The translations under genes were made by a program, and so were the position numbers. From the NCBI RefSeq assembly GCF_000160135.1, contig NZ_GG729934.1, positions 538,985-602,984 of the forward strand: DNA of 64,000 bases, written 5' to 3'. The stretch comes from Oribacterium sp. oral taxon 078 str. F0262 (GTDB lineage Bacteria > Bacillota > Clostridia > Lachnospirales > Lachnospiraceae). This document shows, in pieces, positions 1-64,000 of this stretch. Under the pieces are notes generated by a model. The model was not told the DNA's origin. It did no database searches and saw nothing but the letters and a program-made list of their open reading frames with translations. How positions within the stretch are numbered: the stretch's first letter is position 1; every line of letters begins with the position of its first letter.

Positions 1-51
1 TGGAAGTTTGATTTGATAATAGCCTCGATATGTCGTATAATCGGGCTGTAA
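1..51 (+). CDS. 3' end of an unidentified gene, cut by the left edge
   Basis: Of the three plus-strand frames only frame 1 is open from the window edge. It gives 16 residues ending FDLIIASICRIIGL before a TAA at 49-51. A clean rho-independent terminator follows about 40 bases later, which is what one expects behind a real gene. The fragment is too short to assign to a family, and a chance open frame of this length is quite possible. Confidence 0.3.
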   Translation, partial: WKFDLIIASICRIIGL

Positions 52-89
52 ATGTAATGGGGTTTGCATACCATTATTTTACAATAAAG

Positions 90-121
90 CCCGGACTTTT
101 CGAAGTCCGGGTCTTTGTTTT
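90..121 (+). terminator. Rho-independent terminator, plus strand
   Basis: A perfect 9-bp stem (CCCGGACTT at 90-98, AAGTCCGGG at 103-111) with a TTCG tetraloop is followed by TCTTTGTTTTTT. It probably ends the gene whose tail is at the left edge. Confidence 0.8.
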
Positions 122-130
122 TTATAAGAG

Positions 131-154
131 AAATCCGGCTGAATGGCCGGATTT
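131..154. repeat. Small hairpin between two terminators
   Basis: A perfect inverted repeat (AAATCCGGC at 131-139, GCCGGATTT at 146-154) with a 6-base loop. It has no T-run of its own on either side and may be part of the bidirectional stop region between converging genes. Confidence 0.4.
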
Positions 155-164
155 CATCCGATGA

Positions 165-204
165 AAAAGACTGCCGCACTAATCACTTAGTGCGACAGCC
201 CCTT
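165..204 (-). terminator. Rho-independent terminator, minus strand
   Basis: Read on the minus strand, CGCACTAA pairs with TTAGTGCG (175-194), extended outward by further pairs, and is followed by GTCTTTTTC. It lies about 40 bases beyond the stop of the surface-protein gene at 241 and ends that transcript. Confidence 0.75.
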
Positions 205-240
205 TTGCATTCTATGCGGGAAAGATCAGAGTCTCCCGTC

Positions 241-1218
241 TCAGCGCGTCCAAATGCCTGCGCCGTTTACATAATAGCCGTCCGGTGTGCGCGCGTTTGT
301 GAGCATCGCACCGCTCTGCCCGAAGTAGTACCAGTTGTTGTCTCTGTTATAGTGGAACCAGCGGTTTATGTAGATATAGCCCGTTCCGTCGAAATAGTAC
401 CAGGCGTTATTGATAAACTTCCAGGTATTTCTCGGATAGGTCCTGTCCGGATTGAGCCACCACCAGCCCACATTGTCGAGGATCCACCTTCCACCCGTGT
501 TGGGGGTGGGGTTATTCTGTCTGATGCTGTTCACATCCGTGACCTCGAGCTCATCCGAGGTATCCCACTCTCCATAGGTTCCGTAGGCGAAGGCACGGAC
601 CTTATAGGTATAGGTTCCGTTCTGCGTGATCGCACTGGAGAAATCGTAGCTTGTATTGGTGGTCTCACCGCTTGTCACGAGACTGGATCCGCGATAGAGT
701 TTCACATAATACTTCTGCGCATTATCAGAACCCGTCCAGGTCGCACTCGCACTGTCATCCTGCCACTGAAGATCCGCCACTCCGAGATCCGAGGTATTGC
801 CCTTCAGCTTCGGAAGCTTCACGGTAAGGGTAATGGAGTTGCTGGAGCCCTGCGCCTTCACGAAGCTCGCGCTGGCGCCGTTCAGGGTATAGAAGGCCGC
901 GGACTTCAGCGCATTCGTGTCAAAGCGGTGATCACTGTCTGCCTTGATCGTGATCTTGAATTTCGGGGTGACATTGTTCGCCCACTTCGCGCCCTCCATA
1001 TTGATGGCAGTACCGCTGCTGTTTGTGACCTCATAGCTGTCCTCTGCCGCGTCGACAGAGATCGTCTTCGAGGCGGACCCGATCTCGATATCTCCCGCAT
1101 CGATAGAAAGTGTCACATGATTGATCGGGGTCTTGGTGGATGCCGCAAGGGCGGGGAAGCTCAGTCCCGTCAGCAGGGCGACCGCGAAGCCCAAGCCCAG
1201 AATCTTTCCGTTTTTCAT
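241..1218 (-). CDS. Secreted surface protein with Fn3-like and choline-binding-type repeats
   Basis: 325 residues. The first 25 or so form a signal peptide (MKNGKILGLGF..., ending FPALAA). The middle contains a fibronectin type III-like segment (LQWQDDSASATW to KVRAFAYG). The last 90 residues carry aromatic cell-wall-binding repeats of the choline-binding type (GWWWLNP, NAWYYFDGTGY, NNWYYFGQSGAM). Such repeats usually hold a protein on the cell wall. No catalytic domain is visible, so it is likely structural or adhesive. The ATG at 1218 is chosen because it begins a proper signal peptide and has CAGGAGGAG just upstream. The frame stays open to 1290 but that extension is not signal-like. Confidence 0.85.
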   Translation of the reverse strand: MKNGKILGLGFAVALLTGLSFPALAASTKTPINHVTLSIDAGDIEIGSASKTISVDAAEDSYEVTNSSGTAINMEGAKWANNVTPKFKITIKADSDHRFDTNALKSAAFYTLNGASASFVKAQGSSNSITLTVKLPKLKGNTSDLGVADLQWQDDSASATWTGSDNAQKYYVKLYRGSSLVTSGETTNTSYDFSSAITQNGTYTYKVRAFAYGTYGEWDTSDELEVTDVNSIRQNNPTPNTGGRWILDNVGWWWLNPDRTYPRNTWKFINNAWYYFDGTGYIYINRWFHYNRDNNWYYFGQSGAMLTNARTPDGYYVNGAGIWTR

Positions 1219-1484
1219 GTTCTCCTCCTGTACTCCGTCCTGCGGAGTTTTGTTTTTGCCTTGTTCCGGCAAGTTCTCTCTCAGTTTCACAGACTGCGGG
1301 AGCCCCCTTCCGGAACCGCTGTCCCTAGTATAGACAAAAATCGGAAAAGAGTGGTTACTTATTCCCTATCAATTCTGTGACACTTTAATTACAGTCTCTT
1401 TCGAAAAAATCAATCTTTGTTTCGGCCCCGAAGCTCCCGCCGATGCGGCGCGCTTTGGCGCGCTTTCTCCTATCAGCCGCTTCC

Positions 1485-3047
1485 TCAATCCCTGAAGCTA
1501 AAGGGCTTGATCTCCCGGACCACATCCATGATCGTGCCGTCTCTCGCCTCGATAATTCCTACCACTCTGTCCCCGAACTGAACCTTCTCCGGCTCTCCGG
1601 TGATGGAATAGGCGATGTCCCGAAGCTCCTCGATCGTCTTGAAGGGGAGTCCGGAATCCTTCGTCGCCTCAATGAGATCGCTCCTCTTCGGATTGATCGC
1701 GATGCCGTAGTCTGTGATGACGACATCCACGTCCTCCCCCGGCGTCGTGACGGTCGTGCAGTCCGTGCAGATCGTCGGAATCCTGCCCTGCATGATCGGC
1801 GCGATGACGATCGTGCACTTCGCGCCCGCCGCAGTATCGGGATGCCCCCCCTGCGCTCCGGTGATATAGCCGTCGGAGCCCACGACGACATTACAGTTGA
1901 AGTGCGTATCCACCTCCAGTGCCGCCAGGATGACGAAGTCAAGCTTGTTCACATAGGCTCCCTTGTTGAAGGGATCCGCGTACTCCCCCGCCGTGATGTA
2001 AAAATGCCTCGGATTCGTCTTCATATTTTCGATCGCATCCTGATCGAAGTCCTGCGTATCCACAAGACAGCCGACAAGGCCCTCATCCAGGAGGTCGCAC
2101 ATGGGCTTTGTGAGCCCGCCGACTCCGAAGCTCATATGAATGCCCCTCTCCCGCATTACCTCCGCAAGAGAAATGGTAGACGCGATCGAGGCACCGCCGA
2201 CACCGGTCTGGTAGGAGAAGCCCTCCTTGAAATAAGGAGTGTTCTTCACGAAATCCGTGCAGTACTGCGCCATCATCAGCTTTCTCTGATCCGTCGTCGG
2301 CTTCGCGGCCCCGGTCGCGATCTTTGTCGGGTCGCCGATCTCCGCGACCTTCACGACATAGTCGACATGGGTCTGCGTGATCTGCGCCGGCAGATTCGGG
2401 AAGGGCACCAGGCAGTCCGTGACCGCGACCACCCGGTCCGCCATCTCCGCATCGACCGCCGAGTAGGAGAGCACGCCGCAGTCCGCCTTCCCCCCATTGG
2501 CATTCAGATTCCCGTACTCATCCGCAGTCGGGGCGCCGATGAAGGCGATGTCAATGTGGGTCTCCCCGGTCTCGATCGCACGGACTCTCGCGCCGTGGGA
2601 ACGCATGATCGCAAGCCCCCGAAGCTTTCCCTCCGAGATCGCCTTTCCGATGCCTCCCCTCACACCGGAGCTCTGGATCTCGGTGATCGTGCCGTCCTCG
2701 ATATAGGGCACGATCGGGTCGTTCTGCGCCCCCAGAGAGCTCGCCGCGATGCGAAGATCCTTGATCCCCATCTTATGGCACTCCTCGATCACCATATTGA
2801 GGACCTTGTCCCCGTTTCGGAAATGATGGTGAAAGCCGAGCGTCATGCCGTCCTTGATGCCGCATTTTTCGAGGGCCTCCCGGATGGACGGGAGAAGCTT
2901 CGTGCCGCTTTGGTTGATGACACAGCGGACCTTCGGTCCATCCTTTTTGAACTCATGGCCGTCGAAATGATGGGAGCCCTGGAATACCTCCTTCCCGGTC
3001 TTTTTCAGAATCTCCTCCGGGATATCTCTTCCTACCGCATTCAGCAT
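1485..3047 (-). CDS. citF: Citrate lyase alpha subunit (citrate:acetyl-ACP transferase)
   Basis: 520 residues, the usual CitF length. This subunit moves citrate onto the acyl carrier subunit, displacing acetate, as the first half-reaction of anaerobic citrate cleavage. The N-terminal MLNAVGRDIPEEI, the LGFHHHFRNGD stretch and the glycine-rich GVGGASIAST segment are typical of CitF. The start at 3047 is one base downstream of the citE stop and has AAGGGGG upstream. The longer open frame to 3128 lies inside citE. It is the last gene of citD-citE-citF. citC, citX and citG, needed to make and load the prosthetic group, are not adjacent, so they must lie elsewhere for the enzyme to be active. Confidence 0.95.
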   Translation of the reverse strand: MLNAVGRDIPEEILKKTGKEVFQGSHHFDGHEFKKDGPKVRCVINQSGTKLLPSIREALEKCGIKDGMTLGFHHHFRNGDKVLNMVIEECHKMGIKDLRIAASSLGAQNDPIVPYIEDGTITEIQSSGVRGGIGKAISEGKLRGLAIMRSHGARVRAIETGETHIDIAFIGAPTADEYGNLNANGGKADCGVLSYSAVDAEMADRVVAVTDCLVPFPNLPAQITQTHVDYVVKVAEIGDPTKIATGAAKPTTDQRKLMMAQYCTDFVKNTPYFKEGFSYQTGVGGASIASTISLAEVMRERGIHMSFGVGGLTKPMCDLLDEGLVGCLVDTQDFDQDAIENMKTNPRHFYITAGEYADPFNKGAYVNKLDFVILAALEVDTHFNCNVVVGSDGYITGAQGGHPDTAAGAKCTIVIAPIMQGRIPTICTDCTTVTTPGEDVDVVITDYGIAINPKRSDLIEATKDSGLPFKTIEELRDIAYSITGEPEKVQFGDRVVGIIEARDGTIMDVVREIKPFSFRD

Positions 3048-3048
3048 A

Positions 3049-3954
3049 TTATAAATCCCCCTTATAGATGCCGGCAGCCTTCGCAAGCATAATATTTCTC
3101 TTTGCGCCGTCGTAGAACGCGATGTCAATCATCTTGCCGTCCACCGTGAATACTCCGATGCCCTTTGCCTTCTTGTCATCGATCTCCCGGATCACCTTCT
3201 CGGAGAAGATGATCTCCTTCATGGTCGGTGTGAAGATCTTGTGGACGACATCGATCTGCCGGGGATTGATGCAGGACTTTCCGTCAAAGCCCATCATATG
3301 GATGGTCTCGACATCCTTCCGAAAGCCCTCCATATCATCCAGATTCGTCCAGACCGTATCGAAGCACTGCACCCCCGCGGCCCTCGCCGCGATGATCATC
3401 TGCTGCCTTGCTCCCATCAGCTCCACCCCGGTCCCGGTAATTCTGGTCTGTAAATCCTTGGTATAATCTCCTCCGGAGAGCGCCACGCCGATCATGCGGT
3501 CTGAGGCCGTGCAGATCTCATAGGCATTCATGACGCCCTTTGCAGACTCCAGTGCCGACATCAGAAGCGTCGTCCCCGGCTCTCTGTGGAATTCCTCCTC
3601 CGCCGCTAAAACCTTGTCCTCGACTGCCCTCACCATGTCCGCGTTCTCCGTCTTCGGGATGCGGATGACATCCGCTCCGCCCGCCACAACGCAGCGGATA
3701 TCCTCCTCCCAGAGATCCGTGTCCAGGCCGTTGATCCGGACGACCCTCTCCGATCCTCTGTAGTCAATGCTCCTAAGCGCATGGTAGAGGGAAAAACGCG
3801 CGGTATCCTTCGCCGTGGCCGCGACGGCGTCCTCCAGATCCAGCATCAGAGAGTCCGCCCCGTAGATATAGGGATCCTTGATGAGAGACGGCTTCTGTGC
3901 GTTCAGAAACATCATGGACCGCCTCAGTCTCTTCTTATTCGGGTTCTCGATCAT
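3049..3954 (-). CDS. citE: Citrate lyase beta subunit (citryl-ACP lyase)
   Basis: 301 residues. CitE splits citryl-ACP into oxaloacetate and acetyl-ACP in the cytoplasm. It begins MIENPNKKRLRRSMMF and shows the HpcH/HpaI-fold signatures LMLDLEDAV (Mg-binding acidic cluster), VVRINGLDT and FDGKSCINPRQ. The ATG at 3954 overlaps the citD stop as ATGA, the usual coupled arrangement. A further upstream ATG would run deep into citD and is rejected. Assignment is firm from motifs, length and gene order. Confidence 0.95.
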   Translation of the reverse strand: MIENPNKKRLRRSMMFLNAQKPSLIKDPYIYGADSLMLDLEDAVAATAKDTARFSLYHALRSIDYRGSERVVRINGLDTDLWEEDIRCVVAGGADVIRIPKTENADMVRAVEDKVLAAEEEFHREPGTTLLMSALESAKGVMNAYEICTASDRMIGVALSGGDYTKDLQTRITGTGVELMGARQQMIIAARAAGVQCFDTVWTNLDDMEGFRKDVETIHMMGFDGKSCINPRQIDVVHKIFTPTMKEIIFSEKVIREIDDKKAKGIGVFTVDGKMIDIAFYDGAKRNIMLAKAAGIYKGDL

Positions 3955-4250
3955 CTGATGGCACCTCCCCAGGGTAAATCCTTGAACTGCTCCAAGGAGC
4001 GGTAAACCGCCCCCTCGACTCTGGCCCGGATCGTACAATCCAGTGCGCCCTTGTCGATAATGGAGATTTTTACGCTGTCCACACCGAGTCTGGAGAGCGT
4101 CTCCAGCGCGACCCTCCGGATTTCATTTCCGAACTGCTGCGCCACCACGCTTTCCAGAGTGAAGTCAATTCCTCCCTCCCCCGGCTCCAGGCTGACCTGG
4201 CAGTCACTGGACTCCATCGTCCCCGCGACTGCGGGTTTTCTGATTTCCAT
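3951..4250 (-). CDS. citD: Citrate lyase gamma subunit (acyl carrier protein)
   Basis: 99 residues. CitD carries the phosphoribosyl-dephospho-CoA arm that shuttles acetyl and citryl groups between CitF and CitE. The attachment serine is in place: residues 11-16 read TMESSD with Ser14, matching the family. Later the conserved QFGNEI and DKGALDCTIRARVE segments follow. The ATG at 4250 has GGAGG upstream. It is the first gene of the cit operon, overlapping citE by four bases. Its upstream region is long and structured. Confidence 0.93.
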   Translation of the reverse strand: MEIRKPAVAGTMESSDCQVSLEPGEGGIDFTLESVVAQQFGNEIRRVALETLSRLGVDSVKISIIDKGALDCTIRARVEGAVYRSLEQFKDLPWGGAIR

Positions 4251-4308
4251 AAGAACCTCCTTCTGTATCAGCGACACGCTGCCCTTATCCGCCGTCCAAG
4301 ACCGGGCC

Positions 4309-4372
4309 GCGGACTTGTTTTACAGGGGTCCGCAGCCCGGACTGCCCTCCCGCCGCTTTCTCTGTCCGGGCT
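4309..4372 (-). promoter_or_regulatory. Structured cit leader: two stacked hairpins
   Basis: Two perfect inverted repeats lie side by side: GCGGAC (4309-4314) with GTCCGC (4328-4333), and AGCCCGGAC (4334-4342) with GTCCGGGCT (4364-4372). Any transcript starting near 4450 would carry both before citD. Neither is followed by a U-run, so an ordinary terminator is unlikely. A role in RNA stability or translation is inference. Confidence 0.4.
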
Positions 4373-4397
4373 TTTGTCCCGCCCTTTTATGCACCGC

Positions 4398-4446
4398 CGA
4401 CCGCAGCAGCCGGAGCGAGAGCGTCCTCTGCCTGACGGGGACTTAT
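4398..4446. repeat. Partial copy of dispersed repeat (see 46372-46698)
   Basis: CGGAGCGAGAGCGTCCT followed by CTGAC(G/A)GGGACTTAT is shared with the right half of the element at 46.6 kb, where about 40 extra bases separate the two blocks. The match indicates a shortened copy of the same element upstream of citD. Confidence 0.55.
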
Positions 4447-4610
4447 ATCCTGAAATTATTATAAATCCTTTCCCCCCGCGGTAAAACGGCAGATATACCA
4501 GTTTTTCAGAGAGATCCGGGAAAGAACCGAGCATCTCCTACATAGTGCGCGCTCTCCCCGCGGGGAAAATCAATTTTCGCCGAAAATTATTTGGAAGCCC
4601 GCCCCCTTTC

Positions 4611-4639
4611 TTGCGTTTCTCCCCTTTGCATGATAGGAT
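4611..4639 (+). promoter_or_regulatory. Sigma-A-type promoter for mgtE leader
   Basis: TTGCGT (4611-4616), a 17-base spacer and TAGGAT (4634-4639). Transcription would start near 4646, giving a leader of about 270 bases before mgtE. Confidence 0.45.
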
Positions 4640-4679
4640 AGATTCCGGTTTCAAAAATATGACAGGAAAGGAGAAATGC

Positions 4680-4781
4680 ATGAAATGCAGCGATGACGTG
4701 GACCGAAGTCCCGGAAAGATACGAAAATGCTGCGGCGGCACAGATCCTTTCCCTTCTTTCGGGCACTCTTTCCGCCCTTAG
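4680..4781 (+). CDS. Possible 33-codon leader peptide upstream of mgtE
   Basis: A short frame beginning MKCSDDVDRSP and ending GHSFRP stands behind GGAAAGGAG with good spacing, inside the long mgtE leader. It is rich in Cys, Pro, Asp and Gly. Leader peptides that sense translation conditions are known in front of magnesium transporters of other families. That this one does so is only inference. It could also be a chance frame. Confidence 0.3.
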   Translation: MKCSDDVDRSPGKIRKCCGGTDPFPSFGHSFRP

Positions 4782-4913
4782 AATCGGTTTTGATCGCCGA
4801 TCTCCGCACTCTTTTCGGAGGACTTCCACACGCCAAAAAAATCCGGATTCCGGGAACTGACCCGGAAGCTTTTCTTGATGCGCATTCTTCAGGCTGTGAA
4901 AGGAGCGAATCCC

Positions 4914-6320
4914 ATGGACAACACGATGGAAGCCAGAGTCCAGCAGGACTATGTACAGGAGATTCTCTCGCTTCTTCGAAGCGGGAAAAGCGATGAGGAG
5001 ATTCGGGATCATCTCGGGGACTACCACGCAAATGACATCGCGGAGGCCCTGCCGGAGCTGAGCCTTGAGGAGCGGCACAGGCTTTATGCGCTCCTTAACA
5101 ACGAAGGCCTCGCGGAGGTCATGGAGTACTCCGATGAAGCGGATGATTACCTGGAGGAGCTCAGTCCCCAGCGGGCCGCGGCGATCCTGGAGGAGATGGA
5201 GCCGGATGAGGCCGTCGACCTCCTGAAGGAGACGGATTCCCGGCAGAAAAAGGTCTGGATGTCTCTCATGGACCCGGAGGACCGGAGATCCCTCCAGACT
5301 CTGGCCTCCTACGATGAGGACCTGATCGGAAGCCGCATGACCACCAATTTTGTGGCTCTGAACAGCGGTCTCTCGATCAAGGAGGCGATGCGCTCCCTCA
5401 TCGAGCAGGCAGCGGACAATGACAATATCTCAACGCTCTATGTCGTCGGGAAAAACCGGAGCTATCTCGGGGCCGTCGAGCTGAAGGATCTCATCATCGC
5501 CCGCCGGGACACAAAGCTCTGTGACATCACCGCGACCTCCTATCCCTATGTCTATGCGAACGACCGGATCGAGGACTGCCTGGAAAAGCTGAAGGACTAC
5601 TCCGAGCGCTCCATCCCCGTCCTCTCCGACTCCAAAAGGATACTCGGCGTGATCACCGCTCAGGACGTCATCGAGGTTGTGGACGATGAGATGGGCGAGG
5701 ACTACGCAAAGCTCGCCGGTCTCACCGCGGAGGAGGACTTAAAGGAACCGATCCGGGAGAGCATCAAGAAGCGCCTCCCCTGGCTCATGCTTCTCCTCGT
5801 TCTGGGACTCGTGGTCTCCACCGTCGTCGGCATGTTCGAAGCGGTCGTAGCCAAGCTCACGATCATCATGGCCTTTCAGTCCCTGATCCTGGATATGGCC
5901 GGAAATGTCGGCACGCAGTCCCTCGCCGTCACGATCCGGGTCCTCATGGATGAGAAGCTCACCGGGAGACAGAAGCTCGGTCTGATCGGAAAGGAAATGA
6001 CGGTCGGAGGACTCAACGGCATCATCTTAGGCTTTCTCGCGCTCAGCGGAATCGGGGCCTATATCGCGCTCTTTAAGCATCTTCCCCTGCATCAGGCCTT
6101 TTTGATCTCCTTTTGCATCGGAATCGCGCTTTTACTCGCGATGGTGATCTCCAGCTTCGTCGGAACGGCGGTCCCGATCTTCTTCAAAAGGGTCGGGGTC
6201 GATCCCGCGGCTGCCTCCGGACCGCTGATCACTACGATCACGGATCTCGTCGGCGTGGTCACATACTATGGCCTCTCCGCCATCCTCCTCATAGACATCA
6301 TGCATATGGGGGCCATCTGA
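4914..6320 (+). CDS. mgtE: Magnesium transporter MgtE
   Basis: 468 residues with the MgtE order of parts. An N-terminal superhelical MgtE_N domain (about 1-130, with LEELSPQRAAAILEEMEPDEA) is followed by two CBS domains (about 135-260, ending VLSDSKRILGVITAQD). A plug helix comes next, then five membrane segments from about residue 290 (LMLLLVLGLVVS, LILDMAGNVGTQ, GIGIALLLAMV, DLVGVVTYYG). The family is a homodimeric Mg2+ channel gated by cytosolic Mg2+ bound at the N and CBS domains. ATG 4914 has AAGGAG upstream. An in-frame ATG at 4875 lacks one. It stands alone on the plus strand and meets the next gene tail to tail with a 5-base gap. Confidence 0.95.
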   Translation: MDNTMEARVQQDYVQEILSLLRSGKSDEEIRDHLGDYHANDIAEALPELSLEERHRLYALLNNEGLAEVMEYSDEADDYLEELSPQRAAAILEEMEPDEAVDLLKETDSRQKKVWMSLMDPEDRRSLQTLASYDEDLIGSRMTTNFVALNSGLSIKEAMRSLIEQAADNDNISTLYVVGKNRSYLGAVELKDLIIARRDTKLCDITATSYPYVYANDRIEDCLEKLKDYSERSIPVLSDSKRILGVITAQDVIEVVDDEMGEDYAKLAGLTAEEDLKEPIRESIKKRLPWLMLLLVLGLVVSTVVGMFEAVVAKLTIIMAFQSLILDMAGNVGTQSLAVTIRVLMDEKLTGRQKLGLIGKEMTVGGLNGIILGFLALSGIGAYIALFKHLPLHQAFLISFCIGIALLLAMVISSFVGTAVPIFFKRVGVDPAAASGPLITTITDLVGVVTYYGLSAILLIDIMHMGAI

Positions 6321-6325
6321 AGGTC

Positions 6326-7915
6326 TCACTTATCATAGACCTGATGCTTCTTCGGCGTGAGCAGCTTCTCCAGCCTGCCGCACCTCCGAAAGAGCTCCAC
6401 ATAGACCATGAGTTCATCCTTTGAGGCGACATTCAGCTTCTCATAGATACTCCGGTTATGCTTTCGGACCGTATTGATGGAGATATATAAAAGGCCCGGG
6501 AGCTCCGGGATATCATAGCCCCTGACATAATGGGAGAAGACCGCATATTCTGCGGCGGTCAGCCTTCCCACCCTCTCCTCAAAGGCATCGAAGAGCTCCG
6601 CGATCTTAAGAGGAATCCCCTCCCGCTCTATGCTGGCCTCCTTCAGCTTCTGGTCCACAAAGTGAAGGAGCTCCTCGATCTCGGGGATGCCGGACTCCAG
6701 AGCGGGATCTCCCCCGTTTCGAAAGGCATCCAAACTGTTCCTGATCGGAAGGACATAGCTCCTTGAGAGGAAGAAGGCCGCGATCCCCATCAGAATGAGA
6801 AGCACTGCCGCGGCGAGAGTCCAGCGGATCCGGTGAAAAACCACATAGTCCGAGTAGACGGACTGCGGCATCAGGACCGCGGCCTCCCAGCTCTGTCCCG
6901 GCTCCCCTCTCATGGGGAGCGGGGCCTGCACGCCGAGGAAGCTCTGCCCCTCAGAATAATAGCGAAAGAATCTCCCCTTTCTTCCGATCCGAAGCGCCTC
7001 GTCCGTCCGGACGGAGCTCCCCTCCATCTTCCCGGCAAGCCCCAGATCCATCCGGAGCCGTCTCTCCGAAAGAGGCGCGATGACGAAGATCATGCTGCCG
7101 GAGCGATTGGCATAGACCATATGTCTCATCTGAAAGAGAAGCTCGTTCATTTCGATCCCGCACTCCCCATAGACTCTTCCGTCGCTCCCGAGTATCGGCA
7201 CGCTGTAGAGAAGGATCTCCTCCCAGGTATCCGGCAGGTCCAGACGGTTTGACCAAAAGCCCGCCTCTGAGGCCTTATCGTAGTGCTTCCCGGAAAAGAG
7301 GCGAAAGCCGGGGAGACTCGTCGTGTCAAACTCCATATTCCAGCGATTATGAAGCTCGACCCTGTACTCCCTCGCAAGCTCCGGAATCCCGCGAAAACAG
7401 GTGAATTTGGGGTTCAGGGAGTAGTCCGCCGCGATATTGTATAATCTCAGATAGACCCCGCTCCGGGATTTCTCCGCCCCGGGGGCCTCCGTATTGGTCG
7501 TCGCATCGATCACCGCGTAGATGCCGGAGCCTCTGGAGAGCTGAAGGATGGAGCTAAGCTCCGGGTAAAATTCCTCCTGGAGCTCTAAAAGCTTATCCGG
7601 CTGATTGTTCAGCTTCGAGATCTCCGTGGAATACTCTCCCACGCAATCCTCCACCGAGGAGCCGAGTCTCCCGGAAAGAGTATGCGCATAGCCCTCCATC
7701 CTGCCGAGCTCATCCCGCATTTCATCCGTGAGAAGCCTAAGCTGCTGCTCCATCCCCTCATAGAGTCTGTCCTCCGTCAAAGAGAAAAATCCGAAGGCGA
7801 TCCCCAGAAAGACAAAGGTCATAAAGGCAAGAAAAAGCATGAGAAGAAGGTAAAGGCTCATCCGAAACTGCATGGAGCGCCTCTCCCTTTTCAGATATCG
7901 AAGGATCTCAGACAT
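6326..7915 (-). CDS. Membrane-anchored LuxR-type regulator with extracytoplasmic sensor domain
   Basis: 529 residues. One membrane segment lies at about 20-45 and another at about 365-388 (LAAAVLLILMGIAAFFL), enclosing some 310 residues outside the membrane that resemble a Cache-type sensor. After the second segment a short linker leads to a LuxR/GerE helix-turn-helix at about 455-510 (LTAAEYAVFSHYVRGYDIPE, then SINTVRKHNRSIYEKLNV). There is no kinase or receiver domain, so it would act as a one-component membrane-bound transcription factor. It follows the solute-binding lipoprotein gene by 12 bases and is surely cotranscribed. The ligand is unknown; an SBP-bound sugar is a reasonable guess. 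Confidence 0.8.
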   Translation of the reverse strand: MSEILRYLKRERRSMQFRMSLYLLLMLFLAFMTFVFLGIAFGFFSLTEDRLYEGMEQQLRLLTDEMRDELGRMEGYAHTLSGRLGSSVEDCVGEYSTEISKLNNQPDKLLELQEEFYPELSSILQLSRGSGIYAVIDATTNTEAPGAEKSRSGVYLRLYNIAADYSLNPKFTCFRGIPELAREYRVELHNRWNMEFDTTSLPGFRLFSGKHYDKASEAGFWSNRLDLPDTWEEILLYSVPILGSDGRVYGECGIEMNELLFQMRHMVYANRSGSMIFVIAPLSERRLRMDLGLAGKMEGSSVRTDEALRIGRKGRFFRYYSEGQSFLGVQAPLPMRGEPGQSWEAAVLMPQSVYSDYVVFHRIRWTLAAAVLLILMGIAAFFLSRSYVLPIRNSLDAFRNGGDPALESGIPEIEELLHFVDQKLKEASIEREGIPLKIAELFDAFEERVGRLTAAEYAVFSHYVRGYDIPELPGLLYISINTVRKHNRSIYEKLNVASKDELMVYVELFRRCGRLEKLLTPKKHQVYDK

Positions 7916-7927
7916 ATCGCCTCTCCC

Positions 7928-9313
7928 TCATTGAACATGCTTCTGAAAGCGATCCGCGGCCTCCTCTGCAAGCTCCCCGATGAGGGCCTCCGGATCCTCC
8001 GCCTCCTCTTTCTTCATGCGATACTGCTCCTCCGCACGGGAGAGCTCCGATCTCATATACTTCTCCGTATTCATCTCAAGCTCCAGATAAGAGGGAAGCT
8101 TGGGAGCGGTATAAAAGCGGTAGTCCCTCTGTGTCTCCAAAAGCGCCTCGTAGAGACTTCGGTACTTCGGGGAGGAAAGCTTTTCCACCGCTGCGCTGAG
8201 CTCCTTATCGAAGGCCTCCTTTGTGACCGGCATATAGCCTACGCTCGTCACAAAGCGGACATTTCTCTCCGGATCCGTGAGCCAGCGGAGAAAATGCGCG
8301 GCGGCCTTCTCTCTCTCCTTCGTCGAGCGGAAGGTGCAAAAGCCCGCACCCCGCTGCATCACAAGCTTCTCCCCATCGGAAAAGACCGGGCAGGGCCTGG
8401 AGATGATCTCTACCGGCTCGGAAGTATTGTCCTCATAGGTCACTTCATCCTTATAGTAGAGAACGCTCGCGGAGGATGCGACGCTCACAATCACGTCTCC
8501 GGTGCGGAGCGGCTCCGTCGCATAACCCTCCCGGAGCCAGATGCCGCCCCGTATGGCCGCATCCGCATAGGCGTCCCAGACCCTCCGGAAGTTCTCATCA
8601 AAGCGGATCCCGTCTCCCTCGAAAAACTGTGCTCCCAGACTCTCCGCACCGACCTGGAGATAGTTGAAGAGATAGTCATGCGTGAAAAAGCATTTCCCAT
8701 CTCCCTCCTTCTCCGGAGTTCTTTGATCGCTCCACTCATGGTAGAGCTTCGAAAGACGGAAGATCCCCTCCCAGCTGGAGAGATCCTCCAAAGTGGCCCC
8801 GCTGTCCTTGGAAAAGGCATCAAAGGCAGTTTTATTCACAAAGAGAATCTCCGTGGACTTTGCCACCGGGAAGACCACGAATCTCCCGTCCACCGTGCCC
8901 TCCTCGATGAACTCCGGAATATAGCGCTTAAGCTCCTCCTCACTGAAATAGTCCCGGTAGTCCACGAGCACGGAGGGATCCGGCAGAGCGAGCACCGTCT
9001 TCGGATAGGAGACAAAAAGATCCGGAGCGCTCGGAGCTCCCGGCTCCTGACGAATCGCGGAGAGAATCTCCTCATGGATGGTATTCGTATTGGAGACCGC
9101 TACGACGCGGATATGGATCCCCCGCTTCTTTCCCTCCGTCGCGTTGAATTCCTCGATCAAAGGGCTGAGAGGGGAATCCGTCTGCCCCCCGTAAACATGC
9201 CAGACAGAGAGCGTCACAGTCTCCTTCCTTCTCCTGCAGCTCTGAAAGACGATGAACCCGGAAAGGAGGAGCAAAAAGCCCAGTACCGCCGCGCACGTTC
9301 TCCTTCCACCCAT
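7928..9313 (-). CDS. Extracellular solute-binding lipoprotein, family 1 type
   Basis: 461 residues. A signal peptide (VLGFLLLLSGFIVFQSC) ends in a cysteine at about position 26 that may be lipidated, although FQSC is a poor lipobox. The mature protein has the pattern of sugar-binding SBPs (TLSVWHVYGG, PDLFVSYP, RYIPEFIEEGTVDGRFVVFPV, QRGAGFCTF, AAAHFLRWLTDPE). No permease or ATPase genes are adjacent. Its only operon partner is the membrane LuxR regulator downstream, so a sensing rather than transport role is plausible. ATG 9313 has GGGAGG upstream, and an extended -10 promoter lies at 9353. Confidence 0.8.
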   Translation of the reverse strand: MGGRRTCAAVLGFLLLLSGFIVFQSCRRRKETVTLSVWHVYGGQTDSPLSPLIEEFNATEGKKRGIHIRVVAVSNTNTIHEEILSAIRQEPGAPSAPDLFVSYPKTVLALPDPSVLVDYRDYFSEEELKRYIPEFIEEGTVDGRFVVFPVAKSTEILFVNKTAFDAFSKDSGATLEDLSSWEGIFRLSKLYHEWSDQRTPEKEGDGKCFFTHDYLFNYLQVGAESLGAQFFEGDGIRFDENFRRVWDAYADAAIRGGIWLREGYATEPLRTGDVIVSVASSASVLYYKDEVTYEDNTSEPVEIISRPCPVFSDGEKLVMQRGAGFCTFRSTKEREKAAAHFLRWLTDPERNVRFVTSVGYMPVTKEAFDKELSAAVEKLSSPKYRSLYEALLETQRDYRFYTAPKLPSYLELEMNTEKYMRSELSRAEEQYRMKKEEAEDPEALIGELAEEAADRFQKHVQ

Positions 9314-9352
9314 AAAAGACCTCCCTTTTTCGTCATAATTTCGTATGTAAAA

Positions 9353-9361
9353 ATTATATCA
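9353..9361 (-). promoter_or_regulatory. Extended -10 promoter for the SBP/LuxR pair
   Basis: On the minus strand TGATATAAT forms an extended -10 element about 40 bases upstream of the SBP start. No good -35 hexamer is visible at the right distance, as is common for extended -10 promoters. Confidence 0.45.
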
Positions 9362-9435
9362 TCTGCAGAGAAATAGCGAATTATGATAATGGACCATTTA
9401 TAAAATAACATTTTGTTAAATGTGCATAATCCCGG

Positions 9436-9477
9436 AGAAAAGAAAAGCGCCTCCCCATCCTCCGGGAAAGCGCTGTT
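9436..9477 (-). terminator. Rho-independent terminator behind the zinc-ribbon protein gene
   Basis: On the minus strand AGCGCTTTCCC pairs with GGGGAGGCGCT and is followed by TTTCTTTTC. It lies some 35 bases past the stop codon at 9513. Confidence 0.65.
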
Positions 9478-9512
9478 TTGAGAAAGTCTCGCCCCATGAC
9501 TTGCAGCCATGC

Positions 9513-11159
9513 CTATAAGGCCGGAATCATAATCGCCGCGGTTGATCCAAGGAGCAGGAGGAGGAGAAGGAGAGCCGCGGGAATCCCCGCTCCCCCCATG
9601 GCGCGAAATGCCGGGATGAGTCCTCTCCCTCCGATCTCTCCTCCGTCCCCTGCTTCCGAAAACACGGCGAGAGGACTTAAGCTTCTGGAGGAGTGGCTTC
9701 CGATGAGTCTTTTCCTCCCGCTCGGGAGGAGCTCATAGAGAATCGGATGCTCATAGGCATCCTCCCGAACACCCTTTGTGAAGTAGAACATACATAGAAA
9801 AAAGCTAAGGAGATACCATATGAGGCCACGCCCCGGATGCAGGGAAGAGATGCTCTGAAGCTGCATCCCATCTCTCAGAATCCGAAGAGAGAGGGCGAGA
9901 AGAAGCGGCAGAAAGATAAGGGCCGCAGCCTTGAAAAAGATTTCCAGAAGGCGGATCGGATTATAAAAACAGGGCCTCACCGGGATAAGCTCCCCCCTTC
10001 CGCTCCTCTCATAAAAGACCGGCGTGTTGTCAAAGGGATTTTCAAGGCTTCCCCTCTCCCGCCTCTCCCCCCTCTTCTCTGCCCGGTCCGCAATCCTTTG
10101 GAGAAGGGAAAAATCCGTCGCCCCCATGAGGGAAAAGAAGAGGCAGCCAAAGAGAAGGCCGAAGAGGAGGAGGCCGGAGAGATCAAAGCGGAAGAGATAT
10201 CCCAAAAGAAAGGAAGCGAGGAGGGTATAGACTGCCGCCTCCGCCGTCCAGTGGCTTCTCTCCTTCCCTCTCTCCCTCGTGACGGAGATCCTTCCGCTCT
10301 GTCCGTTCATCACGGCGCTGAAGCTTCCCGCGCAGATAAAATAGATCGGAAGCAGGGCGGAGAGGATCGTCATCTCCCCCGTATTTACCGATAGGCTTAC
10401 GCCGCCGGTCTGCATCACCCGTTCCACCTCCGGGCGAAACTCCTCCGCCGCCTCCTCCGAGATACGGGCATTCAGCTCCCTCCCGCTGAGATCACAAAGC
10501 TTCACTCTTTGTCCCGCGATAAAGCCGTAGGAGAACCCCTCCGCTGCCGTCCAGTCAAAGGGCTCAATCTCATTTAAGGGAAGCTTATCAAGCTGCCGGG
10601 AAGCATTGACCGCAGAGCCGTCCAGATAGCCCCTGCAAAAATAGCTTCTGTGCTTCCCACAGCGGCTCACTCCGGCGCTCACAGGCCCTCGCATGAGGCA
10701 GCAGGGGAGATAATAGCCCCGGAAGGAGTCCATATGGGAGAGAATAGCCCGTCCCTCCGCCCTACCTCTCCTCTCCCTGGCCCAGCGGCGCATCCTCTCT
10801 CTCGCCTCATCCTCCGTCAGAAGAAAGGGGATGATCAGCTCCGGGAGTCGCTCTTTTTCCCGGAACTCTCCGCGGACCAGCCTGCTCCCGCAGAAATCGC
10901 AGTTTTCCGGCTCCTCTCCGGCGGGGAGGAGGAGTCTCGCGCCGCAGGACGAGCAGGCGCATTCGAGAAGGGCATCCATCTCCCCCATCTCCCGGGTTTC
11001 CTGTCTCTTCCACTCTCTCCAGCAATGGACAATCCGCTTCTCCTCCTCAATCCCGCTCTGGCTTCCGCAGCTTCTGCAGCGGTAGCTCTGACGGACTATG
11101 TCAAAGCCGATCGGCGCACCGCAGTTTTTGCAATAGATGCGAAACGGATTTTTCTCCAT
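9513..11159 (-). CDS. Zinc-ribbon multipass membrane protein of unknown function
   Basis: 548 residues from the chosen ATG. The N-terminus carries two zinc-ribbon pairs: CKNCG with CRSCG within the first 35 residues, then CACSSCG with CDFCG near residues 68-95. A soluble stretch is followed by membrane segments near residues 310-350 (TLLASFLLGYLF, LLLFGLLFGCLFFSL), 415-435, 455-475 and at the extreme C-terminus (AALLLLLLLLGSTAAIMI). Many Firmicutes have membrane proteins with a TFIIB-like ribbon at the N-terminus, but their roles are not known. An ATG at 11171 is also possible but its ribosome binding site would touch it. The gene follows the large lipoprotein gene directly and shares its operon. 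The true stop here is TAG. Confidence 0.65.
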   Translation of the reverse strand: MEKNPFRIYCKNCGAPIGFDIVRQSYRCRSCGSQSGIEEEKRIVHCWREWKRQETREMGEMDALLECACSSCGARLLLPAGEEPENCDFCGSRLVRGEFREKERLPELIIPFLLTEDEARERMRRWARERRGRAEGRAILSHMDSFRGYYLPCCLMRGPVSAGVSRCGKHRSYFCRGYLDGSAVNASRQLDKLPLNEIEPFDWTAAEGFSYGFIAGQRVKLCDLSGRELNARISEEAAEEFRPEVERVMQTGGVSLSVNTGEMTILSALLPIYFICAGSFSAVMNGQSGRISVTRERGKERSHWTAEAAVYTLLASFLLGYLFRFDLSGLLLFGLLFGCLFFSLMGATDFSLLQRIADRAEKRGERRERGSLENPFDNTPVFYERSGRGELIPVRPCFYNPIRLLEIFFKAAALIFLPLLLALSLRILRDGMQLQSISSLHPGRGLIWYLLSFFLCMFYFTKGVREDAYEHPILYELLPSGRKRLIGSHSSRSLSPLAVFSEAGDGGEIGGRGLIPAFRAMGGAGIPAALLLLLLLLGSTAAIMIPAL

Positions 11160-11173
11160 GCATGCCCCCATCC

Positions 11174-13489
11174 TCAGCCATATACCATGAAGTCCTCGGA
11201 GCTGACTCCGTCGTAAATGGAGCTGGCCTCCTCCGAGAGCTCCTCCTTCTCCCCATCCGCCCGATAGAGACAGAGCTTCCCGTGTCCGCTCTTCGTCCGA
11301 TAGTCGCCGATATAGGCAAAGCCCCCGTCCTTTAAGGGATAAAAGCTCTTTACCTCCTCCGCGGCGAGCACAGCCTTCCTCTTTCCCGGAAGGTAGATAT
11401 CAAAAAGCCCCCTTCCGTCCCACTCGCCAATGAGATAGACCCTGTCCTCCGAAATGTAGATCTTCTGAATGTCCGTCATGAGACGTTTTCCGGAGCAGTA
11501 GGCTGTTCCGCTCTCCTCTCTCTCCGCCTGATCCTTCATATAATAGATCTCCCCATCGCAAAATCCGTTGAGATCTGTGACATTTTGGTCCAGCCTCTTC
11601 ATCCCCGCGCTCTGCTTCTCCCAGAAAAGAAGCTCCATTTCTCCTTTTCTCGCTTCCAGGATACTTTTCTCCAGATCCGGATCCTCCTTCTCTTCCTCCC
11701 GAAGGGAGAGGGGAAAGCTGAGGCAGGCAAGTTTTCCGGAGTTTTCGGAGAAAATATCCTGAAGGATTCCCTCCTCCTCGATCTTCTCCTCCCTTCCCTC
11801 AAAGATGATCCGATAGCTCTGCCCCTGCAGGGCATCATAGAGGAGGCGGTCAGCGAGCCGCCGCGCGGCATAATAGGAGATCACGCTGTACTTCCAGCCG
11901 TTAAAGTCATCCTCGGAGATCTGCTCCTCCATCAAAAAGATCTCGCTTAGCGGGCTGCCGGAGATTCCGAAATAGTCATAGAAAAGGCATTCCAGATCGA
12001 TCCCTTCTCCCTCAGCCTCTCCGGGCCATCTTCCATAGACCTGAAAGAAGACCAGGCTGAGATACTCCTCATAGAGCTCCGAGAGCTTCCTTGTCCCCTG
12101 ATAGCCCTCCGCGATGCTGTGGAGCAAAAGGACCCTGTCCCCTCCCGTGATAAAGGGAAGCTCCGCCCGCTCTGAAAGGACTCTCAGCTCCTTCCCGTCA
12201 TAGAGGCAGGCATCTCCGTAGGAGCAGATCGCATAATGGCAGGCATCCTTCATGGACTGGACAAACTGATTCCAGAGATAAATCTCCATATAGCGATAGA
12301 GAGCGCTCCCCTCAGGAATCCTTTCCTTCCCATAGAGCCTTTCCCTCTCCTTAGCTCCGAGAGATGGAATCTCCGGAGAGTCCCTCCGGGACAGATCGTC
12401 CTCTGCGAGGAAATTGATCTCATCCGTCTTCTTTCTGATATAGCAAAGATTCCCCTCCGAATCGACCCTCACATAGATGAATTCCGCTCCGCCGTCGATC
12501 TGCTCCGGCTCCCCGAAGTTCTCGATCTTAAAAATCCTCTCCCCCTCATCCTCCTCTCTCCTCTCAGAGTAGTAGATTCTGTCCATGCTCTCGGAGCTCC
12601 CATAGAAGGTCCAGACTGCATCGCTGAGGCAGGAAAGCTTCCATTCCCCTCCCTCCTCTTTTTGCAAAGCGAAGAGCCGATCTGTCCAGCCGTCCGTGCC
12701 TTCCCCCTGATAGGCGAGAAAGAGAATCGTCTTTTCATCCTTACTCAGGAAATACGTGTGCGGTGTCCCGGAATAGAGCTTTTCCTTTTCCCCATCCGTA
12801 AAAAGATAGATCCCGCGGTTATTGCTCCTTATGTAGAGAAGGGAACCATCTGAGAGGAGCTGAAAGCTTTCCACTCCTTCCGCGATTTTTTTCACGGCGC
12901 TCTCCTCCCCGATCGTCTTCCTGCGGAGTATACCGTCGTGGAGATTTACGCCCGCGCAGCAGGCCTCCATCTCCGCCTCCCCCGACATTTCTTCCTCCCC
13001 CCAGGCCTCCTCCATAGACCCCTCTGTCTCCTTTACCAAAACCTCCGGGCTCTCATATTCGATATAATAGAGATATTTTCCATCCTCGGTATACTGCACG
13101 TCCTCTTGATCCATGTGATTCCAGCCATTCTCCCAGCTCCCCTCCTGTACCTCTTCACTCTTTCCCAAGCTCCGGGAATAAAGCCTCAGCCCATCCTTCG
13201 AAAAATATAAGACCCTCTCTTCTCCTTCCTCTCCCTCGAGCTTTTTCTTCTCTCTCTCCTTCTCCCCGCTGTCCCTTTCCCGCGCTCTCACCTTCGTCTC
13301 CTCCTCTTCCCTGTCCCCGCTCTTCCTCCTTCCCCTGATCCCCTCACAGGATGTGAGAGAAAGCAGCATGGTAAGACAAAGGAAAAAAGCGAGCAGTCCC
13401 CTGCTCCTCTCTCCCGATCGAAAAAATTTCCCAAAGCTCTTCCCCCAAAGCCTCATCTCTGCCTCCTCCCCGCGATGCGCTCCCTTCAT
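11174..13489 (-). CDS. Large acidic lipoprotein, function unknown
   Basis: 771 residues. The N-terminus has a membrane stretch (LLAFFLCLTMLLSLTSC) ending in a convincing lipobox, then a highly charged linker rich in Glu, Arg and Lys. The remainder contains repeated short beta-like units such as VLYFSKDGLRLYSR, YLYYIEYES and RIYYSERR. That pattern suggests a propeller-like fold, though no family is certain. Two starts have good ribosome binding sites: 13489 (GGAGGTGCAGC) and 13456 (GGAGGAGGCAGAG). Either gives an intact signal. The next gene begins two bases after the stop, so the two products probably work together at the membrane. Confidence 0.6.
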   Translation of the reverse strand: MKGAHRGEEAEMRLWGKSFGKFFRSGERSRGLLAFFLCLTMLLSLTSCEGIRGRRKSGDREEEETKVRARERDSGEKEREKKKLEGEEGEERVLYFSKDGLRLYSRSLGKSEEVQEGSWENGWNHMDQEDVQYTEDGKYLYYIEYESPEVLVKETEGSMEEAWGEEEMSGEAEMEACCAGVNLHDGILRRKTIGEESAVKKIAEGVESFQLLSDGSLLYIRSNNRGIYLFTDGEKEKLYSGTPHTYFLSKDEKTILFLAYQGEGTDGWTDRLFALQKEEGGEWKLSCLSDAVWTFYGSSESMDRIYYSERREEDEGERIFKIENFGEPEQIDGGAEFIYVRVDSEGNLCYIRKKTDEINFLAEDDLSRRDSPEIPSLGAKERERLYGKERIPEGSALYRYMEIYLWNQFVQSMKDACHYAICSYGDACLYDGKELRVLSERAELPFITGGDRVLLLHSIAEGYQGTRKLSELYEEYLSLVFFQVYGRWPGEAEGEGIDLECLFYDYFGISGSPLSEIFLMEEQISEDDFNGWKYSVISYYAARRLADRLLYDALQGQSYRIIFEGREEKIEEEGILQDIFSENSGKLACLSFPLSLREEEKEDPDLEKSILEARKGEMELLFWEKQSAGMKRLDQNVTDLNGFCDGEIYYMKDQAEREESGTAYCSGKRLMTDIQKIYISEDRVYLIGEWDGRGLFDIYLPGKRKAVLAAEEVKSFYPLKDGGFAYIGDYRTKSGHGKLCLYRADGEKEELSEEASSIYDGVSSEDFMVYG

Positions 13490-13860
13490 GCTGCACCTCC
13501 ATACTATGACTTTCAGTGGCTAAAAACTATTACCCGTCGGATAATTTTTCCCGAAAATCTGCCTTTTCAGGAGAAATAGGGCGCGCTTTTTCTCATGCGG
13601 GCAAAGCGCAGCGCGGAAGGAAAGCAGGCAGCCCATAGATATCGGGCCGAAGCTTTCGAATCCGCGTTCAGGGACGAAGAAAAGCTCTTAAATCCAATCC
13701 GGAGCTCCCGCTTCGATTCAGAATGCTCGGAGACGAGATAAAAGCAAATGAAAACAACGAAAGAAAGGCCCCCGGGGCTTTTGCTTACGCCCCGGAGGCC
13801 TCCCTCCTACTTAGACGGAAAGACTGACTCTCCGCCTACGATATTTCTCTCCTAAGAGAC
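13490..13860. other. Intergenic region with terminator, no gene seen
   Basis: 371 bases. It holds the terminator of the SipW-cargo gene to the right and, presumably, the promoter of the lipoprotein gene to the left. I see no convincing promoter hexamers, small gene or repeat in the rest. Confidence 0.5.
13763..13805 (-). terminator. Rho-independent terminator of the SipW-cargo cassette
   Basis: On the minus strand GGCCTCCGGGGC pairs with GCCCCGGGGGCC and is followed by TTTCTTTCGTTGTTTT. It closes the seven-gene cassette that begins at the histidine kinase. Confidence 0.8.
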
Positions 13861-14913
13861 TTAGTTTCCCTTGACCGATCCGGAATCCTTCTGATCCTTC
13901 TGTCCGCCATAGTTCTGGTTCTTCAGGATATTCGGCTTGCCCTCATCCTTTCCGACATTGAACTGATCCCAGAGGAAGTCGATTCCGATCTCAACACCCT
14001 TGTTCTGGCTCTTCGTATCGTCATTGTCCTTCTTCAGGTTCTCGGTGCTTCCCGTGGTGTAAGCGCCGTCCTTATCCGGATCCATGGCGATGCCGATGAA
14101 GACATCCATTCTGTTGTCCGTAGCCGGGCTGCAGAGGATGGTGGAGTTCTCGATGGCCTTCTTGATATCCTTCTCATCCAGCTTCTCAAGAGCGGAGAGT
14201 CTCAGGAAGTCAACGCCGCCGACCGTGAAGAAATCCTTGTCGGAAAGAGCAAGGTCCTTCGTAAGACGGAAGACATGAGCGTTGTTGATCGAGGACTTCG
14301 GGTTAAACTGCTCCTAATGCATATAGAGCGCGATACCGAGCATATCCTTCACGGTGCTGGCATCCCTGTCCTTGCTGGAAACGGTGAACTTCATGTTTCC
14401 AAGCTTCGCAGCGATGCTTCCGACATTCAGAAGATCAGAGCGGAAAGCCTGTGCGTAGCCGGGATACATCTCGTTGATCTTGATGTCGATCCTGTCGCTT
14501 CCGTTCGTATTGGCGGAATTGTAGGGGCCGACCTGCTTCTTCAGAGGAGCCGCATCCTTGAGCTTGGCGTCAAACTCGGTATTGCTGTAGCCCTTCTGGC
14601 GCTCCTTGTACTTCTCGATGCTTCCGTCCTTCGCGATCTTGTTGTACTGCGTTCCTCTCTCGAAGAAATCCGACTCGACATAGCCCTTGTCGATGCCGTC
14701 GACGATGGACCAGCCCTTCGCTCCGTCGGTGTTGATCTCATCGCTGTACTGCGCATAGAGTCCCAGATCTACGAACTTCATGCCGAACTCGCCGGTAGTT
14801 GCCTTCGTCGTGATGTTCAGCGTATCCGTCCAATAAGCATAGCCTGTTCCGCCGAGGATCAGGGACAGAGCGAGAATTCCGCCGATCAGCGACTTCTTTC
14901 CTACTTTCTTCAT
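13861..14913 (-). pseudogene. SipW-dependent (TasA/CalY-like) secreted protein split by an in-frame TAG
   Basis: Reading from ATG 14913 gives 199 residues, then TAG at 14314-14316. The same frame continues without another stop for 150 more codons to 13861. The N-terminus (KKSLIGGILALSLILGG, then TGYAYWTDTL) is the SipW-type signal seen in TasA and camelysin relatives. The downstream half is clearly protein-like (LTKDLALSDKDFFTVGG, then MDVFIGIAMDPDKDG), so the amber codon interrupts a gene of about 350 codons. The neighbourhood is CAT TAG GAG CAG. It may be a recent nonsense mutation, a sequencing error or, less likely, a suppressed codon, since TAG serves as a normal stop elsewhere in the window. 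ATG 14913 has AAAGGAG upstream. It is the last gene of the cassette. Confidence 0.8.
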
Positions 14914-15001
14914 TGGTGCTCCTTTCCTTCTTGTGCACGAAGCATTATGTAAATGTTCGTATTTAGTATAACTTTTTTTAGAAAAATTTCATCCCTCGTT
15001 C

Positions 15002-16192
15002 TCAGTGACTTTCCTGTTCCTTTTTCCCAATCTCATCTACACCTTTCGTTGTAGATGCTTCGGGGATTTCATAGCAGTAGTTCTCCTCTCCGTTTCGGAG
15101 AAGGAAACGTCTGCCAAGAGGCAGCCCTCTCTCATCGATACTGCAGGTCACAGGCTGTCTGAGCTCCTCAGAGAGGAGGAGAAGGCTGTCCATGTCCTGG
15201 AGGTAGCTGAGTCCTCTGGGAAGCTCCTCTTCCCCGGAGCGGAGCATGACGATGCGGCTTCCGTATTTCCTTAGGAAGGCGCGGAGCCTCAGCTCCTCCA
15301 CCTCTCCCTCATCCGGATCCCTCGTGAGGTAGAAGGTGAAAAGTCCCAGACCGACAGAGAGAAGTATGAGAAGCAGGGCGAGGGGCGTCCTCCCCTTCTC
15401 CGGCGGGACTTCCACTGCCCTCGTTTCGCTGAGCGCTCCGCTGTTCTGAACGGGCTCAGACTTTTTGATCATATAGAGGGCGCTGTCTGCATTCGGAAGA
15501 TTCAGCTTCTCACTGAATTCCTCCGTCTTTGGCTCCTGTCCCTCCGCCTCGATCTGGTAGCTTCCGCTGAAAAGGAGATAGGCCTCTTTTTCGGGACTCC
15601 CTCCGATCTCATTCTCGATCTCCGCGAAATGCCCCATGTATTCCTCGGGTCGGATCTGCACGGTATCATCTATGCCGCTCGCCCCCGCCCCGGCCGGGAT
15701 CTCTCCCTCCTTTATGGGGTAGCTCTTCATGTAGACCTGTTTCTTCTCCTCATTGACGAGGTAGCTGCCCTCCAGGACCGTAGAGATCGAATAATTTCCG
15801 TGGACGATCGCATTGAGCTCCCCTGCCCCGCTGAGCTTTGTGTGAAAGCTGGCTTCGATGTAGTCCGTGAGCTTTGCCGAATAGACGCGGTCCGCCTCCA
15901 GCCATTCCTCCGGATAGAGAGAATTCTCCTTGAGGTGAACCCGGTATTCGGAATCCGCAGAGAGCTCATAGGAAAAAAGCGGAACATCCTCCTGCTTCGT
16001 CTTCTTTTCCAGGAAGGCCAAAAGAAGGGAAATCCCGACCAGGAGAAGGACGGCAGAGAGAGCGAGAACTCCCATCCTCTTCCTCCTGCTCCACACCAGG
16101 ATCGGCTTTATCCTCCCCTCCTCTCCCTCTTTCTTCGGAGCGGCGCCCCCGTTCTCGGAATGCTTCACTACAGAATCCAGCTCTTTATTCAT
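15002..16192 (-). CDS. DUF5305-like membrane protein of the SipW cassette
   Basis: 396 residues. One membrane segment lies at about 41-60 (LALSAVLLLVGISLLLAF) and a second at about 270-290 (PLALLLILLSVGLGLFTF). Some 200 residues in between face outside, and a C-terminal cytoplasmic part of about 100 residues follows. The outer part (FSYELSADSEYRVHLKENSL, EASFHTKLSGAGE) recalls DUF5305 proteins, which occur next to signal peptidase I genes in Gram-positive bacteria and archaea. ATG 16192 overlaps the end of the peptidase gene by eight bases and has GGAGGAG upstream. An ATG farther upstream at 16297 lies within the peptidase gene. Function unknown; a partner in export or assembly is inferred from context. 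Confidence 0.7.
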   Translation of the reverse strand: MNKELDSVVKHSENGGAAPKKEGEEGRIKPILVWSRRKRMGVLALSAVLLLVGISLLLAFLEKKTKQEDVPLFSYELSADSEYRVHLKENSLYPEEWLEADRVYSAKLTDYIEASFHTKLSGAGELNAIVHGNYSISTVLEGSYLVNEEKKQVYMKSYPIKEGEIPAGAGASGIDDTVQIRPEEYMGHFAEIENEIGGSPEKEAYLLFSGSYQIEAEGQEPKTEEFSEKLNLPNADSALYMIKKSEPVQNSGALSETRAVEVPPEKGRTPLALLLILLSVGLGLFTFYLTRDPDEGEVEELRLRAFLRKYGSRIVMLRSGEEELPRGLSYLQDMDSLLLLSEELRQPVTCSIDERGLPLGRRFLLRNGEENYCYEIPEASTTKGVDEIGKKEQESH

Positions 16193-17522
16193 CTCCTCTG
16201 TTCTCTCCTCCTGCAATCCTTCCTTCCGACTGTTTGGAATCCGTCTCCTCCGCCTCCTTGCTTCCTCTCTTCTCTTCCTCTGATCTTCCTGTTTCAACGA
16301 CTCCCTCCGCTCTATTCTCTCCGCTGTGGAGAAGCAGCTGGTAGCTCCCGAGCTTCGGCAGCACCTTCACTACAGGTCCATTGATATCATTTGGCAGCAC
16401 CGCCTCCTGATCCTCAGAGACATTATTGTCTCCCTTTGTGATAAAGCTGAGGTTTCCGGCCGCATCCTTCTGAATCCGAAGAATGCGGTGTGTGATGACG
16501 ATGCCCTCCCTCCGGAAATTGATGATGTCCCCCTCCTGCAGCTGATCCAGCTCCGCTTCCGAATAAAAGCGCCGGATCAAAACGATATCCCCGGGCTTTA
16601 TCCCGGGCTCCATGCTCCCTGTCAGTATCGTGGAAGGGTAGATGGGAAAGACTCCGACACTGAACCAGTAAAACGCGGTGAGCAGGACCAGGGATATGAT
16701 ATAGGACGGCGAAAAGCCGTTCCGCCTGGCCGCCATCCTTCCATACTCCTCCCCTTCCTGCTCTTCTTTGATATAAAAAGCATAAAAGACAGGAAAGCAC
16801 AGCCCGATCGCAGACTCCGCAAGCCAGGGGAGTCCGGGAAGGACGGGGAAAAGTCTCTGAAAGAGCGCTATGGACGCCGCATAGAAGAGGGAGGCCGAAA
16901 GCCCTCCGTACAGAGAGAGGATCGTGAGCAGAAAGCCCTGGGCAAAGCTCGGCAGCACATGCTCCGTGATCTCAATGAAAATTTCCTTCTGCTCCGGAAG
17001 CTTTAAAAACTTGAGAACATTGATCTCTGTCGCCGCAAGGAGAAAGGTCAGAAGAAATATCAGCGCTTTCCGGTGCTTTGGTCTTCGGAGGATCACGGCG
17101 AGCGCATAGGCCCGGACAGCCTCCCGGAAAAAAAGCCGAAGCCCGACCAGCAGCACATTCTGCAAAATTCCCGAAGGACTGTGGTCATAGGGGGATTCCG
17201 CGAGCCTTCGGAGAAAGATCGAGAGCAGGAAGCGGATCGCAAGAAAGATCGCGGCCCCGGTGAAGGCATAGATCCTGACCCTGTCCTGAAGACCTCTCCG
17301 CCGCACGGCAAAGACCGGCGGAAAAACCGCAAATAGGAGGAAAATCATAGTCCCATAGAGAATGAGAAAGAGAATGATATCCCCGGAAACCCTGTCCCTC
17401 CAAAGCGGATTGTCCAAAAGGAGCTCCGTGAGCAGGAGAAAGAGTGCATAGAGCATATAGTTTTCTGCCCCCGGAATGCGTCTCCTCTCCCGTTCCCGGA
17501 TATAGGAAAGTATCTTTTCCAT
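16185..17522 (-). CDS. sipW-like: SipW-type signal peptidase I with large N-terminal membrane domain
   Basis: 445 residues. The catalytic part lies at about 275-400, with GSMEPGIKPGD giving nucleophile Ser303 and ITHRI giving His345. A histidine where most bacterial enzymes have lysine marks the SipW or ER type. The first 270 residues hold about seven or eight hydrophobic segments, which is far more than the one or two anchors of ordinary SipW. The C-terminal 50 residues are a charged tail. Three genes for proteins with SipW-type signals flank it, so it presumably matures them at the membrane. The membrane domain could be a scaffold or transporter-like module. The gene starts three bases after the preceding cargo gene. 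Confidence 0.88.
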   Translation of the reverse strand: MEKILSYIRERERRRIPGAENYMLYALFLLLTELLLDNPLWRDRVSGDIILFLILYGTMIFLLFAVFPPVFAVRRRGLQDRVRIYAFTGAAIFLAIRFLLSIFLRRLAESPYDHSPSGILQNVLLVGLRLFFREAVRAYALAVILRRPKHRKALIFLLTFLLAATEINVLKFLKLPEQKEIFIEITEHVLPSFAQGFLLTILSLYGGLSASLFYAASIALFQRLFPVLPGLPWLAESAIGLCFPVFYAFYIKEEQEGEEYGRMAARRNGFSPSYIISLVLLTAFYWFSVGVFPIYPSTILTGSMEPGIKPGDIVLIRRFYSEAELDQLQEGDIINFRREGIVITHRILRIQKDAAGNLSFITKGDNNVSEDQEAVLPNDINGPVVKVLPKLGSYQLLLHSGENRAEGVVETGRSEEEKRGSKEAEETDSKQSEGRIAGGENRGDE

Positions 17523-17525
17523 CTC

Positions 17526-18032
17526 TTACTGCTCTCCGTCTGCCGATGCGGTCTTTTCCTCTGTCCCGCTCTTCTCAGCCTCAGAAGGCAGTTCCTTCTC
17601 TTCCTTCTTTTCCGCAGTCTCTGCGCGGGTCTTTTCTTCCTTCTTTTCCGCGGTCTCCGCCTTTGTCTTTTCTTCCTTTGCCCCTGAAGTCTCTGCCTTT
17701 TCCGCTGAGGTCTCTGTCTTTGTCTCCGGGTTTTCCGCCGCCTTTTCCTTTGTCTCCTCTTCCGCTGCCCCGGCTTCCGTCTTCTGGGAGGCATCGGACT
17801 CCGACGGTGCACTGCTCTCCGACTCGGCTCCTGTCTTTTCGCCCTCTCCGGAGCTCTCCTCCCCTTCCTTACTTTCCTCCGTCTCCTCCTGCTCCTCGAT
17901 CTCGATCGGCAGGGGGTATGTCACCTTAAGCTCCGCCTTCATCTTAAGCTGCTCCGTCCAGTACGAATAGGCGGAAAAGCCCATGAACAGGCACAGCAGC
18001 ACGGAAAAGAAAATCAGTCTGAATCTTTTCAT
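17526..18032 (-). CDS. Small SipW-type secreted protein with Glu/Lys/Ala repeat tail
   Basis: 168 residues. The N-terminus (FRLIFFSVLLCLFMGFSAYSYW) is a SipW-type signal. After about 45 residues the protein becomes low-complexity and very acidic, with repeats such as AEKKEEKTRAET occurring in tandem near residues 120-155. This could be an unfolded spacer or a wall-spanning tail. The gene overlaps its upstream neighbour as ATGA and is followed after three bases by the signal peptidase gene. Nothing else identifies it. The tandem repeat makes it prone to length variation between strains. Confidence 0.7.
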   Translation of the reverse strand: MKRFRLIFFSVLLCLFMGFSAYSYWTEQLKMKAELKVTYPLPIEIEEQEETEESKEGEESSGEGEKTGAESESSAPSESDASQKTEAGAAEEETKEKAAENPETKTETSAEKAETSGAKEEKTKAETAEKKEEKTRAETAEKKEEKELPSEAEKSGTEEKTASADGEQ

Positions 18033-18766
18033 CTCTCCACCTCCTCAGCTTCCTTCTCCGCATTCGCCTGATCCAGCCGGATCGGAACCTCCAGAGAATA
18101 GACAACCTGAATTCCCTCCTCCATGGGCCCCGCGTCTCCGATAATCGGAATCTTCGCGAGCTTCCCTCTCTTTATCTTCAATTCCTCAGGCATCCCCTCC
18201 AAAAGCCCCTCACTCTGCGGCTTCAGGTAGAGCTTCGCCCTGAGCTCTCCGTCCTCGCTCTCCTCTACCGCCCGGTAGACAGCAAGCACAAGAGGTTTTT
18301 TGAAGAAATCATCCGCCTCATCAAAGCGGTATAGTGTCCCCTCCGCGGAAAGAAAGACATCCTTTGGCTCCAGCGTGAGCTCCTGCTCCGCCTCCTTTGT
18401 GAAATCCGCTTCCGTAAGCCGAACCACGGTTCCGTTCTTTTCGATGGGATAGCTCAAACAGAGATAATTTCCCTCCGCGAGGAGCTCCATCGGAAGGCCC
18501 TCCCGGAAGCTGATCTCCGCCGTGGTCCGATTGTCCGTCGTCTTCCAGTCCGATGCTATCGACTGAAGCTCATTTCCCGCCTCATCCACGATCTCCGCGG
18601 AGCAATCTCCCTTCTGAGAGAAGAAATGCTTGAACTTCCCGGTCGCAAGCTCCATGGAGATGCTCTGTTCCCTGTTCCAGCTGGCATAGCCGTGCCCGAT
18701 TCCCGCCATTGCGAGGAGCAAAATCCCTGCCAACAGCATATTTCTCTTTGATCCGCGCATTTTCAT
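18029..18766 (-). CDS. SipW-type secreted protein
   Basis: 245 residues. It begins MKMRGSKRNMLLAGILLLAM with GIGHGYASW at the cleavage region, the same signal style as its two cluster partners. The mature part is beta-rich looking (SISMELATGKFKHFF, LTLEPKDVFLSAEGTLYRF, VYSLEVPIRLDQ) and about 210 residues long, the size of TasA/CalY-type fibre proteins. No catalytic motif is seen. ATG 18766 overlaps the response-regulator stop as ATGA. The frame is open upstream but lies wholly inside that gene. Confidence 0.75.
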   Translation of the reverse strand: MKMRGSKRNMLLAGILLLAMAGIGHGYASWNREQSISMELATGKFKHFFSQKGDCSAEIVDEAGNELQSIASDWKTTDNRTTAEISFREGLPMELLAEGNYLCLSYPIEKNGTVVRLTEADFTKEAEQELTLEPKDVFLSAEGTLYRFDEADDFFKKPLVLAVYRAVEESEDGELRAKLYLKPQSEGLLEGMPEELKIKRGKLAKIPIIGDAGPMEEGIQVVYSLEVPIRLDQANAEKEAEEVER

Positions 18767-19425
18767 CTCTCTTCTCCCTTCGGCTGCGGCCCCGGCCGCT
18801 TCCCCCTGTTCTTCTCCGTCAGATATCCCTTCTGTCCCGACTGTATGACAGCCTCCACCCGGTTCTTCGAACCCAGCTTCGAAAGGATATTGCTGACATG
18901 CCTTTTTGCGGTCCCCTCTGTGATGAAAAGCCTGGCGCTGATCTCCAGATTCGTGTAGCCCTGGCACATCAGCTCATAGACCTCTCTCTCCCGTTCCGTC
19001 AAGGTCCCGAGCTTCTTTTCCTCCTCGCTCAGCCTGGGATCCACCAGGGCCGCGGAATAGAATTTCCCGCCCCGCTCCACGGATTTCAGGCAAAATACGA
19101 TCTCGTCAATGAAGGCGTCCTTCAGGAGATAGGCGTCCACACCGAGGGCCTTCGCCTCTCGGAAATCCGAGTCCCTGGAGGAGGAGGTGATGAGAATCGT
19201 CCGGATCTCCGGCTTCCTCTCATGGACCTTCCTCAGAAAATCAAAGCCGCTCTCTCCATTCAGCTTGAGATCCACAAATGCCAGATCGATCTTCTCTCTC
19301 TGCACACAGTCCATCGCCTCCTGAACCGTGCCCGCCTCGATGACCTCTTCCTCGGGGCGCGTCATATGAATCACAGCCTTTAATCCCATCCTGGAAACCG
19401 GGTGGTCATCCAAAACCAGAAACAT
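18763..19425 (-). CDS. NarL/LuxR-family response regulator
   Basis: 220 residues. Receiver domain 1-120 with acidic pocket LDDHP, phospho-acceptor aspartate in LAFVDLKL (about residue 52), TSSS and the late lysine in LLKDAF. The C-terminal LuxR helix-turn-helix spans about 140-200 (LTEREREVYELMCQGYTN, then ISARLFITEGTAKRHVSNI). It pairs with the kinase upstream, sharing one base (TGATG), and sits directly before the SipW-cargo genes, which are its likely targets. A TTG just upstream could also start it, but the ATG at 19425 has AGGAGG at better spacing. Confidence 0.92.
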   Translation of the reverse strand: MFLVLDDHPVSRMGLKAVIHMTRPEEEVIEAGTVQEAMDCVQREKIDLAFVDLKLNGESGFDFLRKVHERKPEIRTILITSSSRDSDFREAKALGVDAYLLKDAFIDEIVFCLKSVERGGKFYSAALVDPRLSEEEKKLGTLTEREREVYELMCQGYTNLEISARLFITEGTAKRHVSNILSKLGSKNRVEAVIQSGQKGYLTEKNRGKRPGPQPKGEER

Positions 19426-21077
19426 CAAATCCTCCTAGCCCCGAGCGGCAGCTTTAAAAGAACTCTGACTCCGTGTCCCTCCCGGTCTGAGATACTCAGC
19501 CTCCCCTTAAGGAGAGAGGCCAGATAGTACATATTCTTCATGCCCTGCCCCTCAAAGGGACGGCGCGATGTCTCCTCCTGGAAGCCGCTTCCGTCATCCT
19601 CGACCAGCATATTGATGCTCTCCTCACTTTTTTCCAGGCGGAGAAGAAGCTCATGTGCTCCCCCGTGGCGGACCGCATTGTTTGCCGCCTCGCAGGCAAC
19701 GCGGTAGAGCACAATCTTCTGAGCGGAGCCAAGCTCCTCCTCGGAGATTTCATTCTCCAGACGGACCCGGACCCCGCTGTGATTCTTCTCGATGCCCTCC
19801 ATATAGGAAACAAGGCTTTTCTCAAAGCTGTGCTCCCCTCCCCTTTCGAACTGCCGCCCGTAGATCGCCTCCCGAAGCTCCGTCATCGTACTGCCCGCGG
19901 AGTTTTGCAGGGAGAGAAGCTCCGAGCGAAGCTCCTCCTCTCCCAGGCTGCCAAGCCGCATGCTGAGGCTCTTCAGCTGACAGGCCATGCCGAAAATCTT
20001 CTGGAGGACCGTATCGTGGATCTCATCCGCGATGCGGTTCTTCTCCTCTGCGGAGATAAAGGACTCGATCTGGCTCTGGGTATCCAGAGCCCGGAAGATA
20101 CTCTCCGAGAGCTGGATATAGAAATCCCTCTCCCGCCCCTCCACGATATGATTTACATCCCTGGAGAGGAGAAGGTATACCCTGGAGCTCTGAAGCTCTG
20201 TCAGGAGGAGAACCTCATAGGCGACACCGCCCGCGAGTATCCCAAAGCATCCCTCCCTCGGGAGATCCCCGGCCGGATTCTTCCGATCCGGCCAGAGGAG
20301 CCTGCTTTTTTTAATGATCTCCTGCTCCTGCTCATCCGTGAGACCGCTGGCGATCACCTGCTTCACAGAACCGTCCGCCCAGCGCTCAAAAATGACGCAG
20401 CCCTGCGGAGAGATACTGTTCGTCATGAGCTCGGCGAGCTGACGGATGATGCCCTCCGGCTCCACCCTGGCCATCAGCCCGAAGCCCTTATACATATTGC
20501 TGAGCTGGTGGAGCGCATACTCGCTCCTCCGGTTCTCCTCCGCGAGACGCTCATTCAGCCTGCCGAGCTCCGCCCTCTCCTCCCACAGCATGCGGACATA
20601 GCTTCTCAACACAAAAAAGCCGCCGCTCACAAGGATCAGGCCGATCACCAGATTGAATTTAAGATGCTCCGGCTTCGTGCCGCTCCTGCTGAGAAGCCCG
20701 CAGAGCAGACACCAAAGCAGTGCGGCTATGGCCGATCCCGTGCCATTTTTCCCCCGAAGGGTAATGAGGATGCAGCCAAGATAATACCAGATATATGAGC
20801 TCGCCAGGCCTCCGCTGAGATAGATGAACTCTCCATAGGCCAAAAGCTCCAGCACTAAAATCACATTTGTGAGAAAACGATTTCCCTTGGCCTTCAGATA
20901 AAGGAAGTTCGCCATCGCACAGGAAACCGCCATGCCCAGGACGATGCTCCAGCTGGCCGAGCTGTACTCCCGGTAAAGCAGTGAGCTTAGGAGATAGGCA
21001 CTGGTCGAAAGAACAAGCGTCACCGCCCTGTAGAAAAGACAAATACTGAGATATTCGCTTTCCTCCGTCCTCTGCAT
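19425..21077 (-). CDS. Sensor histidine kinase, HisKA_3 / NarL-partner type
   Basis: About 550 residues. Five or six hydrophobic segments occupy the first 165 residues (AVTLVLSTSAYLLSSLL, IYLSGGLASSYIWYYLGC, LVIGLILVSGGFFVL). A linker and a GAF-like region (about 200-330) follow. Then comes the phospho-accepting histidine in IADEIHDTVLQKIFG and a HATPase_c domain (ACEAANNAVRHGG, VEDDGSGF, GQGMKNM). This layout matches LiaS/DegS-type kinases that signal to NarL-type regulators. ATG 21077 is preferred because the ATG at 21131 has no ribosome binding site. It is the first gene of the cassette and so may control export and matrix genes in response to an envelope cue. The cue is not known. Confidence 0.9.
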   Translation of the reverse strand: MQRTEESEYLSICLFYRAVTLVLSTSAYLLSSLLYREYSSASWSIVLGMAVSCAMANFLYLKAKGNRFLTNVILVLELLAYGEFIYLSGGLASSYIWYYLGCILITLRGKNGTGSAIAALLWCLLCGLLSRSGTKPEHLKFNLVIGLILVSGGFFVLRSYVRMLWEERAELGRLNERLAEENRRSEYALHQLSNMYKGFGLMARVEPEGIIRQLAELMTNSISPQGCVIFERWADGSVKQVIASGLTDEQEQEIIKKSRLLWPDRKNPAGDLPREGCFGILAGGVAYEVLLLTELQSSRVYLLLSRDVNHIVEGRERDFYIQLSESIFRALDTQSQIESFISAEEKNRIADEIHDTVLQKIFGMACQLKSLSMRLGSLGEEELRSELLSLQNSAGSTMTELREAIYGRQFERGGEHSFEKSLVSYMEGIEKNHSGVRVRLENEISEEELGSAQKIVLYRVACEAANNAVRHGGAHELLLRLEKSEESINMLVEDDGSGFQEETSRRPFEGQGMKNMYYLASLLKGRLSISDREGHGVRVLLKLPLGARRI

Positions 21078-21185
21078 TTTTGCACCCCTGCCGCCCTCTT
21101 CCCCCGGCCCGTCCTGAAACATTCCTATCATAACAGAAAAATCTATTTTTATGTTATTACATTTTTTTAAATTTTCACAATATAT

Positions 21186-22076
21186 TTAAAGATAATTAAG
21201 AATATTCCTTCGAATATTCTCCATCGGCATTTCTCTCCCGCACCAAAGCCGGAATGCCTCCGCCCCCTGAAAGAGGAGCATGGGAAGGCCGTTTACCGTC
21301 CGAAGTCCCCTCTCCTCGGCGAGCCGAAGAAGCTTCGTCTTTCTCGGAGAGTAGATCACATCGGCTACCGTAAGCCCCTCCGGAAAGAAGGAGCTGTCCT
21401 CGATGAGAGAGCGCTCCTTATCCGGTGCCATGCCGACGCTGGATGCATTGACCAGGATATCGCAGTCGGAGAGCTCCCGGTAGAGCGCCTCCCCGTACTC
21501 CAGGAGGGAGAAGATACAGGAGCTCCTTTTTCGAAGCGATGCGAGAATCCGCCGAATCCTCGGAAGATCACGACTCCCCCTTCGGACAAAGAGGGAGAGT
21601 TCCCGGACGCCGGAGAGCGCGGCCTGGACGAGGATCGCAGTCCCCGCTCCGCCCGCGCCAAGCAGCACGAGCTTTTTCCCGCGGTACGAAATCCCCTCGC
21701 TCTCAAGGCCTCGGAAAAAGCCGCTTCCGTCCGTACTGTGTCCCTCTATCCTTCTATCCTCCGAAAAGACGACGGTATTCACAGATTCCGAGATCTCCGC
21801 GGCCTCTGAAAGCGTGTCGCAGAGCGGAAGGACGCTCCGTTTCAGGGGCATCGTGAGGTTCAGCCCCCGGGCCCCCATCCTGCGGAGCGCATCCAGCACA
21901 AAGGTGAGGTCCTCCGTCTTCACATCGAAGGCAAGATAGACATAGTCAAGCCCCAGTTCCCGGAAAGCGCCGTTATGGATCCGGGGAGAAAGGCTGTGCG
22001 AAACCGGAGACCCCAGAAGGCAGATCAATTTTGTGCTCCCGCTGATCTCGAAAATCTGATCCTCCTTCTCTCTCAT
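21186..22076 (-). CDS. aroE: Shikimate dehydrogenase
   Basis: 296 residues. AroE reduces 3-dehydroshikimate with NADPH in aromatic amino-acid synthesis. The substrate-binding part is at the N-terminus (LLGSPVSHSLSPRIHN, LNLTMPLK with the catalytic lysine). The NADPH-binding part follows (VLLGAGGAGTAI, NASSVGMAP, DVIYSPRKTKLL, GLPMLLFQGAEAF). The ATG at 22076 has AGGAAAGG upstream; the frame extends to 22103 but without a better site. aroA, another step of the same pathway, lies 20 kb away in a different operon. Confidence 0.94.
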   Translation of the reverse strand: MREKEDQIFEISGSTKLICLLGSPVSHSLSPRIHNGAFRELGLDYVYLAFDVKTEDLTFVLDALRRMGARGLNLTMPLKRSVLPLCDTLSEAAEISESVNTVVFSEDRRIEGHSTDGSGFFRGLESEGISYRGKKLVLLGAGGAGTAILVQAALSGVRELSLFVRRGSRDLPRIRRILASLRKRSSCIFSLLEYGEALYRELSDCDILVNASSVGMAPDKERSLIEDSSFFPEGLTVADVIYSPRKTKLLRLAEERGLRTVNGLPMLLFQGAEAFRLWCGREMPMENIRRNILNYL

Positions 22077-22129
22077 AGCCTTTCCTCTCTCCCCCTGGCC
22101 CACTTCTCTGTCCCGCTCCCATGTCTCAC

Positions 22130-22184
22130 TTTTATCCCGCTTTTATCCCGCTTTTATCCCGCTTCTATTCCGCTTCTATTCCGC
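22130..22184. repeat. 11-bp tandem repeat, five units
   Basis: TTTTATCCCGC occurs three times, followed by TTCTATTCCGC twice, with no spacing. The array runs up to the stop codon of the YoaK-like gene and fills the gap between it and aroE. It is a likely length-variable tract. Confidence 0.8.
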
Positions 22185-22185
22185 T

Positions 22186-22908
22186 TCAATGCCCCCCCGG
22201 CTTTCTCAAGAGGAGCTCCCTTTCATAGGTGCGGTCCGCGAGAAGCAGTCTGCAAAAGAGTACCAGCAGGATGAGATCCGCGATCCAGATGCTCCGATAG
22301 GAGAAGAGGCGGATTCCCAGAGTCGCGAGAATGACACCAAGCATAAAGAGGAGAAGCATGAGGCCGTGCAGGGCCGACTTTCTCCCGACAGAGGGATCCT
22401 TCCCCCGGCAGTATCTCACGAGGAAGGAGGCGAACTGACGGAGATGATTCGTGCAGAAGGTCGTGGCCATGCCAATCCCCTCCGCCTGGCGGAAGGTGTT
22501 GAACTGCATCGCGCAGATGAAATTCAGAGTCACCTGACAGATCTGGTCCGGCCAGTCCGACGGCATGAGCCCGAGGAAAAAGACAACGACCATCTCAAAC
22601 CCCACGAGAATGGTGTCCCAGCGCGCAAAGCGGAGGCGTTTGATCTCCTTTGCGAGAATCTCCGATACGACAATGCCGAGGAAATAAGCGGAAAATGGAA
22701 TCAGATAATAGGCGGCCTTTCGAAAATTCCCATTCCCTATATTCATCGCCATCACAAGGAGATTCGCGGTCTGCGCATTGCAAAAGACTCTGCCGCGGAT
22801 ACCGTAGGTATAGCCCCCGTAGAAGCCTCCGACCAGCATGAGCCCCCAAAAGACCCACAGCCTCTCACATTCCAGAAAAAAGCTCTCCCCCGGCCTCTCT
22901 TCCTCCAT
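22186..22908 (-). CDS. YoaK/DUF1275-family membrane protein
   Basis: 240 residues with six hydrophobic segments. Family features are present: GGFYGGYTYGIRGRVFCNAQTA near the N-terminus, FCAMQFNTFRQ-type sequence (ICAMQFNTFRQAEG) in the middle, and a hydrophobic C-terminal pair. DUF1275 proteins are common in bacteria and are suspected transporters, but no substrate is established. ATG 22908 has GGAGAGG upstream. It lies 27 bases after rlmB, in the same direction. Confidence 0.85.
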   Translation of the reverse strand: MEEERPGESFFLECERLWVFWGLMLVGGFYGGYTYGIRGRVFCNAQTANLLVMAMNIGNGNFRKAAYYLIPFSAYFLGIVVSEILAKEIKRLRFARWDTILVGFEMVVVFFLGLMPSDWPDQICQVTLNFICAMQFNTFRQAEGIGMATTFCTNHLRQFASFLVRYCRGKDPSVGRKSALHGLMLLLFMLGVILATLGIRLFSYRSIWIADLILLVLFCRLLLADRTYERELLLRKPGGH

Positions 22909-22935
22909 GATTTCCCGTCTCCTCTCCCTTCCGCT

Positions 22936-23688
22936 CTACCGTCCCACCGCGGATAATCTCTGCCGCACGATCTCGTAGGCGAGAACGCCGCAGGCCACGG
23001 AGGCGTTCAGGGAATCGATCTCTCCCTTCATCGGGATAGAGGCTCTCATATCACAGCTCTCCCGGACCAGGCGGGAGACCCCCTCCCCTTCGTTTCCGAT
23101 CACCAGGGCGATCGGTCCCGTGAGCCTCTGCCGATACATGGACTCTCCCTCCATATCCGCGCAGAGAAACCAGATTCCCTCCTTCTTCAGCTCCTCTATG
23201 GTCTTTGAAAGATTTGTGACCTTCGCCACCTTCGTGTAGTTCAAAGCTCCCGCGCTCGCCTTCGCGGCGGATGCCGTGAGCCCCGCCGCTCTTCGCTTTG
23301 GGATGACGACGCCGTGCGCACCCGCGAGATTTGCCGTCCGGATAATGGCCCCCAGATTGTGCGGGTCCTCGATCCCGTCCAGGAGAATGAGGAAGGGATC
23401 CTCCCCCTTCTCCCTCGCATCCGACAGCATGTCCGAGATCTCATAGTAGCGATAGGCGGCAAGATAGGCCATGACTCCCTGGTGATTTTCTCCCCCGGAC
23501 ATCTCGTCCAGCCGGGATCGCTTCACGAAGTCAAGCGGCGTGCTCTGCCTCCGCGCCTCCCGCAGGATAGAGGAGAGCGTCCCCTCCCGAAGCCCCTCCT
23601 GCACGAAAAGCCGGTCCACCGTCTGCCCCGAGCGGTAGGCCTCGAGCACCGGCTGCCTCCCGATCAGAGTGAATTGTTCATCCCTCAT
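22936..23688 (-). CDS. rlmB: 23S rRNA 2'-O-methyltransferase, TrmH/SpoU family
   Basis: 250 residues. An N-terminal substrate-binding domain (LIGRQPVLEAYRSG) precedes the SPOUT catalytic domain with the three family motifs: LDGIEDPHNLGAIIRTA, LVIGNEGEGVS and PMKGEIDSLNASVA. The family methylates a ribose in 23S rRNA (G2251 in E. coli). The ATG at 23688 has AAGGAG and overlaps the end of mrnC by 11 bases. The gene order cysS-mrnC-rlmB is a familiar Firmicutes arrangement and supports the call. Confidence 0.93.
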   Translation of the reverse strand: MRDEQFTLIGRQPVLEAYRSGQTVDRLFVQEGLREGTLSSILREARRQSTPLDFVKRSRLDEMSGGENHQGVMAYLAAYRYYEISDMLSDAREKGEDPFLILLDGIEDPHNLGAIIRTANLAGAHGVVIPKRRAAGLTASAAKASAGALNYTKVAKVTNLSKTIEELKKEGIWFLCADMEGESMYRQRLTGPIALVIGNEGEGVSRLVRESCDMRASIPMKGEIDSLNASVACGVLAYEIVRQRLSAVGR

Positions 23689-24148
23689 GGAGCTCTCCTT
23701 CCAGATGCCGGATTCCAAGAGAGACCAGCTCCATAAGCCGTTCCCCCTCTCTCCGAAGATAAAGGTCCCCGAGCAGCGCTTCAAAGCCGGTCGCCCTCCT
23801 GTAATCGAGAATCGTGGAATTTTTCGACCGACTCTCCGACCTGTGGTTTCTGGCGCGGCGGTAGACCGCCATTTCCCGCTCCGTGAGCCCCTTTCTCCCG
23901 ATCAGATATCCCATGATCTCCGACTGGGCCGACGCACAGACCAGGCGTTTCTTTTTCTCGTTCATCCGCCTGATATTTCCCGGATAGTGAAAAATCACAT
24001 AATCCCTCACAAAGAGGTCATAGAGCCCGTCCCCAAGGTAGGCAAGCACCAGGGAGGGGCAGTCCCCGTCCCTCCCCCTTGGAAGACCGAGACTTCTCTC
24101 ATAATACTCCGGAAAAAGGGAAGCCCCCTCTCTCAGCTCCTGCTCCAC
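23678..24148 (-). CDS. mrnC: Mini-ribonuclease III
   Basis: 156 residues. It is an RNase III catalytic domain without a double-stranded-RNA-binding domain. The metal-binding signature LAYLGDGLYDLFVRDYV and a second acidic motif (ATGFEALLGDLYL) are present. In Bacillus this enzyme trims 23S rRNA ends. The start is GTG at 24148, with GGGAG five bases upstream, overlapping the cysS end by 16 bases. Context between cysS and rlmB fits. Confidence 0.93.
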   Translation of the reverse strand: MEQELREGASLFPEYYERSLGLPRGRDGDCPSLVLAYLGDGLYDLFVRDYVIFHYPGNIRRMNEKKKRLVCASAQSEIMGYLIGRKGLTEREMAVYRRARNHRSESRSKNSTILDYRRATGFEALLGDLYLRREGERLMELVSLGIRHLEGELHEG

Positions 24149-25542
24149 TTGACTCCCTCTCTTGTATCCTTCAGTGAAATTCCCATGGAAAGGAGTCTGT
24201 CCCGGATCTCATCCGCCCTCTTAAAGTCCTTCTTCTCCCTCGCCTTCTGCCTCTCCTCGATCAGCTCCTCCACCTCCCGGTCCAGCTTTTCCTCTTTTCT
24301 CTCCGTCCGGATTCCAAGGACCGAGAGAAGCGTCACGATCGTATCCAGCATATAGCGGCAGATCGCAGCCGAGGACTGCTCCGATACGGAGCTGTTTGCG
24401 ATTCGAACCAGCTCAAAGACCGCGGTGATCGCATCCGCCGTATTGAGATCATCATCCATTCTCTCATTGAAATTCCGCCTCTGCTCCTCTGCCGCTTCCC
24501 GGACCTTCTCCTCTCCCGGAAGGAGCTCCTCCCCCGAAAGCCTTCCGGAAAGCTCCCGAAGACGCTGCACAGCGGTCAGGATGCGCTCGAGACTCTGCTT
24601 TGCGGAGTCCATGAGCTCCGCGGAAAAGTTCAGGGGATTCCTGTAATGGGCGGAGAGCATATAGAAGCGGAGCACCATCGGGTCCCAGCGCTTTATCACA
24701 TCCCGGACCGTAAGAAAATTCCCGAGGGACTTTGACATCTTTTTGTGGTCAATATTGATAAAGGCATTGTGCATCCAGTAGTTCGCGAAGCGCTCTCCGT
24801 GCGCTGCCTCATACTGCGCAATCTCATTCTCATGGTGCGGGAAGATGAGATCCTCTCCTCCGGCATGGATATCCAGGCGGCCCCCGCAGTACTTCGGCGC
24901 CATGACGCAGCACTCCGTGTGCCAGCCCGGTCTCCCCTCAGACCAGGGGGAGTTCCAGTACGGTTCTCCCTCCTTCTTCGGCTTCCACAGAACAAAATCC
25001 GCGGGACTCCGCTTCTTCTCCTCCCCGGAGACCTTCAGCTCCCTGAGTCCGGACTGCAGTTCATCGATATTCTTATGGGAGAGCTCCCCGTAGTTCCGAA
25101 AGGCCTTTGTGTTATAGTAGACCGTGCCGTCATCGGAAGCATAGGCGTAGCCCTTCTCAACGAGCTCCGCAATGAGGGAGATCATGCCGGAGATCTCCTC
25201 CGTCGCCCTGGGGTGTGCGCTCGCAGGCTCGATATTTAAAGCCTTCATATCCTTTTCGACTTCCCCGATATAGCGCTCCGTGATCCTCTGGCAGCTCGTC
25301 CCCTCCTCGTTCGCTTTTTGGATGATTTTATCGTCGACATCCGTATAATTCGATACGTAGTTAAAGCGATAGCCCCGGTATTCCATATAGCGGCGGAAGG
25401 TATCAAAAACGATCATAGGCCTGGCGTTCCCGATATGTATCAGGTTGTAGACGGTGGGCCCGCAGACATACATCCGGATCTTTCCCTCCTCAATGGGTTT
25501 AAATTCCTCTTTCCGGCCGCTCATCGTATTATAGATTCTCAT
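24133..25542 (-). CDS. cysS: Cysteinyl-tRNA synthetase
   Basis: 469 residues, normal length. Class I synthetase signatures are clear: VCGPTVYNLIHIGNARP near the N-terminus (first zinc ligand Cys and HIGH-type motif), GWHTECCVMA and FPHHENEIAQ for the zinc site, and KKMSKSLGN for the KMSKS loop. It charges tRNA-Cys in the cytoplasm. It is the first gene of the cysS-mrnC-rlmB group. I saw no T-box in front of it. Confidence 0.97.
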   Translation of the reverse strand: MRIYNTMSGRKEEFKPIEEGKIRMYVCGPTVYNLIHIGNARPMIVFDTFRRYMEYRGYRFNYVSNYTDVDDKIIQKANEEGTSCQRITERYIGEVEKDMKALNIEPASAHPRATEEISGMISLIAELVEKGYAYASDDGTVYYNTKAFRNYGELSHKNIDELQSGLRELKVSGEEKKRSPADFVLWKPKKEGEPYWNSPWSEGRPGWHTECCVMAPKYCGGRLDIHAGGEDLIFPHHENEIAQYEAAHGERFANYWMHNAFINIDHKKMSKSLGNFLTVRDVIKRWDPMVLRFYMLSAHYRNPLNFSAELMDSAKQSLERILTAVQRLRELSGRLSGEELLPGEEKVREAAEEQRRNFNERMDDDLNTADAITAVFELVRIANSSVSEQSSAAICRYMLDTIVTLLSVLGIRTERKEEKLDREVEELIEERQKAREKKDFKRADEIRDRLLSMGISLKDTREGVKWSRS

Positions 25543-25621
25543 ATCCCCCTCCTTCCATCTCAGGTAGTTTACCCGCTCTCCCCTCTCAAGTCAACGCAGA
25601 ATCCGGATGCGGCGCCGTACA

Positions 25622-25666
25622 GAGAGCGGAAAAGGGAGGGGACCCGCCCCTCCCTTTTCCGCTCTC
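25622..25666. repeat. Perfect 20-bp inverted repeat downstream of htrA, no T-run
   Basis: GAGAGCGGAAAAGGGAGGGG (25622-25641) is exactly complementary to 25647-25666 across a 5-base loop. The position suits a transcription end for htrA, yet neither side has a T-run. Similar GGGAGGGG- or GAGGGGA-containing hairpins follow two other genes (30577, 31889). Confidence 0.75.
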
Positions 25667-25747
25667 CGCCTGATCCTATCCTTTCTCCGCCTGATCCTAT
25701 CCTTTCTCTGTCTGATCCTATCCTTTCTCTTCCCGATCCTATCTTTG
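25664..25747. repeat. 21-bp tandem repeat, four units, at the 3' end of htrA
   Basis: CTCCGCCTGATCCTATCCTTT appears twice exactly, followed by two diverged copies. The last overlaps the final codons and stop of htrA. The unit length is a multiple of three, so repeat number would not disturb any readthrough frame. On the minus strand another frame would read KDRIRRR repeats. Confidence 0.8.
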
Positions 25748-27181
25748 GTATTGATCAAAGAACTGCCTGAACTGCTCCCAAAGCTCTTCATCCGAGGGGC
25801 TGTTCTCCCCTCCGCCTTCCTTCGGAAGCTCCTGCTCCGGATTCTGTGCATCTCCATTTCCTTCATTATTTTCCGGAGCGTCATTTCCCTTATTCGGTTT
25901 CTCGAAGGGGTTCTGAGAGCGGGAGGAACCTCCCTGGTCGGAAGGAGATGTGCTGTTGTGACCGAGCTTCACCTCGGCCTCCGTCTCCACGTACTTTCCG
26001 CTCCCGTCCTGCCTCTGCACTGTGACCTTCACCGTCTCCCCGGCGCGGTACTTCGAAAGCAATGCCTGCAGATCATCATAGCTCTGCACACCCTGCCCAT
26101 CCAGCTTCGTGATGATATCCTTCTCCTGGAGACCGGAATTCTCCGCGGAAGACCCCTCCGCAAACTTATAGATAAAGACGCCCTGCGGCATGTCGAAGCT
26201 CTCCGCCGTCTTCTTGTCGATATTTTTCACCTGGACGCCGAGATATCCCCTCTCGTTCTCCGGCACAACGTCTCTCGTCTGAAGCGTGGAGAGGTTCTCG
26301 ATCACCTGCTTCGCCTTGTCGGAGGGGATGGAATAGCCCATTCCCTCGACATCGGTGTCCGAGTATTTCGCGACATTGATGCCGATCAGCTCCCCGTTCA
26401 TATTGAGAAGCGCGCCGCCGGAATTTCCGGGATTGATCGCGGCGTCGGTCTGCATGAGCCCGGTCTCCGTGCCCTCCTCGGTCTCCACATCCCTGTCCTT
26501 GGCCGAGATGATGCCGGTCGTCACAGACTGCCCATAGCCGAGCGCATTGCCGATCGCGACGACCTGATCCCCGACCTCGGTCTGATCGGAATCTCCCATT
26601 GCGATCACCTTGATCTTTTCCATGGTCTCCGCGGGAATGTCGGAAAGCTTTACCGCGAGCACCGCGATATCCGCCGCCGCATCCGTCCCCTTCACCGCGG
26701 CATTCACCGCGGCGGAATTATCCACAAAGGTCACGGAGAGAGAGTTGGAATCCGTCACCACGTGATTGTTCGTCGCGATCAGAAGCTCCTCCTCCGTCTT
26801 TCCGATGATGACTCCCGATCCGCTCGCCGGAACCTCCGTCTCCTTCGATTGATAATTCCCAAAGAGGGAGAAGCCGTTTTGCTTATAGCGCATCATGTTC
26901 GTGATTGCGACGACGGAGGGCATTGCCTCCTTCGCGACCTGACTCACCGTCTTCCCTCCGGATGAGACCGTCTGCACCGGAGCCTGCTCCTCCTGCTTTG
27001 CCGCATCGTTTGTTTCCTTTTTCTCAAGCGGAGAGGACTCCGCCCTCTTTTCCTCCAGCGTACTCGAAACCCCCGCGGAGATCCCCGCCTTATGCGCGGC
27101 CACATTGACTCCCACCATGGAGGCCCCCGCCACGAGTCCGAAGACCAGTGCCGAGATCACCACTCCCGCTGCTCGCTTCAT
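25739..27181 (-). CDS. htrA: HtrA/DegP-family membrane-anchored serine protease
   Basis: 480 residues. One membrane anchor (VVISALVFGLVAGASMVG) is followed by a charged linker of about 60 residues. The trypsin-like domain holds His140 (ATNNHVV), Asp171 (AADIAVL) and Ser254 (GNSGGALL). A single PDZ domain spans about 290-390 (RGYLGVQVKNID). A Gly/Asn/Pro/Glu-rich tail closes the protein. This is the HtrA/HtrB layout of Firmicutes surface quality-control proteases. A TTG precedes ATG 27181; the ATG has GGGAGGGAAGG. A consensus sigma-A promoter lies just upstream. Confidence 0.94.
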   Translation of the reverse strand: MKRAAGVVISALVFGLVAGASMVGVNVAAHKAGISAGVSSTLEEKRAESSPLEKKETNDAAKQEEQAPVQTVSSGGKTVSQVAKEAMPSVVAITNMMRYKQNGFSLFGNYQSKETEVPASGSGVIIGKTEEELLIATNNHVVTDSNSLSVTFVDNSAAVNAAVKGTDAAADIAVLAVKLSDIPAETMEKIKVIAMGDSDQTEVGDQVVAIGNALGYGQSVTTGIISAKDRDVETEEGTETGLMQTDAAINPGNSGGALLNMNGELIGINVAKYSDTDVEGMGYSIPSDKAKQVIENLSTLQTRDVVPENERGYLGVQVKNIDKKTAESFDMPQGVFIYKFAEGSSAENSGLQEKDIITKLDGQGVQSYDDLQALLSKYRAGETVKVTVQRQDGSGKYVETEAEVKLGHNSTSPSDQGGSSRSQNPFEKPNKGNDAPENNEGNGDAQNPEQELPKEGGGENSPSDEELWEQFRQFFDQYQR

Positions 27182-27221
27182 CAATCCTTCCCTCCCTCAC
27201 TACGATTCTCCCTTTTTGTCT

Positions 27222-27250
27222 ATTCTAATCCTACAGGAAGAATGTGTCAA
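27222..27250 (-). promoter_or_regulatory. Consensus sigma-A promoter of htrA
   Basis: TTGACA, 17-base spacer, TAGAAT on the minus strand. The -35 box overlaps the stop codon of ispF, so htrA has its own transcription although it follows ispF closely. Confidence 0.75.
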
Positions 27251-27750
27251 TTTTGTGAAAGCCCGCGCTCTGCCGCTCCCCTTCCCTCTATCAGAGCGAC
27301 GGCCTGCGCGGCGATCCCCTCTTCCCTTCCGGTGAAGCCGAGTCCCTCCTCCGTGCTCGCCTTTACGGAGACCCCGGAAACGGGGATGCCCAGAGCGGCG
27401 GAGATCCTCTCCCTCATCCTGTCGATATAGGGGCGGAGCTTCGGGCGCTCGAGGAGCACCGTCGCGTCCACATTCACGATCTCATATCCCTTCTCCGTCA
27501 AAAGTCCGGCGATCCTCCTGAGAAGCTCCAGGGAATCCGCTCCCTCATACGCCGGATCGCTGTCCGGGAAATGCTTTCCGATATCGCCAAGCGCCGCCGC
27601 GCCGAGGAGCGCATCCGAGATGGCATGCAAAAGCACGTCCGCATCGGAATGCCCGAGCAGTCCTTTCTCATAGGGAATCTCCACTCCGCCGAGGATCAGC
27701 CTCCTCCCCTCTATCAGCCGATGTACGTCATATCCGCATCCTATTCGCAT
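27247..27750 (-). CDS. ispF: 2-C-methyl-D-erythritol 2,4-cyclodiphosphate synthase
   Basis: 167 residues, the normal size. IspF cyclises CDP-methylerythritol phosphate in the MEP route to isoprenoids. Family marks are the zinc-binding GCGYDVHRL at the start, [29 protein letters not shown], and [13 protein letters not shown] near the end. ATG 27750 has GGGAGG upstream. No other MEP genes are adjacent. Confidence 0.96.
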
Positions 27751-27807
27751 ATTTCCTCCCATTTCCCCTCCGGGCAGTGCTCCTCAGGCAGAGGAGCGCC
27801 GCCGCTC

Positions 27808-28740
27808 TCACAGGCGGATTCGAAGCCTTCCCGGCACGCAGCATATGCTGAGCTTCCTGGCTCTCCCCCAGGCCTCTCCGTCCGTGTGGACCGGGAGCTC
27901 CTCCTCCATGGAGATCTCCGCTCTCCGGCAGCGATAGCAATGTACCCCGGGCAGCGCCTTGTGGAAGCCGAAGAGCGCGGCTATCATGATCCGGATGAGG
28001 CGGTGCTTGCTCCGCGTGCTCACCACGCAGAGATCCAGGCAGCCATCCGAGCCGTTTGCGCCGGAGGCGAGCAGACAGCCCCCCTCATAGGGATGAACAT
28101 GGGCGGAGATGAAGAGAACATTATTGAATTCTATCCTCCTCTCCGCATCCAGGAGCAGTGCGCCCCGGCTCTTCTTCGCCCTCCGAAGCTCCCGGACAAA
28201 GCTGAGAAAATAGGCAAAGAGCCGGAAGGGAAGGTGAAATCCTCCCCTCTCCCGGCTCCTCCCCTCTTCCTCCAGCATGTCCTGAAAGAGCGCCGCATCA
28301 AATCCGATCCCGGAGCTCACCACAAAGCGTCGGTTTCCCCTCTCGGAATCCAGTACGCCGTAGTCCAGGCGCATCTCCCTCTCCGGCAGCGCCAGCTCGC
28401 GGAGACTTCTGCCCGGCCGATAGCGTTTCCGATAGGTCTTTGCGAAATCATTGCCCGAAGCGCTCGGCACAAAAATGATGGAGACTCTGTCCCGATCAAG
28501 GCAGCTTCCATCCACCACCTCATTCAGGGTTCCGTCTCCTCCCACAACCACGATCGTCCGTTCCTCCTGGCAGCGCTCCGTGAGCTGCCGGGAAATATTT
28601 CTCGCGTCCCCGGTCTTTTCCGTCAGAAAGAGCTCGTAACTCTCCCGATTTTCCGGCCTCTGAAGCGCCTTCTGCATCCTGCGCCAGACTCTCATGCCCC
28701 TCCCGCCGCCGGCACGGGGATTCACTATGATGTAATACAT
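27808..28740 (-). CDS. Diacylglycerol/lipid kinase family protein
   Basis: 310 residues. The catalytic domain shows NPRAGGGRG at the start and VVVGGDGTLNEVVDG, the nucleotide-binding signature of DgkB/YegS-type kinases. PSASGNDFAKTY follows. The C-terminal half (FVVSSGIGFDAALFQD, HTDGEAW) completes the fold. The family phosphorylates diacylglycerol or related lipids at the cytoplasmic membrane face; substrate here is not determinable. ATG 28740 begins the MYYIIVNPRAG signature and has GGAG upstream. Confidence 0.88.
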   Translation of the reverse strand: MYYIIVNPRAGGGRGMRVWRRMQKALQRPENRESYELFLTEKTGDARNISRQLTERCQEERTIVVVGGDGTLNEVVDGSCLDRDRVSIIFVPSASGNDFAKTYRKRYRPGRSLRELALPEREMRLDYGVLDSERGNRRFVVSSGIGFDAALFQDMLEEEGRSRERGGFHLPFRLFAYFLSFVRELRRAKKSRGALLLDAERRIEFNNVLFISAHVHPYEGGCLLASGANGSDGCLDLCVVSTRSKHRLIRIMIAALFGFHKALPGVHCYRCRRAEISMEEELPVHTDGEAWGRARKLSICCVPGRLRIRL

Positions 28741-28913
28741 CCTCTGCTCCAGATCCAATCACCGAAAACCCGGTCCGAATCCAAAAAACTGCATGCCGCG
28801 CCAAAACAAAGCTCTTGGTCCCGGCTTATCCTCCTTTGGACCACTTTTTCAGAAAGTATAGCATGCCCCGGCATTTTCATGTATTAAAAGACTATAAACG
28901 ATGACTTCCCCTC

Positions 28914-30287
28914 TTAAGAGCCCCGCCTTCTGAGCTCTGCGGCGGCGCTTTCGATCTGACTGTCCCCGTCAGAAGCCTCTGCCCCGCTCTCTTCGGAGAG
29001 CCCGATATCCGCTTCGATCCCCGTCTTATGGATGTTCCGCCCCGAGGGCGTATAGTAAAAATGTGTCGTGAACTCGATCGCGGAGCCATCCGTGAACTTC
29101 CGTATCGTCTGAACGATGCCCTTTCCATAGGAACGGCTCCCCATGATGAGAGCTCTCTGATAGTCCTGCAGGGCTCCGGCAAAAAGCTCCGAGGCGGAGG
29201 CGGAATTCTGATTTTGCAAAATCACAATGGGAAGCTCGACGGAATGCCCGTCCTTCGCATACCACTCCTTCCCCTTATCGTGCTTGTCCCTCGTATAGAC
29301 AAGGAGCGTCCTGCCCTCCTGAAAGCCCGCCTTCCCATCGGTGAAGCTCCCAAGATCATCCGGGAGAATGTAGTCGAGAAGTTTCGCCGCGACCTCTACA
29401 TCGCCCCCGGGATTCCCCCGAAGATCGATGATCAGTCCTTTGACAGGCTTCTCGCAGAGAGAATCCAGTGCGGCGAGAAAGTCCTTCTCTCCCTTTTCGT
29501 AAAAGGAGGAGAGGGAGAGATATCCGATATCACTGTCCCTTCCCCCGATCCCGAGGCTCTCCAGTGTGCCCGCCCTCACCGCGGGAATATTGACCTCTCC
29601 CCTCTCGACCCGAAGAGAAATCGTTTCCTCCCCTCTCTCGATCGTAAGCTCCATGGAGCTTCCCTCCGCTCCGCGGACCAGATTGTCCACGATATATCGA
29701 AGGTTCATGGAGCGGATATCAATCCCATCGATTCTTCGGATCACATCCCCTCTCAAAAGTCCCGCTCTCTCCGCCGGTGAACCGGGGTAAACCGTCTCCA
29801 CCGTGCATATATTCGTCTCCGGGTCCTGCTGCACCGCCGCGCCGATCCCCTGATAGACGCCCCTGTGCATGCTCTGATCCTCCGAGAGCTCCTCCTTCGT
29901 ATAGTAAAAGGCATAGGGATCCTCTGAGCGAAGGCTGTTCACAAGCCCCTTGTAGATCCCCTCCTCCGCCTTTTCGCTGTCCTCCTGGTATAAATAATCC
30001 CGCTCGATATACTCCTGTAATTTCGAGAGCTTCCGCTTCACTCTCCCCATGTCGAGCTTCCCGCTCTCCGCTTCCGAGCCGCTCGCCGTCTTTCCCGAAA
30101 AGGAAGAAAAGGAAAGAGACGCTCGGCTTAGCTGATATCCTCCAAGGCAGAGCCCAAATGTAAAAAGCGCTCCCAGCATGCTTCCCCGGAGGAAGCCCGC
30201 CCGATAGCCTCTGTCAGCCTTTGCTCCCGAGGGAGAGCACTCTGTCCTCTCCTCCTCTTTTCCCTCCTGATTCTGCTCTTTTTCCAT
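28914..30287 (-). CDS. ctpA-like: Carboxyl-terminal processing protease, S41 family
   Basis: 457 residues. A cytoplasmic charged stretch and one membrane anchor (FLRGSMLGALFTFGLCLGG) are followed by a PDZ domain (about 170-245) and the S41 catalytic core. LIIDLRGNPGGD and QNQNSASASELFAGAL give the catalytic serine, and GSRSYGKGIVQ gives the lysine. The enzyme acts outside the membrane. ATG 30287 has GGAGAGAG upstream. The frame is open for 85 codons more, but these lack a ribosome binding site and protein-like features. Confidence 0.93.
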   Translation of the reverse strand: MEKEQNQEGKEEERTECSPSGAKADRGYRAGFLRGSMLGALFTFGLCLGGYQLSRASLSFSSFSGKTASGSEAESGKLDMGRVKRKLSKLQEYIERDYLYQEDSEKAEEGIYKGLVNSLRSEDPYAFYYTKEELSEDQSMHRGVYQGIGAAVQQDPETNICTVETVYPGSPAERAGLLRGDVIRRIDGIDIRSMNLRYIVDNLVRGAEGSSMELTIERGEETISLRVERGEVNIPAVRAGTLESLGIGGRDSDIGYLSLSSFYEKGEKDFLAALDSLCEKPVKGLIIDLRGNPGGDVEVAAKLLDYILPDDLGSFTDGKAGFQEGRTLLVYTRDKHDKGKEWYAKDGHSVELPIVILQNQNSASASELFAGALQDYQRALIMGSRSYGKGIVQTIRKFTDGSAIEFTTHFYYTPSGRNIHKTGIEADIGLSEESGAEASDGDSQIESAAAELRRRGS

Positions 30288-30635
30288 AGAATCTCTCTCC
30301 CTCTCCGCTGACCGGCCGATATCCCTTCCTGTCTCTTTCCGCCTGATCTCAAATTCCTGTCGTATTATCGCATCGCCCCGGCTCCTCCGTCCATCGAGGT
30401 CCCCGCTCCGACCGCCAAAGCCAGGGTGAAAAGCGAGCATGAAAGAGCAGATCGCCAAGCGTCCGGGCAATGGATAGACCGCCTTCGACAGAGGGATTAA
30501 GAGGGAAGACAGGGAAAAGCCGCAGAATCCCGCGCTTTCCAAGGATGCGAAGACCCGCGCAGACGATCTCTCCGGGAGAGGGAGGGGCGGGCAGCAATCG
30601 CTGTCCGCCCCTCCCTCTTTTAAGCGCAGCTTCCT
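30288..30635. other. Intergenic region ctpA-like / cdaR-like, one strong hairpin
   Basis: 348 bases. Apart from the hairpin at 30577-30618 I see no small gene, repeat or recognisable promoter. The ctpA promoter should lie here but its hexamers are not obvious. Confidence 0.45.
30577..30618. repeat. Strong hairpin downstream of the CdaR-type gene
   Basis: AGAGGGAGGGGCGG (30577-30590) pairs with CCGCCCCTCCCTCT (30605-30618), and the loop contains a further CAGC/GCTG pair. On the plus strand it is followed by TTTT, but both neighbours are minus-strand genes. On the minus strand there is no T-run. Confidence 0.7.
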
Positions 30636-31724
30636 CTAATAGTCCACGGTCTCCATATATTTCATATACTTCACGACCATGAGCGCGATCTTAAACGTGA
30701 TCGCATCGTCAAAGACCCGAAGGTCCAGTCCGGTGGATCTCTCCAGCTTATCCAGCCGGTAGACGAGGGTATTTCTGTGGATATAGAGCTGACGGGAGGT
30801 CTCTGAGACGTTCAGATTGTTCTCAAAGAATTTATTGATTGTCGCGAGGGTCTCCTCATCGAACTCATCCGGCGAAACCTCGGTGAAGATCTCCCGGATA
30901 AACATCTTGCAAAGCGGAATCGGGAGCTGATAGATGAGTCTTCCGATCCCGAGGGCATTATAGGCGATGATATCCTTATCGACGTAAAAGATCTTCCCGA
31001 CCTCGAGCGCCATCTTCGCCTCTTTATAGGAGCGGGAGACCTCCTTGATCTCATTCACGATCGTTCCATAGGAGATCTTTACCTGCACCATGGCCTCGGT
31101 ATTCATCATATCCAGCATGGTCTCCGCGACCCTCTGGATCTCCTCATAGCCCTCGTTGGGCTTTAACTCCTTCACGACGATGACATTCTTCTCGTCCACC
31201 GCCGTCACAAAATCCTTGCTCCGCGATGCAAAGAGCGTCTTCAGGGCCTCCTGCGCGCCGCTGTCCGTTCCGTTCTTCGTCTCGACGAGATAAACGATGC
31301 GGCGCACGCCGACATCGATATGAAGCTTTTTCGCCCGGTTATAGATATCCACCAGGAGGAGATTGTCGAGGAGGAGGTTCTTCACGAAATTGTCCTTATC
31401 GAACTTCTCCTTATAGGCCACGAGCAGGGTCTGAATCTGAAAAGCCGCCAGCTTTCCGACCATATAGACATCGTCCGTGTCTCCCCGCGCGATCAATACA
31501 TACTCCAGCTGATGCTCATCAAAGATTTTGAAAAACTGAAATCCCCCCGCCGCCTGAGAATCCGCCTGAGAGTTTGCGAAGGAGACGACCATATCGCTGA
31601 TCTCCCTCTCCTCCGAAAAGGTCGTGGCCAGCACCTTGCCGTCGATATCGGCGATTCCGATATCCACCCTGGCGATTCCCTTCAGGGAGTCGATCGTACT
31701 TTGTAATACCTGATTTGAAATCAT
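30636..31724 (-). CDS. CdaR/PucR-family transcriptional regulator
   Basis: 362 residues. The N-terminal sugar-diacid-recognition-type domain (VLQSTIDSLKGIARVDIGIAD) leads to a central GGDEF-like region (about 160-280). A PucR C-terminal helix-turn-helix closes the protein (NKFFENNLNVSETSRQLYIH, then RNTLVYRLDKLE). CdaR in E. coli senses glycerate or glucarate; the effector here is unknown. A clear promoter lies 49 bases upstream. It stands as a single gene. Confidence 0.87.
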   Translation of the reverse strand: MISNQVLQSTIDSLKGIARVDIGIADIDGKVLATTFSEEREISDMVVSFANSQADSQAAGGFQFFKIFDEHQLEYVLIARGDTDDVYMVGKLAAFQIQTLLVAYKEKFDKDNFVKNLLLDNLLLVDIYNRAKKLHIDVGVRRIVYLVETKNGTDSGAQEALKTLFASRSKDFVTAVDEKNVIVVKELKPNEGYEEIQRVAETMLDMMNTEAMVQVKISYGTIVNEIKEVSRSYKEAKMALEVGKIFYVDKDIIAYNALGIGRLIYQLPIPLCKMFIREIFTEVSPDEFDEETLATINKFFENNLNVSETSRQLYIHRNTLVYRLDKLERSTGLDLRVFDDAITFKIALMVVKYMKYMETVDY

Positions 31725-31779
31725 TTGCTCTCCATTCTCTAAGGAAACACTGCTTTGCCTTCACGATGCACCTTTTTCT

Positions 31780-31808
31780 ATCATAATCATCTTTTGGGGA
31801 TATTTCAA
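31780..31808 (-). promoter_or_regulatory. Sigma-A promoter of the CdaR-type gene
   Basis: TTGAAA, 17-base spacer, TATGAT on the minus strand, placing the start site about 50 bases before the ATG. Confidence 0.65.
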
Positions 31809-31888
31809 GCTTCCACGAAAAAAAAGCGGCGCAATCACCGGAATACGCCGCTGCTCTCTGTCCGCTTTTGGACTAAGTGTATAAGTCA

Positions 31889-31921
31889 GGCCCGGAGAGG
31901 GGAAAATCCCCTCTCCGGGCC
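31889..31921. repeat. Perfect 15-bp hairpin behind msmK-like gene, no T-run
   Basis: GGCCCGGAGAGGGGA (31889-31903) pairs exactly with 31907-31921 over an AAA loop. It follows the stop of the ATPase gene by 25 bases. It lacks a T-run on both strands. Confidence 0.75.
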
Positions 31922-31946
31922 GCTGAGATATCCGTCGATCCGGCAC

Positions 31947-33059
31947 TCAGTTTGTGATCGTCTCCTCCGTCTCCTTATCGAAGATGTGGATCTTGTTCTC
32001 GTCGATCGCGAACTTCACGGTATCGCCGGTACGGGCCTTGGTCTTCGGATTCACCCTCGCAGTCCAGGAGGCATCTCCCAGATCGAAGTAGAGGAGGGTC
32101 TCCGCGCCGAGCATCTCATAGACTCTGATCTCCGCGGAGATGAGTGACTTCGCATGATTTCGGAGGGCCTCCTCATCATCGTGAAGATCCTCCGGGCGGA
32201 TGCCGAGCGTCACGGTACGTCCGATATATCCCTTCTCCTTCAGCGCCTTCGCCTTCTTCTCATTCAGTGCGATCTCATGTCCGGCAAAGCTAAGATGCAG
32301 CTCTCCGTTCACCTCCGTGCATTCCGCATCAATCATATTCATCTGCGGAGAACCGATGAAGCCGGCGACAAACTTATTGCAGGGCGTGTCGTAGAGATTC
32401 TCCGGCGTATCCACCTGCTGGATGATGCCGTCCTTCAGGACGACGATCCTCGTTCCCAGCGTCATAGCCTCTGTCTGATCATGCGTGACATAAATGATGG
32501 TCGTCTCCAGAGACTTATGAAGCTTTGCGATCTCTACCCGCATCTGTGCGCGAAGCTTCGCGTCCAGGTTGGAGAGCGGCTCGTCCATGAGGAACACCTT
32601 CGGCCTTCTCACAATGGCACGGCCCATCGCGACTCTCTGTCTCTGTCCTCCGGAGAGAGCCTTCGGCTTTCTGTCCAGAAGATGCTCGAGATCGAGGATC
32701 CTGGCCGCCTCATGCACCTTCTTGTCGATCTCATCCTTCGGCACCTTCCGAAGCTTGAGCCCGAAGGCCATGTTGTCATAGACAGACATATGAGGATAGA
32801 GGGCATAGTTCTGGAAGACCATGGCGATATCCCGATCCTTCGGCTCCACATCGTTCATGCGCTTCCCATCGATGAAGAGGTCGCCGGAGCTGATATCCTC
32901 AAGTCCCGCCACCATGCGGAGGGTCGTTGACTTTCCGCAGCCGGAGGGACCGACAAAAATGATAAATTCCTTGTCCTCAATCTCCAGGTTGAAATCCTTT
33001 ACGGCGACGAAGCCGTTCGGATACTTCTTCACAACGTTCTTCAGCTGTACACTGGCCAT
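31947..33059 (-). CDS. msmK: Sugar ABC transporter ATP-binding protein, MsmK/UgpC type
   Basis: 370 residues. The nucleotide-binding domain has Walker A GPSGCGKST, Q-loop FQNYALYPHM, signature LSGGQRQR and Walker B VFLMDEP, with the H-loop in YVTHDQ. The C-terminal regulatory OB-type domain (LGIRPEDLHD) is that of CUT1 ATPases. No permease or SBP gene is adjacent. In Gram-positive bacteria a single MsmK-type ATPase often powers several CUT1 importers, and the sucrose/fructan system at 56-59 kb lacks its own. It is alone between long non-coding regions. ATG 33059 was taken because the protein starts with the usual MASVQLKNV. Confidence 0.93.
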   Translation of the reverse strand: MASVQLKNVVKKYPNGFVAVKDFNLEIEDKEFIIFVGPSGCGKSTTLRMVAGLEDISSGDLFIDGKRMNDVEPKDRDIAMVFQNYALYPHMSVYDNMAFGLKLRKVPKDEIDKKVHEAARILDLEHLLDRKPKALSGGQRQRVAMGRAIVRRPKVFLMDEPLSNLDAKLRAQMRVEIAKLHKSLETTIIYVTHDQTEAMTLGTRIVVLKDGIIQQVDTPENLYDTPCNKFVAGFIGSPQMNMIDAECTEVNGELHLSFAGHEIALNEKKAKALKEKGYIGRTVTLGIRPEDLHDDEEALRNHAKSLISAEIRVYEMLGAETLLYFDLGDASWTARVNPKTKARTGDTVKFAIDENKIHIFDKETEETITN

Positions 33060-33536
33060 GCCATTCTTCTCCTTCTTCTGCCTGCCGCCCTGTCCGAAAG
33101 GCCTGCCGCGCCTGACCGGGGGCTTTATTCCGGCGTTTTGCCTCTAGCTGTTCCCTGTCGGATCGGAATCCCTCCGTCCTCCATTGGCTCATATTCTATA
33201 CCGGAAGCGGAAAAGACGCTATGGGGACTTCTCCCGAAAAAAAAACGGAATTTCGGCATCTTGCGAAGCGCTTCCCGCTCTCTTTGGCAAACCCCACAAA
33301 AAGCCCCGGTATTTTTTGTTCTTCTCTCGATGGAAAGGTCCCGCCGGAATTCATCCCGCCCATTTTTACGAAGCCGCCCGCGCAGAGTCCGCGTTTTGCC
33401 ATAAATCTTTCTTATCTATCCGGATCCGGAACCAGACCGACAAAACAGCAGGGAGGCGGTCCGAGGTGCAAATGCCCGCTATGGACCGCCGGGGCGGAGC
33501 AGATGGAGCGGGGAGCAGGGCAGTCGGGGAGCGGAG
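33060..33536. other. Intergenic region upstream of msmK, nothing firm seen
   Basis: 477 bases between the cvfB stop and msmK. It must hold the msmK promoter. A TATAGAAT near 33195-33205 on the minus strand could be a -10 box but has no matching -35. No repeat, small RNA or gene is evident. Confidence 0.4.
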
Positions 33537-34187
33537 TCAGTATCTGCAGAAGATGGCGGTCTTAGTGATTTTAACTCTCTCCTCCTTCAGGAGCTTTCCG
33601 ATGGCCCTCTTAAAAGCGGCCTTGGAGAGTCCGAAGTCTCGGGCGATTCTCTCCGGATCCGCTTCCTTGTCCGTATAGGGGAGCTGCCCGGAAAATTTGC
33701 TCTCCAGGATGTGAAGAACCTTCTCCGCATCCCTCTCATAGTGGTAGCGTTTCCGTTCCTCCTCCTCGATATGCCTCGCGTCCTCCCGCTTTTTCGTATA
33801 CGTGCTTGCGGCGAGGCGCCCCGAATGATCGACGTAGAGGTAGACCTCGACCTCCTGCCCCTTCTTCAGCTCATAGCGCATCTCCCGGTGCGGAATCAGA
33901 ACCTCCTTTTCCAGCCCTATACTCACGAAAGCGCCGATCGGGGTGATATCCGAGACCCTGACCTTCGCGACCTCCCCCACCTCCATGAGCGGGGTCTCCG
34001 TCGTTGCAATGAGTCGATCCCTGGAATCCCGGTAAACAAATACCGAGAGCTCGTCCCCGAGCTTCTTTCCCGCGGGGAGCTGGCGAATGGGAAGGAGCAC
34101 GCTCTCTCCCTCCGAGTCCTCCAGATAGACTCCGAAATCCTTCTCTCTCCCGATCCTAAGCTTCTGGGTCTTCCCCAATTTCAACAT
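33537..34187 (-). CDS. cvfB: CvfB-like S1-domain RNA-binding protein
   Basis: 216 residues. Two S1-like beta-barrel segments are visible: MLKLGKTQKLRIGREKDFG at the start, and VAKVRVSDITPIGAFVSIGL with KEVLIPHREM in the middle. A C-terminal winged helix follows (ARDFGLSKAAFKRAIGKLLK). This is the layout of CvfB, a conserved Firmicutes RNA-binding virulence or stress factor, though about 60 residues shorter than the Staphylococcus protein. The start at 34187 has GGAGG and lies inside the end of the thioesterase gene (32-base overlap). The longer frame to 34391 is in that gene. Confidence 0.8.
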   Translation of the reverse strand: MLKLGKTQKLRIGREKDFGVYLEDSEGESVLLPIRQLPAGKKLGDELSVFVYRDSRDRLIATTETPLMEVGEVAKVRVSDITPIGAFVSIGLEKEVLIPHREMRYELKKGQEVEVYLYVDHSGRLAASTYTKKREDARHIEEEERKRYHYERDAEKVLHILESKFSGQLPYTDKEADPERIARDFGLSKAAFKRAIGKLLKEERVKITKTAIFCRY

Positions 34188-34893
34188 TGCAAAATACCTC
34201 CCCCTCCGGATTTTGAATACTGACGATCCGCTTCCCCTCCCGCTCTCCGTATCGGGCGCAAAGCAGATCCCCAAAGCGCGCGGCCTTCTGATACTCCGCG
34301 CGGATTCTCCCCCGGGAAAAAGCGGGGAAGCCCTCCGGACTGTCCTGCAAAAGCTCCAGAGAAAGCGCGATGTACTGTGCGTTGTTGACATGGTGATTGG
34401 AGTCGATCTGCTGCCTCATGACAGGAAAGCTCCCGCCGTCATAAAGCTGATCCGGAAGCAAAATCCTTCGGACAAGCTCCGGAAGATGCAGGACATCCCG
34501 CATTTCCCCAAAGGGGGTGAGCATCTCCGCCTTCACCCTGGCGGGACGCATCCGCTCCGTATCCAGAGAAAACCACTCGCTCTCCGCTCTTAGGAGAAAG
34601 CGCTCCCTCGAATCCTTGATCCAGAAATTCCGATGCGCGAGGATTCCGTGGAAGCTGTGGGGACTTGTCCCGATCGTAATGCTCTCATAGAGCTCGGGCA
34701 GTCTTAAGATCCGGATATCCCAGGCGCTCAAAAGCCAGCTTCTCCCCCGCTTTCTGAGCTCCTCGACAGAGAGCCCGACATCCTTTAAATGAAAGGTCGA
34801 GCAGTCCTGCAGCGCATTGAGCACAGAGAGAAGCGTCATCCTTCCCCTCTCATCTGTCTCGGAATAACGGACCCTCTCCTGAAATTCGTACAT
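34156..34893 (-). CDS. Acyl-ACP thioesterase
   Basis: 245 residues with the double hot-dog pattern of acyl-ACP thioesterases. MYEFQERVRYSETDERGRM opens the first domain, and SNHHVNNAQYI gives the conserved Asn/His of the second. Such enzymes release fatty acids from acyl carrier protein. Two ATGs stand close together (34899 and 34893); the second has proper spacing from GGGAGG. It is followed by overlapping cvfB. Confidence 0.86.
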   Translation of the reverse strand: MYEFQERVRYSETDERGRMTLLSVLNALQDCSTFHLKDVGLSVEELRKRGRSWLLSAWDIRILRLPELYESITIGTSPHSFHGILAHRNFWIKDSRERFLLRAESEWFSLDTERMRPARVKAEMLTPFGEMRDVLHLPELVRRILLPDQLYDGGSFPVMRQQIDSNHHVNNAQYIALSLELLQDSPEGFPAFSRGRIRAEYQKAARFGDLLCARYGEREGKRIVSIQNPEGEVFCNVEIGEDPEA

Positions 34894-34936
34894 TGCCATC
34901 CTCCCATTTTCAGCGCCGGGAGAGGGAAAACACCGC

Positions 34937-36100
34937 TTAATCCGGCTTTTCCCTCTCCTTCTCCCCGCTCTCCTCCTCCGAGTAGGGATGGTCCAGCGTG
35001 ATGCTGCAGCAGATCCTCGGATTTTCCTCCCTCATCCGCTCCGAGAGCTCCAGCATCAGCTGATTCTCCTGCTCCTCCCGGATCCCCCACGGGAGCCATA
35101 GATCAAAGCGGAGGAAAAGCCTCCGCCCCTCCCCATGACTGATCCGAAAATCATGGATCCTCGCCCGCGGCTCAAGCTCAGAGAGAAGCTGCAGGGCGAT
35201 GCCGCGGTAGAACAGAGTTTCATCCCGATCATCCCTTGGATCCATATGGATCACGAGCCGCACACCGAGCTCTCTCTTCACCCTCCGCTCGATCTGATCC
35301 ACAAGCTCATGCGTCTCCGCGATGCTGCTCTTCCCGTCGACCTCCACATGAATCGTCCCCATGTACTGCTCCGGGCCGTAGTTATGGAGGATCAGGTCGT
35401 GGCTTCCGTAGATCCCCGGATAGGATTCCACGAGCTCTCTCAGAGCGCGGCAGAGCTCCGCATCCGTCGGCTGGCCGAGGAGAGGCTCCAGCGTCTCTCT
35501 CGCGATCCCGATGCCGTTCCAGATCACAAGAAGCGAGACCAAAAGCCCCACATAGGGATCCGCATTGATGTGAAAGAAGCCGTAGATCAGCATGGACAGC
35601 AATGCGGAGCCCGTGATCAGAGCGTCCTGAAAGGAGTCCGCCGAGGAGGCGAGGAAGAGGGCGGAATCGATCCGATGCGCGACGCTCCGGTAGTAAAAGC
35701 CCATGGCGAGCTTCGCGAGGATGGAAATTCCAAGGATCCAGAGCCACAGAGGCCGGAAAACAATGAGCTCGGGGTGAAATATCTTTGACACCGCCCCCTC
35801 CAGAGATTTCACTCCGACCTCCAGAACCAGGAAGGAGACGACGAAGGCCGCCACATACTCCGCCCTCCCATGTCCGAAGGGATGCCTTTCATCCGCCGCC
35901 TTCTCCGAAAGCCTCGCGCTGAAAAGAGAGAGCAGTGAGCTCGCCGCATCCGACAGATTATTGAAGGCGTCCGCAAGGACGGAGACGGAATGTGCCATGA
36001 GACCAAGTCCGAGCTTAAACAGAAAAAGGAGCAGGTTGCACAGCATCCCCGCAAAACCTGCTCTTATAACAATTCCAGACCGCTTCGTTTTTCCGTTCAT
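34937..36100 (-). CDS. Cation diffusion facilitator (CDF) metal transporter
   Basis: 387 residues with six membrane segments in the first 215. Metal-site stretches are LADAFNNLSDA in segment 2 (Asp44, then Asn48 where many relatives have Asp) and SSADSFQDA in segment 5 (two Asp, four apart). A cytoplasmic C-terminal domain with HVEVDGKSSIAETHELVDQI follows, and an unusual extra 90 residues end in an acidic tail. CDF proteins export Zn, Mn or Fe in exchange for protons. The metal cannot be told from sequence. Confidence 0.88.
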   Translation of the reverse strand: MNGKTKRSGIVIRAGFAGMLCNLLLFLFKLGLGLMAHSVSVLADAFNNLSDAASSLLSLFSARLSEKAADERHPFGHGRAEYVAAFVVSFLVLEVGVKSLEGAVSKIFHPELIVFRPLWLWILGISILAKLAMGFYYRSVAHRIDSALFLASSADSFQDALITGSALLSMLIYGFFHINADPYVGLLVSLLVIWNGIGIARETLEPLLGQPTDAELCRALRELVESYPGIYGSHDLILHNYGPEQYMGTIHVEVDGKSSIAETHELVDQIERRVKRELGVRLVIHMDPRDDRDETLFYRGIALQLLSELEPRARIHDFRISHGEGRRLFLRFDLWLPWGIREEQENQLMLELSERMREENPRICCSITLDHPYSEEESGEKEREKPD

Positions 36101-36175
36101 ATTTCGCTCCCTCCCCTCCTCGGGGATTCCACCAGGCTCCGCCGCAATCTCTGCGCCGCCGATCCCGTAAAAAAG

Positions 36176-36631
36176 CTACGGCTCGGAAAAGCCGTCCAGC
36201 TTCGATGTGCAGTGCGGACATCTCACCGCCTTTATAGAAATCATGCTCTTGCAGTACGGACACTCCTTCTCCTTGACCTCCGCCTTCTTTTCTCCGCTCT
36301 TTCTGAGACGGTTCACCTGCTTCACCATGATAAAGACAACCATCGCCATGATCAGGAAATTGATCAGTGCTGTGATAAAGGATCCGTAGGCGAGGACAGA
36401 ACCCTGCTCCGCGGCCTCCTTAAAGACCTTTGTGGTTTGACCCGCAAGAGGAAGGAACATATTCTCAAAGTCGATCTTCCCCGTGATGAGAGAGATCAGC
36501 GGCATGACGAGATCATCCACCAGATTCTTCACAAGAGCGGTAAAGGCCGATCCGATGATCATACCCACTGCAAGGTCAATCATATTCCCTTTGAATGCAA
36601 ATTCTTTGAATTCCTGAAAAAACTTTTTCAT
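36176..36631 (-). CDS. mscL: Large-conductance mechanosensitive channel with C-terminal zinc ribbon
   Basis: 151 residues. The MscL core is standard: MKKFFQEFKEFAFKGNMIDL, gate helix VGMIIGSAFTALV, and second membrane helix LINFLIMAMVVFIMVKQVN. It releases solutes under osmotic shock. Beyond the core, where ordinary MscL ends in a short charged bundle, this protein carries CPYCKSMISIKAVRCPHC, a four-cysteine zinc ribbon. The same arrangement exists in some Clostridia. ATG 36631 is preceded by GGGGAG. A promoter lies at 36684. Confidence 0.93.
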   Translation of the reverse strand: MKKFFQEFKEFAFKGNMIDLAVGMIIGSAFTALVKNLVDDLVMPLISLITGKIDFENMFLPLAGQTTKVFKEAAEQGSVLAYGSFITALINFLIMAMVVFIMVKQVNRLRKSGEKKAEVKEKECPYCKSMISIKAVRCPHCTSKLDGFSEP

Positions 36632-36683
36632 TTTTCTCCCCTTCCGCTCAATCCCGCTTTACGCTCCTGTCTTTACCGGAACC

Positions 36684-36712
36684 ACTTTATTACAAGTCTC
36701 TTCCGATTTCAA
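36684..36712 (-). promoter_or_regulatory. Probable sigma-A promoter of mscL
   Basis: TTGAAA, 17-base spacer, TAAAGT on the minus strand, about 50 bases before the ATG. Confidence 0.45.
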
Positions 36713-36745
36713 GCGAAAATCGCAGAAAGAGTCCGCCCCGCGTTA

Positions 36746-37591
36746 TCAGGAAAGCTCCGTCCTCGCAGCTCTCTCGCCGGACATCAGAGCGCGCAGCGTA
36801 TTTCCGTGCAGAGCCTCCGTCTGGTAGCGGTCCTTCATGACATAGGAATTGTATATGATATCTAAAAGGAGCAGGATCGGAAGCTGCGGGGAGATGATAT
36901 TTCCGCCGCTCAGATATCTTCTTGATGCCAGGAGAACGAGCTCATCACAGTAATCCCGAAAGCGCGGATCGTCCTTACTCGTCATAAGAACCGTGAAGGC
37001 CCCCCTCGCGTGCGCCTCCCGGAGAAGGTAGAGAACCGACTCCGTCTCTCCGCTCAGACTAAAGCCCATGACCATCATGCTTTTATCCAAAAAGACGCTT
37101 TGCATCCGGATCCGGTCATCCTCGCACACGGAATCCACATCGACTCCGATCCTCATAAAGCGGATCTCCATCTCCTGCGCCGCCATCCCGGAGCTCCCCT
37201 TCCCGCAGACAATGACTCTTTTCTTTTGATAGAGCTGATTTACGATGCGGTGAATCTGGCCGTCCTCCAGGAGGCTGTGGGTCTTCTCCATGATCTCCCG
37301 GTAATTTTCGAAGACCTCCGTCGTGTTCTCAGCTCCCATGAAATCTCTCGCGGCCTGGAAGGATCTTTCATATTGGTAGACAAATTCCCGATAGCCCCGG
37401 AAACCGCACTTTTTCGCAAAGCGGGACAAGGACGCCTCCGAGACATAGAGAGCTCCCGCAATGCGCCGCGCGGAGAGGTCCCCGATCTCCGCATTCTTCA
37501 GAAAGAAATCGGCGATATTTTTCTCCACCGGCGTGAAGCTCTCGTACTTCACCTCCAGCACCGGCATGATCGATTTATCCTCTCTTATCAC
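36746..37591 (-). CDS. MurR/RpiR-family transcriptional regulator
   Basis: 281 residues. An N-terminal RpiR helix-turn-helix (VEKNIADFFLKN, SEASLSRFAKKCGFRGYREF) is joined to a SIS sugar-phosphate-binding domain at about 125-260 (VIVCGKGSSGMAAQEM, GFSLSGETESVLYLL). It starts with GTG at 37591 behind GAAGGGGG. Its place at the end of the nanE/ROK/nagA operon suggests an amino-sugar phosphate as effector and the nanE-nagB divergent region as target. That link is inference. Confidence 0.88.
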   Translation of the reverse strand: MIREDKSIMPVLEVKYESFTPVEKNIADFFLKNAEIGDLSARRIAGALYVSEASLSRFAKKCGFRGYREFVYQYERSFQAARDFMGAENTTEVFENYREIMEKTHSLLEDGQIHRIVNQLYQKKRVIVCGKGSSGMAAQEMEIRFMRIGVDVDSVCEDDRIRMQSVFLDKSMMVMGFSLSGETESVLYLLREAHARGAFTVLMTSKDDPRFRDYCDELVLLASRRYLSGGNIISPQLPILLLLDIIYNSYVMKDRYQTEALHGNTLRALMSGERAARTELS

Positions 37592-37641
37592 AATGCCCCC
37601 TTCCTCCGAAAGCCCGTCTCCCTTTTCCCGGCGTATAAGCC

Positions 37642-38784
37642 TCAGCCCAGGACCTCTCCGTCCTTTATCACCTTCTCCAGGCTGAGCTTCCCGTCCCTTC
37701 GGAGCAGCACAAGGTTCCCCCTCTTTCCGTCCTCGATGGAGCCATAGCGATCCTCCACATGGATCGCCCGCGCCGGCTGAATGCTCGCGCAGGCGACGGC
37801 GTCCTCCAGGGGGATCCCCATTTGCAGAACCGCGCAGCGCAGACAGTCCATGAGATTGGACACCGAGCCCGCCAGGTTCCCGCTCTCCTTCAAGGTACAG
37901 CGGCTCCCCTTCTTCACGACGGCCTGCCCGGTAAAGGGATACTCTCCATCCGGCATCCCCGCCGTCCTGAGACTGTCGCTGATCAATAGAATGCGCTCCT
38001 TTCCCAGAAGCCGAAAGGCAGCACGCACTGCCGCGGGATGGACATGGATCCCATCGCAGATCAGCTCCGCATTCACCCCGGGGCTGTCCGCCGCGGCCCC
38101 CACCAGCCCGGGATCCCGGTGGTGGAGCCCCCGCATCGCATTATAGAGATGTACGACATGGGAGGCCCCGGCCAAAAAGGCCCTCCGCGCCTCCTCATAG
38201 CCCGCATCGGTGTGAGCGAGAGAGAGGATGAGCTTTCCGCGGTTCTCGCGGATGAAGCTCTCAAAATCAGGATTTTCATCCGGAGCGAGTCCGATGATCC
38301 GAAGGAGGCCTTCAGAGGCGCGTAGAAAGCGGTCTACCGCCTCGCTGCTGCAGGGAATGATGTATTTCTCATTCTGCGCCCCCTTCCTCGCATGGCTGAT
38401 AAAGGGTCCCTCCATATTAAAGCCGACGAGATCCGCCCCCCTCTGCCCGCTTTTCGAGAATTCCGCCCCGAGCTTAAGCACATTCTCAAGCTCCGGAACC
38501 GGGAGAGTCATGGTCGCAGGACAGATTGCGGTGATTCCGTTTGCGGCCTCATACTCCGCAATGCGCTCATAGGCCTCCCAGCTCGCATCGCAGATATCAT
38601 AGCCCATTGCCCCGTGAAAATGAATATCGAGGAGGCCCGGGATCGCAAAGCAGCCCTCTGCATCCAAAACCTCCTCTCCCTCTTCTCTCTCCGCCCTCTC
38701 TGTGAATTTCCCCTCCCGGATATAGATCTCCCTCTTCTCAAAGACCTGATCCGCTGTATAGACGAAAGCATTTCTGACGATCAC
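37642..38784 (-). CDS. nagA: N-acetylglucosamine-6-phosphate deacetylase
   Basis: 380 residues. NagA removes acetate from GlcNAc-6-P to give glucosamine-6-P for NagB. Signatures are LLDIHFHGAMGYD (metal site), NMEGPFI, SLAHTDAGYEEA, HLYNAMRGLHHRDPG and LISDSLRTAG (catalytic Asp region). The start is GTG at 38784, overlapping the kinase stop as GTGA with GAGGAGGGG upstream, rather than the ATG 24 bases earlier. Operon order is nanE, (relics), ROK kinase, nagA, rpiR. Confidence 0.93.
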   Translation of the reverse strand: MIVRNAFVYTADQVFEKREIYIREGKFTERAEREEGEEVLDAEGCFAIPGLLDIHFHGAMGYDICDASWEAYERIAEYEAANGITAICPATMTLPVPELENVLKLGAEFSKSGQRGADLVGFNMEGPFISHARKGAQNEKYIIPCSSEAVDRFLRASEGLLRIIGLAPDENPDFESFIRENRGKLILSLAHTDAGYEEARRAFLAGASHVVHLYNAMRGLHHRDPGLVGAAADSPGVNAELICDGIHVHPAAVRAAFRLLGKERILLISDSLRTAGMPDGEYPFTGQAVVKKGSRCTLKESGNLAGSVSNLMDCLRCAVLQMGIPLEDAVACASIQPARAIHVEDRYGSIEDGKRGNLVLLRRDGKLSLEKVIKDGEVLG

Positions 38785-39674
38785 TGTACCCCTCCTCTCA
38801 CAGCGCAAAAATGATAGTAGGCTCCCAGCATGCCGGCTTCATTTTTGTGCTTCGCCATCCGAAGCTTCGTGTTTTCCGAAAGCATCGGAATCAGATTTTT
38901 ATCGAGCTCCCTCCGGATGCGGGGATAGAGATAATCCTCTTCCGCCATGATCCCCCCTCCGAGTACAACCACCTCCGGATTCAGGATGTACACGATATTG
39001 GAAATCCCTTCTCCGAGGGCAGCGCAGAGCTCATCGAGCGCGAGGATGCAGTCCCGGTCTCCCTTCTTTGCCTCTCGAAAAATTCGCTTTCCGTCCCAGT
39101 CCGCGGCGCTCCCTCCCTTTCGCTCCGAAATCCTTTTGCTTAGAATGCTTGCCGCTCCGAGTTCTTCGAAGGAGCTTCCCCGCATATGCATATAGCCGAC
39201 CTCGCAGGCAGAGCCGGTGAAGCCGCGGAGGATTTTCCCATCGAGAATCGCGGCTCCTCCGATTCCGGTCCCTATCGTAAGGCAGAGCGCACTGGAGCTC
39301 CCCTTCGCAGCCCCCGAGCGATATTCGGCGAGGGCCGCGCAGTTGACATCATTTTCGATCTCACAGGGGATTCCGAAGCGTTCCTCCATCGGCTGCTTGA
39401 ACTCCGTCCCGCTGTAGTCCGGTATCGTCGGACCGGCGCAGACGATCCTTCCCCGCCGAATATCCACGATGCCCGCGGAGGAGATGGCAATCCCGGAAAT
39501 TTCCTCCCCGCGGGAGAGAAGCTCTTCCGTAAGTCCCATGACCCTCTTCTGGATCCAGCCCCTTCCGCGCCCGGATTCTGTCTTTATGCTATTTCGAAAG
39601 AGGATCCGATCTTCTTCTGACAGCGCATACTTGATCGCCGTCCCTCCGATATCGATGAGAATGTATTTCCCCAT
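38781..39674 (-). CDS. ROK-family sugar kinase, probable N-acetylmannosamine kinase
   Basis: 297 residues. ATP-binding IDIGGTAIKYAL, the ROK glycine-rich LTIGTGIGGAAILDG and GYMHM follow in order. The usual CxCGxxGC zinc motif of glucokinases is not present after GYMHM, as is the case in many NanK-like and other divergent ROK proteins. Its operon with nanE and nagA suggests ManNAc as substrate. ATG 39674 has GGAGGCAG upstream. Confidence 0.82.
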   Translation of the reverse strand: MGKYILIDIGGTAIKYALSEEDRILFRNSIKTESGRGRGWIQKRVMGLTEELLSRGEEISGIAISSAGIVDIRRGRIVCAGPTIPDYSGTEFKQPMEERFGIPCEIENDVNCAALAEYRSGAAKGSSSALCLTIGTGIGGAAILDGKILRGFTGSACEVGYMHMRGSSFEELGAASILSKRISERKGGSAADWDGKRIFREAKKGDRDCILALDELCAALGEGISNIVYILNPEVVVLGGGIMAEEDYLYPRIRRELDKNLIPMLSENTKLRMAKHKNEAGMLGAYYHFCAVRGGVQ

Positions 39675-39740
39675 AGACGCTGCCTCCGCTCCTTCAAGGC
39701 TGCCTTCCCTCACTCCTTAAGGATATGCTTAATATGCTTA

Positions 39741-40034
39741 TCAGGAAAACGGCCGGGTGCCGGAATCATTATAGCGGGTGAGGATGCGTTTTGCCAGCTC
39801 TCCCGCAAGGGCCCGGTGCGCATCCGGGCTGAGATGCATATAATCATAAGGATACATTTCCACACCGGGAATCACGGTTGTCCGCCCGGAAAGTCCCTCC
39901 TCTATCACGGAATACCCCTCCCCGAGAAGCTTCGCCAGATGCCCGGGCCAGCGAGTTTCTCTATCGAATCTCCCGCCGGTCCTGGAATCATATCCGTGCG
40001 TATTGGAATCTCCGAAGCAGACGATTGTTCTCAT
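39741..40034 (-). pseudogene. SGNH/GDSL esterase with its central third deleted
   Basis: 97 residues, against about 210 for the family. Block I (IVCFGDSNTHGYD) and block II (EEGLSGRTTV) are normal. The sequence then jumps straight to the last block (YDYMHLSPDAHRALA, with the Asp and His of the triad). The central part, holding the GxND block, is absent although the frame is kept. This is what a clean in-frame internal deletion would leave. Related full-length esterases occur in sialic-acid operons. ATG 40034 has GGAGAAA. An active enzyme is unlikely. Confidence 0.75.
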
Positions 40035-40042
40035 TTTTTCTC

Positions 40043-40162
40043 CTATCCCTTTACGGCTCCCATGGCCAGTCCCTGAACGAATTGCTTTTGCATAAGCCAT
40101 ACCAAAAGGAGGACCGGCAGCAGAGTTATGAGCGAGGTGGCCGCCATAGGGCCGACGATGAA
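40043..40162 (-). pseudogene. C-terminal remnant of a CUT1 sugar ABC permease
   Basis: The minus strand encodes GPMAATSLITLLPVLLLV followed by WLMQKQFVQGLAMGAVKG and TAG at 40043-40045. This is the typical C-terminus of a MalG-type permease. Upstream of it the similarity stops and the reading (YLSASALDGGYVI and so on, in other frames) is not recognisable. It ends eight bases before the esterase relic, as in an intact transporter-esterase operon, so the locus has lost a transporter. Confidence 0.7.
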
Positions 40163-40282
40163 ATCACATAGCCTCCATCGAGCGCCGAGGCTGACAGATA
40201 GCCTTCCGCAGAGCCGAGATATGACAGAAAAGGAAGCTCTTCTTCCATAATATTACGAAAGGGCAATAGATCCGGCGCCTCC

Positions 40283-40975
40283 CTATGGCTCTGACAGCGC
40301 CTCGGCAAAGGCCTTCGTGATAAGCTGCGGTCTCGTGATAATAGAACCGACCACGACAGCAAAAGCCCCGAGCTCGATCACTCTCCTCGCCTTCTGCGGC
40401 GTGTCTATATTTCCCTCCGCGATCACCCTGTGAGAAACCCGGGCCAGAATCTCCCGGAGAATCCGGAAATCATCCCGCTCTATGTGATCTCCCGCAGATT
40501 GCTCGGTATAGCCCACAAGGGTCGTGCCGATAAAGTCAAAGCCCAGCTCATCGGCATGGACCGCCTCCTCCACCGTCGAGCAGTCCGCCATATAAAGCTG
40601 CTCCGGATAAATTCTTTTAAGCTCTCTGAAAAAATCATCCAGCGTGACCCCGCCCGGTCTCAGCCGCTCCGTGGCATCCACCGCGATGATTTCAGGTCCC
40701 GCCTCCATCAGCTCCTCTACCTCCCTCATCGTGGGAGTGATATAGATCTCGCTGTCCTCATAATCTCTTTTTACGATTCCGATCAGCGGCAGATCTACCC
40801 TGGATCGAATCTCCAGTATATCCTCCTTCGTATTTGCGCGGATTCCGGCCGCTCCCCCCATCTTCGCCGCAAGCGCCATCCTCCCCATAATAAAGGATGA
40901 GTGCAGGGGCTCCCTGGGAAGCGCCTGACAGGATACGATCAGGCGTCCCTTTAAGCTTTCCACTTTTTGATTCAT
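40283..40975 (-). CDS. nanE: N-acetylmannosamine-6-phosphate 2-epimerase
   Basis: 230 residues. NanE converts ManNAc-6-P to GlcNAc-6-P. The TIM-barrel motifs are LIVSCQALPREPLH with HSSFIMGRMALAA at the start, GIRANTKEDI, GIVKRDY, AVDATERLRPGG, DFIGTTLVGYT, VIAEGNIDTP and GAFAVVVGSIITRP. ATG 40975 follows GGAGG; the frame to 41089 is in the promoter region. nanA and the sialic acid transporter are not seen here. Confidence 0.94.
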   Translation of the reverse strand: MNQKVESLKGRLIVSCQALPREPLHSSFIMGRMALAAKMGGAAGIRANTKEDILEIRSRVDLPLIGIVKRDYEDSEIYITPTMREVEELMEAGPEIIAVDATERLRPGGVTLDDFFRELKRIYPEQLYMADCSTVEEAVHADELGFDFIGTTLVGYTEQSAGDHIERDDFRILREILARVSHRVIAEGNIDTPQKARRVIELGAFAVVVGSIITRPQLITKAFAEALSEP

Positions 40976-41000
40976 ATGCCGAGGCCTCCTAATATCCCAG

Positions 41001-41029
41001 AGTATAAGCAGGCGTAATTTTATTTTCAA
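41001..41029 (-). promoter_or_regulatory. Sigma-A promoter of nanE
   Basis: TTGAAA, 17-base spacer, TATACT on the minus strand, 25 bases before the start codon region. Confidence 0.65.
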
Positions 41030-41073
41030 TGATTCGGCGCATTTCAGAAATATCTTTCTCTTTTTTCGAAGTA

Positions 41074-41101
41074 TTGCACGATATCTCATATATTATATAA
41101 A
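41074..41101 (+). promoter_or_regulatory. Probable promoter of nagB
   Basis: TTGCAC, 16-base spacer, TATAAA on the plus strand. The surrounding stretch is much richer in A and T than its neighbours. Confidence 0.45.
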
Positions 41102-41286
41102 CTTATTTTATCTATTATCCATGAATTTAGAAATGCATTTCAGAAAGGGAAGATTCATTGAAATTTGATCTTGGCTTTGTTAAGATGATTAGGCGCTCAA
41201 GGCTGTTTTCGCGCCGCGAAGGCCTGCCCGCATTTTTGCATTATTTTGTCCCGCTGCATGCTGTCTTTCTTCAAAGAGGTGCTGAA

Positions 41287-42018
41287 ATGTTTTCATTGGA
41301 AATAACAAAGGATTATCAGGAGCTGAGTGAAAAAGCCGCGGAGCTTGTAGCAAAGCAGCTCAAAAAGAAGGCGAATTCCGTTCTGGGACTCGCGACCGGC
41401 TCCACCCCGCTTGGCTGCTATGAACAGCTGGTCAAGCTCTATAAAGCGGGAGAGCTGGACTTTTCGGAGGTCCACTCCGTGAATCTCGACGAATATCGGG
41501 GCCTCGCAGCGGAAGATAAAAACAGCTACCGCCATTTCATGGACGAAAACTTATTCTCTAAAATCAACATAGTGAAAGAGCACACCCATGTTCCGGACGG
41601 GATGGAAGAAAACAGGGAGAAAGCCTGCAAGGACTACGACGCAAAGATCCTCTCTGTCGGAGAGATCGATCTCCAGATCCTCGGGCTCGGCCTCGACGGG
41701 CACATCGGATTTAACGAGCCTGCGGACTCTTTCTCGAAGGGGACAAACTGCGTAAGGCTGACGGATGAGACGATCGAATCCAATCAGCGCTTCTTCCAAT
41801 CAAAAGAAGAGGTTCCGCAGGAGGCCTATACCATGGGAATCGGGAGTATCTTCTCCGCAAAAAAGATCCTCCTCCTCGTATCCGGGAAAGCCAAAGCGGA
41901 GATTCTCGAAAAAGCTCTCAGGGGTCCGGTCACGCCGCGTGTCCCCGCCTCCATCCTTCAGTTCCACAGGGATCTCACTGTCCTCGCAGACGAAGAGGCC
42001 GCTTCCGCTCTCTCCTGA
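41287..42018 (+). CDS. nagB: Glucosamine-6-phosphate deaminase
   Basis: 243 residues, normal length. NagB turns GlcN-6-P into fructose-6-P and ammonia. Signatures are GLATGSTPLGCYEQLV, NLDEYRGL, LGLGLDGHIGFNEP with the catalytic Asp/His pair, and YTMGIGSIFSAKKILLLVSG. ATG 41287 has AAAGAGGTG upstream; the frame extends to 41158 without features. It faces away from nanE and completes the pathway with nagA. Confidence 0.96.
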   Translation: MFSLEITKDYQELSEKAAELVAKQLKKKANSVLGLATGSTPLGCYEQLVKLYKAGELDFSEVHSVNLDEYRGLAAEDKNSYRHFMDENLFSKINIVKEHTHVPDGMEENREKACKDYDAKILSVGEIDLQILGLGLDGHIGFNEPADSFSKGTNCVRLTDETIESNQRFFQSKEEVPQEAYTMGIGSIFSAKKILLLVSGKAKAEILEKALRGPVTPRVPASILQFHRDLTVLADEEAASALS

Positions 42019-42043
42019 AACCCTGTCCTGCATCGGCAGAAGA

Positions 42044-42070
42044 AGAGGCGTCTGAGCTGCGCCTCTTTTT
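42044..42070 (+). terminator. Rho-independent terminator of nagB
   Basis: AGAGGCG (42044-42050) pairs with CGCCTCT (42060-42066), followed by TTTTT. Confidence 0.8.
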
Positions 42071-42140
42071 AAATTTCGAAAGGACAGAAGGATCAGAGCG
42101 GAAAGACCGAAAAGGGAAAAGCAAAATTCATAATTTATCT

Positions 42141-42220
42141 CCACCCGCATAGCGGGTGGTTTTTTGCTTCGCAATGCTTCACTTGCTTCACAATGCTTCA
42201 CTTGCTTTGCAAGCGAAGCA
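42141..42220 (+). repeat. Hairpin plus 19-bp tandem repeat, REP/MITE-like
   Basis: A perfect CCACCCGC/GCGGGTGG hairpin (42141-42159) runs into TTTTTT, which alone would be a second terminator. Right after it come two 19-base units differing by one base (42166-42184, 42185-42203) and a third degenerate unit containing the inverted repeat GCTT...AAGC. The compact structure resembles small non-autonomous repeats. Confidence 0.55.
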
Positions 42221-42252
42221 CATGCTCAGCAGGCTAAAGCCAAAAGCCAAAT

Positions 42253-42279
42253 AAAAAAGCCTCAGACTTTCGTCTGAGG
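42253..42279 (-). terminator. Rho-independent terminator of tRNA-Glu
   Basis: On the minus strand CCTCAGAC, GAAA loop, GTCTGAGG and then CTTTTTT, 11 bases beyond the tRNA. Confidence 0.85.
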
Positions 42280-42289
42280 TCTCTTTTGC

Positions 42290-42361
42290 TGACAGATCCG
42301 GGAATCGAACCCGGGATTCAGCCGTGAGAGGGCTGCGTCTTAGCCGCTTGACCAATCTGCC
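42290..42361 (-). tRNA. tRNA-Glu (anticodon CTC)
   Basis: The minus strand folds as a tRNA. Acceptor arms GGCAGAT and ATCTGTC pair with one G-T pair. The anticodon stem CAGCC/GGCTG encloses the loop CTCTCAC, giving anticodon CTC, which reads GAG. The T-arm CCGGG-TTCGATT-CCCGG is standard. CCA is not encoded. It has its own promoter and terminator. Confidence 0.93.
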
Positions 42362-42391
42362 TTTCCATGTCGCTCTCCCTGCGACCTTCTC

Positions 42392-42420
42392 ATGATAGCA
42401 GACGGGAAAAAAGCTGTCAA
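42392..42420 (-). promoter_or_regulatory. Promoter of tRNA-Glu
   Basis: TTGACA, 17-base spacer, TATCAT on the minus strand. The -35 box overlaps the stop codon of aroA. Confidence 0.75.
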
Positions 42421-43748
42421 CAGATTTTTTCAAAATCCGAGAAAAAATCCGGATAGGAGATTCGGATGCAGTCACTGCCATGGATCCGGAGGAAGCTTCC
42501 CGGCTCTTCCAGCAGGCCGAGAACGGCAAAGCTCATCGCAATCCGATGATCCCCCCGGCTGTCGATCTCCGCTTCCCGAAGGGAGAGCTTCTCTCCCTGC
42601 CCCAGGATTCTCATGCCGTCCTCTCTCTCCTCTACGGATACTCCCAGCGCGCGAAGTCCCTCCGCGACCGCAGAGATTCGATCGGATTCCTTCTGTCTGA
42701 GATCAGCCGCATCCTTTATGAGCGTCTCCCCCTCCGCGGCGGCTGCGGCAGCGGCAATCACCGGGAGTTCATCGATCAGGCGGGGGATGAGAGCGCCGGA
42801 GATCGTCGTCCCATGCAACTTCGAATGCCTGACCCTCAGATCGGAGACCTCTTCTCCCGCGATGATTCTGTTCCTTTCCGAAGAGATATCGCCTCCCATA
42901 CTCCGATAGACCTCCAAAATCCCATCCCTTGTGGGATTGGTGCCCACATTCCGAAGAAGAAGCTCCGAGCCCGGAACGATCAGGGCGGCAGTGAGGAAAT
43001 AGGCGGCGGATGAGATGTCGCCCGGGATGAAAAGGGGATTCGGAAAAGAGGCAAGGCGCTCCACCGGGCGCAGACGGATTTCCGTCCTCCCATCGAAAAG
43101 AGTGCGGCTCTCGATCGGGACTCCGAGGGAACGGAGCATGCGCTCCGAATGATCTCTGGAGAGTCCCGGCTCAATCACCCTGCTCTCTCCCTCCGCATAA
43201 AGTCCTGCGAGAAGGATCGCAGACTTTACCTGTGCGGAGGCCAGCGGAGACTCATAGGAAATCCCGCGGAGCGCCCTCCCATGGATATGAAGCGGTGCCC
43301 GGCCGTCCCCCCGCTCCGAAAAGATATCCGCTCCCATCTCCGTGAGCGGGCGAATCACACGCCCCATCGGCCTCCGTCTGATACTCTCATCCCCGCTCAG
43401 GACAGAATCAAAGCGCTGCGCGGAGAGAAGACCGGAGAGAAGACGCATGGTCGTTCCGGAATTCCCACAATCGAGAATTCTCTCCGGAGCCCTCAGCCCG
43501 CGAAGCCCGACGCCCCGCAGCAAAAGCTCCGGCCCGCTCTCTCCTTCACGGCTCTCGATCGAAACCCCCATCTCCCGAAGACAGCGGATCGTGGAAATAC
43601 AGTCCGCCCCATAGAGGAAGCCGCGGATCCTCGTCTCCCCTTCCGTAAGGGCCGACAGCATGAGGGCGCGGTGGGAAATGCTTTTATCCCCGGGGACAGT
43701 GAGCTCTCCCCGGAGGGCTCTCCCTTTCCCATAAATTTTCTGATCCAT
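42417..43748 (-). CDS. aroA: 3-phosphoshikimate 1-carboxyvinyltransferase (EPSP synthase)
   Basis: 443 residues. AroA joins phosphoenolpyruvate to shikimate-3-phosphate. Family marks are VPGDKSISHRALML, LDCGNSGTTMRLLSG, SAQVKSAILLAGLYA, PGDISSAAYFLTAA, DAADLRQKESDRI and GDHRIAMSFAV. Its ATG shares one base with the stop of the cytidylate-kinase-like gene, and it is last in the series of closely spaced genes that begins with the T-box and trpX. This places a shikimate-pathway enzyme in a tryptophan-responsive unit. Confidence 0.96.
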   Translation of the reverse strand: MDQKIYGKGRALRGELTVPGDKSISHRALMLSALTEGETRIRGFLYGADCISTIRCLREMGVSIESREGESGPELLLRGVGLRGLRAPERILDCGNSGTTMRLLSGLLSAQRFDSVLSGDESIRRRPMGRVIRPLTEMGADIFSERGDGRAPLHIHGRALRGISYESPLASAQVKSAILLAGLYAEGESRVIEPGLSRDHSERMLRSLGVPIESRTLFDGRTEIRLRPVERLASFPNPLFIPGDISSAAYFLTAALIVPGSELLLRNVGTNPTRDGILEVYRSMGGDISSERNRIIAGEEVSDLRVRHSKLHGTTISGALIPRLIDELPVIAAAAAAAEGETLIKDAADLRQKESDRISAVAEGLRALGVSVEEREDGMRILGQGEKLSLREAEIDSRGDHRIAMSFAVLGLLEEPGSFLRIHGSDCIRISYPDFFSDFEKIC

Positions 43749-44386
43749 CAGTCAATATACCCCTTCATACGGATATAATCCCTCATAAGAGAAAAGAGCT
43801 CATCATAACTGATGCGGGAGGCATTGATCATGAGATCATAATTATCGAGCTTCATCCATTCCTCACCGGTATAGTACCTGTGGTACTCCCTTCTCTCCCG
43901 ATCGATCTTCCGGATCCGCCGAAGAGCTTCCTCCCGGTCCGTCTTGGTATAGTCCATCGCTCTTTGAATCCGGGTCTCCAGATCCGCATAGACGAAAAGA
44001 TCCACTCTTTCCCGAAATCCGGCCTCCCGAAGCACATAATTCGCGCATCGCCCGGCGATGATGCAGCTCTCCGCCTCTGCCAGCTCCTCGATCACCTCCG
44101 CCTGGAAGCGAAAGAGATTCTCCGGCGTCACGATATGCTCTCCGACGCGGGGCTTCCCGAGCTGCGGCTTCAGCTTATCCACGATTCTGTAGAGAAGATT
44201 GGAGCCCGCCTTTTCGTCTGCAAGCCGAAAATACTGCTCCCCGATCGCCGTCTTCTCCGAAGTCAGGCTCAGGATATTCTCATCATAGAAATGAATCCCG
44301 AGCTCCTCAGAGAGGCGCTTCCCGACGAGCCTTCCTCCGGAGCCAAACTGTCTTCCGATGGTGATGACGAAGTGTTTCTTTATCAT
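43748..44386 (-). CDS. Cytidylate-kinase-like family protein
   Basis: 212 residues. The P-loop ITIGRQFGSGGRLVGKRL, the YDENIL segment, CIIAGRCANYVLRE and RRIRKIDRERREYHRYY mark the cytidylate-kinase-like family common in Firmicutes. It is distinct from true Cmk, and its substrate is not settled. It overlaps the ABC ATPase stop as ATGA on one side and aroA by one base on the other, so translation is probably coupled. Its role in an aromatic amino-acid unit is unclear. Confidence 0.85.
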   Translation of the reverse strand: MIKKHFVITIGRQFGSGGRLVGKRLSEELGIHFYDENILSLTSEKTAIGEQYFRLADEKAGSNLLYRIVDKLKPQLGKPRVGEHIVTPENLFRFQAEVIEELAEAESCIIAGRCANYVLREAGFRERVDLFVYADLETRIQRAMDYTKTDREEALRRIRKIDRERREYHRYYTGEEWMKLDNYDLMINASRISYDELFSLMRDYIRMKGYID

Positions 44387-45264
44387 GGCTCTTCTCCCCC
44401 TCTTCTCTCCTCCCGTCCTCTCTCTCCCCGCTCCGCCTCCTCCCGCATAGAGCCCTTGGGAAAGGCGGAGAGAAGAATCCTGTCATTGTTGAATTCCCGG
44501 CCGGCATTGCCCGCAAAGCGGTCTAAGAGATCCTGTACCGTCATCCCGGCTCTCTCCTCCCCGGATACATCGAGCACGACAGTGCCCCGGTTCATCATGA
44601 GCGTCCGATTTCCGAGGGAGAGGGCCTGATTCATATTGTGCGTGATCATAAGGCAACTTATCTTTCTCTCCCGGATAATATTCTCCGTGAGAAGCAGGAC
44701 CTTCTCCGCCGTCGCGGGATCGAGCGCCGCCGTGTGCTCATCCAGAAGGAGAAGCTTCGGCGTCACCATCGTCGCCATGAGAAGGGTCAAAGCCTGCCGC
44801 TGTCCACCGGAGAGAAGCCCCACCGGCTGATCCATCCGTTCCTCCAGCCCCATATTGAGGAGGGAAAGCTGCTCCCGGAAACGCTCCTTTTCCCTTTTCC
44901 CCACTCTGCTGAAAAAAGAATAGCGGCTCCCGGAGGCCCGGAGATAGGCGACGGAAAGATTCTCCTCGATGCTCATATGCGGCGCGGTCCCCATAAGGGG
45001 ATCCTGGAAGAGGCGGCCGATCTCCCGGCTCCTAAGATGCTCCGGGCGGAAGGTAATATCCTCCCCGTCGAGCTCGATGAAACCGGAATCTGTGAGGAAG
45101 CTCCCCGCGATCGCGTTGAAAAGTGTGGACTTCCCCGCCCCGTTTGAGCCGACAATGGCCGCGAAATCCCCGTCGGGAAGAATGAGACTCAGCCGGTCCA
45201 GCGCCCTCCTCTCATTGACGGTGCCCGGATAGAAGGTCTTCGAAATGGATTCGATCCTAAGCAT
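44383..45264 (-). CDS. ABC transporter ATP-binding protein, TrpZ-like
   Basis: 293 residues. Walker A GSNGAGKST, Q-loop LFQDPLMG, signature LLSGGQRQA, Walker B LLLLDEH and H-loop ITHN are in order. It starts MLRIESISKTFYPGTVNERR as in ATPases that partner TrpX-type binding proteins. ATG 45264 has a run of G upstream and overlaps the permease stop by eight bases. Energy supply for the adjacent importer. Confidence 0.88.
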   Translation of the reverse strand: MLRIESISKTFYPGTVNERRALDRLSLILPDGDFAAIVGSNGAGKSTLFNAIAGSFLTDSGFIELDGEDITFRPEHLRSREIGRLFQDPLMGTAPHMSIEENLSVAYLRASGSRYSFFSRVGKREKERFREQLSLLNMGLEERMDQPVGLLSGGQRQALTLLMATMVTPKLLLLDEHTAALDPATAEKVLLLTENIIRERKISCLMITHNMNQALSLGNRTLMMNRGTVVLDVSGEERAGMTVQDLLDRFAGNAGREFNNDRILLSAFPKGSMREEAERGERGREERRGGEEP

Positions 45265-46207
45265 GTCCCTCCCCCCTCTCTCTCCGCCTCTCCCGCATGG
45301 CTCTCCGCCTCTTTCTCTCAAAAGAGAGAAGCTCCTTCGCCCTTGGGGCGGCGATCGCAAATGCGACGATCAGGGCGGAGACCAGCTTGAAGGCCTCGGT
45401 CGGAGCCTTCAGGCGAAGTGCGACTGCGATGACCAGACGATAGAGGCAGGAGCCGATCACCACGCCCAGGATGCGCATCGTCATCTTCTTCCTCCCGAAG
45501 ATAGTCTCCCCGATCACAAGGGAGGCCAGCGCGATCGTCACCATGCCGATTCCCAGATTGATGTCGCTGCTCTTATTGTATTGCCCAATCAGGGAACCGG
45601 CAAGAGCGGTGAGAGAATTTGCGGCGCAGAGCCCCACGGTGATCGTAAAAGCGGGGTTGATGGAAGACGCGCGCACCATTGCCGGGCTGTCTCCGGTGGC
45701 CCGGATGGACAGGCCGAGACGGGTGCTCAGAAAAAGGCGAAGCACGGAGGCAGTCAGGAGAAGTAAAAGGGCGAGGAGAATCAGGCTGCTCCAGTCCTGC
45801 CAGAACGCGGAGCCGGAGATTCCCTGGAAGAGAGAAAAGATCGTCTCCGTCCCAAAGATGGAAAGATTCGAGGAAAATCCCATCACAGCGAGATTCACAG
45901 TGTAGAGCCCGGTGTTCACAATGATGCCCGCGAGGATGCTCTCCACGCCGAGACGGGTCTGGAGAAAGGCCGTGACATATCCGGAGCAGACCCCCGCCAG
46001 CATAGCGGCGAAAATGCCCAGGATCGGATGTCCCGCGATCGTGAGAACCGCGCCCACAGCGGATCCCAGAGTATAGCAGCCGTCCGTGGAGAGATCGCAG
46101 ATATTCAATATACTGTAGCTCATAAAAAGGGAAAGCGCCACCAAGGAATAGATCAGCCCGACCTCAAGCGCCGTCCGGATAATCCCCGCCGTCAGAAATG
46201 CCGTCAC
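45257..46207 (-). CDS. ABC transporter permease, TrpY-like
   Basis: 316 residues with about nine hydrophobic segments, of the branched-chain/TrpY permease type (LIYSLVALSLFMSYSILN, DLSTDGCYTLGSAVGAVL, LSIRATGDSPAMVRASSIN). Start is GTG at 46207 with GAGAGGAG upstream. It is separated from trpX by 485 bases containing the inverted-repeat element, which is unusual because these genes are normally adjacent. Confidence 0.88.
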   Translation of the reverse strand: MTAFLTAGIIRTALEVGLIYSLVALSLFMSYSILNICDLSTDGCYTLGSAVGAVLTIAGHPILGIFAAMLAGVCSGYVTAFLQTRLGVESILAGIIVNTGLYTVNLAVMGFSSNLSIFGTETIFSLFQGISGSAFWQDWSSLILLALLLLLTASVLRLFLSTRLGLSIRATGDSPAMVRASSINPAFTITVGLCAANSLTALAGSLIGQYNKSSDINLGIGMVTIALASLVIGETIFGRKKMTMRILGVVIGSCLYRLVIAVALRLKAPTEAFKLVSALIVAFAIAAPRAKELLSFERKRRRAMRERRRERGEGHA

Positions 46208-46692
46208 TTCGTCTCCTCTCTATCGGAAGCATACTCCGGGCCCGCGAAAATTTCCTGTCCGCTCCTCTATGCTAAGCTCCGATCCGCTTTGAACCAGCTT
46301 ATAAATCCCATGCCGCTTTGTCCGTCTGCCGCCCCGGCGACTCGGCTTCGCCCTGCCCCACAGCACTGTATGCATAAGTCCCCGGATTGCTCCGCAGCCC
46401 TGCTGCTCTCGCAATCCTTAACAGGTATTCGCATTTCGGGCTGCCGCCCTGCCGTTTTGTCCGTCTGCGCACAGGCCGTCTGCCGCCCCGGCGACTCGGC
46501 TTCGCCCGGGTGGCTTCAGCCGATCTCCCTCCGGGAGACACTTCTCTTCGAGAAGTGGTCAAGTACGCTCCGAGTCTGCCTGATGGCAGACTTCTACGCT
46601 CGCGCCGCTGGCCGCGGCAGTCGGAGCGAGAGCGTCCTGTGCCGGGCGGACTTGCGGCAGGAAAAGCGTCTGCTCCGGCGCCTGACAGGGAC
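46208..46692. other. Long gap inside the transporter operon, filled by repeats
   Basis: 485 bases between trpX and its permease gene. It holds most of the 46372-46698 element and a 32-base direct repeat. Open frames here are GC-rich chance frames (Arg/Gly/Pro-rich) without ribosome binding sites. Confidence 0.65.
46322..46507. repeat. 32-bp direct repeat, two exact copies
   Basis: The 32 bases at 46322-46353 recur exactly at 46476-46507 (beginning CCGTCTGCCGCC, ending GGCTTCGCCC). One copy is outside and one inside the inverted-repeat element, suggesting nested insertions or duplication. Confidence 0.8.
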
Positions 46693-46698
46693 TTATGC
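46372..46698. mobile_element. MITE-like element with GCATAAGTCCC terminal inverted repeats
   Basis: GCATAAGTCCC at 46372-46382 faces an inverted end GGGACTTATGC (46688-46698). The 327 bases between contain internal hairpins but no gene. The right end supplies the TAA stop codon of trpX. A shortened relative lies upstream of citD (4398-4446). No transposase is present, as expected for a non-autonomous element. No target duplication was identified. Confidence 0.6.
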
Positions 46699-47784
46699 AG
46701 TAAAGTCCTTCTTTGTCTGGATCTCTTCGGTTTTGCTGCAGTAGGGCTGGAAGGCCTTTTTTATATCCTCCAGAGAATATCCGAGTTTTTCGCAGGTTTC
46801 CGTATTGATGGTCGCGATTCCGCTGTCAAAGGTCTGCACCGGAGTCTCCGCCGGATCCTTTCCCTTTTCCAGGATATCGGAAACCATGTCCGCCGTGGCC
46901 TTCCCAAGCTGAACATAGTCGACGCCGTAGCCGCAGAAGGCACCGTTTAACGCAAAGGAGTCCGCTCCGCCGTAGTGAGGGATCTTTGCCTTTTGAAGCT
47001 TCTCATAGAAGGAGAGCTCCGCCTTCTGCACGGTATTGTCCGTAGGAGTGAAGACCGCATCCACTCCCTCTGCGATCAGTGCGTCCACCGCCTGAGACAC
47101 CTCGTCCGTACTGGTCCCGGTTTTCTCGATATAGCGGATTCCCTTTTCCTCGAGATACTTCTTCGCTGTCTCAATCGGAAGCTTCGAGGAGTCCTCGCTC
47201 TTGGAATAGAGGAGTCCCACATAGTCCGTCTCGGGATTTGCCGCGAAGATAAGGTCCATGATCGCATTGGTATTCAAAAAGTCGGAGGTCCCGGTAATAT
47301 GTCCTCCGGGCTTCTCCAGAGAATCCACAAGCTTTGCAGATACCGGATCAGAAGCCGCGGAAAATACGATCGGGATGCTCTGCCCCTCTGTCTGAGCCTG
47401 CACGATCTGGATCGCCGGTGTCGCGATCGGAACGATGATATCGACCTTGTCCGAGAGAAGCTGCGCCGTCATCTGATTTAAGGAAGAGGCGTCCCCCTGC
47501 CCGTTCATACGGTAGTCCTTGTACTCATATTTCACACCGTCCTTCGAGAGCGCATCGAGCTCTGTACAAAGGCTGTCCTCGATCTGATTGAGGGACGGAT
47601 GATCCATGAACTTCAGGATCCCGACCTTGTAGGTCTTTTCCTCTCCGGACTTCTCTGCCTTTTCCGCGCTGCTCCCGCTCTCCTTTCCGCTCGTCTCCGC
47701 ATTTTGCGAAGAAGCGCCACAGCCCGATGTCAATACAGCTGCCGCCGCAAGAAATGCCGTCCCCGCCCTAAGAATCCTTTTCAT
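46693..47784 (-). CDS. trpX: ABC transporter substrate-binding lipoprotein, TrpX-like
   Basis: 363 residues. Signal peptide with lipobox LTSGC, then a Ser/Glu linker and the ABC_sub_bind fold: KVGILKFMDHPSLNQIEDSL, VDIIVPIATPAIQIVQ, PIVFSAASDPVSAKLV, ITGTSDFLNTNAIMDLI, VDAVFTPTDNTVQ, and YGVDYVQLGKATADMVSDIL. This family, when preceded by a tryptophan T-box, is the binding protein of TrpXYZ. ATG 47784 has GGAGAGGAGG. The T-box upstream and the permease/ATPase downstream support a tryptophan role. The stop codon lies within the MITE-like element. Confidence 0.88.
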   Translation of the reverse strand: MKRILRAGTAFLAAAAVLTSGCGASSQNAETSGKESGSSAEKAEKSGEEKTYKVGILKFMDHPSLNQIEDSLCTELDALSKDGVKYEYKDYRMNGQGDASSLNQMTAQLLSDKVDIIVPIATPAIQIVQAQTEGQSIPIVFSAASDPVSAKLVDSLEKPGGHITGTSDFLNTNAIMDLIFAANPETDYVGLLYSKSEDSSKLPIETAKKYLEEKGIRYIEKTGTSTDEVSQAVDALIAEGVDAVFTPTDNTVQKAELSFYEKLQKAKIPHYGGADSFALNGAFCGYGVDYVQLGKATADMVSDILEKGKDPAETPVQTFDSGIATINTETCEKLGYSLEDIKKAFQPYCSKTEEIQTKKDFTA

Positions 47785-47799
47785 AAATCCTCCTCTCCC

Positions 47800-48075
47800 C
47801 GCATAAATAAACGCCCCATACACAGCAAACAGCCATGTATGAGGCGAAAAATATTCCGCGGTGCCACTCATCTTGCCGGATCAGCTCCGGCCCCTCTGCC
47901 GCGCACTGACATGCGCGCCGCCTGATAACGGTGCGGTTCCCGTCGCTTCATACTCGATCTCTCTTTCTGTCGCGCCCTCCAGAGTCCATTCATCTCAATC
48001 CCCCGGTACTGCTTCTCAGCCCCTGCAGCTCTCTGTAAGTGGGATAAAAGAGATTACTACTCTCTGTCATCGGTT
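47800..48075 (-). promoter_or_regulatory. T-box riboswitch, probably tryptophan-specific
   Basis: On the minus strand the leader opens with GATGACAGAGAGTAGTAA (Stem I base with AGAG). It continues with GAATGGACTCTGGAG, where TGG followed by A fits a Trp specifier, then the T-box GAGTGGCACCGCGG (47870-47857). It ends in a terminator stem CGCCTCATAC/GTGTATGGGGCG (47846-47811) followed by TTTATTTAT. Uncharged tRNA-Trp would favour the antiterminator and expression of trpX and beyond. The specifier was chosen by eye, not by folding. Confidence 0.85.
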
Positions 48076-48088
48076 TCTTTCTCCGCGT

Positions 48089-48117
48089 ACTCTAGCACAG
48101 CATAGCCGCGCTGTCAA
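48089..48117 (-). promoter_or_regulatory. Promoter of the T-box operon
   Basis: TTGACA, 17-base spacer, TAGAGT on the minus strand. The transcript would begin just before Stem I of the T-box. Confidence 0.75.
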
Positions 48118-48124
48118 TCCCCCG

Positions 48125-49558
48125 TCATGCCTCTGACGCGGCAATCTCCTCTTCCTCGTGTCCGAGCTTATCCATCGCGATCAGCTTCTCGAGGAAGGGC
48201 TTTACGAGGAACATCAGGACGCCGCAGACGATCAGCGCTCCGCCGAGGACGGAGAGGATCTTCTCATAGCCCCAGACCTTCGTCACCGCGACGAGGGCCC
48301 CGGAGGCAATGCCGGAGAAGAAATAGCAAAGATACCAGCCGCTCATCGCGAGAGAAGAAAATCTCTCCGGTGTGAGCTTACTGAAGAGCGCCATACCGAC
48401 GGGAGAAACCAGGAGCTCTCCGATAGTCAGAATCGTATAGGCGACAAGCATATACCAAAGCGCCATCTTCACGCTGCTGTCCACCGCTCCTCCACCCCGG
48501 GACAGATAGCCGGCGAGGATGATAAAGAAGGCAAGACCTGTGATAATCATGCCGACCGCCATCTTCATGGTGACAGGCGGATCCTTCTTCATGTGCGAAA
48601 GCTTCACCCAGAGATTTCCGAAGAGCGGAGCCAAAATGATGCAGAGGATGCCGTTAAAGGAAATCAGCCATACGACCGGCATATCAAAGCTCCCGATTTT
48701 CAGATTGACATACTCGTTTGCCATGGTGTTTACGGTATAAGAGGTCTGGAAATAGGAGGTCCAGTAGATCGTGACAAAGACAAAGATGATGGCCATGGCG
48801 AGGATCCTCTTCTTGTCCGTATCCGTCAGCTTCTCCTTCTTCGCCGGGCTCCCGTCCGACTTCTCCGGTGTCTTCGCGGCCGGATATTTCCCGACCTCAC
48901 CGAGCCACTTCGGAGTGAGGAAGAGATAGATCAGGAAGGTTATGAACATTCCGATTGACACCATCAGATAGGCGTACTTATAGCCGTAGGTCACGATATT
49001 TCCGGCCTCATCCCTCACAGCCATCCAGTGGTCTGTGAGCATGCCGCCGAAGATCGGTCCCAGGAAGCTTCCGATATTCACCGCCATATAGAAGATCCCG
49101 TAGGCGGCGTCCTTCAGGGAATGGTCCTGCTTGGTGTAGAGGAGACCCACGATGGCACTCAGATTATTATTCATGAAGGCCGCGGAGCATATATTGATCG
49201 CGACGCCCACCAAAACCAAAGGCACATTCGGCGTAAAGAGAAAGAAAAAAAGATAGGCGATGCCCTGGAAAAACAGCGCCCAGATCAGCGCCTTCTGTAA
49301 TCCCAGAAAGCGGTCCGTGATGATGGAGCCAAGCACCGGGAGCAAAGATCCCAGAGCCCCCGCGATGGAGATGATGAGTCCCGCGTCCTGATCGGAAAGC
49401 CCCAGTCCTCCCTGCGCGACGGAATAGGTGTAGTAGAAAATAGCGATACCGGATACCGCATATTTCAGGTAACTGGACGCGCCCATCCCGATGCAGGACA
49501 GCCACAACCCCTTCGGGTGATGAAACTTCTCACCCTTTTTTGAAACTGCTTCTGACAT
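48125..49558 (-). CDS. dtpT-like: POT-family di-/tripeptide transporter
   Basis: 477 residues with 12 to 14 membrane segments. It is a proton-coupled peptide importer of the PTR2 branch of MFS. Recognisable are LKYAVSGIAIFYYTYS in segment 1-2, IITDRFLG after segment 2 and the PTR2 motif GIFYMAVNIGSFLGPIFGG. ATG 49558 has AGGAGG; the frame to 49747 is open but lacks signal for translation. It has its own promoter. Confidence 0.92.
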   Translation of the reverse strand: MSEAVSKKGEKFHHPKGLWLSCIGMGASSYLKYAVSGIAIFYYTYSVAQGGLGLSDQDAGLIISIAGALGSLLPVLGSIITDRFLGLQKALIWALFFQGIAYLFFFLFTPNVPLVLVGVAINICSAAFMNNNLSAIVGLLYTKQDHSLKDAAYGIFYMAVNIGSFLGPIFGGMLTDHWMAVRDEAGNIVTYGYKYAYLMVSIGMFITFLIYLFLTPKWLGEVGKYPAAKTPEKSDGSPAKKEKLTDTDKKRILAMAIIFVFVTIYWTSYFQTSYTVNTMANEYVNLKIGSFDMPVVWLISFNGILCIILAPLFGNLWVKLSHMKKDPPVTMKMAVGMIITGLAFFIILAGYLSRGGGAVDSSVKMALWYMLVAYTILTIGELLVSPVGMALFSKLTPERFSSLAMSGWYLCYFFSGIASGALVAVTKVWGYEKILSVLGGALIVCGVLMFLVKPFLEKLIAMDKLGHEEEEIAASEA

Positions 49559-49609
49559 AGATTCCTCCTCTTTATCCTGAGCCCGCGGCTCGGGAAACGA
49601 TTTTTGGTA

Positions 49610-49638
49610 ATAATATCGCATTTCAGAGGATGAATCAA
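49610..49638 (-). promoter_or_regulatory. Sigma-A promoter of the POT transporter
   Basis: TTGATT, 17-base spacer, TATTAT on the minus strand, 50 bases upstream of the ATG. A GAGCC/GGCTC hairpin lies between promoter and ribosome binding site. Confidence 0.65.
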
Positions 49639-49743
49639 GCCATTTATGATAATTCCCACAAAACTCCGCCGATTGTTCACCAGCGCTCTCCCGTGGAGTG
49701 TGCTCCGGGGATCCGACAGGGAACCGCTTTCCGGAGCGTTTAT

Positions 49744-50775
49744 TCATCGGTCCATCTCCGAGTGGAAGCCTGAGGAGGAGTGATCCGAAATGACGTGGTC
49801 CAGCTCCCTCCTGTCAGACTGCAAGAGATCGCCGGGGATCGTATTTTTCATCGCGGCGGAGGCATTGCCGTAGATGACAGCCTGCCTCACATTTCCCCCG
49901 GAGGAGAGAAGTCCGTAGAGAGCGCCTGCAATATAGGCATCCCCCGAGCCGATCCGGTCCACCACCTCGATGTCCCGGTAGGGCTCCTCCTCATAGAAGC
50001 TCTTCTCCTCCGCGGAATAGGCGAGAGAAGTAAAGTCATGCCTCTTTGGGCTGTGTACCGTCCGCTCCGTCGCAAATACCAGACGGACCGGAAAATCCTC
50101 CGTAAAGGAGCGAAGAATCTCTCTCGTACTTCCCTCTCTTTGGAAGGTGAGCCGAGCTGTCGACTCGGAGCAGAAGAAGATGTCGATATAGGGAAGGAGC
50201 GCCTCGACGCAGCGCCTCGCCTCCTCCCCGCTCCACAGATTCCCCCGGAAATTCACATCAAAAGAGATGAGGGCCCCCGCCTCCCGAAAACGCCGTATCA
50301 CCTCCGTCGCCGTCCTCCGAAGTTCCGGGCAGAGAGCGAGTGTGATCCCGGAAATGTGAAAGCAGCCCGCATCCCGATAGACCCGCTCGTCGATCTCCTC
50401 CGTTCTCAGGGAGAAAAAGCCGGGATCGTGCCGGTCATAGATCAGCTTTGGCTTTCTCGGATAAGCTCCGTACTCATAGAAATAAATCCCCACCCTGCCG
50501 TCCGGCCGGTCGTCATAGATAAAGTAATCGTCGGAGACCCCGTAGGAGCGGATCGTCGACTTCAGATACTGCCCGAGGTCATGGGAGGGAAGCTTCGAGA
50601 TCACGCCGGTGCGAAGCCCGAGAAGAGAGGCCCCCACCGCGACATTGAGCTCCGCGCCGCCCACATTTTTCTCAAAATGATCCGAGCGGATCATCCGTTC
50701 ATTGCCGGGAGGGGAAAGACGAAGAAGAATCTGTCCCATCGTAATCAAATCAAAGCTCCGCTTCCTGATTTCCAT
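49744..50775 (-). CDS. kdgK: PfkB-family kinase, probable 2-keto-3-deoxygluconate kinase
   Basis: 343 residues. It starts MEIRKRSFDLITMGQILLRL with the KdgK-like LSPPGNERM. The PfkB marks are NVGGAELNVAVGASLLG near the N-terminus and VDRIGSGDAYIAGAL near the C-terminus, with the catalytic Asp. KdgK phosphorylates KDG before KDPG aldolase cleaves it. Divergent uxaC and its regulator support a hexuronate role. ATG 50775 has GGGAGGGAG. Confidence 0.87.
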   Translation of the reverse strand: MEIRKRSFDLITMGQILLRLSPPGNERMIRSDHFEKNVGGAELNVAVGASLLGLRTGVISKLPSHDLGQYLKSTIRSYGVSDDYFIYDDRPDGRVGIYFYEYGAYPRKPKLIYDRHDPGFFSLRTEEIDERVYRDAGCFHISGITLALCPELRRTATEVIRRFREAGALISFDVNFRGNLWSGEEARRCVEALLPYIDIFFCSESTARLTFQREGSTREILRSFTEDFPVRLVFATERTVHSPKRHDFTSLAYSAEEKSFYEEEPYRDIEVVDRIGSGDAYIAGALYGLLSSGGNVRQAVIYGNASAAMKNTIPGDLLQSDRRELDHVISDHSSSGFHSEMDR

Positions 50776-50889
50776 ACCGTCTCCCTCCCGCCGGTCTCCC
50801 TGACCAATGTCCGGGTCCCTCCGGCGATATGAACCCGCATTCTCCCCGCTGACCCGCCGCAAAAAGAAAGAAAGCGGCAGAAGCAACTT

Positions 50890-50941
50890 GATTTTACTTC
50901 ATTCCTATCCTATAATCAAGAAAAATGTAAACGCTTACAAA
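50890..50941. promoter_or_regulatory. Interlocked divergent promoters with LacI-type operator
   Basis: Plus strand: TTGATT (50890-50895), 17 bases, TATAAT (50913-50918) toward the LacI gene. Minus strand: TTGATT (50921-50916), 17 bases, TAAAAT (50898-50893) toward kdgK. Each -35 overlaps the other -10. Immediately right is the palindrome TGTAAACGCTTACA (50928-50941), which fits LacI-family or CcpA sites. It covers the plus-strand start site and abuts the minus-strand -35, so one repressor could switch both directions. Confidence 0.75.
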
Positions 50942-50953
50942 ACAGAGGATAGC

Positions 50954-51994
50954 ATGAACATCTACGATATCTCCAGAGCAGCGGGCGTATCCATCGCCTC
51001 CGTCTCCCGTGTCATAAACGGCGCGCAGAACGTCAGCGAAAAGACAAGGCAGAAGGTCACAGAAGTCATAGAAGAGCTCGGCTACACGCCAAACGTCTAT
51101 GCCAGAGGCCTGGGGCGCGGCTCCATGCAGACGATCGGAATCATGTGCTCGGACTCCGCAGACATCTACTTCGCCCATGCGATCTCCTATCTGGAAACCG
51201 CTCTTCGGAAAAACGGCTATAACTCCATTCTCTGCTGCACCGGGTATGAGCTCCGAAACAAGATGAGCTCCTTCGAGCTCCTCCGCTCCCGGCAGGTGGA
51301 TGCCATCATTCTCGCGGGCTCCCGATATGTGGAGCTGAGAGCGGAGGACAATCAATACATCCTGGACGGTGCGAGAGAGATTCCCGTCATGCTCATAAAC
51401 GGCATCCTGGAGGGCGAGAATATCTACTGCACTCTGAGCGATGACGCCTCAGGCATGAAGCAGGCGGTGAGAAAGCTCCGGGAATCCGGCTGCCGCGAGT
51501 TTATCTATGTCTATTCCTCCGACAGCTACTCCGGCCGGGCAAAGCTTCGGGGACTCCGTATGGGCTGTGCAACGTCCGGCGTAGCGGAGGATGCCCTCCG
51601 CATCGTCCGGGGGAAAAAGGACTTTCAGAGTATTGCCGCTCTCCTGGAAGAGGAATACGAGAAGCGCCCCTTCGACGCCGTCATCGCAAGCTCCGATACC
51701 ACGGGAGTCGGAGCTGTCAAATTCGCAAACCGGCGGGGACTCTCTCTCCCGGATGAGCTCTCCATCCTAAGCTTCAATAATTCCGTCCTCGCGGAATGCT
51801 CCAGCCCGGAGCTAAGCTCTGTCGATCCCCGCTTAAAGGACGTCTGTGAGAAGACGGTCCGGCGCCTTCTGCAGCTTCTCTCTTCCGATGCCAATGGGGC
51901 AGACGGGCGGAGGGATCCGGAAAGGCTTCCCGCGAAAAAGCTTCTCCTCCGCCCGAAAATCGCGGAGAGGCAGACCACCCGCTTCCTCTCCTAG
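50954..51994 (+). CDS. LacI-family transcriptional regulator of hexuronate genes
   Basis: 346 residues. The LacI helix-turn-helix is at the very start (NIYDISRAAGVSIASVSRVI, with hinge region GYTPNVYARGL), followed by a periplasmic-binding-like effector domain (QTIGIMCSDSADIYFAHAI, DAIILAGSRYV, FDAVIASSDTTGVGAVKF). ATG 50954 has CAGAGGATAG upstream. It stands between kdgK (divergent) and uxaC (downstream), so it probably represses both, responding to KDG or a related compound. It also should repress itself through the operator at its start site. Confidence 0.9.
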   Translation: MNIYDISRAAGVSIASVSRVINGAQNVSEKTRQKVTEVIEELGYTPNVYARGLGRGSMQTIGIMCSDSADIYFAHAISYLETALRKNGYNSILCCTGYELRNKMSSFELLRSRQVDAIILAGSRYVELRAEDNQYILDGAREIPVMLINGILEGENIYCTLSDDASGMKQAVRKLRESGCREFIYVYSSDSYSGRAKLRGLRMGCATSGVAEDALRIVRGKKDFQSIAALLEEEYEKRPFDAVIASSDTTGVGAVKFANRRGLSLPDELSILSFNNSVLAECSSPELSSVDPRLKDVCEKTVRRLLQLLSSDANGADGRRDPERLPAKKLLLRPKIAERQTTRFLS

Positions 51995-52178
51995 GAAGAG
52001 CGGCAGAAAGCGGATCTTCCGAAAAAAAGCTCCGCCTTTTAGCTGGAGAGAGCATCCTTTTACGGCAGAGCGGTCCGGATCCAGGCCGCATGCCGTAAGA
52101 CAATGTACTTCAAGTTCAGGGGCAGAAGCTCAGAGGCAGACTTTTGACAGTAGCAGCAAGGATCACAGGAGGAAACAG

Positions 52179-53594
52179 ATGAAAGCATTTATGGACAGGG
52201 ATTTTCTTCTCTCTACGGACACGGCGAAGCGGCTCTACCGGGATCACGCAGAAAATGCGCCGATCCTGGACTATCACTGCCATATCAACCCGCAGGAAAT
52301 CGCGGAGGACCGACGCTTCGAAAACATCTTTCAGGTCTGGCTCGGCGGAGACCACTATAAGTGGAGGCAGATGCGAATTAACGGCATTCCGGAGGAGTAT
52401 ATCACAGGAAACCGGCCGGAACGGGAAAAATTCCAGAAATGGGCGGAGACGCTCCCGAAGCTGATCGGGAATCCGCTCTATCACTGGTCCCACCTGGAGC
52501 TTCGGAAATATTTCGGATATCAGGGCTATCTGAACGGAGATACCGCGGAGGAGGTCTGGCAGCTTTGCAATGAAAAGCTGAGAAGCCCCTCTATGTCCGT
52601 CCGGAATATCATAAAGGCCTCCAATGTCCGTCTGATCTGCACTACGGATGATCCCATCGACAGTCTGGAATGGCACAAAAAAATCGCGGAGGACCCCGAT
52701 TTCGAGGTGCAGGTCCTCCCCGCTTTCCGTCCGGACAAAGTCACCAATATTGAGAAGGAAGAGTATCCGGAATATCTCCGAAAGCTCTCTGCCTGCTCCG
52801 GGATCGAGATAAGGGATTTTCGAAGCCTGAAGGAAGCACTTTGCCGGCGTCTCGACTACTTCCAGTCCCTGGGCTGCGTGGTCACGGATCACGCCCTACG
52901 CTATATCATGTTCTCCCCGGCCTCGGAGTCGGAGCTGGATGAGATCGTAAAAAAGCGGCTCCGGGGAGAGCAGCTCAGCGCCGCAGAGGCCGCGGCCTAT
53001 CGGACCGGCGAGATCCTCTTCCTCGCGAGGGAATATAATAAAAGGAACATGGTCTTTCAGATCCACTTCGGCTGCATCCGCGACAATAACGCAGCGATGT
53101 ATGAAAAACTCGGCGCGGACAGCGGCTTCGATTCGGCCGATAACTACGCCCCCGCTGATCAGATGGCAGCGCTTTTAAACGGGCTCTCCCGGACAGCCGA
53201 AATTCCAAAAACCATACTCTACTCCCTGAATCCCTGCGACAATGCGGTGATCAGCAGTCTCTGCGGCTGCTTCTGTGAAGCCCCCGTGAAAAACCGCGTC
53301 ACGCAGGGCGCCGCCTGGTGGTTCAATGATCACAAGGAGGGAATGAGCGCGCAGCTCAAGGACTACGCGAATCTCTCCGCCCTCGGAAACTTCAACGGCA
53401 TGCTGACGGACTCCCGTTCCTTCCTCTCCTACACAAGGCATGATTACTTCCGCCGCATTCTCTGTGAACTCCTGGGAGGCTGGGTGGAAAACGGAGAATA
53501 TCCGGACGATGAAAGGGCTCTCTCCGATATCCTCCGGGGGATCTGCTTCAATAACGCGGTCCGCTACTTTGATTTCCGGCTCTCAGAGTATTGA
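52179..53594 (+). CDS. uxaC: Glucuronate/galacturonate isomerase
   Basis: 471 residues, full length. UxaC interconverts glucuronate and fructuronate, or galacturonate and tagaturonate. The amidohydrolase-fold signature APILDYHCHINPQEIAEDR carries two metal-binding His. WSHLELRKYFGY, CTTDDPIDSLEWH, LPAFRPDK and VFQIHFGCIRDNN are typical. ATG 52179 has AGGAGGAAACAG. The open frame continues upstream to 51846 in another frame of the LacI gene and is not coding. uxuA/uxaA and other steps are not in the window. Confidence 0.95.
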   Translation: MKAFMDRDFLLSTDTAKRLYRDHAENAPILDYHCHINPQEIAEDRRFENIFQVWLGGDHYKWRQMRINGIPEEYITGNRPEREKFQKWAETLPKLIGNPLYHWSHLELRKYFGYQGYLNGDTAEEVWQLCNEKLRSPSMSVRNIIKASNVRLICTTDDPIDSLEWHKKIAEDPDFEVQVLPAFRPDKVTNIEKEEYPEYLRKLSACSGIEIRDFRSLKEALCRRLDYFQSLGCVVTDHALRYIMFSPASESELDEIVKKRLRGEQLSAAEAAAYRTGEILFLAREYNKRNMVFQIHFGCIRDNNAAMYEKLGADSGFDSADNYAPADQMAALLNGLSRTAEIPKTILYSLNPCDNAVISSLCGCFCEAPVKNRVTQGAAWWFNDHKEGMSAQLKDYANLSALGNFNGMLTDSRSFLSYTRHDYFRRILCELLGGWVENGEYPDDERALSDILRGICFNNAVRYFDFRLSEY

Positions 53595-53621
53595 TCCCGT
53601 CCCGTCCTCCCGGCTCTCCCT

Positions 53622-55106
53622 TCAGCAGTTCCCCCGGAGGATCCCGCTCTCGATCTCATGCTTTACGGCCCGGATCCTCGCTCCCTTCGCAAAAATCGTG
53701 AGCTCCCCTGCCTCCGCCGGACAGTCATAGAGGGTCCCGCTCAGAACGGATTCTCCCCCATTCAGAAAAATCTCAAAGGAGAAGCGATCGAGAAGGAGGC
53801 GGAGACTCGCCTCCTTCTCCCGCTTCGGAAGGAGAACCTCCCGGTACTCACAGATCGAGGCCGCGCGGCCTGCGGCCCTTCGGTCCAGGATCAGCCGACC
53901 CTCGGCCGGTCGATAGGAAAGAGTCGTGAAAATATTCCCCCTTTTCGCAAAGCAAAGCCGCAGCTCGCAAAAATCCTCCCTCTCTGCCTTAAGCTCCAAG
54001 GAAAGATCCATCGTCCGTCCATGGAGCTCCGGAATGGACCTCTCTGAGTCGGCGCAGAGGTCGAGCTCCGTGCTCTCTCCGTAGAGCGACGAGATCTCCC
54101 GGATCGGGCTTTGAAAAAGTCTTCCTCCCCGGATGGAAAGCTCCCTCGGAAAGCACATCTGTCCGTACCATCCCGCCCCCTCCGGCGCGAGATTTCCGCT
54201 CTCCGGGGCCTGCATCCATGCGATCAGTATCCTTCTCCCGTCCGGACTTAACATCGTCTGCGGAGCGTAAAAATCAAAGCCGAGGTCCAGAGCCTGTACC
54301 CTTTTCTCCCGAAGATCCGGCTCTCCGCCGAGATCCTTCCCGAGAAAGGCGAGACTGCAAAAGCCATTTCTGAACTCCGGCGAAAGGGCCTTCATCGCTA
54401 TGGCGGAGACAAAGAGGACGGAATGATCGTCCAGGCGGAAGAAATCCGGACACTCCCACATCCTCCCGAATCTCCCGTCATTTTTCTTAAGGAGCTTCAC
54501 GAAATCCCAATGAAGGAGATCCGAAGAACGGTAGAGAAGGACCGCCCCCAGACCATCCTCAAAGCGGGAGGAGAGCACGGAATAGAAATACTCCCCCTCC
54601 CTCCAGATCTTGGGATCCCGGAAATCGGAGAGGGAAAAGCCCTCCGGAAGCCCTTCCTCGGAGATCACCGGATTTCCCTCCTCCTTCACAAGCTCCCTCT
54701 CTATGAGGCGTGCGATGCACTGCGTCTCCCGGACGATCTCCTCTCGTCCGTCCGGAATGATTCTGTGGGCCGTATACATGAACACAGGATTTCCCTCCCG
54801 GTCCAGGGCGGCGCTCCCGGAAAAGCAGCCGCTCTCATAGGCTTCATCCGGCGCCATAGCCGCTCTCTCAAAGCTCCAGTGAATGAGATCCGGAGAGCTC
54901 CACTCCCCCCAGTGCATTCTGTCCCAGTGTGTGCTGTAGGGATTGTATTGATAGAACAGGTGGTACCTTCCCCCATAGAAGGAAAAGCCATTCGGATCAT
55001 TCAGCCAGCCCGTCCGCGCCGTGAGATGATAGAGAGGCCGCTCCTCCGCCGCGATCTTCCGCTCCATCCTCTCCTCATATTCTCTTGCCTCCTCTAAATA
55101 TGACAT
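53622..55106 (-). CDS. scrB-like: Glycoside hydrolase family 32 (sucrose-6-phosphate hydrolase / fructanase)
   Basis: 494 residues. GH32 five-bladed propeller with nucleophile Asp37 in WLNDPNG, transition-state Asp in FRDPKIW and acid/base Glu in WECPDFF. A C-terminal beta-sandwich follows (about 360-494). No signal peptide, so it acts in the cytoplasm on imported sucrose or short fructans. An ABC importer lies in the same operon rather than a PTS, which favours unphosphorylated substrate. ATG 55106 has GGAGGAGG and is two bases after the LacI gene stop. Confidence 0.92.
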   Translation of the reverse strand: MSYLEEAREYEERMERKIAAEERPLYHLTARTGWLNDPNGFSFYGGRYHLFYQYNPYSTHWDRMHWGEWSSPDLIHWSFERAAMAPDEAYESGCFSGSAALDREGNPVFMYTAHRIIPDGREEIVRETQCIARLIERELVKEEGNPVISEEGLPEGFSLSDFRDPKIWREGEYFYSVLSSRFEDGLGAVLLYRSSDLLHWDFVKLLKKNDGRFGRMWECPDFFRLDDHSVLFVSAIAMKALSPEFRNGFCSLAFLGKDLGGEPDLREKRVQALDLGFDFYAPQTMLSPDGRRILIAWMQAPESGNLAPEGAGWYGQMCFPRELSIRGGRLFQSPIREISSLYGESTELDLCADSERSIPELHGRTMDLSLELKAEREDFCELRLCFAKRGNIFTTLSYRPAEGRLILDRRAAGRAASICEYREVLLPKREKEASLRLLLDRFSFEIFLNGGESVLSGTLYDCPAEAGELTIFAKGARIRAVKHEIESGILRGNC

Positions 55107-55108
55107 TC

Positions 55109-56116
55109 TCAGCCGCTCCTCCTCCCGCTGTGTCCCGTCGTCATCCCTCTCCGAAGCCTGAGCCCCAGCACAATCTTATCCCTTCGGAGTTTTTTCCCCT
55201 CGATTCTTCTCAGAAGAAGCTTTACGCCGGCTTCCGCGAGCTTCTCAATCGGCTGCACGAGAGCCGTGACCGAGGGATAGGCGGTGTTCAGCGCCTTTGT
55301 CCCATCATAGGCCACCAGTCTGAGCTCCTCCGGGATCCTCCTCCTCCGCATAAGCGCCGCTCTCATACAGTGCAAAACGATTCCATCCGTCCCGAAGATC
55401 CCATCGACATCCGGATGCTCCGAAAGTGCCTTCTCCGCGATCCCGGCGTAATAATCCTCCCGGAACTCGTTCCACTCGAGATAGACATTGCGGCATTCTG
55501 CCCCGGCTGAGCGAACGCTCTCCTCAAAAGCACGGTGCCTCTCCATAAAGGAGAAGCGCCCCGCCTCCTCGGCATCCCGAAACTGAAGAAGCCTGCGGCA
55601 GCCGGCCTGAAGCAGCTCCTCCGCCGCAAGCCTCCCTCCCCTCTCATGATCCACCGTGACTATCGGAATCTCTCCCTCGTGGTAGAACATATCGAAGGAG
55701 ACGATCGGCTTATGGGAGCGGAAATACTGCTCATGCTTTAAGGAATGCGTGGCCGTCAGGACGCCGTCCACGATATTTCGATCCAGCATGGAGAGATACT
55801 CCTCCTCATTCGTGCTCTGGCGGACCGCATTGCAGATCATCGTCTTATAGCCCTGCACCATAAGCCTTTGCTCCACCGCGCAGGCAAGCTCCGCGAAGAA
55901 GGGGTAGGAGAGATCCGGTACGATCAGGGCAATGATCCTCGATCGGTTCTGAAGGAGATTTCTCGCGAGTTCATTCGGCGTATAGGAAAGCTCCGCCACC
56001 GCCCTCTCCACCCTGTCCCTCGTCTTAGAGGAGACGTAGCCGCTCCCATTGATCACCCGGGACACCGTTCCGGTCCCCACTCCCGCAAGCCTCGCAACAT
56101 CCTGTATCCCTGCCAT
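55109..56116 (-). CDS. LacI-family regulator of the sucrose/fructan locus
   Basis: 335 residues. N-terminal helix-turn-helix GIQDVARLAGVGTGTVSRVI with hinge YTPNELARNLLQN, then effector domain (IIALIVPDLSYPFFAELACA, HERGGRLAAEELLQAG, DGIFGTDGIVLHCM). It is encoded between the ABC permeases and the GH32 gene, hence a ScrR-like role. Two tandem inverted repeats upstream of the SBP gene are candidate operators. ATG 56116 chosen because the domain begins there. Confidence 0.9.
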   Translation of the reverse strand: MAGIQDVARLAGVGTGTVSRVINGSGYVSSKTRDRVERAVAELSYTPNELARNLLQNRSRIIALIVPDLSYPFFAELACAVEQRLMVQGYKTMICNAVRQSTNEEEYLSMLDRNIVDGVLTATHSLKHEQYFRSHKPIVSFDMFYHEGEIPIVTVDHERGGRLAAEELLQAGCRRLLQFRDAEEAGRFSFMERHRAFEESVRSAGAECRNVYLEWNEFREDYYAGIAEKALSEHPDVDGIFGTDGIVLHCMRAALMRRRRIPEELRLVAYDGTKALNTAYPSVTALVQPIEKLAEAGVKLLLRRIEGKKLRRDKIVLGLRLRRGMTTGHSGRRSG

Positions 56117-56321
56117 CTCTTCTCCCGCCTGAAAATAAGCGCTGAGCCGGGCTCTGTCTGCCTTCACAGCGCCTGCTCCTTCTCCCTTCTGCACCCTCGC
56201 AGAATTCCGTCACGCTTTCTCGCGAAGATAAAGCACGGAGAATGAGTTTTTCATGCCGAAAATCACAATACGGTTCTGCTGAAATCATAGCACAGTATTC
56301 GGAAAATGACAGCATCTATCT

Positions 56322-57167
56322 CTAGCCCTTGATCCCGGTGGAGGCGATGCCCTCCACATAGTATTTCTGCATGAAAATGTAGATGAGAAGCATGGGAACA
56401 GAGGCGAGCGTCAGGGCGGCCATGATGGAACCATAGTGGATCGGCTGTGTGCCGAAGAAGGTCTGAATCGCAAGCTGCACCGTCCTTTTATCCTCTCCGG
56501 TCGTGATCAGGAAGGGCCACATGAAATCGTTCCAGCGCGCCACGAAATCCAGGATAAATACCGTGGCGAGGACCGTCTTTGCCAGCGGAAGAACAATCCG
56601 GAAATAGCAGCGGATCTCCCCGCAGCCGTCGATCCTCGCGGCCTCGATCAGCTCATCCGGAATATCCAGAAAGTAGGAATAGAACATGTAGATCGAAAAG
56701 CAGTTCATCATAAAGGGGAGAGCCAGTCCCGGAAGCGTATTCCCGAGACCAAAGCGGGAAACCTCGATGTAAAGCGGAAGAAGTATGGCCTCCACCGGCA
56801 TGGACATCAGCGCGATGACCAGGGTGAGGATCGGCCCCCTGCCCCGGAAATCAAGCTTCGCAAGGGCATAACCGCACATAGAGCCGAAAAGGAGATCTCC
56901 GAGAAGGACGATCGCGATATACGAAAAGGTATTTCCTAGAATCTGCGGGATATTCAGACGGCGGAAAACCTCGATATAATTTGCCAGACTGAAATGCTCC
57001 GGGATAAAGGTCCGGATGGAGTTGATATTGGAAAAGATAGCGAGCTCCGGCTTGAAGGATGCCGCGACCATCCATAGAAGCGGCGAGACGAAGACCAGTC
57101 CGATCAGCGAATTTCCGAGATAAAAGCCGAGGTCCCTCAGTCTCTTATGATTCTTTTTGCTTTTCAT
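56322..57167 (-). CDS. CUT1 sugar ABC transporter permease, MalG type
   Basis: 281 residues, six membrane segments. The EAA loop for the ATPase is EAARIDGCGEIRCYFRIVLP, and the C-terminus is the usual YVEGIASTGIKG. It pairs with the MalF-type protein just upstream (9-base gap) and imports a sugar, probably sucrose or a fructo-oligosaccharide by context. No ATPase gene in the operon. Confidence 0.92.
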   Translation of the reverse strand: MKSKKNHKRLRDLGFYLGNSLIGLVFVSPLLWMVAASFKPELAIFSNINSIRTFIPEHFSLANYIEVFRRLNIPQILGNTFSYIAIVLLGDLLFGSMCGYALAKLDFRGRGPILTLVIALMSMPVEAILLPLYIEVSRFGLGNTLPGLALPFMMNCFSIYMFYSYFLDIPDELIEAARIDGCGEIRCYFRIVLPLAKTVLATVFILDFVARWNDFMWPFLITTGEDKRTVQLAIQTFFGTQPIHYGSIMAALTLASVPMLLIYIFMQKYYVEGIASTGIKG

Positions 57168-57176
57168 AGCGCCACC

Positions 57177-58067
57177 TCAGTTAGTGCGGGTCAGCTTCTT
57201 CACAAGAAGAGACATCGTGACCACAATCAGGAAAAAGATTGCCGCGACAGAGCAGGCATAGCCGAAATTCCCCTTCTGAAAGCCCTGCTCATAGATAAAA
57301 TAGACCAGCGTCTTCGTCCGGTTCTGCGGCCCTCCCTTTGTCATGATATAGGGCTGCGTAAAGAGCTTCATGGCCTGAATCAGCGTAATCATGAAGACAT
57401 ATTTTATCGTATTTTTAAGTCCCGGGAGCGTGATATACCAAAACTGCTCCAGCCTGTTCGCTCCGTCCGCAGAGGCCGCCTCATACTGCTCCGCCGGGAT
57501 CCCGTTCAGCCCCGCGAGAAAGATCATCATCTGATATCCCGCGCCCTGCCAGGCGGACATGAAAATGATGGAATTCATCGCCGTCTTCGGATCATTCAGG
57601 AAGTCGATCGGTCCGATGTGAAAGTGCTGCAAAAGCGCATTGATCAGCCCGGTGCTCGCATTGGAATTATAGAGGATGACCCAGAGTATCGCGATGACGA
57701 CCATGGAGGTCAGCTGAGGGCTGAAATACATGGTCCGGAAGATCGAGACACCGCGCCTCCTCGAATGGACGAGGAGGGCGAGTCCCAGCGCGAGCGCACA
57801 CTGAAAGGGCACGACAAGCAGCGTGAAATAAACCGAGTTCCTAAGTGCCGCCCAGAAATTCCGGTCCCTGAACAGCTTCTGATAGTTCCGAAAGCCGTTG
57901 AAGAGAATGTTGTCGGGCCTCATGACCTGATAGGTGAAGAAGGAAAAATAGATCGTTCCGAGAATCGGCACAATCAGGAAAAGAAACAACAGGAAAACAG
58001 CGGGGGCGGACAGGATCACACCGCTCAGAGAATTTCCGCCTCTTCCGCAGTTCGCAGCAGCTCTCAT
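57177..58067 (-). CDS. CUT1 sugar ABC transporter permease, MalF type
   Basis: 296 residues with six membrane segments (SAPAVFLLFLFLIVPILGTIYF at the start). The EAA loop reads YEAASADGANRLEQFWYITLP. Short MalF proteins of this size are standard in Firmicutes. Located between the SBP gene and the MalG-type gene. Confidence 0.92.
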   Translation of the reverse strand: MRAAANCGRGGNSLSGVILSAPAVFLLFLFLIVPILGTIYFSFFTYQVMRPDNILFNGFRNYQKLFRDRNFWAALRNSVYFTLLVVPFQCALALGLALLVHSRRRGVSIFRTMYFSPQLTSMVVIAILWVILYNSNASTGLINALLQHFHIGPIDFLNDPKTAMNSIIFMSAWQGAGYQMMIFLAGLNGIPAEQYEAASADGANRLEQFWYITLPGLKNTIKYVFMITLIQAMKLFTQPYIMTKGGPQNRTKTLVYFIYEQGFQKGNFGYACSVAAIFFLIVVTMSLLVKKLTRTN

Positions 58068-58195
58068 ACTCTACCTCTCATTTCTGTCTTCGGAAGCGCT
58101 GCACCTCTCTCCGCTTCCCGCAGTCCCAGTCCATTTCTATCCATCATTTCTAAATTTCTCATCGGGCATCATTTCTTCAGACATCATTTCGGACA

Positions 58196-59543
58196 TCATT
58201 TCTTATAGTAGGTATCGTAGTCTTCCTTGAAATCTGCCGCCACAGTGTCCAGCTCCTTCTTCGGATCCGTGCCGGAAAAGACATTCAGGATCGCCGTCGA
58301 GAAGCCCTGAGACAGTACGGAATAGGACGGCGTTCTGGGCCGGGCTACACCGGTATTCTGAAGCTGCCAGAGGAAGAGTGCTCTCGCTCCCTCCTTCCAG
58401 CCCTCCATATGCTCATAGGCAGAAGTTCTGGAGGTCGGCTTGGAGATCGTATCGGCGTAGGACGCGATGTTCTCCGTGTTCATGAACCACTTCAGGACCT
58501 CCTTTGCCGCCTCCGGATTTTTGCTGTCCTTTGTGATGGCGGCGGACCAGTCCCCGGTGGGGGATACCGCTTTCCCGTCATTGGAGACCGGGTAATAGCT
58601 GACACCCCAGTTCAGATTCGATTTCTCAAGATCCTGAACATTCCAGGAGCCTCCGAGCAGTGTCGCCGCCTTGCCGTTTAAGAATTCATCCTTCACCGGA
58701 TCGATATTGGCATAGCCGTTCTTGATGAAGCGGTTCAGATATTCCATGGTCTTTACGGAGGCCTCACTGTTCACATAGCCGTCCGCAGAGCTTCCGTCTT
58801 TATTCACAAATTCCGCTCCGGCCTCCAGGAAGAAGGGCTCAAGAGCGTAGATCAGCCCCTCCCCCTTATCCATGATGATATTCGTTCCGACATGATCCTT
58901 CGTCGTGAGCTTCTCCGCATTCTCATAGAACTGATCCCAGGTCCAGGCCTGATGGATATCCGTGTCCGAGGGATAGGGGATCCCGGCCTCATCGAGATAG
59001 TCCTTAATTGTAATAGAGAGCGACCGAGGACTCCGTCGGTCCCATCGCATACATATGCCCGTTGTAGCTGTCCTGCTGCACGGTGCTGGCGACAAAATCC
59101 TTCTTGTCCTCCTCCGTCCAGACGTCATCGATCGGGATGATGGTCTGATTCTCCGCGTAATAGGAGATCGTGGGGCCATCGACAAAGAGAATGTCCGGAA
59201 GATCCCCGGAGGTCATCGCCGTGGTGATCTTATTCTCATAAGCATAGGAATCGGAGCGGTCAATCGCCTCCCTCTTCACCTGGATGTCCGGATGCTCCTT
59301 ATTCCACTGGTCGATATGCTCCGTCCACCACTGCTCGATCACCGCAAGATCCGTGGGGCTCCAGATCGTCACTGTGGCCGCGGCGCCGTTCTTTGCGTTC
59401 TCTTCCTTCGCAGCAGTGCTCTCCCCGCTCTTCTCTCCTCCCGATGCGGAGCTTCCCTCTCCCGTCTTCGCTCCGCCGCCGCAGGCGCTCAGAGACAAAA
59501 GAAGAGCAGCGCTGAGAAGCAGTGAAATCGCTCTTTTTTTCAT
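58196..59543 (-). pseudogene. Sugar-binding lipoprotein of the CUT1 system, broken by a one-base frameshift
   Basis: Start ATG 59543 with AAAGGAGG, signal peptide and lipobox SLSAC. The first frame runs ATVTIWSPTDLAV to SSVALYYN and stops at TAA 59004. The remainder (KDYLDEAGIPYPSDTDIHQA onward, to YDTYYKK at 58196) continues in a different frame. One extra T in AATTAAGG explains it: removing it gives YYN-KDYLDEAG, a normal SBP sequence of about 448 residues. Possible causes are a real mutation or an assembly error. If real, the importer would lack its binding protein. Confidence 0.88.
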
Positions 59544-59585
59544 AAATTCCTCCTTTAAAACCCAAATACTCCTTCTCTGCATCTG

Positions 59586-59616
59586 TGGAACCCGTTCCAT
59601 GTGGAAAGGTTTCCAC
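59586..59616 (-). promoter_or_regulatory. Two tandem LacI-type operator candidates
   Basis: TGGAAC-CC-GTTCCA (59586-59599) and GTGGAAA-GG-TTTCCAC (59601-59616) are inverted repeats whose centres are 16 bases apart, 45 bases or so before the SBP start. Size and form suit a LacI-family dimer site. Confidence 0.5.
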
Positions 59617-59683
59617 TTTTTCACAAAAAAACCACCGCTCCCGCGCCCCGTCAATAGCCGGCATATATTTTCGTTATTTCCAT

Positions 59684-59734
59684 GAATCCGGCGGGACTTT
59701 CTTGTGCAATTTTCCAAAAAATCCCGCCGGATTC
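59684..59734. repeat. Inverted repeat, 13-bp arms, in the SBP upstream region
   Basis: GAATCCGGCGGGA (59684-59696) and TCCCGCCGGATTC (59722-59734) pair perfectly over a 25-base loop with an A/T-rich part. It could terminate the upstream SseB-like gene, although the T-run lies in the loop, or be a protein site. Confidence 0.5.
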
Positions 59735-59879
59735 CGCCCCTGTCCGATTCTGATCCCAGCCTCAGAAAAGCTCATCTCCGATCGCGGGATAAAGTCCTCC
59801 CCCCCCCCTCGCAGAAGCACATCTCCCGACCGCACAGGCGGCACTCTCCTCCTTCTTCCTTCCCCCGCCGCGACTGCTG

Positions 59880-61043
59880 CTATTTCCTCTGAAAGACAGG
59901 TCCTCCGCTCTTCATGATCCCCTCTGCAAAATCTGCCTTCTCGTAAGTGATGAAATCCATCAGGAAGGTCGTTCGCATCACATCGCGGCAGCAACGATAA
60001 ATCTGCGGAAACACCTTTTCCCGCGCCTCTTCCGGAATATCGGCGATCACAAGATAGGATCTCGCCTCTCCGTCATCCTTCAGCAGGAGGTAGATGGCCC
60101 CCACCTCCGCATGGCTTTCTCCGTACCGGATAAGTCTCTCTCTCAGTGCCTCCGTCTCCTCATTGATCGCCGGATAGCTCAGAAGGATTTTATTCTCCGA
60201 AGCAGAATTTACCCTTCTCAGCACTGCCTCTCCGAAGTCTCTTTGATAGGCGCTGCTGCTTTCGACCGATCGGATGAGCTTCGGATCCATAAAGAACGGC
60301 ACCGGGCCGAAGGGATTGACCACAACTGCATCCTCTTTCCTCATGCTCAGTGCGTCCGGAAAGCTGAATATCATGGTCTGCCTCTTATGTTTCGAAAAGG
60401 CGGCCTTCCACAGGTCGAGTGCGGGCCAGTCCGTAAAGACGGGAAGCGCCCTGCATCCCCCTTCATAGCCCAGTGACGGCAGGGAAAAAACCGTTCCCTT
60501 ATCCAGGGTGACGCTCCCCGCGGCAGAGGACGGGAGCTCCCCATAGACCGGAATGATATAATGGGCGTGACAGACCTCCCTGAGAAGAATATTCCTGTAT
60601 TCCTGCTCCTGCGAGCAGCTCTTAAGCTCATACAAAAGTCCGAGAAGATAGGGATTTTCCACCGCCTCTCTCACCTTTGCCTCGATCTGAAAGGGTATAT
60701 CGCTGACGATGCTGTACTTCCAATCCGAAACGGTTCCCTCCGGAACGGAGACAGCAAGATAAGCCTTCTGATCTCTGACAAAGGAACGCTCCCTCTTCTT
60801 TTTATCATAAACATGCGTAAGATCTGCGTGTACAACTCTTCCATCCGGACAGAGCCAGGAGACCTTTTCCCCTGCCCGCGCCGTCCCATGCACATTTCCA
60901 AAGAAGAGCAGGGTCTCCTGCTCGCCTCTCTCCATCCCCTCCGGCATCATGGTGAAACGCCCCGACGAACTGCCGGTATCCCCCGGCGGATGATTCTCCG
61001 TATCCTCAGGCTTTTTCCGAAATTTTTCAAAGATCTTGAACAT
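59880..61043 (-). CDS. SseB-family protein with N-terminal extension
   Basis: 387 residues. The last 270 contain the SseB pattern (ENPYLLGLLYELKS, GCRALPVFTDWPALDLW, VVVNPFGPVPFFMDPKLI) followed by an SseB C-terminal-like part (LLKDDGEARSYLVIADIPEE). SseB was named for a serine-sensitivity phenotype in E. coli; the biochemical role is unknown. The first 110 residues are an additional domain I do not recognise. ATG 61043 has GGAGG. The preceding small gene ends 34 bases before it. Confidence 0.75.
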   Translation of the reverse strand: MFKIFEKFRKKPEDTENHPPGDTGSSSGRFTMMPEGMERGEQETLLFFGNVHGTARAGEKVSWLCPDGRVVHADLTHVYDKKKRERSFVRDQKAYLAVSVPEGTVSDWKYSIVSDIPFQIEAKVREAVENPYLLGLLYELKSCSQEQEYRNILLREVCHAHYIIPVYGELPSSAAGSVTLDKGTVFSLPSLGYEGGCRALPVFTDWPALDLWKAAFSKHKRQTMIFSFPDALSMRKEDAVVVNPFGPVPFFMDPKLIRSVESSSAYQRDFGEAVLRRVNSASENKILLSYPAINEETEALRERLIRYGESHAEVGAIYLLLKDDGEARSYLVIADIPEEAREKVFPQIYRCCRDVMRTTFLMDFITYEKADFAEGIMKSGGPVFQRK

Positions 61044-61077
61044 ATTCCCTCCAAATGCTGTCCTGCTGCACTATAAA

Positions 61078-61311
61078 CTATCTCGCCCACTGTGAGCCGG
61101 AGCTCTTCACAGCGACTTCTATCTGTCCCACAGGACTTCTCACAGTACTTTCTTCTCTAAAATCCCCGTTCCTCCGCGATGACGGCTTTTTCGTCATCAC
61201 GGCCACGGCGCAGGGGATCCTGCCATCTGCCATTATGATCTTCGCATCCTCATATCCCGCATCCAGGACTGTCCAAAAATCCCTCCGCTGTCCGCTTTGC
61301 CCCTCTTCCAT
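61078..61311 (-). CDS. Small hypothetical protein
   Basis: 77 residues, starting MEEGQSGQRRDFW behind GGGGAGGAT at good spacing. The middle (TVLDAGYEDAKIIMADGRI, PCAVAVMTKK) is protein-like; the rest is basic. No family recognised. It precedes the SseB-like gene and is likely cotranscribed. TGCTATGAT at 61341-61349 on the minus strand may be an extended -10 promoter for both. Confidence 0.55.
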   Translation of the reverse strand: MEEGQSGQRRDFWTVLDAGYEDAKIIMADGRIPCAVAVMTKKPSSRRNGDFREESTVRSPVGQIEVAVKSSGSQWAR

Positions 61312-61375
61312 AAGATCCTCCCCGCTTAGATGCACTGAACATCATAGCACAGCCCGCCCATGAAGGGAAAGAAAC

Positions 61376-61405
61376 AGGCTGTCCCGCGCTCAGACGGGAC
61401 AGCCT
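61376..61405 (-). terminator. Terminator behind the DUF1294/PEBP-like gene
   Basis: AGGCTGTCCCG and CGGGACAGCCT form a perfect 11-bp stem. On the minus strand GTTTCTTTCCC follows, a weak T-run. Confidence 0.6.
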
Positions 61406-61508
61406 GCGAATGCGTCTTTATTCACGAAATCTTCTTTTCGAAGCTGTAAGTATATCTGAATTGGTCCGGGACATAGTTGTCAATCTTTTTCCCGTCGGCT
61501 TCCCCTCC

Positions 61509-62330
61509 TCATTGATTCTCGTCTCCATGCCCGTACTTTCCCGTAATGCTGCCTCTCGCAAGAACTCCGCAGCGGTCAAGCTCTGCCTCAAGACGGCGAA
61601 AATTACATGGAGCATCCATGCCGACTTTTATGCCGGACGGGTCCCTCTCCAGCGCATAGACATAAATCTTATACTCATGCTCTCCCGTTCCCGGTGGCGG
61701 ATATGGTCCCACATAAGCATCCTCCCCGAGAGAAGCCTCCGAAAGCTCTGTAGTCCACGCGCCGCTCGTAAACATGTGGAGCCAGTTTCGGGCAGATCGA
61801 TCCACCATAATCACAGCATAATACTCCGCACCCGGGACCTCCTCCCACATCAGCTCGGGGTTCTTATTCTCTCCCTCGGGACGGTTCGGGCTGTGTGCCG
61901 CCGCACAGACCGTCTTCAGCCTTCCGTCGACGATGGATTCCGAGCGCAGATCCATCTTTGGAAATTTATCTTCTTCCACCTCGCTTCCCTGTCCTCCCAA
62001 AAATACGATCAGCAGAGCCCATAGAAGACACGCTGCCGGCACCAGAATCCGGAATTTCCATTTCCGGGTTTTATGGCGGAACAGAAGCATCCCAATGAGA
62101 GCTCCTGCCGCCCCGCCCAGGAAAGCCGAAAGGAGGAGAATCTGCTCCGGAATCCTCCATCTCTTATGGACTGCCTTATACTTGTCAATTCCATAGAGAA
62201 AAAAGCTGATTAAGTTCATAAGGAAAGCCAGAGGCAAAAGTGCCTGCGCTGAGCCGCCATATTGTACGGATCGGACTGTGATAAAGGCAAATGCAGGAAA
62301 AAGATTTGCCCCGCTGAATAATACCGACAT
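61509..62330 (-). CDS. DUF1294 membrane domain fused to YbhB/YbcL (PEBP-like) domain
   Basis: 273 residues. Residues 1-115 have about four hydrophobic segments with the DUF1294 core (LISFFLYGIDKYKAVHKRWR, then GAAGALIGMLLFRHKTRKWKF). From about 140 the sequence matches the YbhB/PEBP pattern (AHSPNRPEGENKNPELMWEE, GAEYYAVIMVD, YVGPYPPPGTGEHEYKIYVYAL). PEBP relatives bind small anionic ligands; the bacterial role is not defined. Fusing the two is unusual. The same frame stays open for 28 further codons (DGKKIDNYVPDQFRYTYSF) past the TGA at 61509, so a longer ancestral end is possible. ATG 62330 has GGGAGGGAAG. Confidence 0.75.
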   Translation of the reverse strand: MSVLFSGANLFPAFAFITVRSVQYGGSAQALLPLAFLMNLISFFLYGIDKYKAVHKRWRIPEQILLLSAFLGGAAGALIGMLLFRHKTRKWKFRILVPAACLLWALLIVFLGGQGSEVEEDKFPKMDLRSESIVDGRLKTVCAAAHSPNRPEGENKNPELMWEEVPGAEYYAVIMVDRSARNWLHMFTSGAWTTELSEASLGEDAYVGPYPPPGTGEHEYKIYVYALERDPSGIKVGMDAPCNFRRLEAELDRCGVLARGSITGKYGHGDENQ

Positions 62331-62460
62331 CAGTTCTTCCCTCCCTCTTCCCTATGGATCCGGACGATCCTTCTCTTAGATTCGGCTTCGCACTTACGTG
62401 ACTTATCGGCGATCCTCTTTGCCTGATTATTATAATCGATCAGCCGCGCCCGTTACGACT

Positions 62461-62490
62461 ATAGTATCACAAGCTCCTTCAGCATTTCAA
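62461..62490 (-). promoter_or_regulatory. Possible promoter of the DUF1294/PEBP-like gene
   Basis: TTGAAA, 18-base spacer, TACTAT on the minus strand, 130 bases before the start. Confidence 0.35.
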
Positions 62491-62584
62491 GGAAATTTGC
62501 CTCCGATCTTATGCACAGAGGTGCACAGAAGTCTGCTGTCAGGCGGACTCAGAGCGTGCACGAGCTACACTTCCGGCATGAAGC

Positions 62585-63106
62585 TCACTGCATCAGTCCC
62601 TGCTTTTTCAGTAAACGCATTTTCAGCGCACGGAGCTTCTGCCCATGCTTCCCTGTCATCAAGACACCAACGACAATCATCCCGAAGGAAATCCCCAGCG
62701 TAAGTCCCTGCACAAAGTCAAAGAACCCATTTGGCGTTCCCGGCTTCAGAAACAGCGTCACAAGATAGATAAGAAAAGAGATCAGCGCCGCAATATAGCA
62801 TCCGTGCAGACGCCTCATATACTTCAGCTTCTTCTCATTGCTGTAATCCAGCATCTTCCATACGGTTTCCTTCATTTCTTCTTCCATTTGCCCGCTTCTC
62901 CTTTCACCATCCAATAATTCCCGGATATCGATCTCATAGTAATCCGCTATTTCGATAAGGATATCCAAGTCCGGCATATTGCTGCCGGTTTCCCAGCGAG
63001 AAACTGTGCGGCGTGATACATTCAGCATCTCCGCAAGCTGCTCCTGGGTCACGGCCCTCTGCCTCCGAAGCTCTTTCAGAAGAGCCCCGATTTTTTGTTG
63101 ATCCAT
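62585..63106 (-). CDS. XRE-family regulator with C-terminal membrane segments
   Basis: 173 residues. Residues 1-65 are a Cro/CI helix-turn-helix (QRAVTQEQLAEMLNVSRRTV, SRWETGSNMPDLDILIEIAD). The second half has two hydrophobic segments (GCYIAALISFLIYLVTLFL and GLTLGISFGMIVVGVLM), so the protein probably sits in the membrane with its DNA-binding part inside. Targets are unknown; neighbouring membrane genes are candidates. ATG 63106 has GGAGGAT. Confidence 0.85.
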   Translation of the reverse strand: MDQQKIGALLKELRRQRAVTQEQLAEMLNVSRRTVSRWETGSNMPDLDILIEIADYYEIDIRELLDGERRSGQMEEEMKETVWKMLDYSNEKKLKYMRRLHGCYIAALISFLIYLVTLFLKPGTPNGFFDFVQGLTLGISFGMIVVGVLMTGKHGQKLRALKMRLLKKQGLMQ

Positions 63107-63295
63107 CTAAGATCCTCCTGCAAGTTCATGCCTTCCCAGACAGCTGAGACATCATCAGAGGCAGGTACCTCTTTGCCTCCGGATGCAAAATAGCATAGAC
63201 GGGCAGAGGAAAACAGGACACAAAGCGAGCAAATCCCCCGTTTCCCCGAATGAGACAGAACCTGTCCCCTTTTATCTTCCTATTCCTTCGCTCTT

Positions 63296-64000
63296 TTACA
63301 GAGGCTCCCTGATTTTGATCCCGATCTCCCTTGTACCGTGGAGTGCAGGCAGCTGCTTTTTGTATTCCGGGAGCTTCCCCATATACTGCACCGCGATTCG
63401 GTTCTCCGGATGAACCTCCACAAGATACAAAAAAGCGACAAAGAGCCACTCGAGCGGCTTCATGAGAAAATAGACGAAGTCGGCTGCCCATTTGCTGCGG
63501 ATCAGCCTGGCGATTGGGAAGCCGTATCGGTCATAAAAGGCCCTGAGCGCTCTGTGGAGGCGTGGCGTTCTCTCCTCCAGAAGCTGCTCAAAGGCATTCG
63601 CCACACAAAGCTGCCGGTTTACGATGACCACATGTCCGTGCCGGACGCCCTTTCGGATCGGTTTTACCACATTCCGGTGTCCGCCTGCCGCCACCGTACA
63701 AAGATAATGTTCATCGTAATAGATATTCTGCGGTGCCTCTTTCGCTGACAATGCCCAGTCACTGGTCTCGGTCCATGCCTTTACAATAGAATCCGGCGCC
63801 TGTCCGAACAGCACAAGGACCGCAATTAAAATTCCAAGAAGCGGCAGCATAAGGAGCAAAGCATAGATCGGCCAGAATCCGGAGTCAGACAAAAGATGGT
63901 CGATCCTTTGAAGAAACGCATTTTCCCGGATTCTTCGCTTCTCCATCGGCAGCTCCGGCCACGCATGGACCTTGCGGAGGATCGTCCTTGCAATGACGAG
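63296..64000 (-). CDS. DUF6688-like membrane protein, cut by the right edge
   Basis: At least 234 codons are open, from the window edge to TAA at 63296. The first internal ATG is at 63946, but the frame runs on upstream (LVIARTILRKVHAWPELP), so the true start is outside. One hydrophobic segment (IYALLLMLPLLGILIAVLVLF) is followed by WALSAKEAPQNIYYDEHYLC, AAGGHRNVVKP and LLEERTPRLHRALRAFYDRY, which I recall from DUF6688 proteins. A further hydrophobic patch is near the end. No function known. Confidence 0.65.
   Translation of the reverse strand, partial: LVIARTILRKVHAWPELPMEKRRIRENAFLQRIDHLLSDSGFWPIYALLLMLPLLGILIAVLVLFGQAPDSIVKAWTETSDWALSAKEAPQNIYYDEHYLCTVAAGGHRNVVKPIRKGVRHGHVVIVNRQLCVANAFEQLLEERTPRLHRALRAFYDRYGFPIARLIRSKWAADFVYFLMKPLEWLFVAFLYLVEVHPENRIAVQYMGKLPEYKKQLPALHGTREIGIKIREPL

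Follow-up and report, generated by a model that had tools for sequence, protein, structure and literature searches.

The window, a stretch of 64,000 nucleotides from Oribacterium sp. oral taxon 078 str. F0262, carries on its minus strand a cassette of seven genes in the order kinase, LuxR-type regulator, cargo 1, cargo 2, SipW-type peptidase, DUF5305 protein, and cargo 3. The following features were assigned:

19425..21131, minus strand: sensor histidine kinase with HisKA_3 and HATPase_c domains (PF07730, 44.3 bits; PF02518, 36.3 bits; both above the cut-off)
18763..19425, minus strand: response regulator with receiver and LuxR/GerE DNA-binding domains (PF00072, 68 bits; PF00196, 60.8 bits)
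18029..18766, minus strand: cargo 1, SipW-type signal and secreted domain (signal placed by eye)
17526..18032, minus strand: cargo 2, SipW-type signal, short strand-like segment and Glu/Lys/Ser-rich tail (by eye)
16185..17522, minus strand: SipW/SEC11-type signal peptidase (TIGR02228, 78 bits, cut-off 51.85)
15002..16192, minus strand: DUF5305 protein (PF17231, 81.3 bits, cut-off 29)
15038..15053, strand not given: weak copy of an inverted repeat, TACACCTTTCGTTGTA, with 3 mismatches, located 125-140 bp upstream of the cargo 3 start codon
14965..14992, minus strand: possible cargo 3 promoter, ATGAAA-16-TATACT (promoter-pattern site)
14314..14913, minus strand: ATG-started part of cargo 3 (199 aa) with the SipW-type signal and the beginning of a putative TasA-like domain (TIGR04088, 22.5 bits)
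14314..14316, minus strand: in-frame TAG within cargo 3 (codon 200)
13861..14313, minus strand: remainder of the cargo 3 frame past the TAG, still similar to relatives
13767..13800, minus strand: intrinsic terminator stem-loop (folding z -5.9)

The open reading frames and family matches bear out the gene order of an earlier first-pass annotation. The kinase begins at 21131, the annotated 21077 being a later in-frame start. The genes had been described as joined mostly by stop/start overlaps, and four junctions do overlap: kinase and regulator by 1 nt (TGATG), regulator and cargo 1 as well as cargo 1 and cargo 2 by 4 nt each (ATGA), and peptidase and DUF5305 by 8 nt. Gaps of 3 nt and 88 nt separate cargo 2 from the peptidase gene and the DUF5305 gene from cargo 3, respectively. 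The strong terminator at the end of the cassette, a GC-rich stem followed by a T-rich run, was likewise recovered: the 121-nt stretch folds with -58.7 kcal/mol compared to a shuffled mean of -36.3, and none of 200 shuffles was equally stable. Promoter-like sites show no excess over chance in the cassette region (2 found, 2.6 expected). The cassette is flanked by aroE (21186-22103) and by a 771-aa gene without known domain (11174-13489).

The kinase, whose N-terminal part is hydrophobic as judged by eye, and the regulator fit a NarL/LuxR-type two-component system according to their Pfam domains (HisKA_3 kinase and receiver-GerE regulator with predicted DNA binding). A homologue of the kinase lies immediately ahead of the regulator in the related loci L009, L010, L011, and L013.

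Conservation of the cassette

A DUF5305 protein of the window's type was found in 7 of 145 searched genomes, its own included, and in one of 16 same-genus genomes (G005). The locus of the latter, L009, keeps the function order of the window. The same order is kept in L010 from the same family, but with cargo 1 and cargo 2 in one ORF. The genes flanking the cassette differ among the window, L009, and L010. The neighboring aroE is present in 12 of 13 genomes examined out of the 16 same-genus ones, and in the genome of L009 it lies far from the cassette.

A scan with the single peptidase sequence gave no match; the peptidase alignment as query retrieved 65 loci, the content of which was scored with profiles built on the initial loci and, for the cargos, with a signal pattern. 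These loci are partly dependent, as L016-L018 belong to a single genus and score almost equally, the cargo 3 sequences of L034 and L043 are near-identical, and L015 (the L010 locus), L058 (identical to L013), and L078 repeat genomes that built the profiles. Among the 65 loci, DUF5305 adjoins in 62, a SipW cargo is found in 62 and at least two cargos in 54, a regulator in 51 and a kinase in 45, while kinase, regulator, cargo, and DUF5305 occur together in 42. Of the 48 loci flanked by at least 4.5 kb on each side, 40 have this full set. The three loci lacking DUF5305 lie on contigs which end 62, 1762, and 757 bases past the peptidase.

Since these loci had been picked by the peptidase, the search was reversed to start from DUF5305, which exceeds its Pfam cut-off in 21 of 392 genomes of the order, 25 of 391 of the class, and 25 of 299 of the phylum, the own genome being part of each count. 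Taking one locus per genome with about 1.5 kb of flank and leaving out the own genome, the peptidase was found in 15 of 20, 14 of 24, and 15 of 24 loci (order, class, and phylum). Counting loci with the peptidase, a SipW cargo or both, the figures are 17 of 20, 21 of 24, and 20 of 24, in total 58 of 68, although some of these genomes may recur among the 65 peptidase loci. Four loci of the order set (L083, L087, L089, and L099) had contributed to the profiles, and their removal leaves 13 of 16 and 14 of 16, respectively. Similar sets occur across many Clostridia and in one Halobacillus. Conservation as a unit, the lack of which the first-pass annotation had named as a refutation, is well supported by the occurrence of the cassette in other genera and orders in searches from both the peptidase and DUF5305.

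In L011, L013, L033, and L045 a sortase, an LPXTG protein and a transglutaminase-like gene are located together beside the cassette. A sortase pilus was also considered and rejected, as sortase genes accompany the cassette in some relatives and are absent from that of the window.

The cargo 3 stop codon and the inverted repeat

In the third SipW-signal protein, cargo 3, the in-frame TAG had been overlooked: 199 amino acids are read from the ATG, and 150 further codons follow the stop before the final TAA (codon 351). Before the TAG, cargo 3 is 71.9% identical to L009 (141/196); behind it, the frame is still 64.1% identical to L009 (84/131) and 59.6% to L010, and the GC3 is 0.75 on either side. 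The position is open in L009 and in 16 aligned relatives, a 17th copy (L026) having been excluded from the alignment because an N gap in the assembly splits the gene. General recoding of TAG was rejected: of the 57 non-overlapping ORFs of 100 aa or more called mechanically in the window, 14 end in this codon, which is therefore hardly reassigned there. In addition, no pyrrolysyl-tRNA synthetase exceeds the model cut-off in the genome, the sole match being below it; the model also matches in 13 of 14 control genomes, in one of them over the cut-off.

These observations make decay in this genome a serious alternative, if one that we consider somewhat less probable than its opposite. Cargo 3 would then be a pseudogene and the intact upstream genes leftovers, which is compatible with filament formation in the relatives. 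The stop codon, the improbable reassignment, the missing synthetase above cut-off and the degenerate copy of the inverted repeat in the window argue for it, whereas the other six genes are all open, the frame behind the TAG is still coding-like in identity and GC3, and the TAG may be a single-base assembly error. Unless it is such an error, the cassette copy of strain F0262 is probably impaired and may not make full fibres, since the gene for the proposed main subunit is interrupted and the repeat is weak.

This 16-bp inverted repeat, with the consensus TACYACTTTMGTRGTA, is located upstream of cargo genes and was first spotted by eye as a palindrome. Allowing up to two mismatches, 53 sites were found in 66 loci compared to 8 in one shuffle. 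Within 260 bp ahead of a SipW cargo, a space comprising 4.7% of the bases, lie 42 of the 53 sites, whereas 60 permuted palindromes gave a mean of 0.5 and a maximum of 3 there. Because the motif had been drawn by eye, the count was repeated in 41 loci unseen when it was fixed. Here, 22 of 32 sites fell into 4.6% of the bases (p 1.6e-22). Such a site occurs in 21 of the 41 loci, and the median distance to the cargo, measured for 20, is 159 bp.

Among loci with full flanks, 30 of the 42 that have a regulator contain the repeat, compared to none of the seven that lack one (p 6e-4), three of the latter being from Defluviitaleaceae, so that relatedness may play in. With any flanks the difference is not significant (34 of 53 vs. 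5 of 13, p 0.12), in part because the regulator is missed on short contigs. The built-in two-component switching suggested by the first-pass annotation gains support from this association. It is rather unlikely that the repeat instead forms an RNA hairpin or binds another regulator: it could fold in RNA too, 12 of the 42 full-flank regulator loci do not have it, and the regulator-less loci are few and partly related, but at full flanks it was found exclusively together with a regulator gene, and it lies at promoter distance from the cargo. As the proposed binding site of the cassette regulator, TACYACTTTMGTRGTA is a concrete candidate operator, which makes the switch testable.

The window itself has no site with two or fewer mismatches. 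Its copy at 15038-15053 is one of 20 places with up to three mismatches in the whole genome compared to 133 for a reversed control pattern, and the pattern is thus not enriched genome-wide. The only place of the genome with two mismatches (L181) is located in an unrelated region. A search for the perfect form as letters found it in none of the open-access papers searched.

Cargo proteins, peptidase and DUF5305

Three SipW-signal proteins had been proposed. Cargo 3 is the only cassette cargo to pass the SipW-signal model TIGR04088 (cut-off 19), which 14 of 16 of its relatives match at E ≤ 0.01, L015 scoring just below the cut-off (18.4). The model gave no match for cargo 1 and cargo 2, the signals of which were placed by eye and end in GYASW and YSYW, respectively. 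Cargo 1 has a homologue in L009 (E 2e-30) and matches no Pfam family above the cut-off. A C-terminal QFN-like motif was seen in 63 of 190 cargos and carries no weight as evidence.

The TasA-like fold expected for the cargo proteins was found through a relative of cargo 3: in its model, which is of moderate quality, the TasA fibre is the best solved structural match, and the Pyrobaculum bundling pili (7ueg) and the Sulfolobus thread (7pnb) are within the top five. Judged by this modelled relative, cargo 3 may be the main subunit with a TasA-like fold. The camelysin family Peptidase_M73 (PF12389) reached 15.7 bits with the 199-aa part of cargo 3 (gathering cut-off 22.5) and gave no match at E ≤ 0.001 in a search of the genome, and two intact cargo 3 relatives had no Pfam match at E ≤ 0.01.

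Cargo 2 differs in its make-up, its mature start being the short segment TEQLKMKAELKV. An ORF lies directly ahead of the peptidase gene in 58 of 67 loci (window and L009 included), and a W-ended signal could be placed in 46 of the 58. The usual product of the gene at this position has a signal, then a short strand-like segment and a tail that looks disordered: the tail is poor in strand-forming residues in 35 of the 46 proteins compared to 3 of 91 cargo-3-like proteins, two sets which share some members and for which the threshold was picked after the sequences were seen. In B. subtilis, tapA precedes sipW and the N-terminus of TapA is described as resembling the TasA donor strand (PMC10151520). 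The strand-plus-tail make-up, together with this position and N-terminus, suggests that cargo 2 is a TapA-like starter without a folded domain. A TapA construct secreting only residues 44-57 is reported to support biofilm formation of B. subtilis (PMC10151520).

The cargos might also be secreted TasA/camelysin-like surface proteins, acting as monomers or as adhesins or proteases without forming filaments. Cargo 1 has no family above cut-off, the cargo 3 relative gave a fold match of moderate strength, a common fold does not show function, and the sequence does not reveal adhesion or enzyme activity. We nevertheless consider this improbable, as the best structural matches are filament subunits, the 199-aa part of cargo 3 is below the camelysin cut-off, and cargo 2 looks made mainly for strand donation. 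Very improbable is a read-through of the TAG, or a short and a long cargo 3 produced by it: the coding-like sequence continues past the stop, but the copies of L009 and the 16 aligned relatives have none there.

The peptidase beside the cargos is of the dedicated ER/SipW type (Ser/His). Among signal peptidase models it fits the archaeal type, TIGR02228, best, its profile matches SEC11A/C (E 5e-20), and Ser303 and His345 are kept in 65 of 65 aligned sequences. For NF046067, the equivalog model for SipW of Bacillus, it reached 62.2 bits (cut-off 190). About seven extra N-terminal hydrophobic segments ahead of the usual one distinguish it from SipW of B. subtilis, which is short.

All 59 aligned DUF5305 proteins match PF17231 at E ≤ 0.01. 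The structure model (pLDDT 89.8) comprises a helix (37-62), a beta-sandwich (66-262), a second helix (269-290) and a C-terminal alpha/beta domain up to residue 396. Both helices would cross the membrane with the sandwich outside. Structure comparison likens the sandwich to common domains of the Ig-like or arrestin-like kind. As for its role, our guesses are an anchor, then a platform, then a monitor, in that order. Among the open-access papers searched, none mentions DUF5305.

Known systems and proposed mechanism

The B. subtilis tapA-sipW-tasA operon shares with the cassette, as read here, a dedicated SipW peptidase, a main subunit of TasA fold and a starter gene right before the peptidase gene (PMC10151520, PMC9674648). 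However, the proposed starter of the cassette has no visible folded domain, whereas an Ig fold is described for TapA (PMC10151520), and the cassette includes DUF5305 and a two-component pair of its own, whereas the B. subtilis operon is described as being under SinR (PMC9674648).

The sipW-bsaABCRSD operon of C. perfringens also has its own sensor kinase and response regulator; expression of sipW-bsaA is reported to require BsaR/BsaS, purified BsaR to bind the sipW promoter, and BsaA to form extracellular polymers (PMC7395162). Because of BsaR/BsaS, built-in two-component control of a SipW operon is already known in principle. Unlike BsaA, cargo 3 is below the BsaA family model TIGR04090 (12.6 bits for the 199-aa part, cut-off 60), and 4 of 16 intact relatives match it weakly at E ≤ 0.01 (best 2.7e-4); by sequence, a distant kinship with the BsaA family is possible. 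Three BsaA-type loci from other genomes (L120, L121, and L122) have peptidase ORFs of 126-189 aa and no match to the DUF5305 and kinase profiles; in L122, a single weak match to the regulator (29.9 bits) lies about 4 kb off.

TasA/CalY/CapP of Bacillus cereus resembles the cassette in its sortase-independent filament assembly and a chaperone-like helper, and is set apart by description, the abstract naming no DUF5305 or two-component pair (PMC13082335). The donor-strand filaments 7ueg and 7pnb are archaeal and are alike by the structural match of the cargo 3 relative and the archaeal-type peptidase model. For the Sulfolobus thread, a putative cap protein has been proposed which can donate a strand but has no acceptor site (PMC9715654). 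A multi-pass peptidase, DUF5305 as a constant partner, the strand-plus-tail protein and the repeat were not found described in the open-access SipW/TasA literature searched, and the cassette is apparently an undescribed, conserved variant of the SipW-TasA filament systems.

Its role as a filament maker is fairly supported, and we consider it likely that the cassette is a donor-strand filament system of the SipW-TasA kind, self-contained and under two-component control. The first-pass annotation, which had suggested a signal-switched surface-fibre or adhesion system, is supported to this extent: a cassette that falls apart in relatives and a cargo lacking the TasA-like fold would both have spoken against it, and neither was seen. 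This reading builds on the computed gene order, conservation as a unit, catalytic residues, TasA-like best match of the cargo 3 relative and link between repeat and regulator; regulator binding, cleavage, polymerisation and the roles of cargo 1, cargo 2, and DUF5305 are what we infer from them. The kinase would sense a signal and phosphorylate the LuxR-type regulator, which would bind TACYACTTTMGTRGTA and switch on the cargo genes. After export of the cargo proteins by Sec, the multi-membrane-pass peptidase would cut their signals and thereby free the N-terminal strands. Cargo 2, with its strand and disordered tail, would supply the first donor strand like TapA, cargo 3 would polymerise as the main subunit via donor-strand exchange, and cargo 1 may be a minor subunit. 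DUF5305 would be a membrane-bound anchor or assembly platform, or else would monitor the base of the filament.

A more specific proposal, which is offered tentatively and may well be wrong, is that DUF5305 and the multi-pass peptidase form a membrane platform for Gram-positive donor-strand filaments. The peptidase would free the strands, the strand-plus-tail protein would start the filament, DUF5305 would hold its base and report via the C-terminal domain, and the two-component regulator would act through the TACYACTTTMGTRGTA operator.

If the strand-plus-tail protein is the starter, it would be a natural minimal version of TapA. The cassette supplies a functional context for DUF5305 and would add many Clostridia and one Halobacillus to the picture of regulated TasA-like filaments. 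If the platform proposal is true, it would describe a widespread filament machine and give the DUF5305 family a role.

Elsewhere in the genome of the window

The 16-bp inverted repeat preceding the cargo genes of relatives is a candidate operator. Its sole place with two mismatches in the genome of the window lies within L181 (G000:C11:656500-661500), a locus outside the window, and looks fortuitous. This locus also harbors a pair of neighboring ORFs which are identical in their first 70 residues, appear transposase-like by eye and adjoin a gene that, likewise by eye, is conjugation-like.

The following gene lies downstream of the cassette in the window:

11174-13489, gene encoding a protein of 771 aa

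It was searched against Pfam and NCBIfam, with no match at E <= 0.1.

DUF5305 proteins apart from the peptidase

Weaker members of the DUF5305 family (PF17231), to which the putative membrane partner of the cassette belongs, are encoded next to a kinase-like gene in L143, L144, L145, L173, and L174, and the peptidase is absent from the 1.5-kb flanks of these DUF5305 genes. Perhaps the family is put to another use in these loci of other genomes.

Variants of the cassette in relatives

At L010:11697-12614 (the same locus as L015), a single ORF spans the secreted proteins cargo 1 and cargo 2, with a second SipW-like motif lying internally, which may represent a fusion or a frame error. L030, L031, and L076 each carry an additional peptidase-like ORF near the cassette, shorter than the first at 164-200 aa. 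Finally, a subgroup of relatives (L011, L013 = L058, L033, and L045) carries genes for an LPXTG protein, a transglutaminase-like protein and a sortase inside the cassette, as though the filament in this subgroup were attached to the cell wall.
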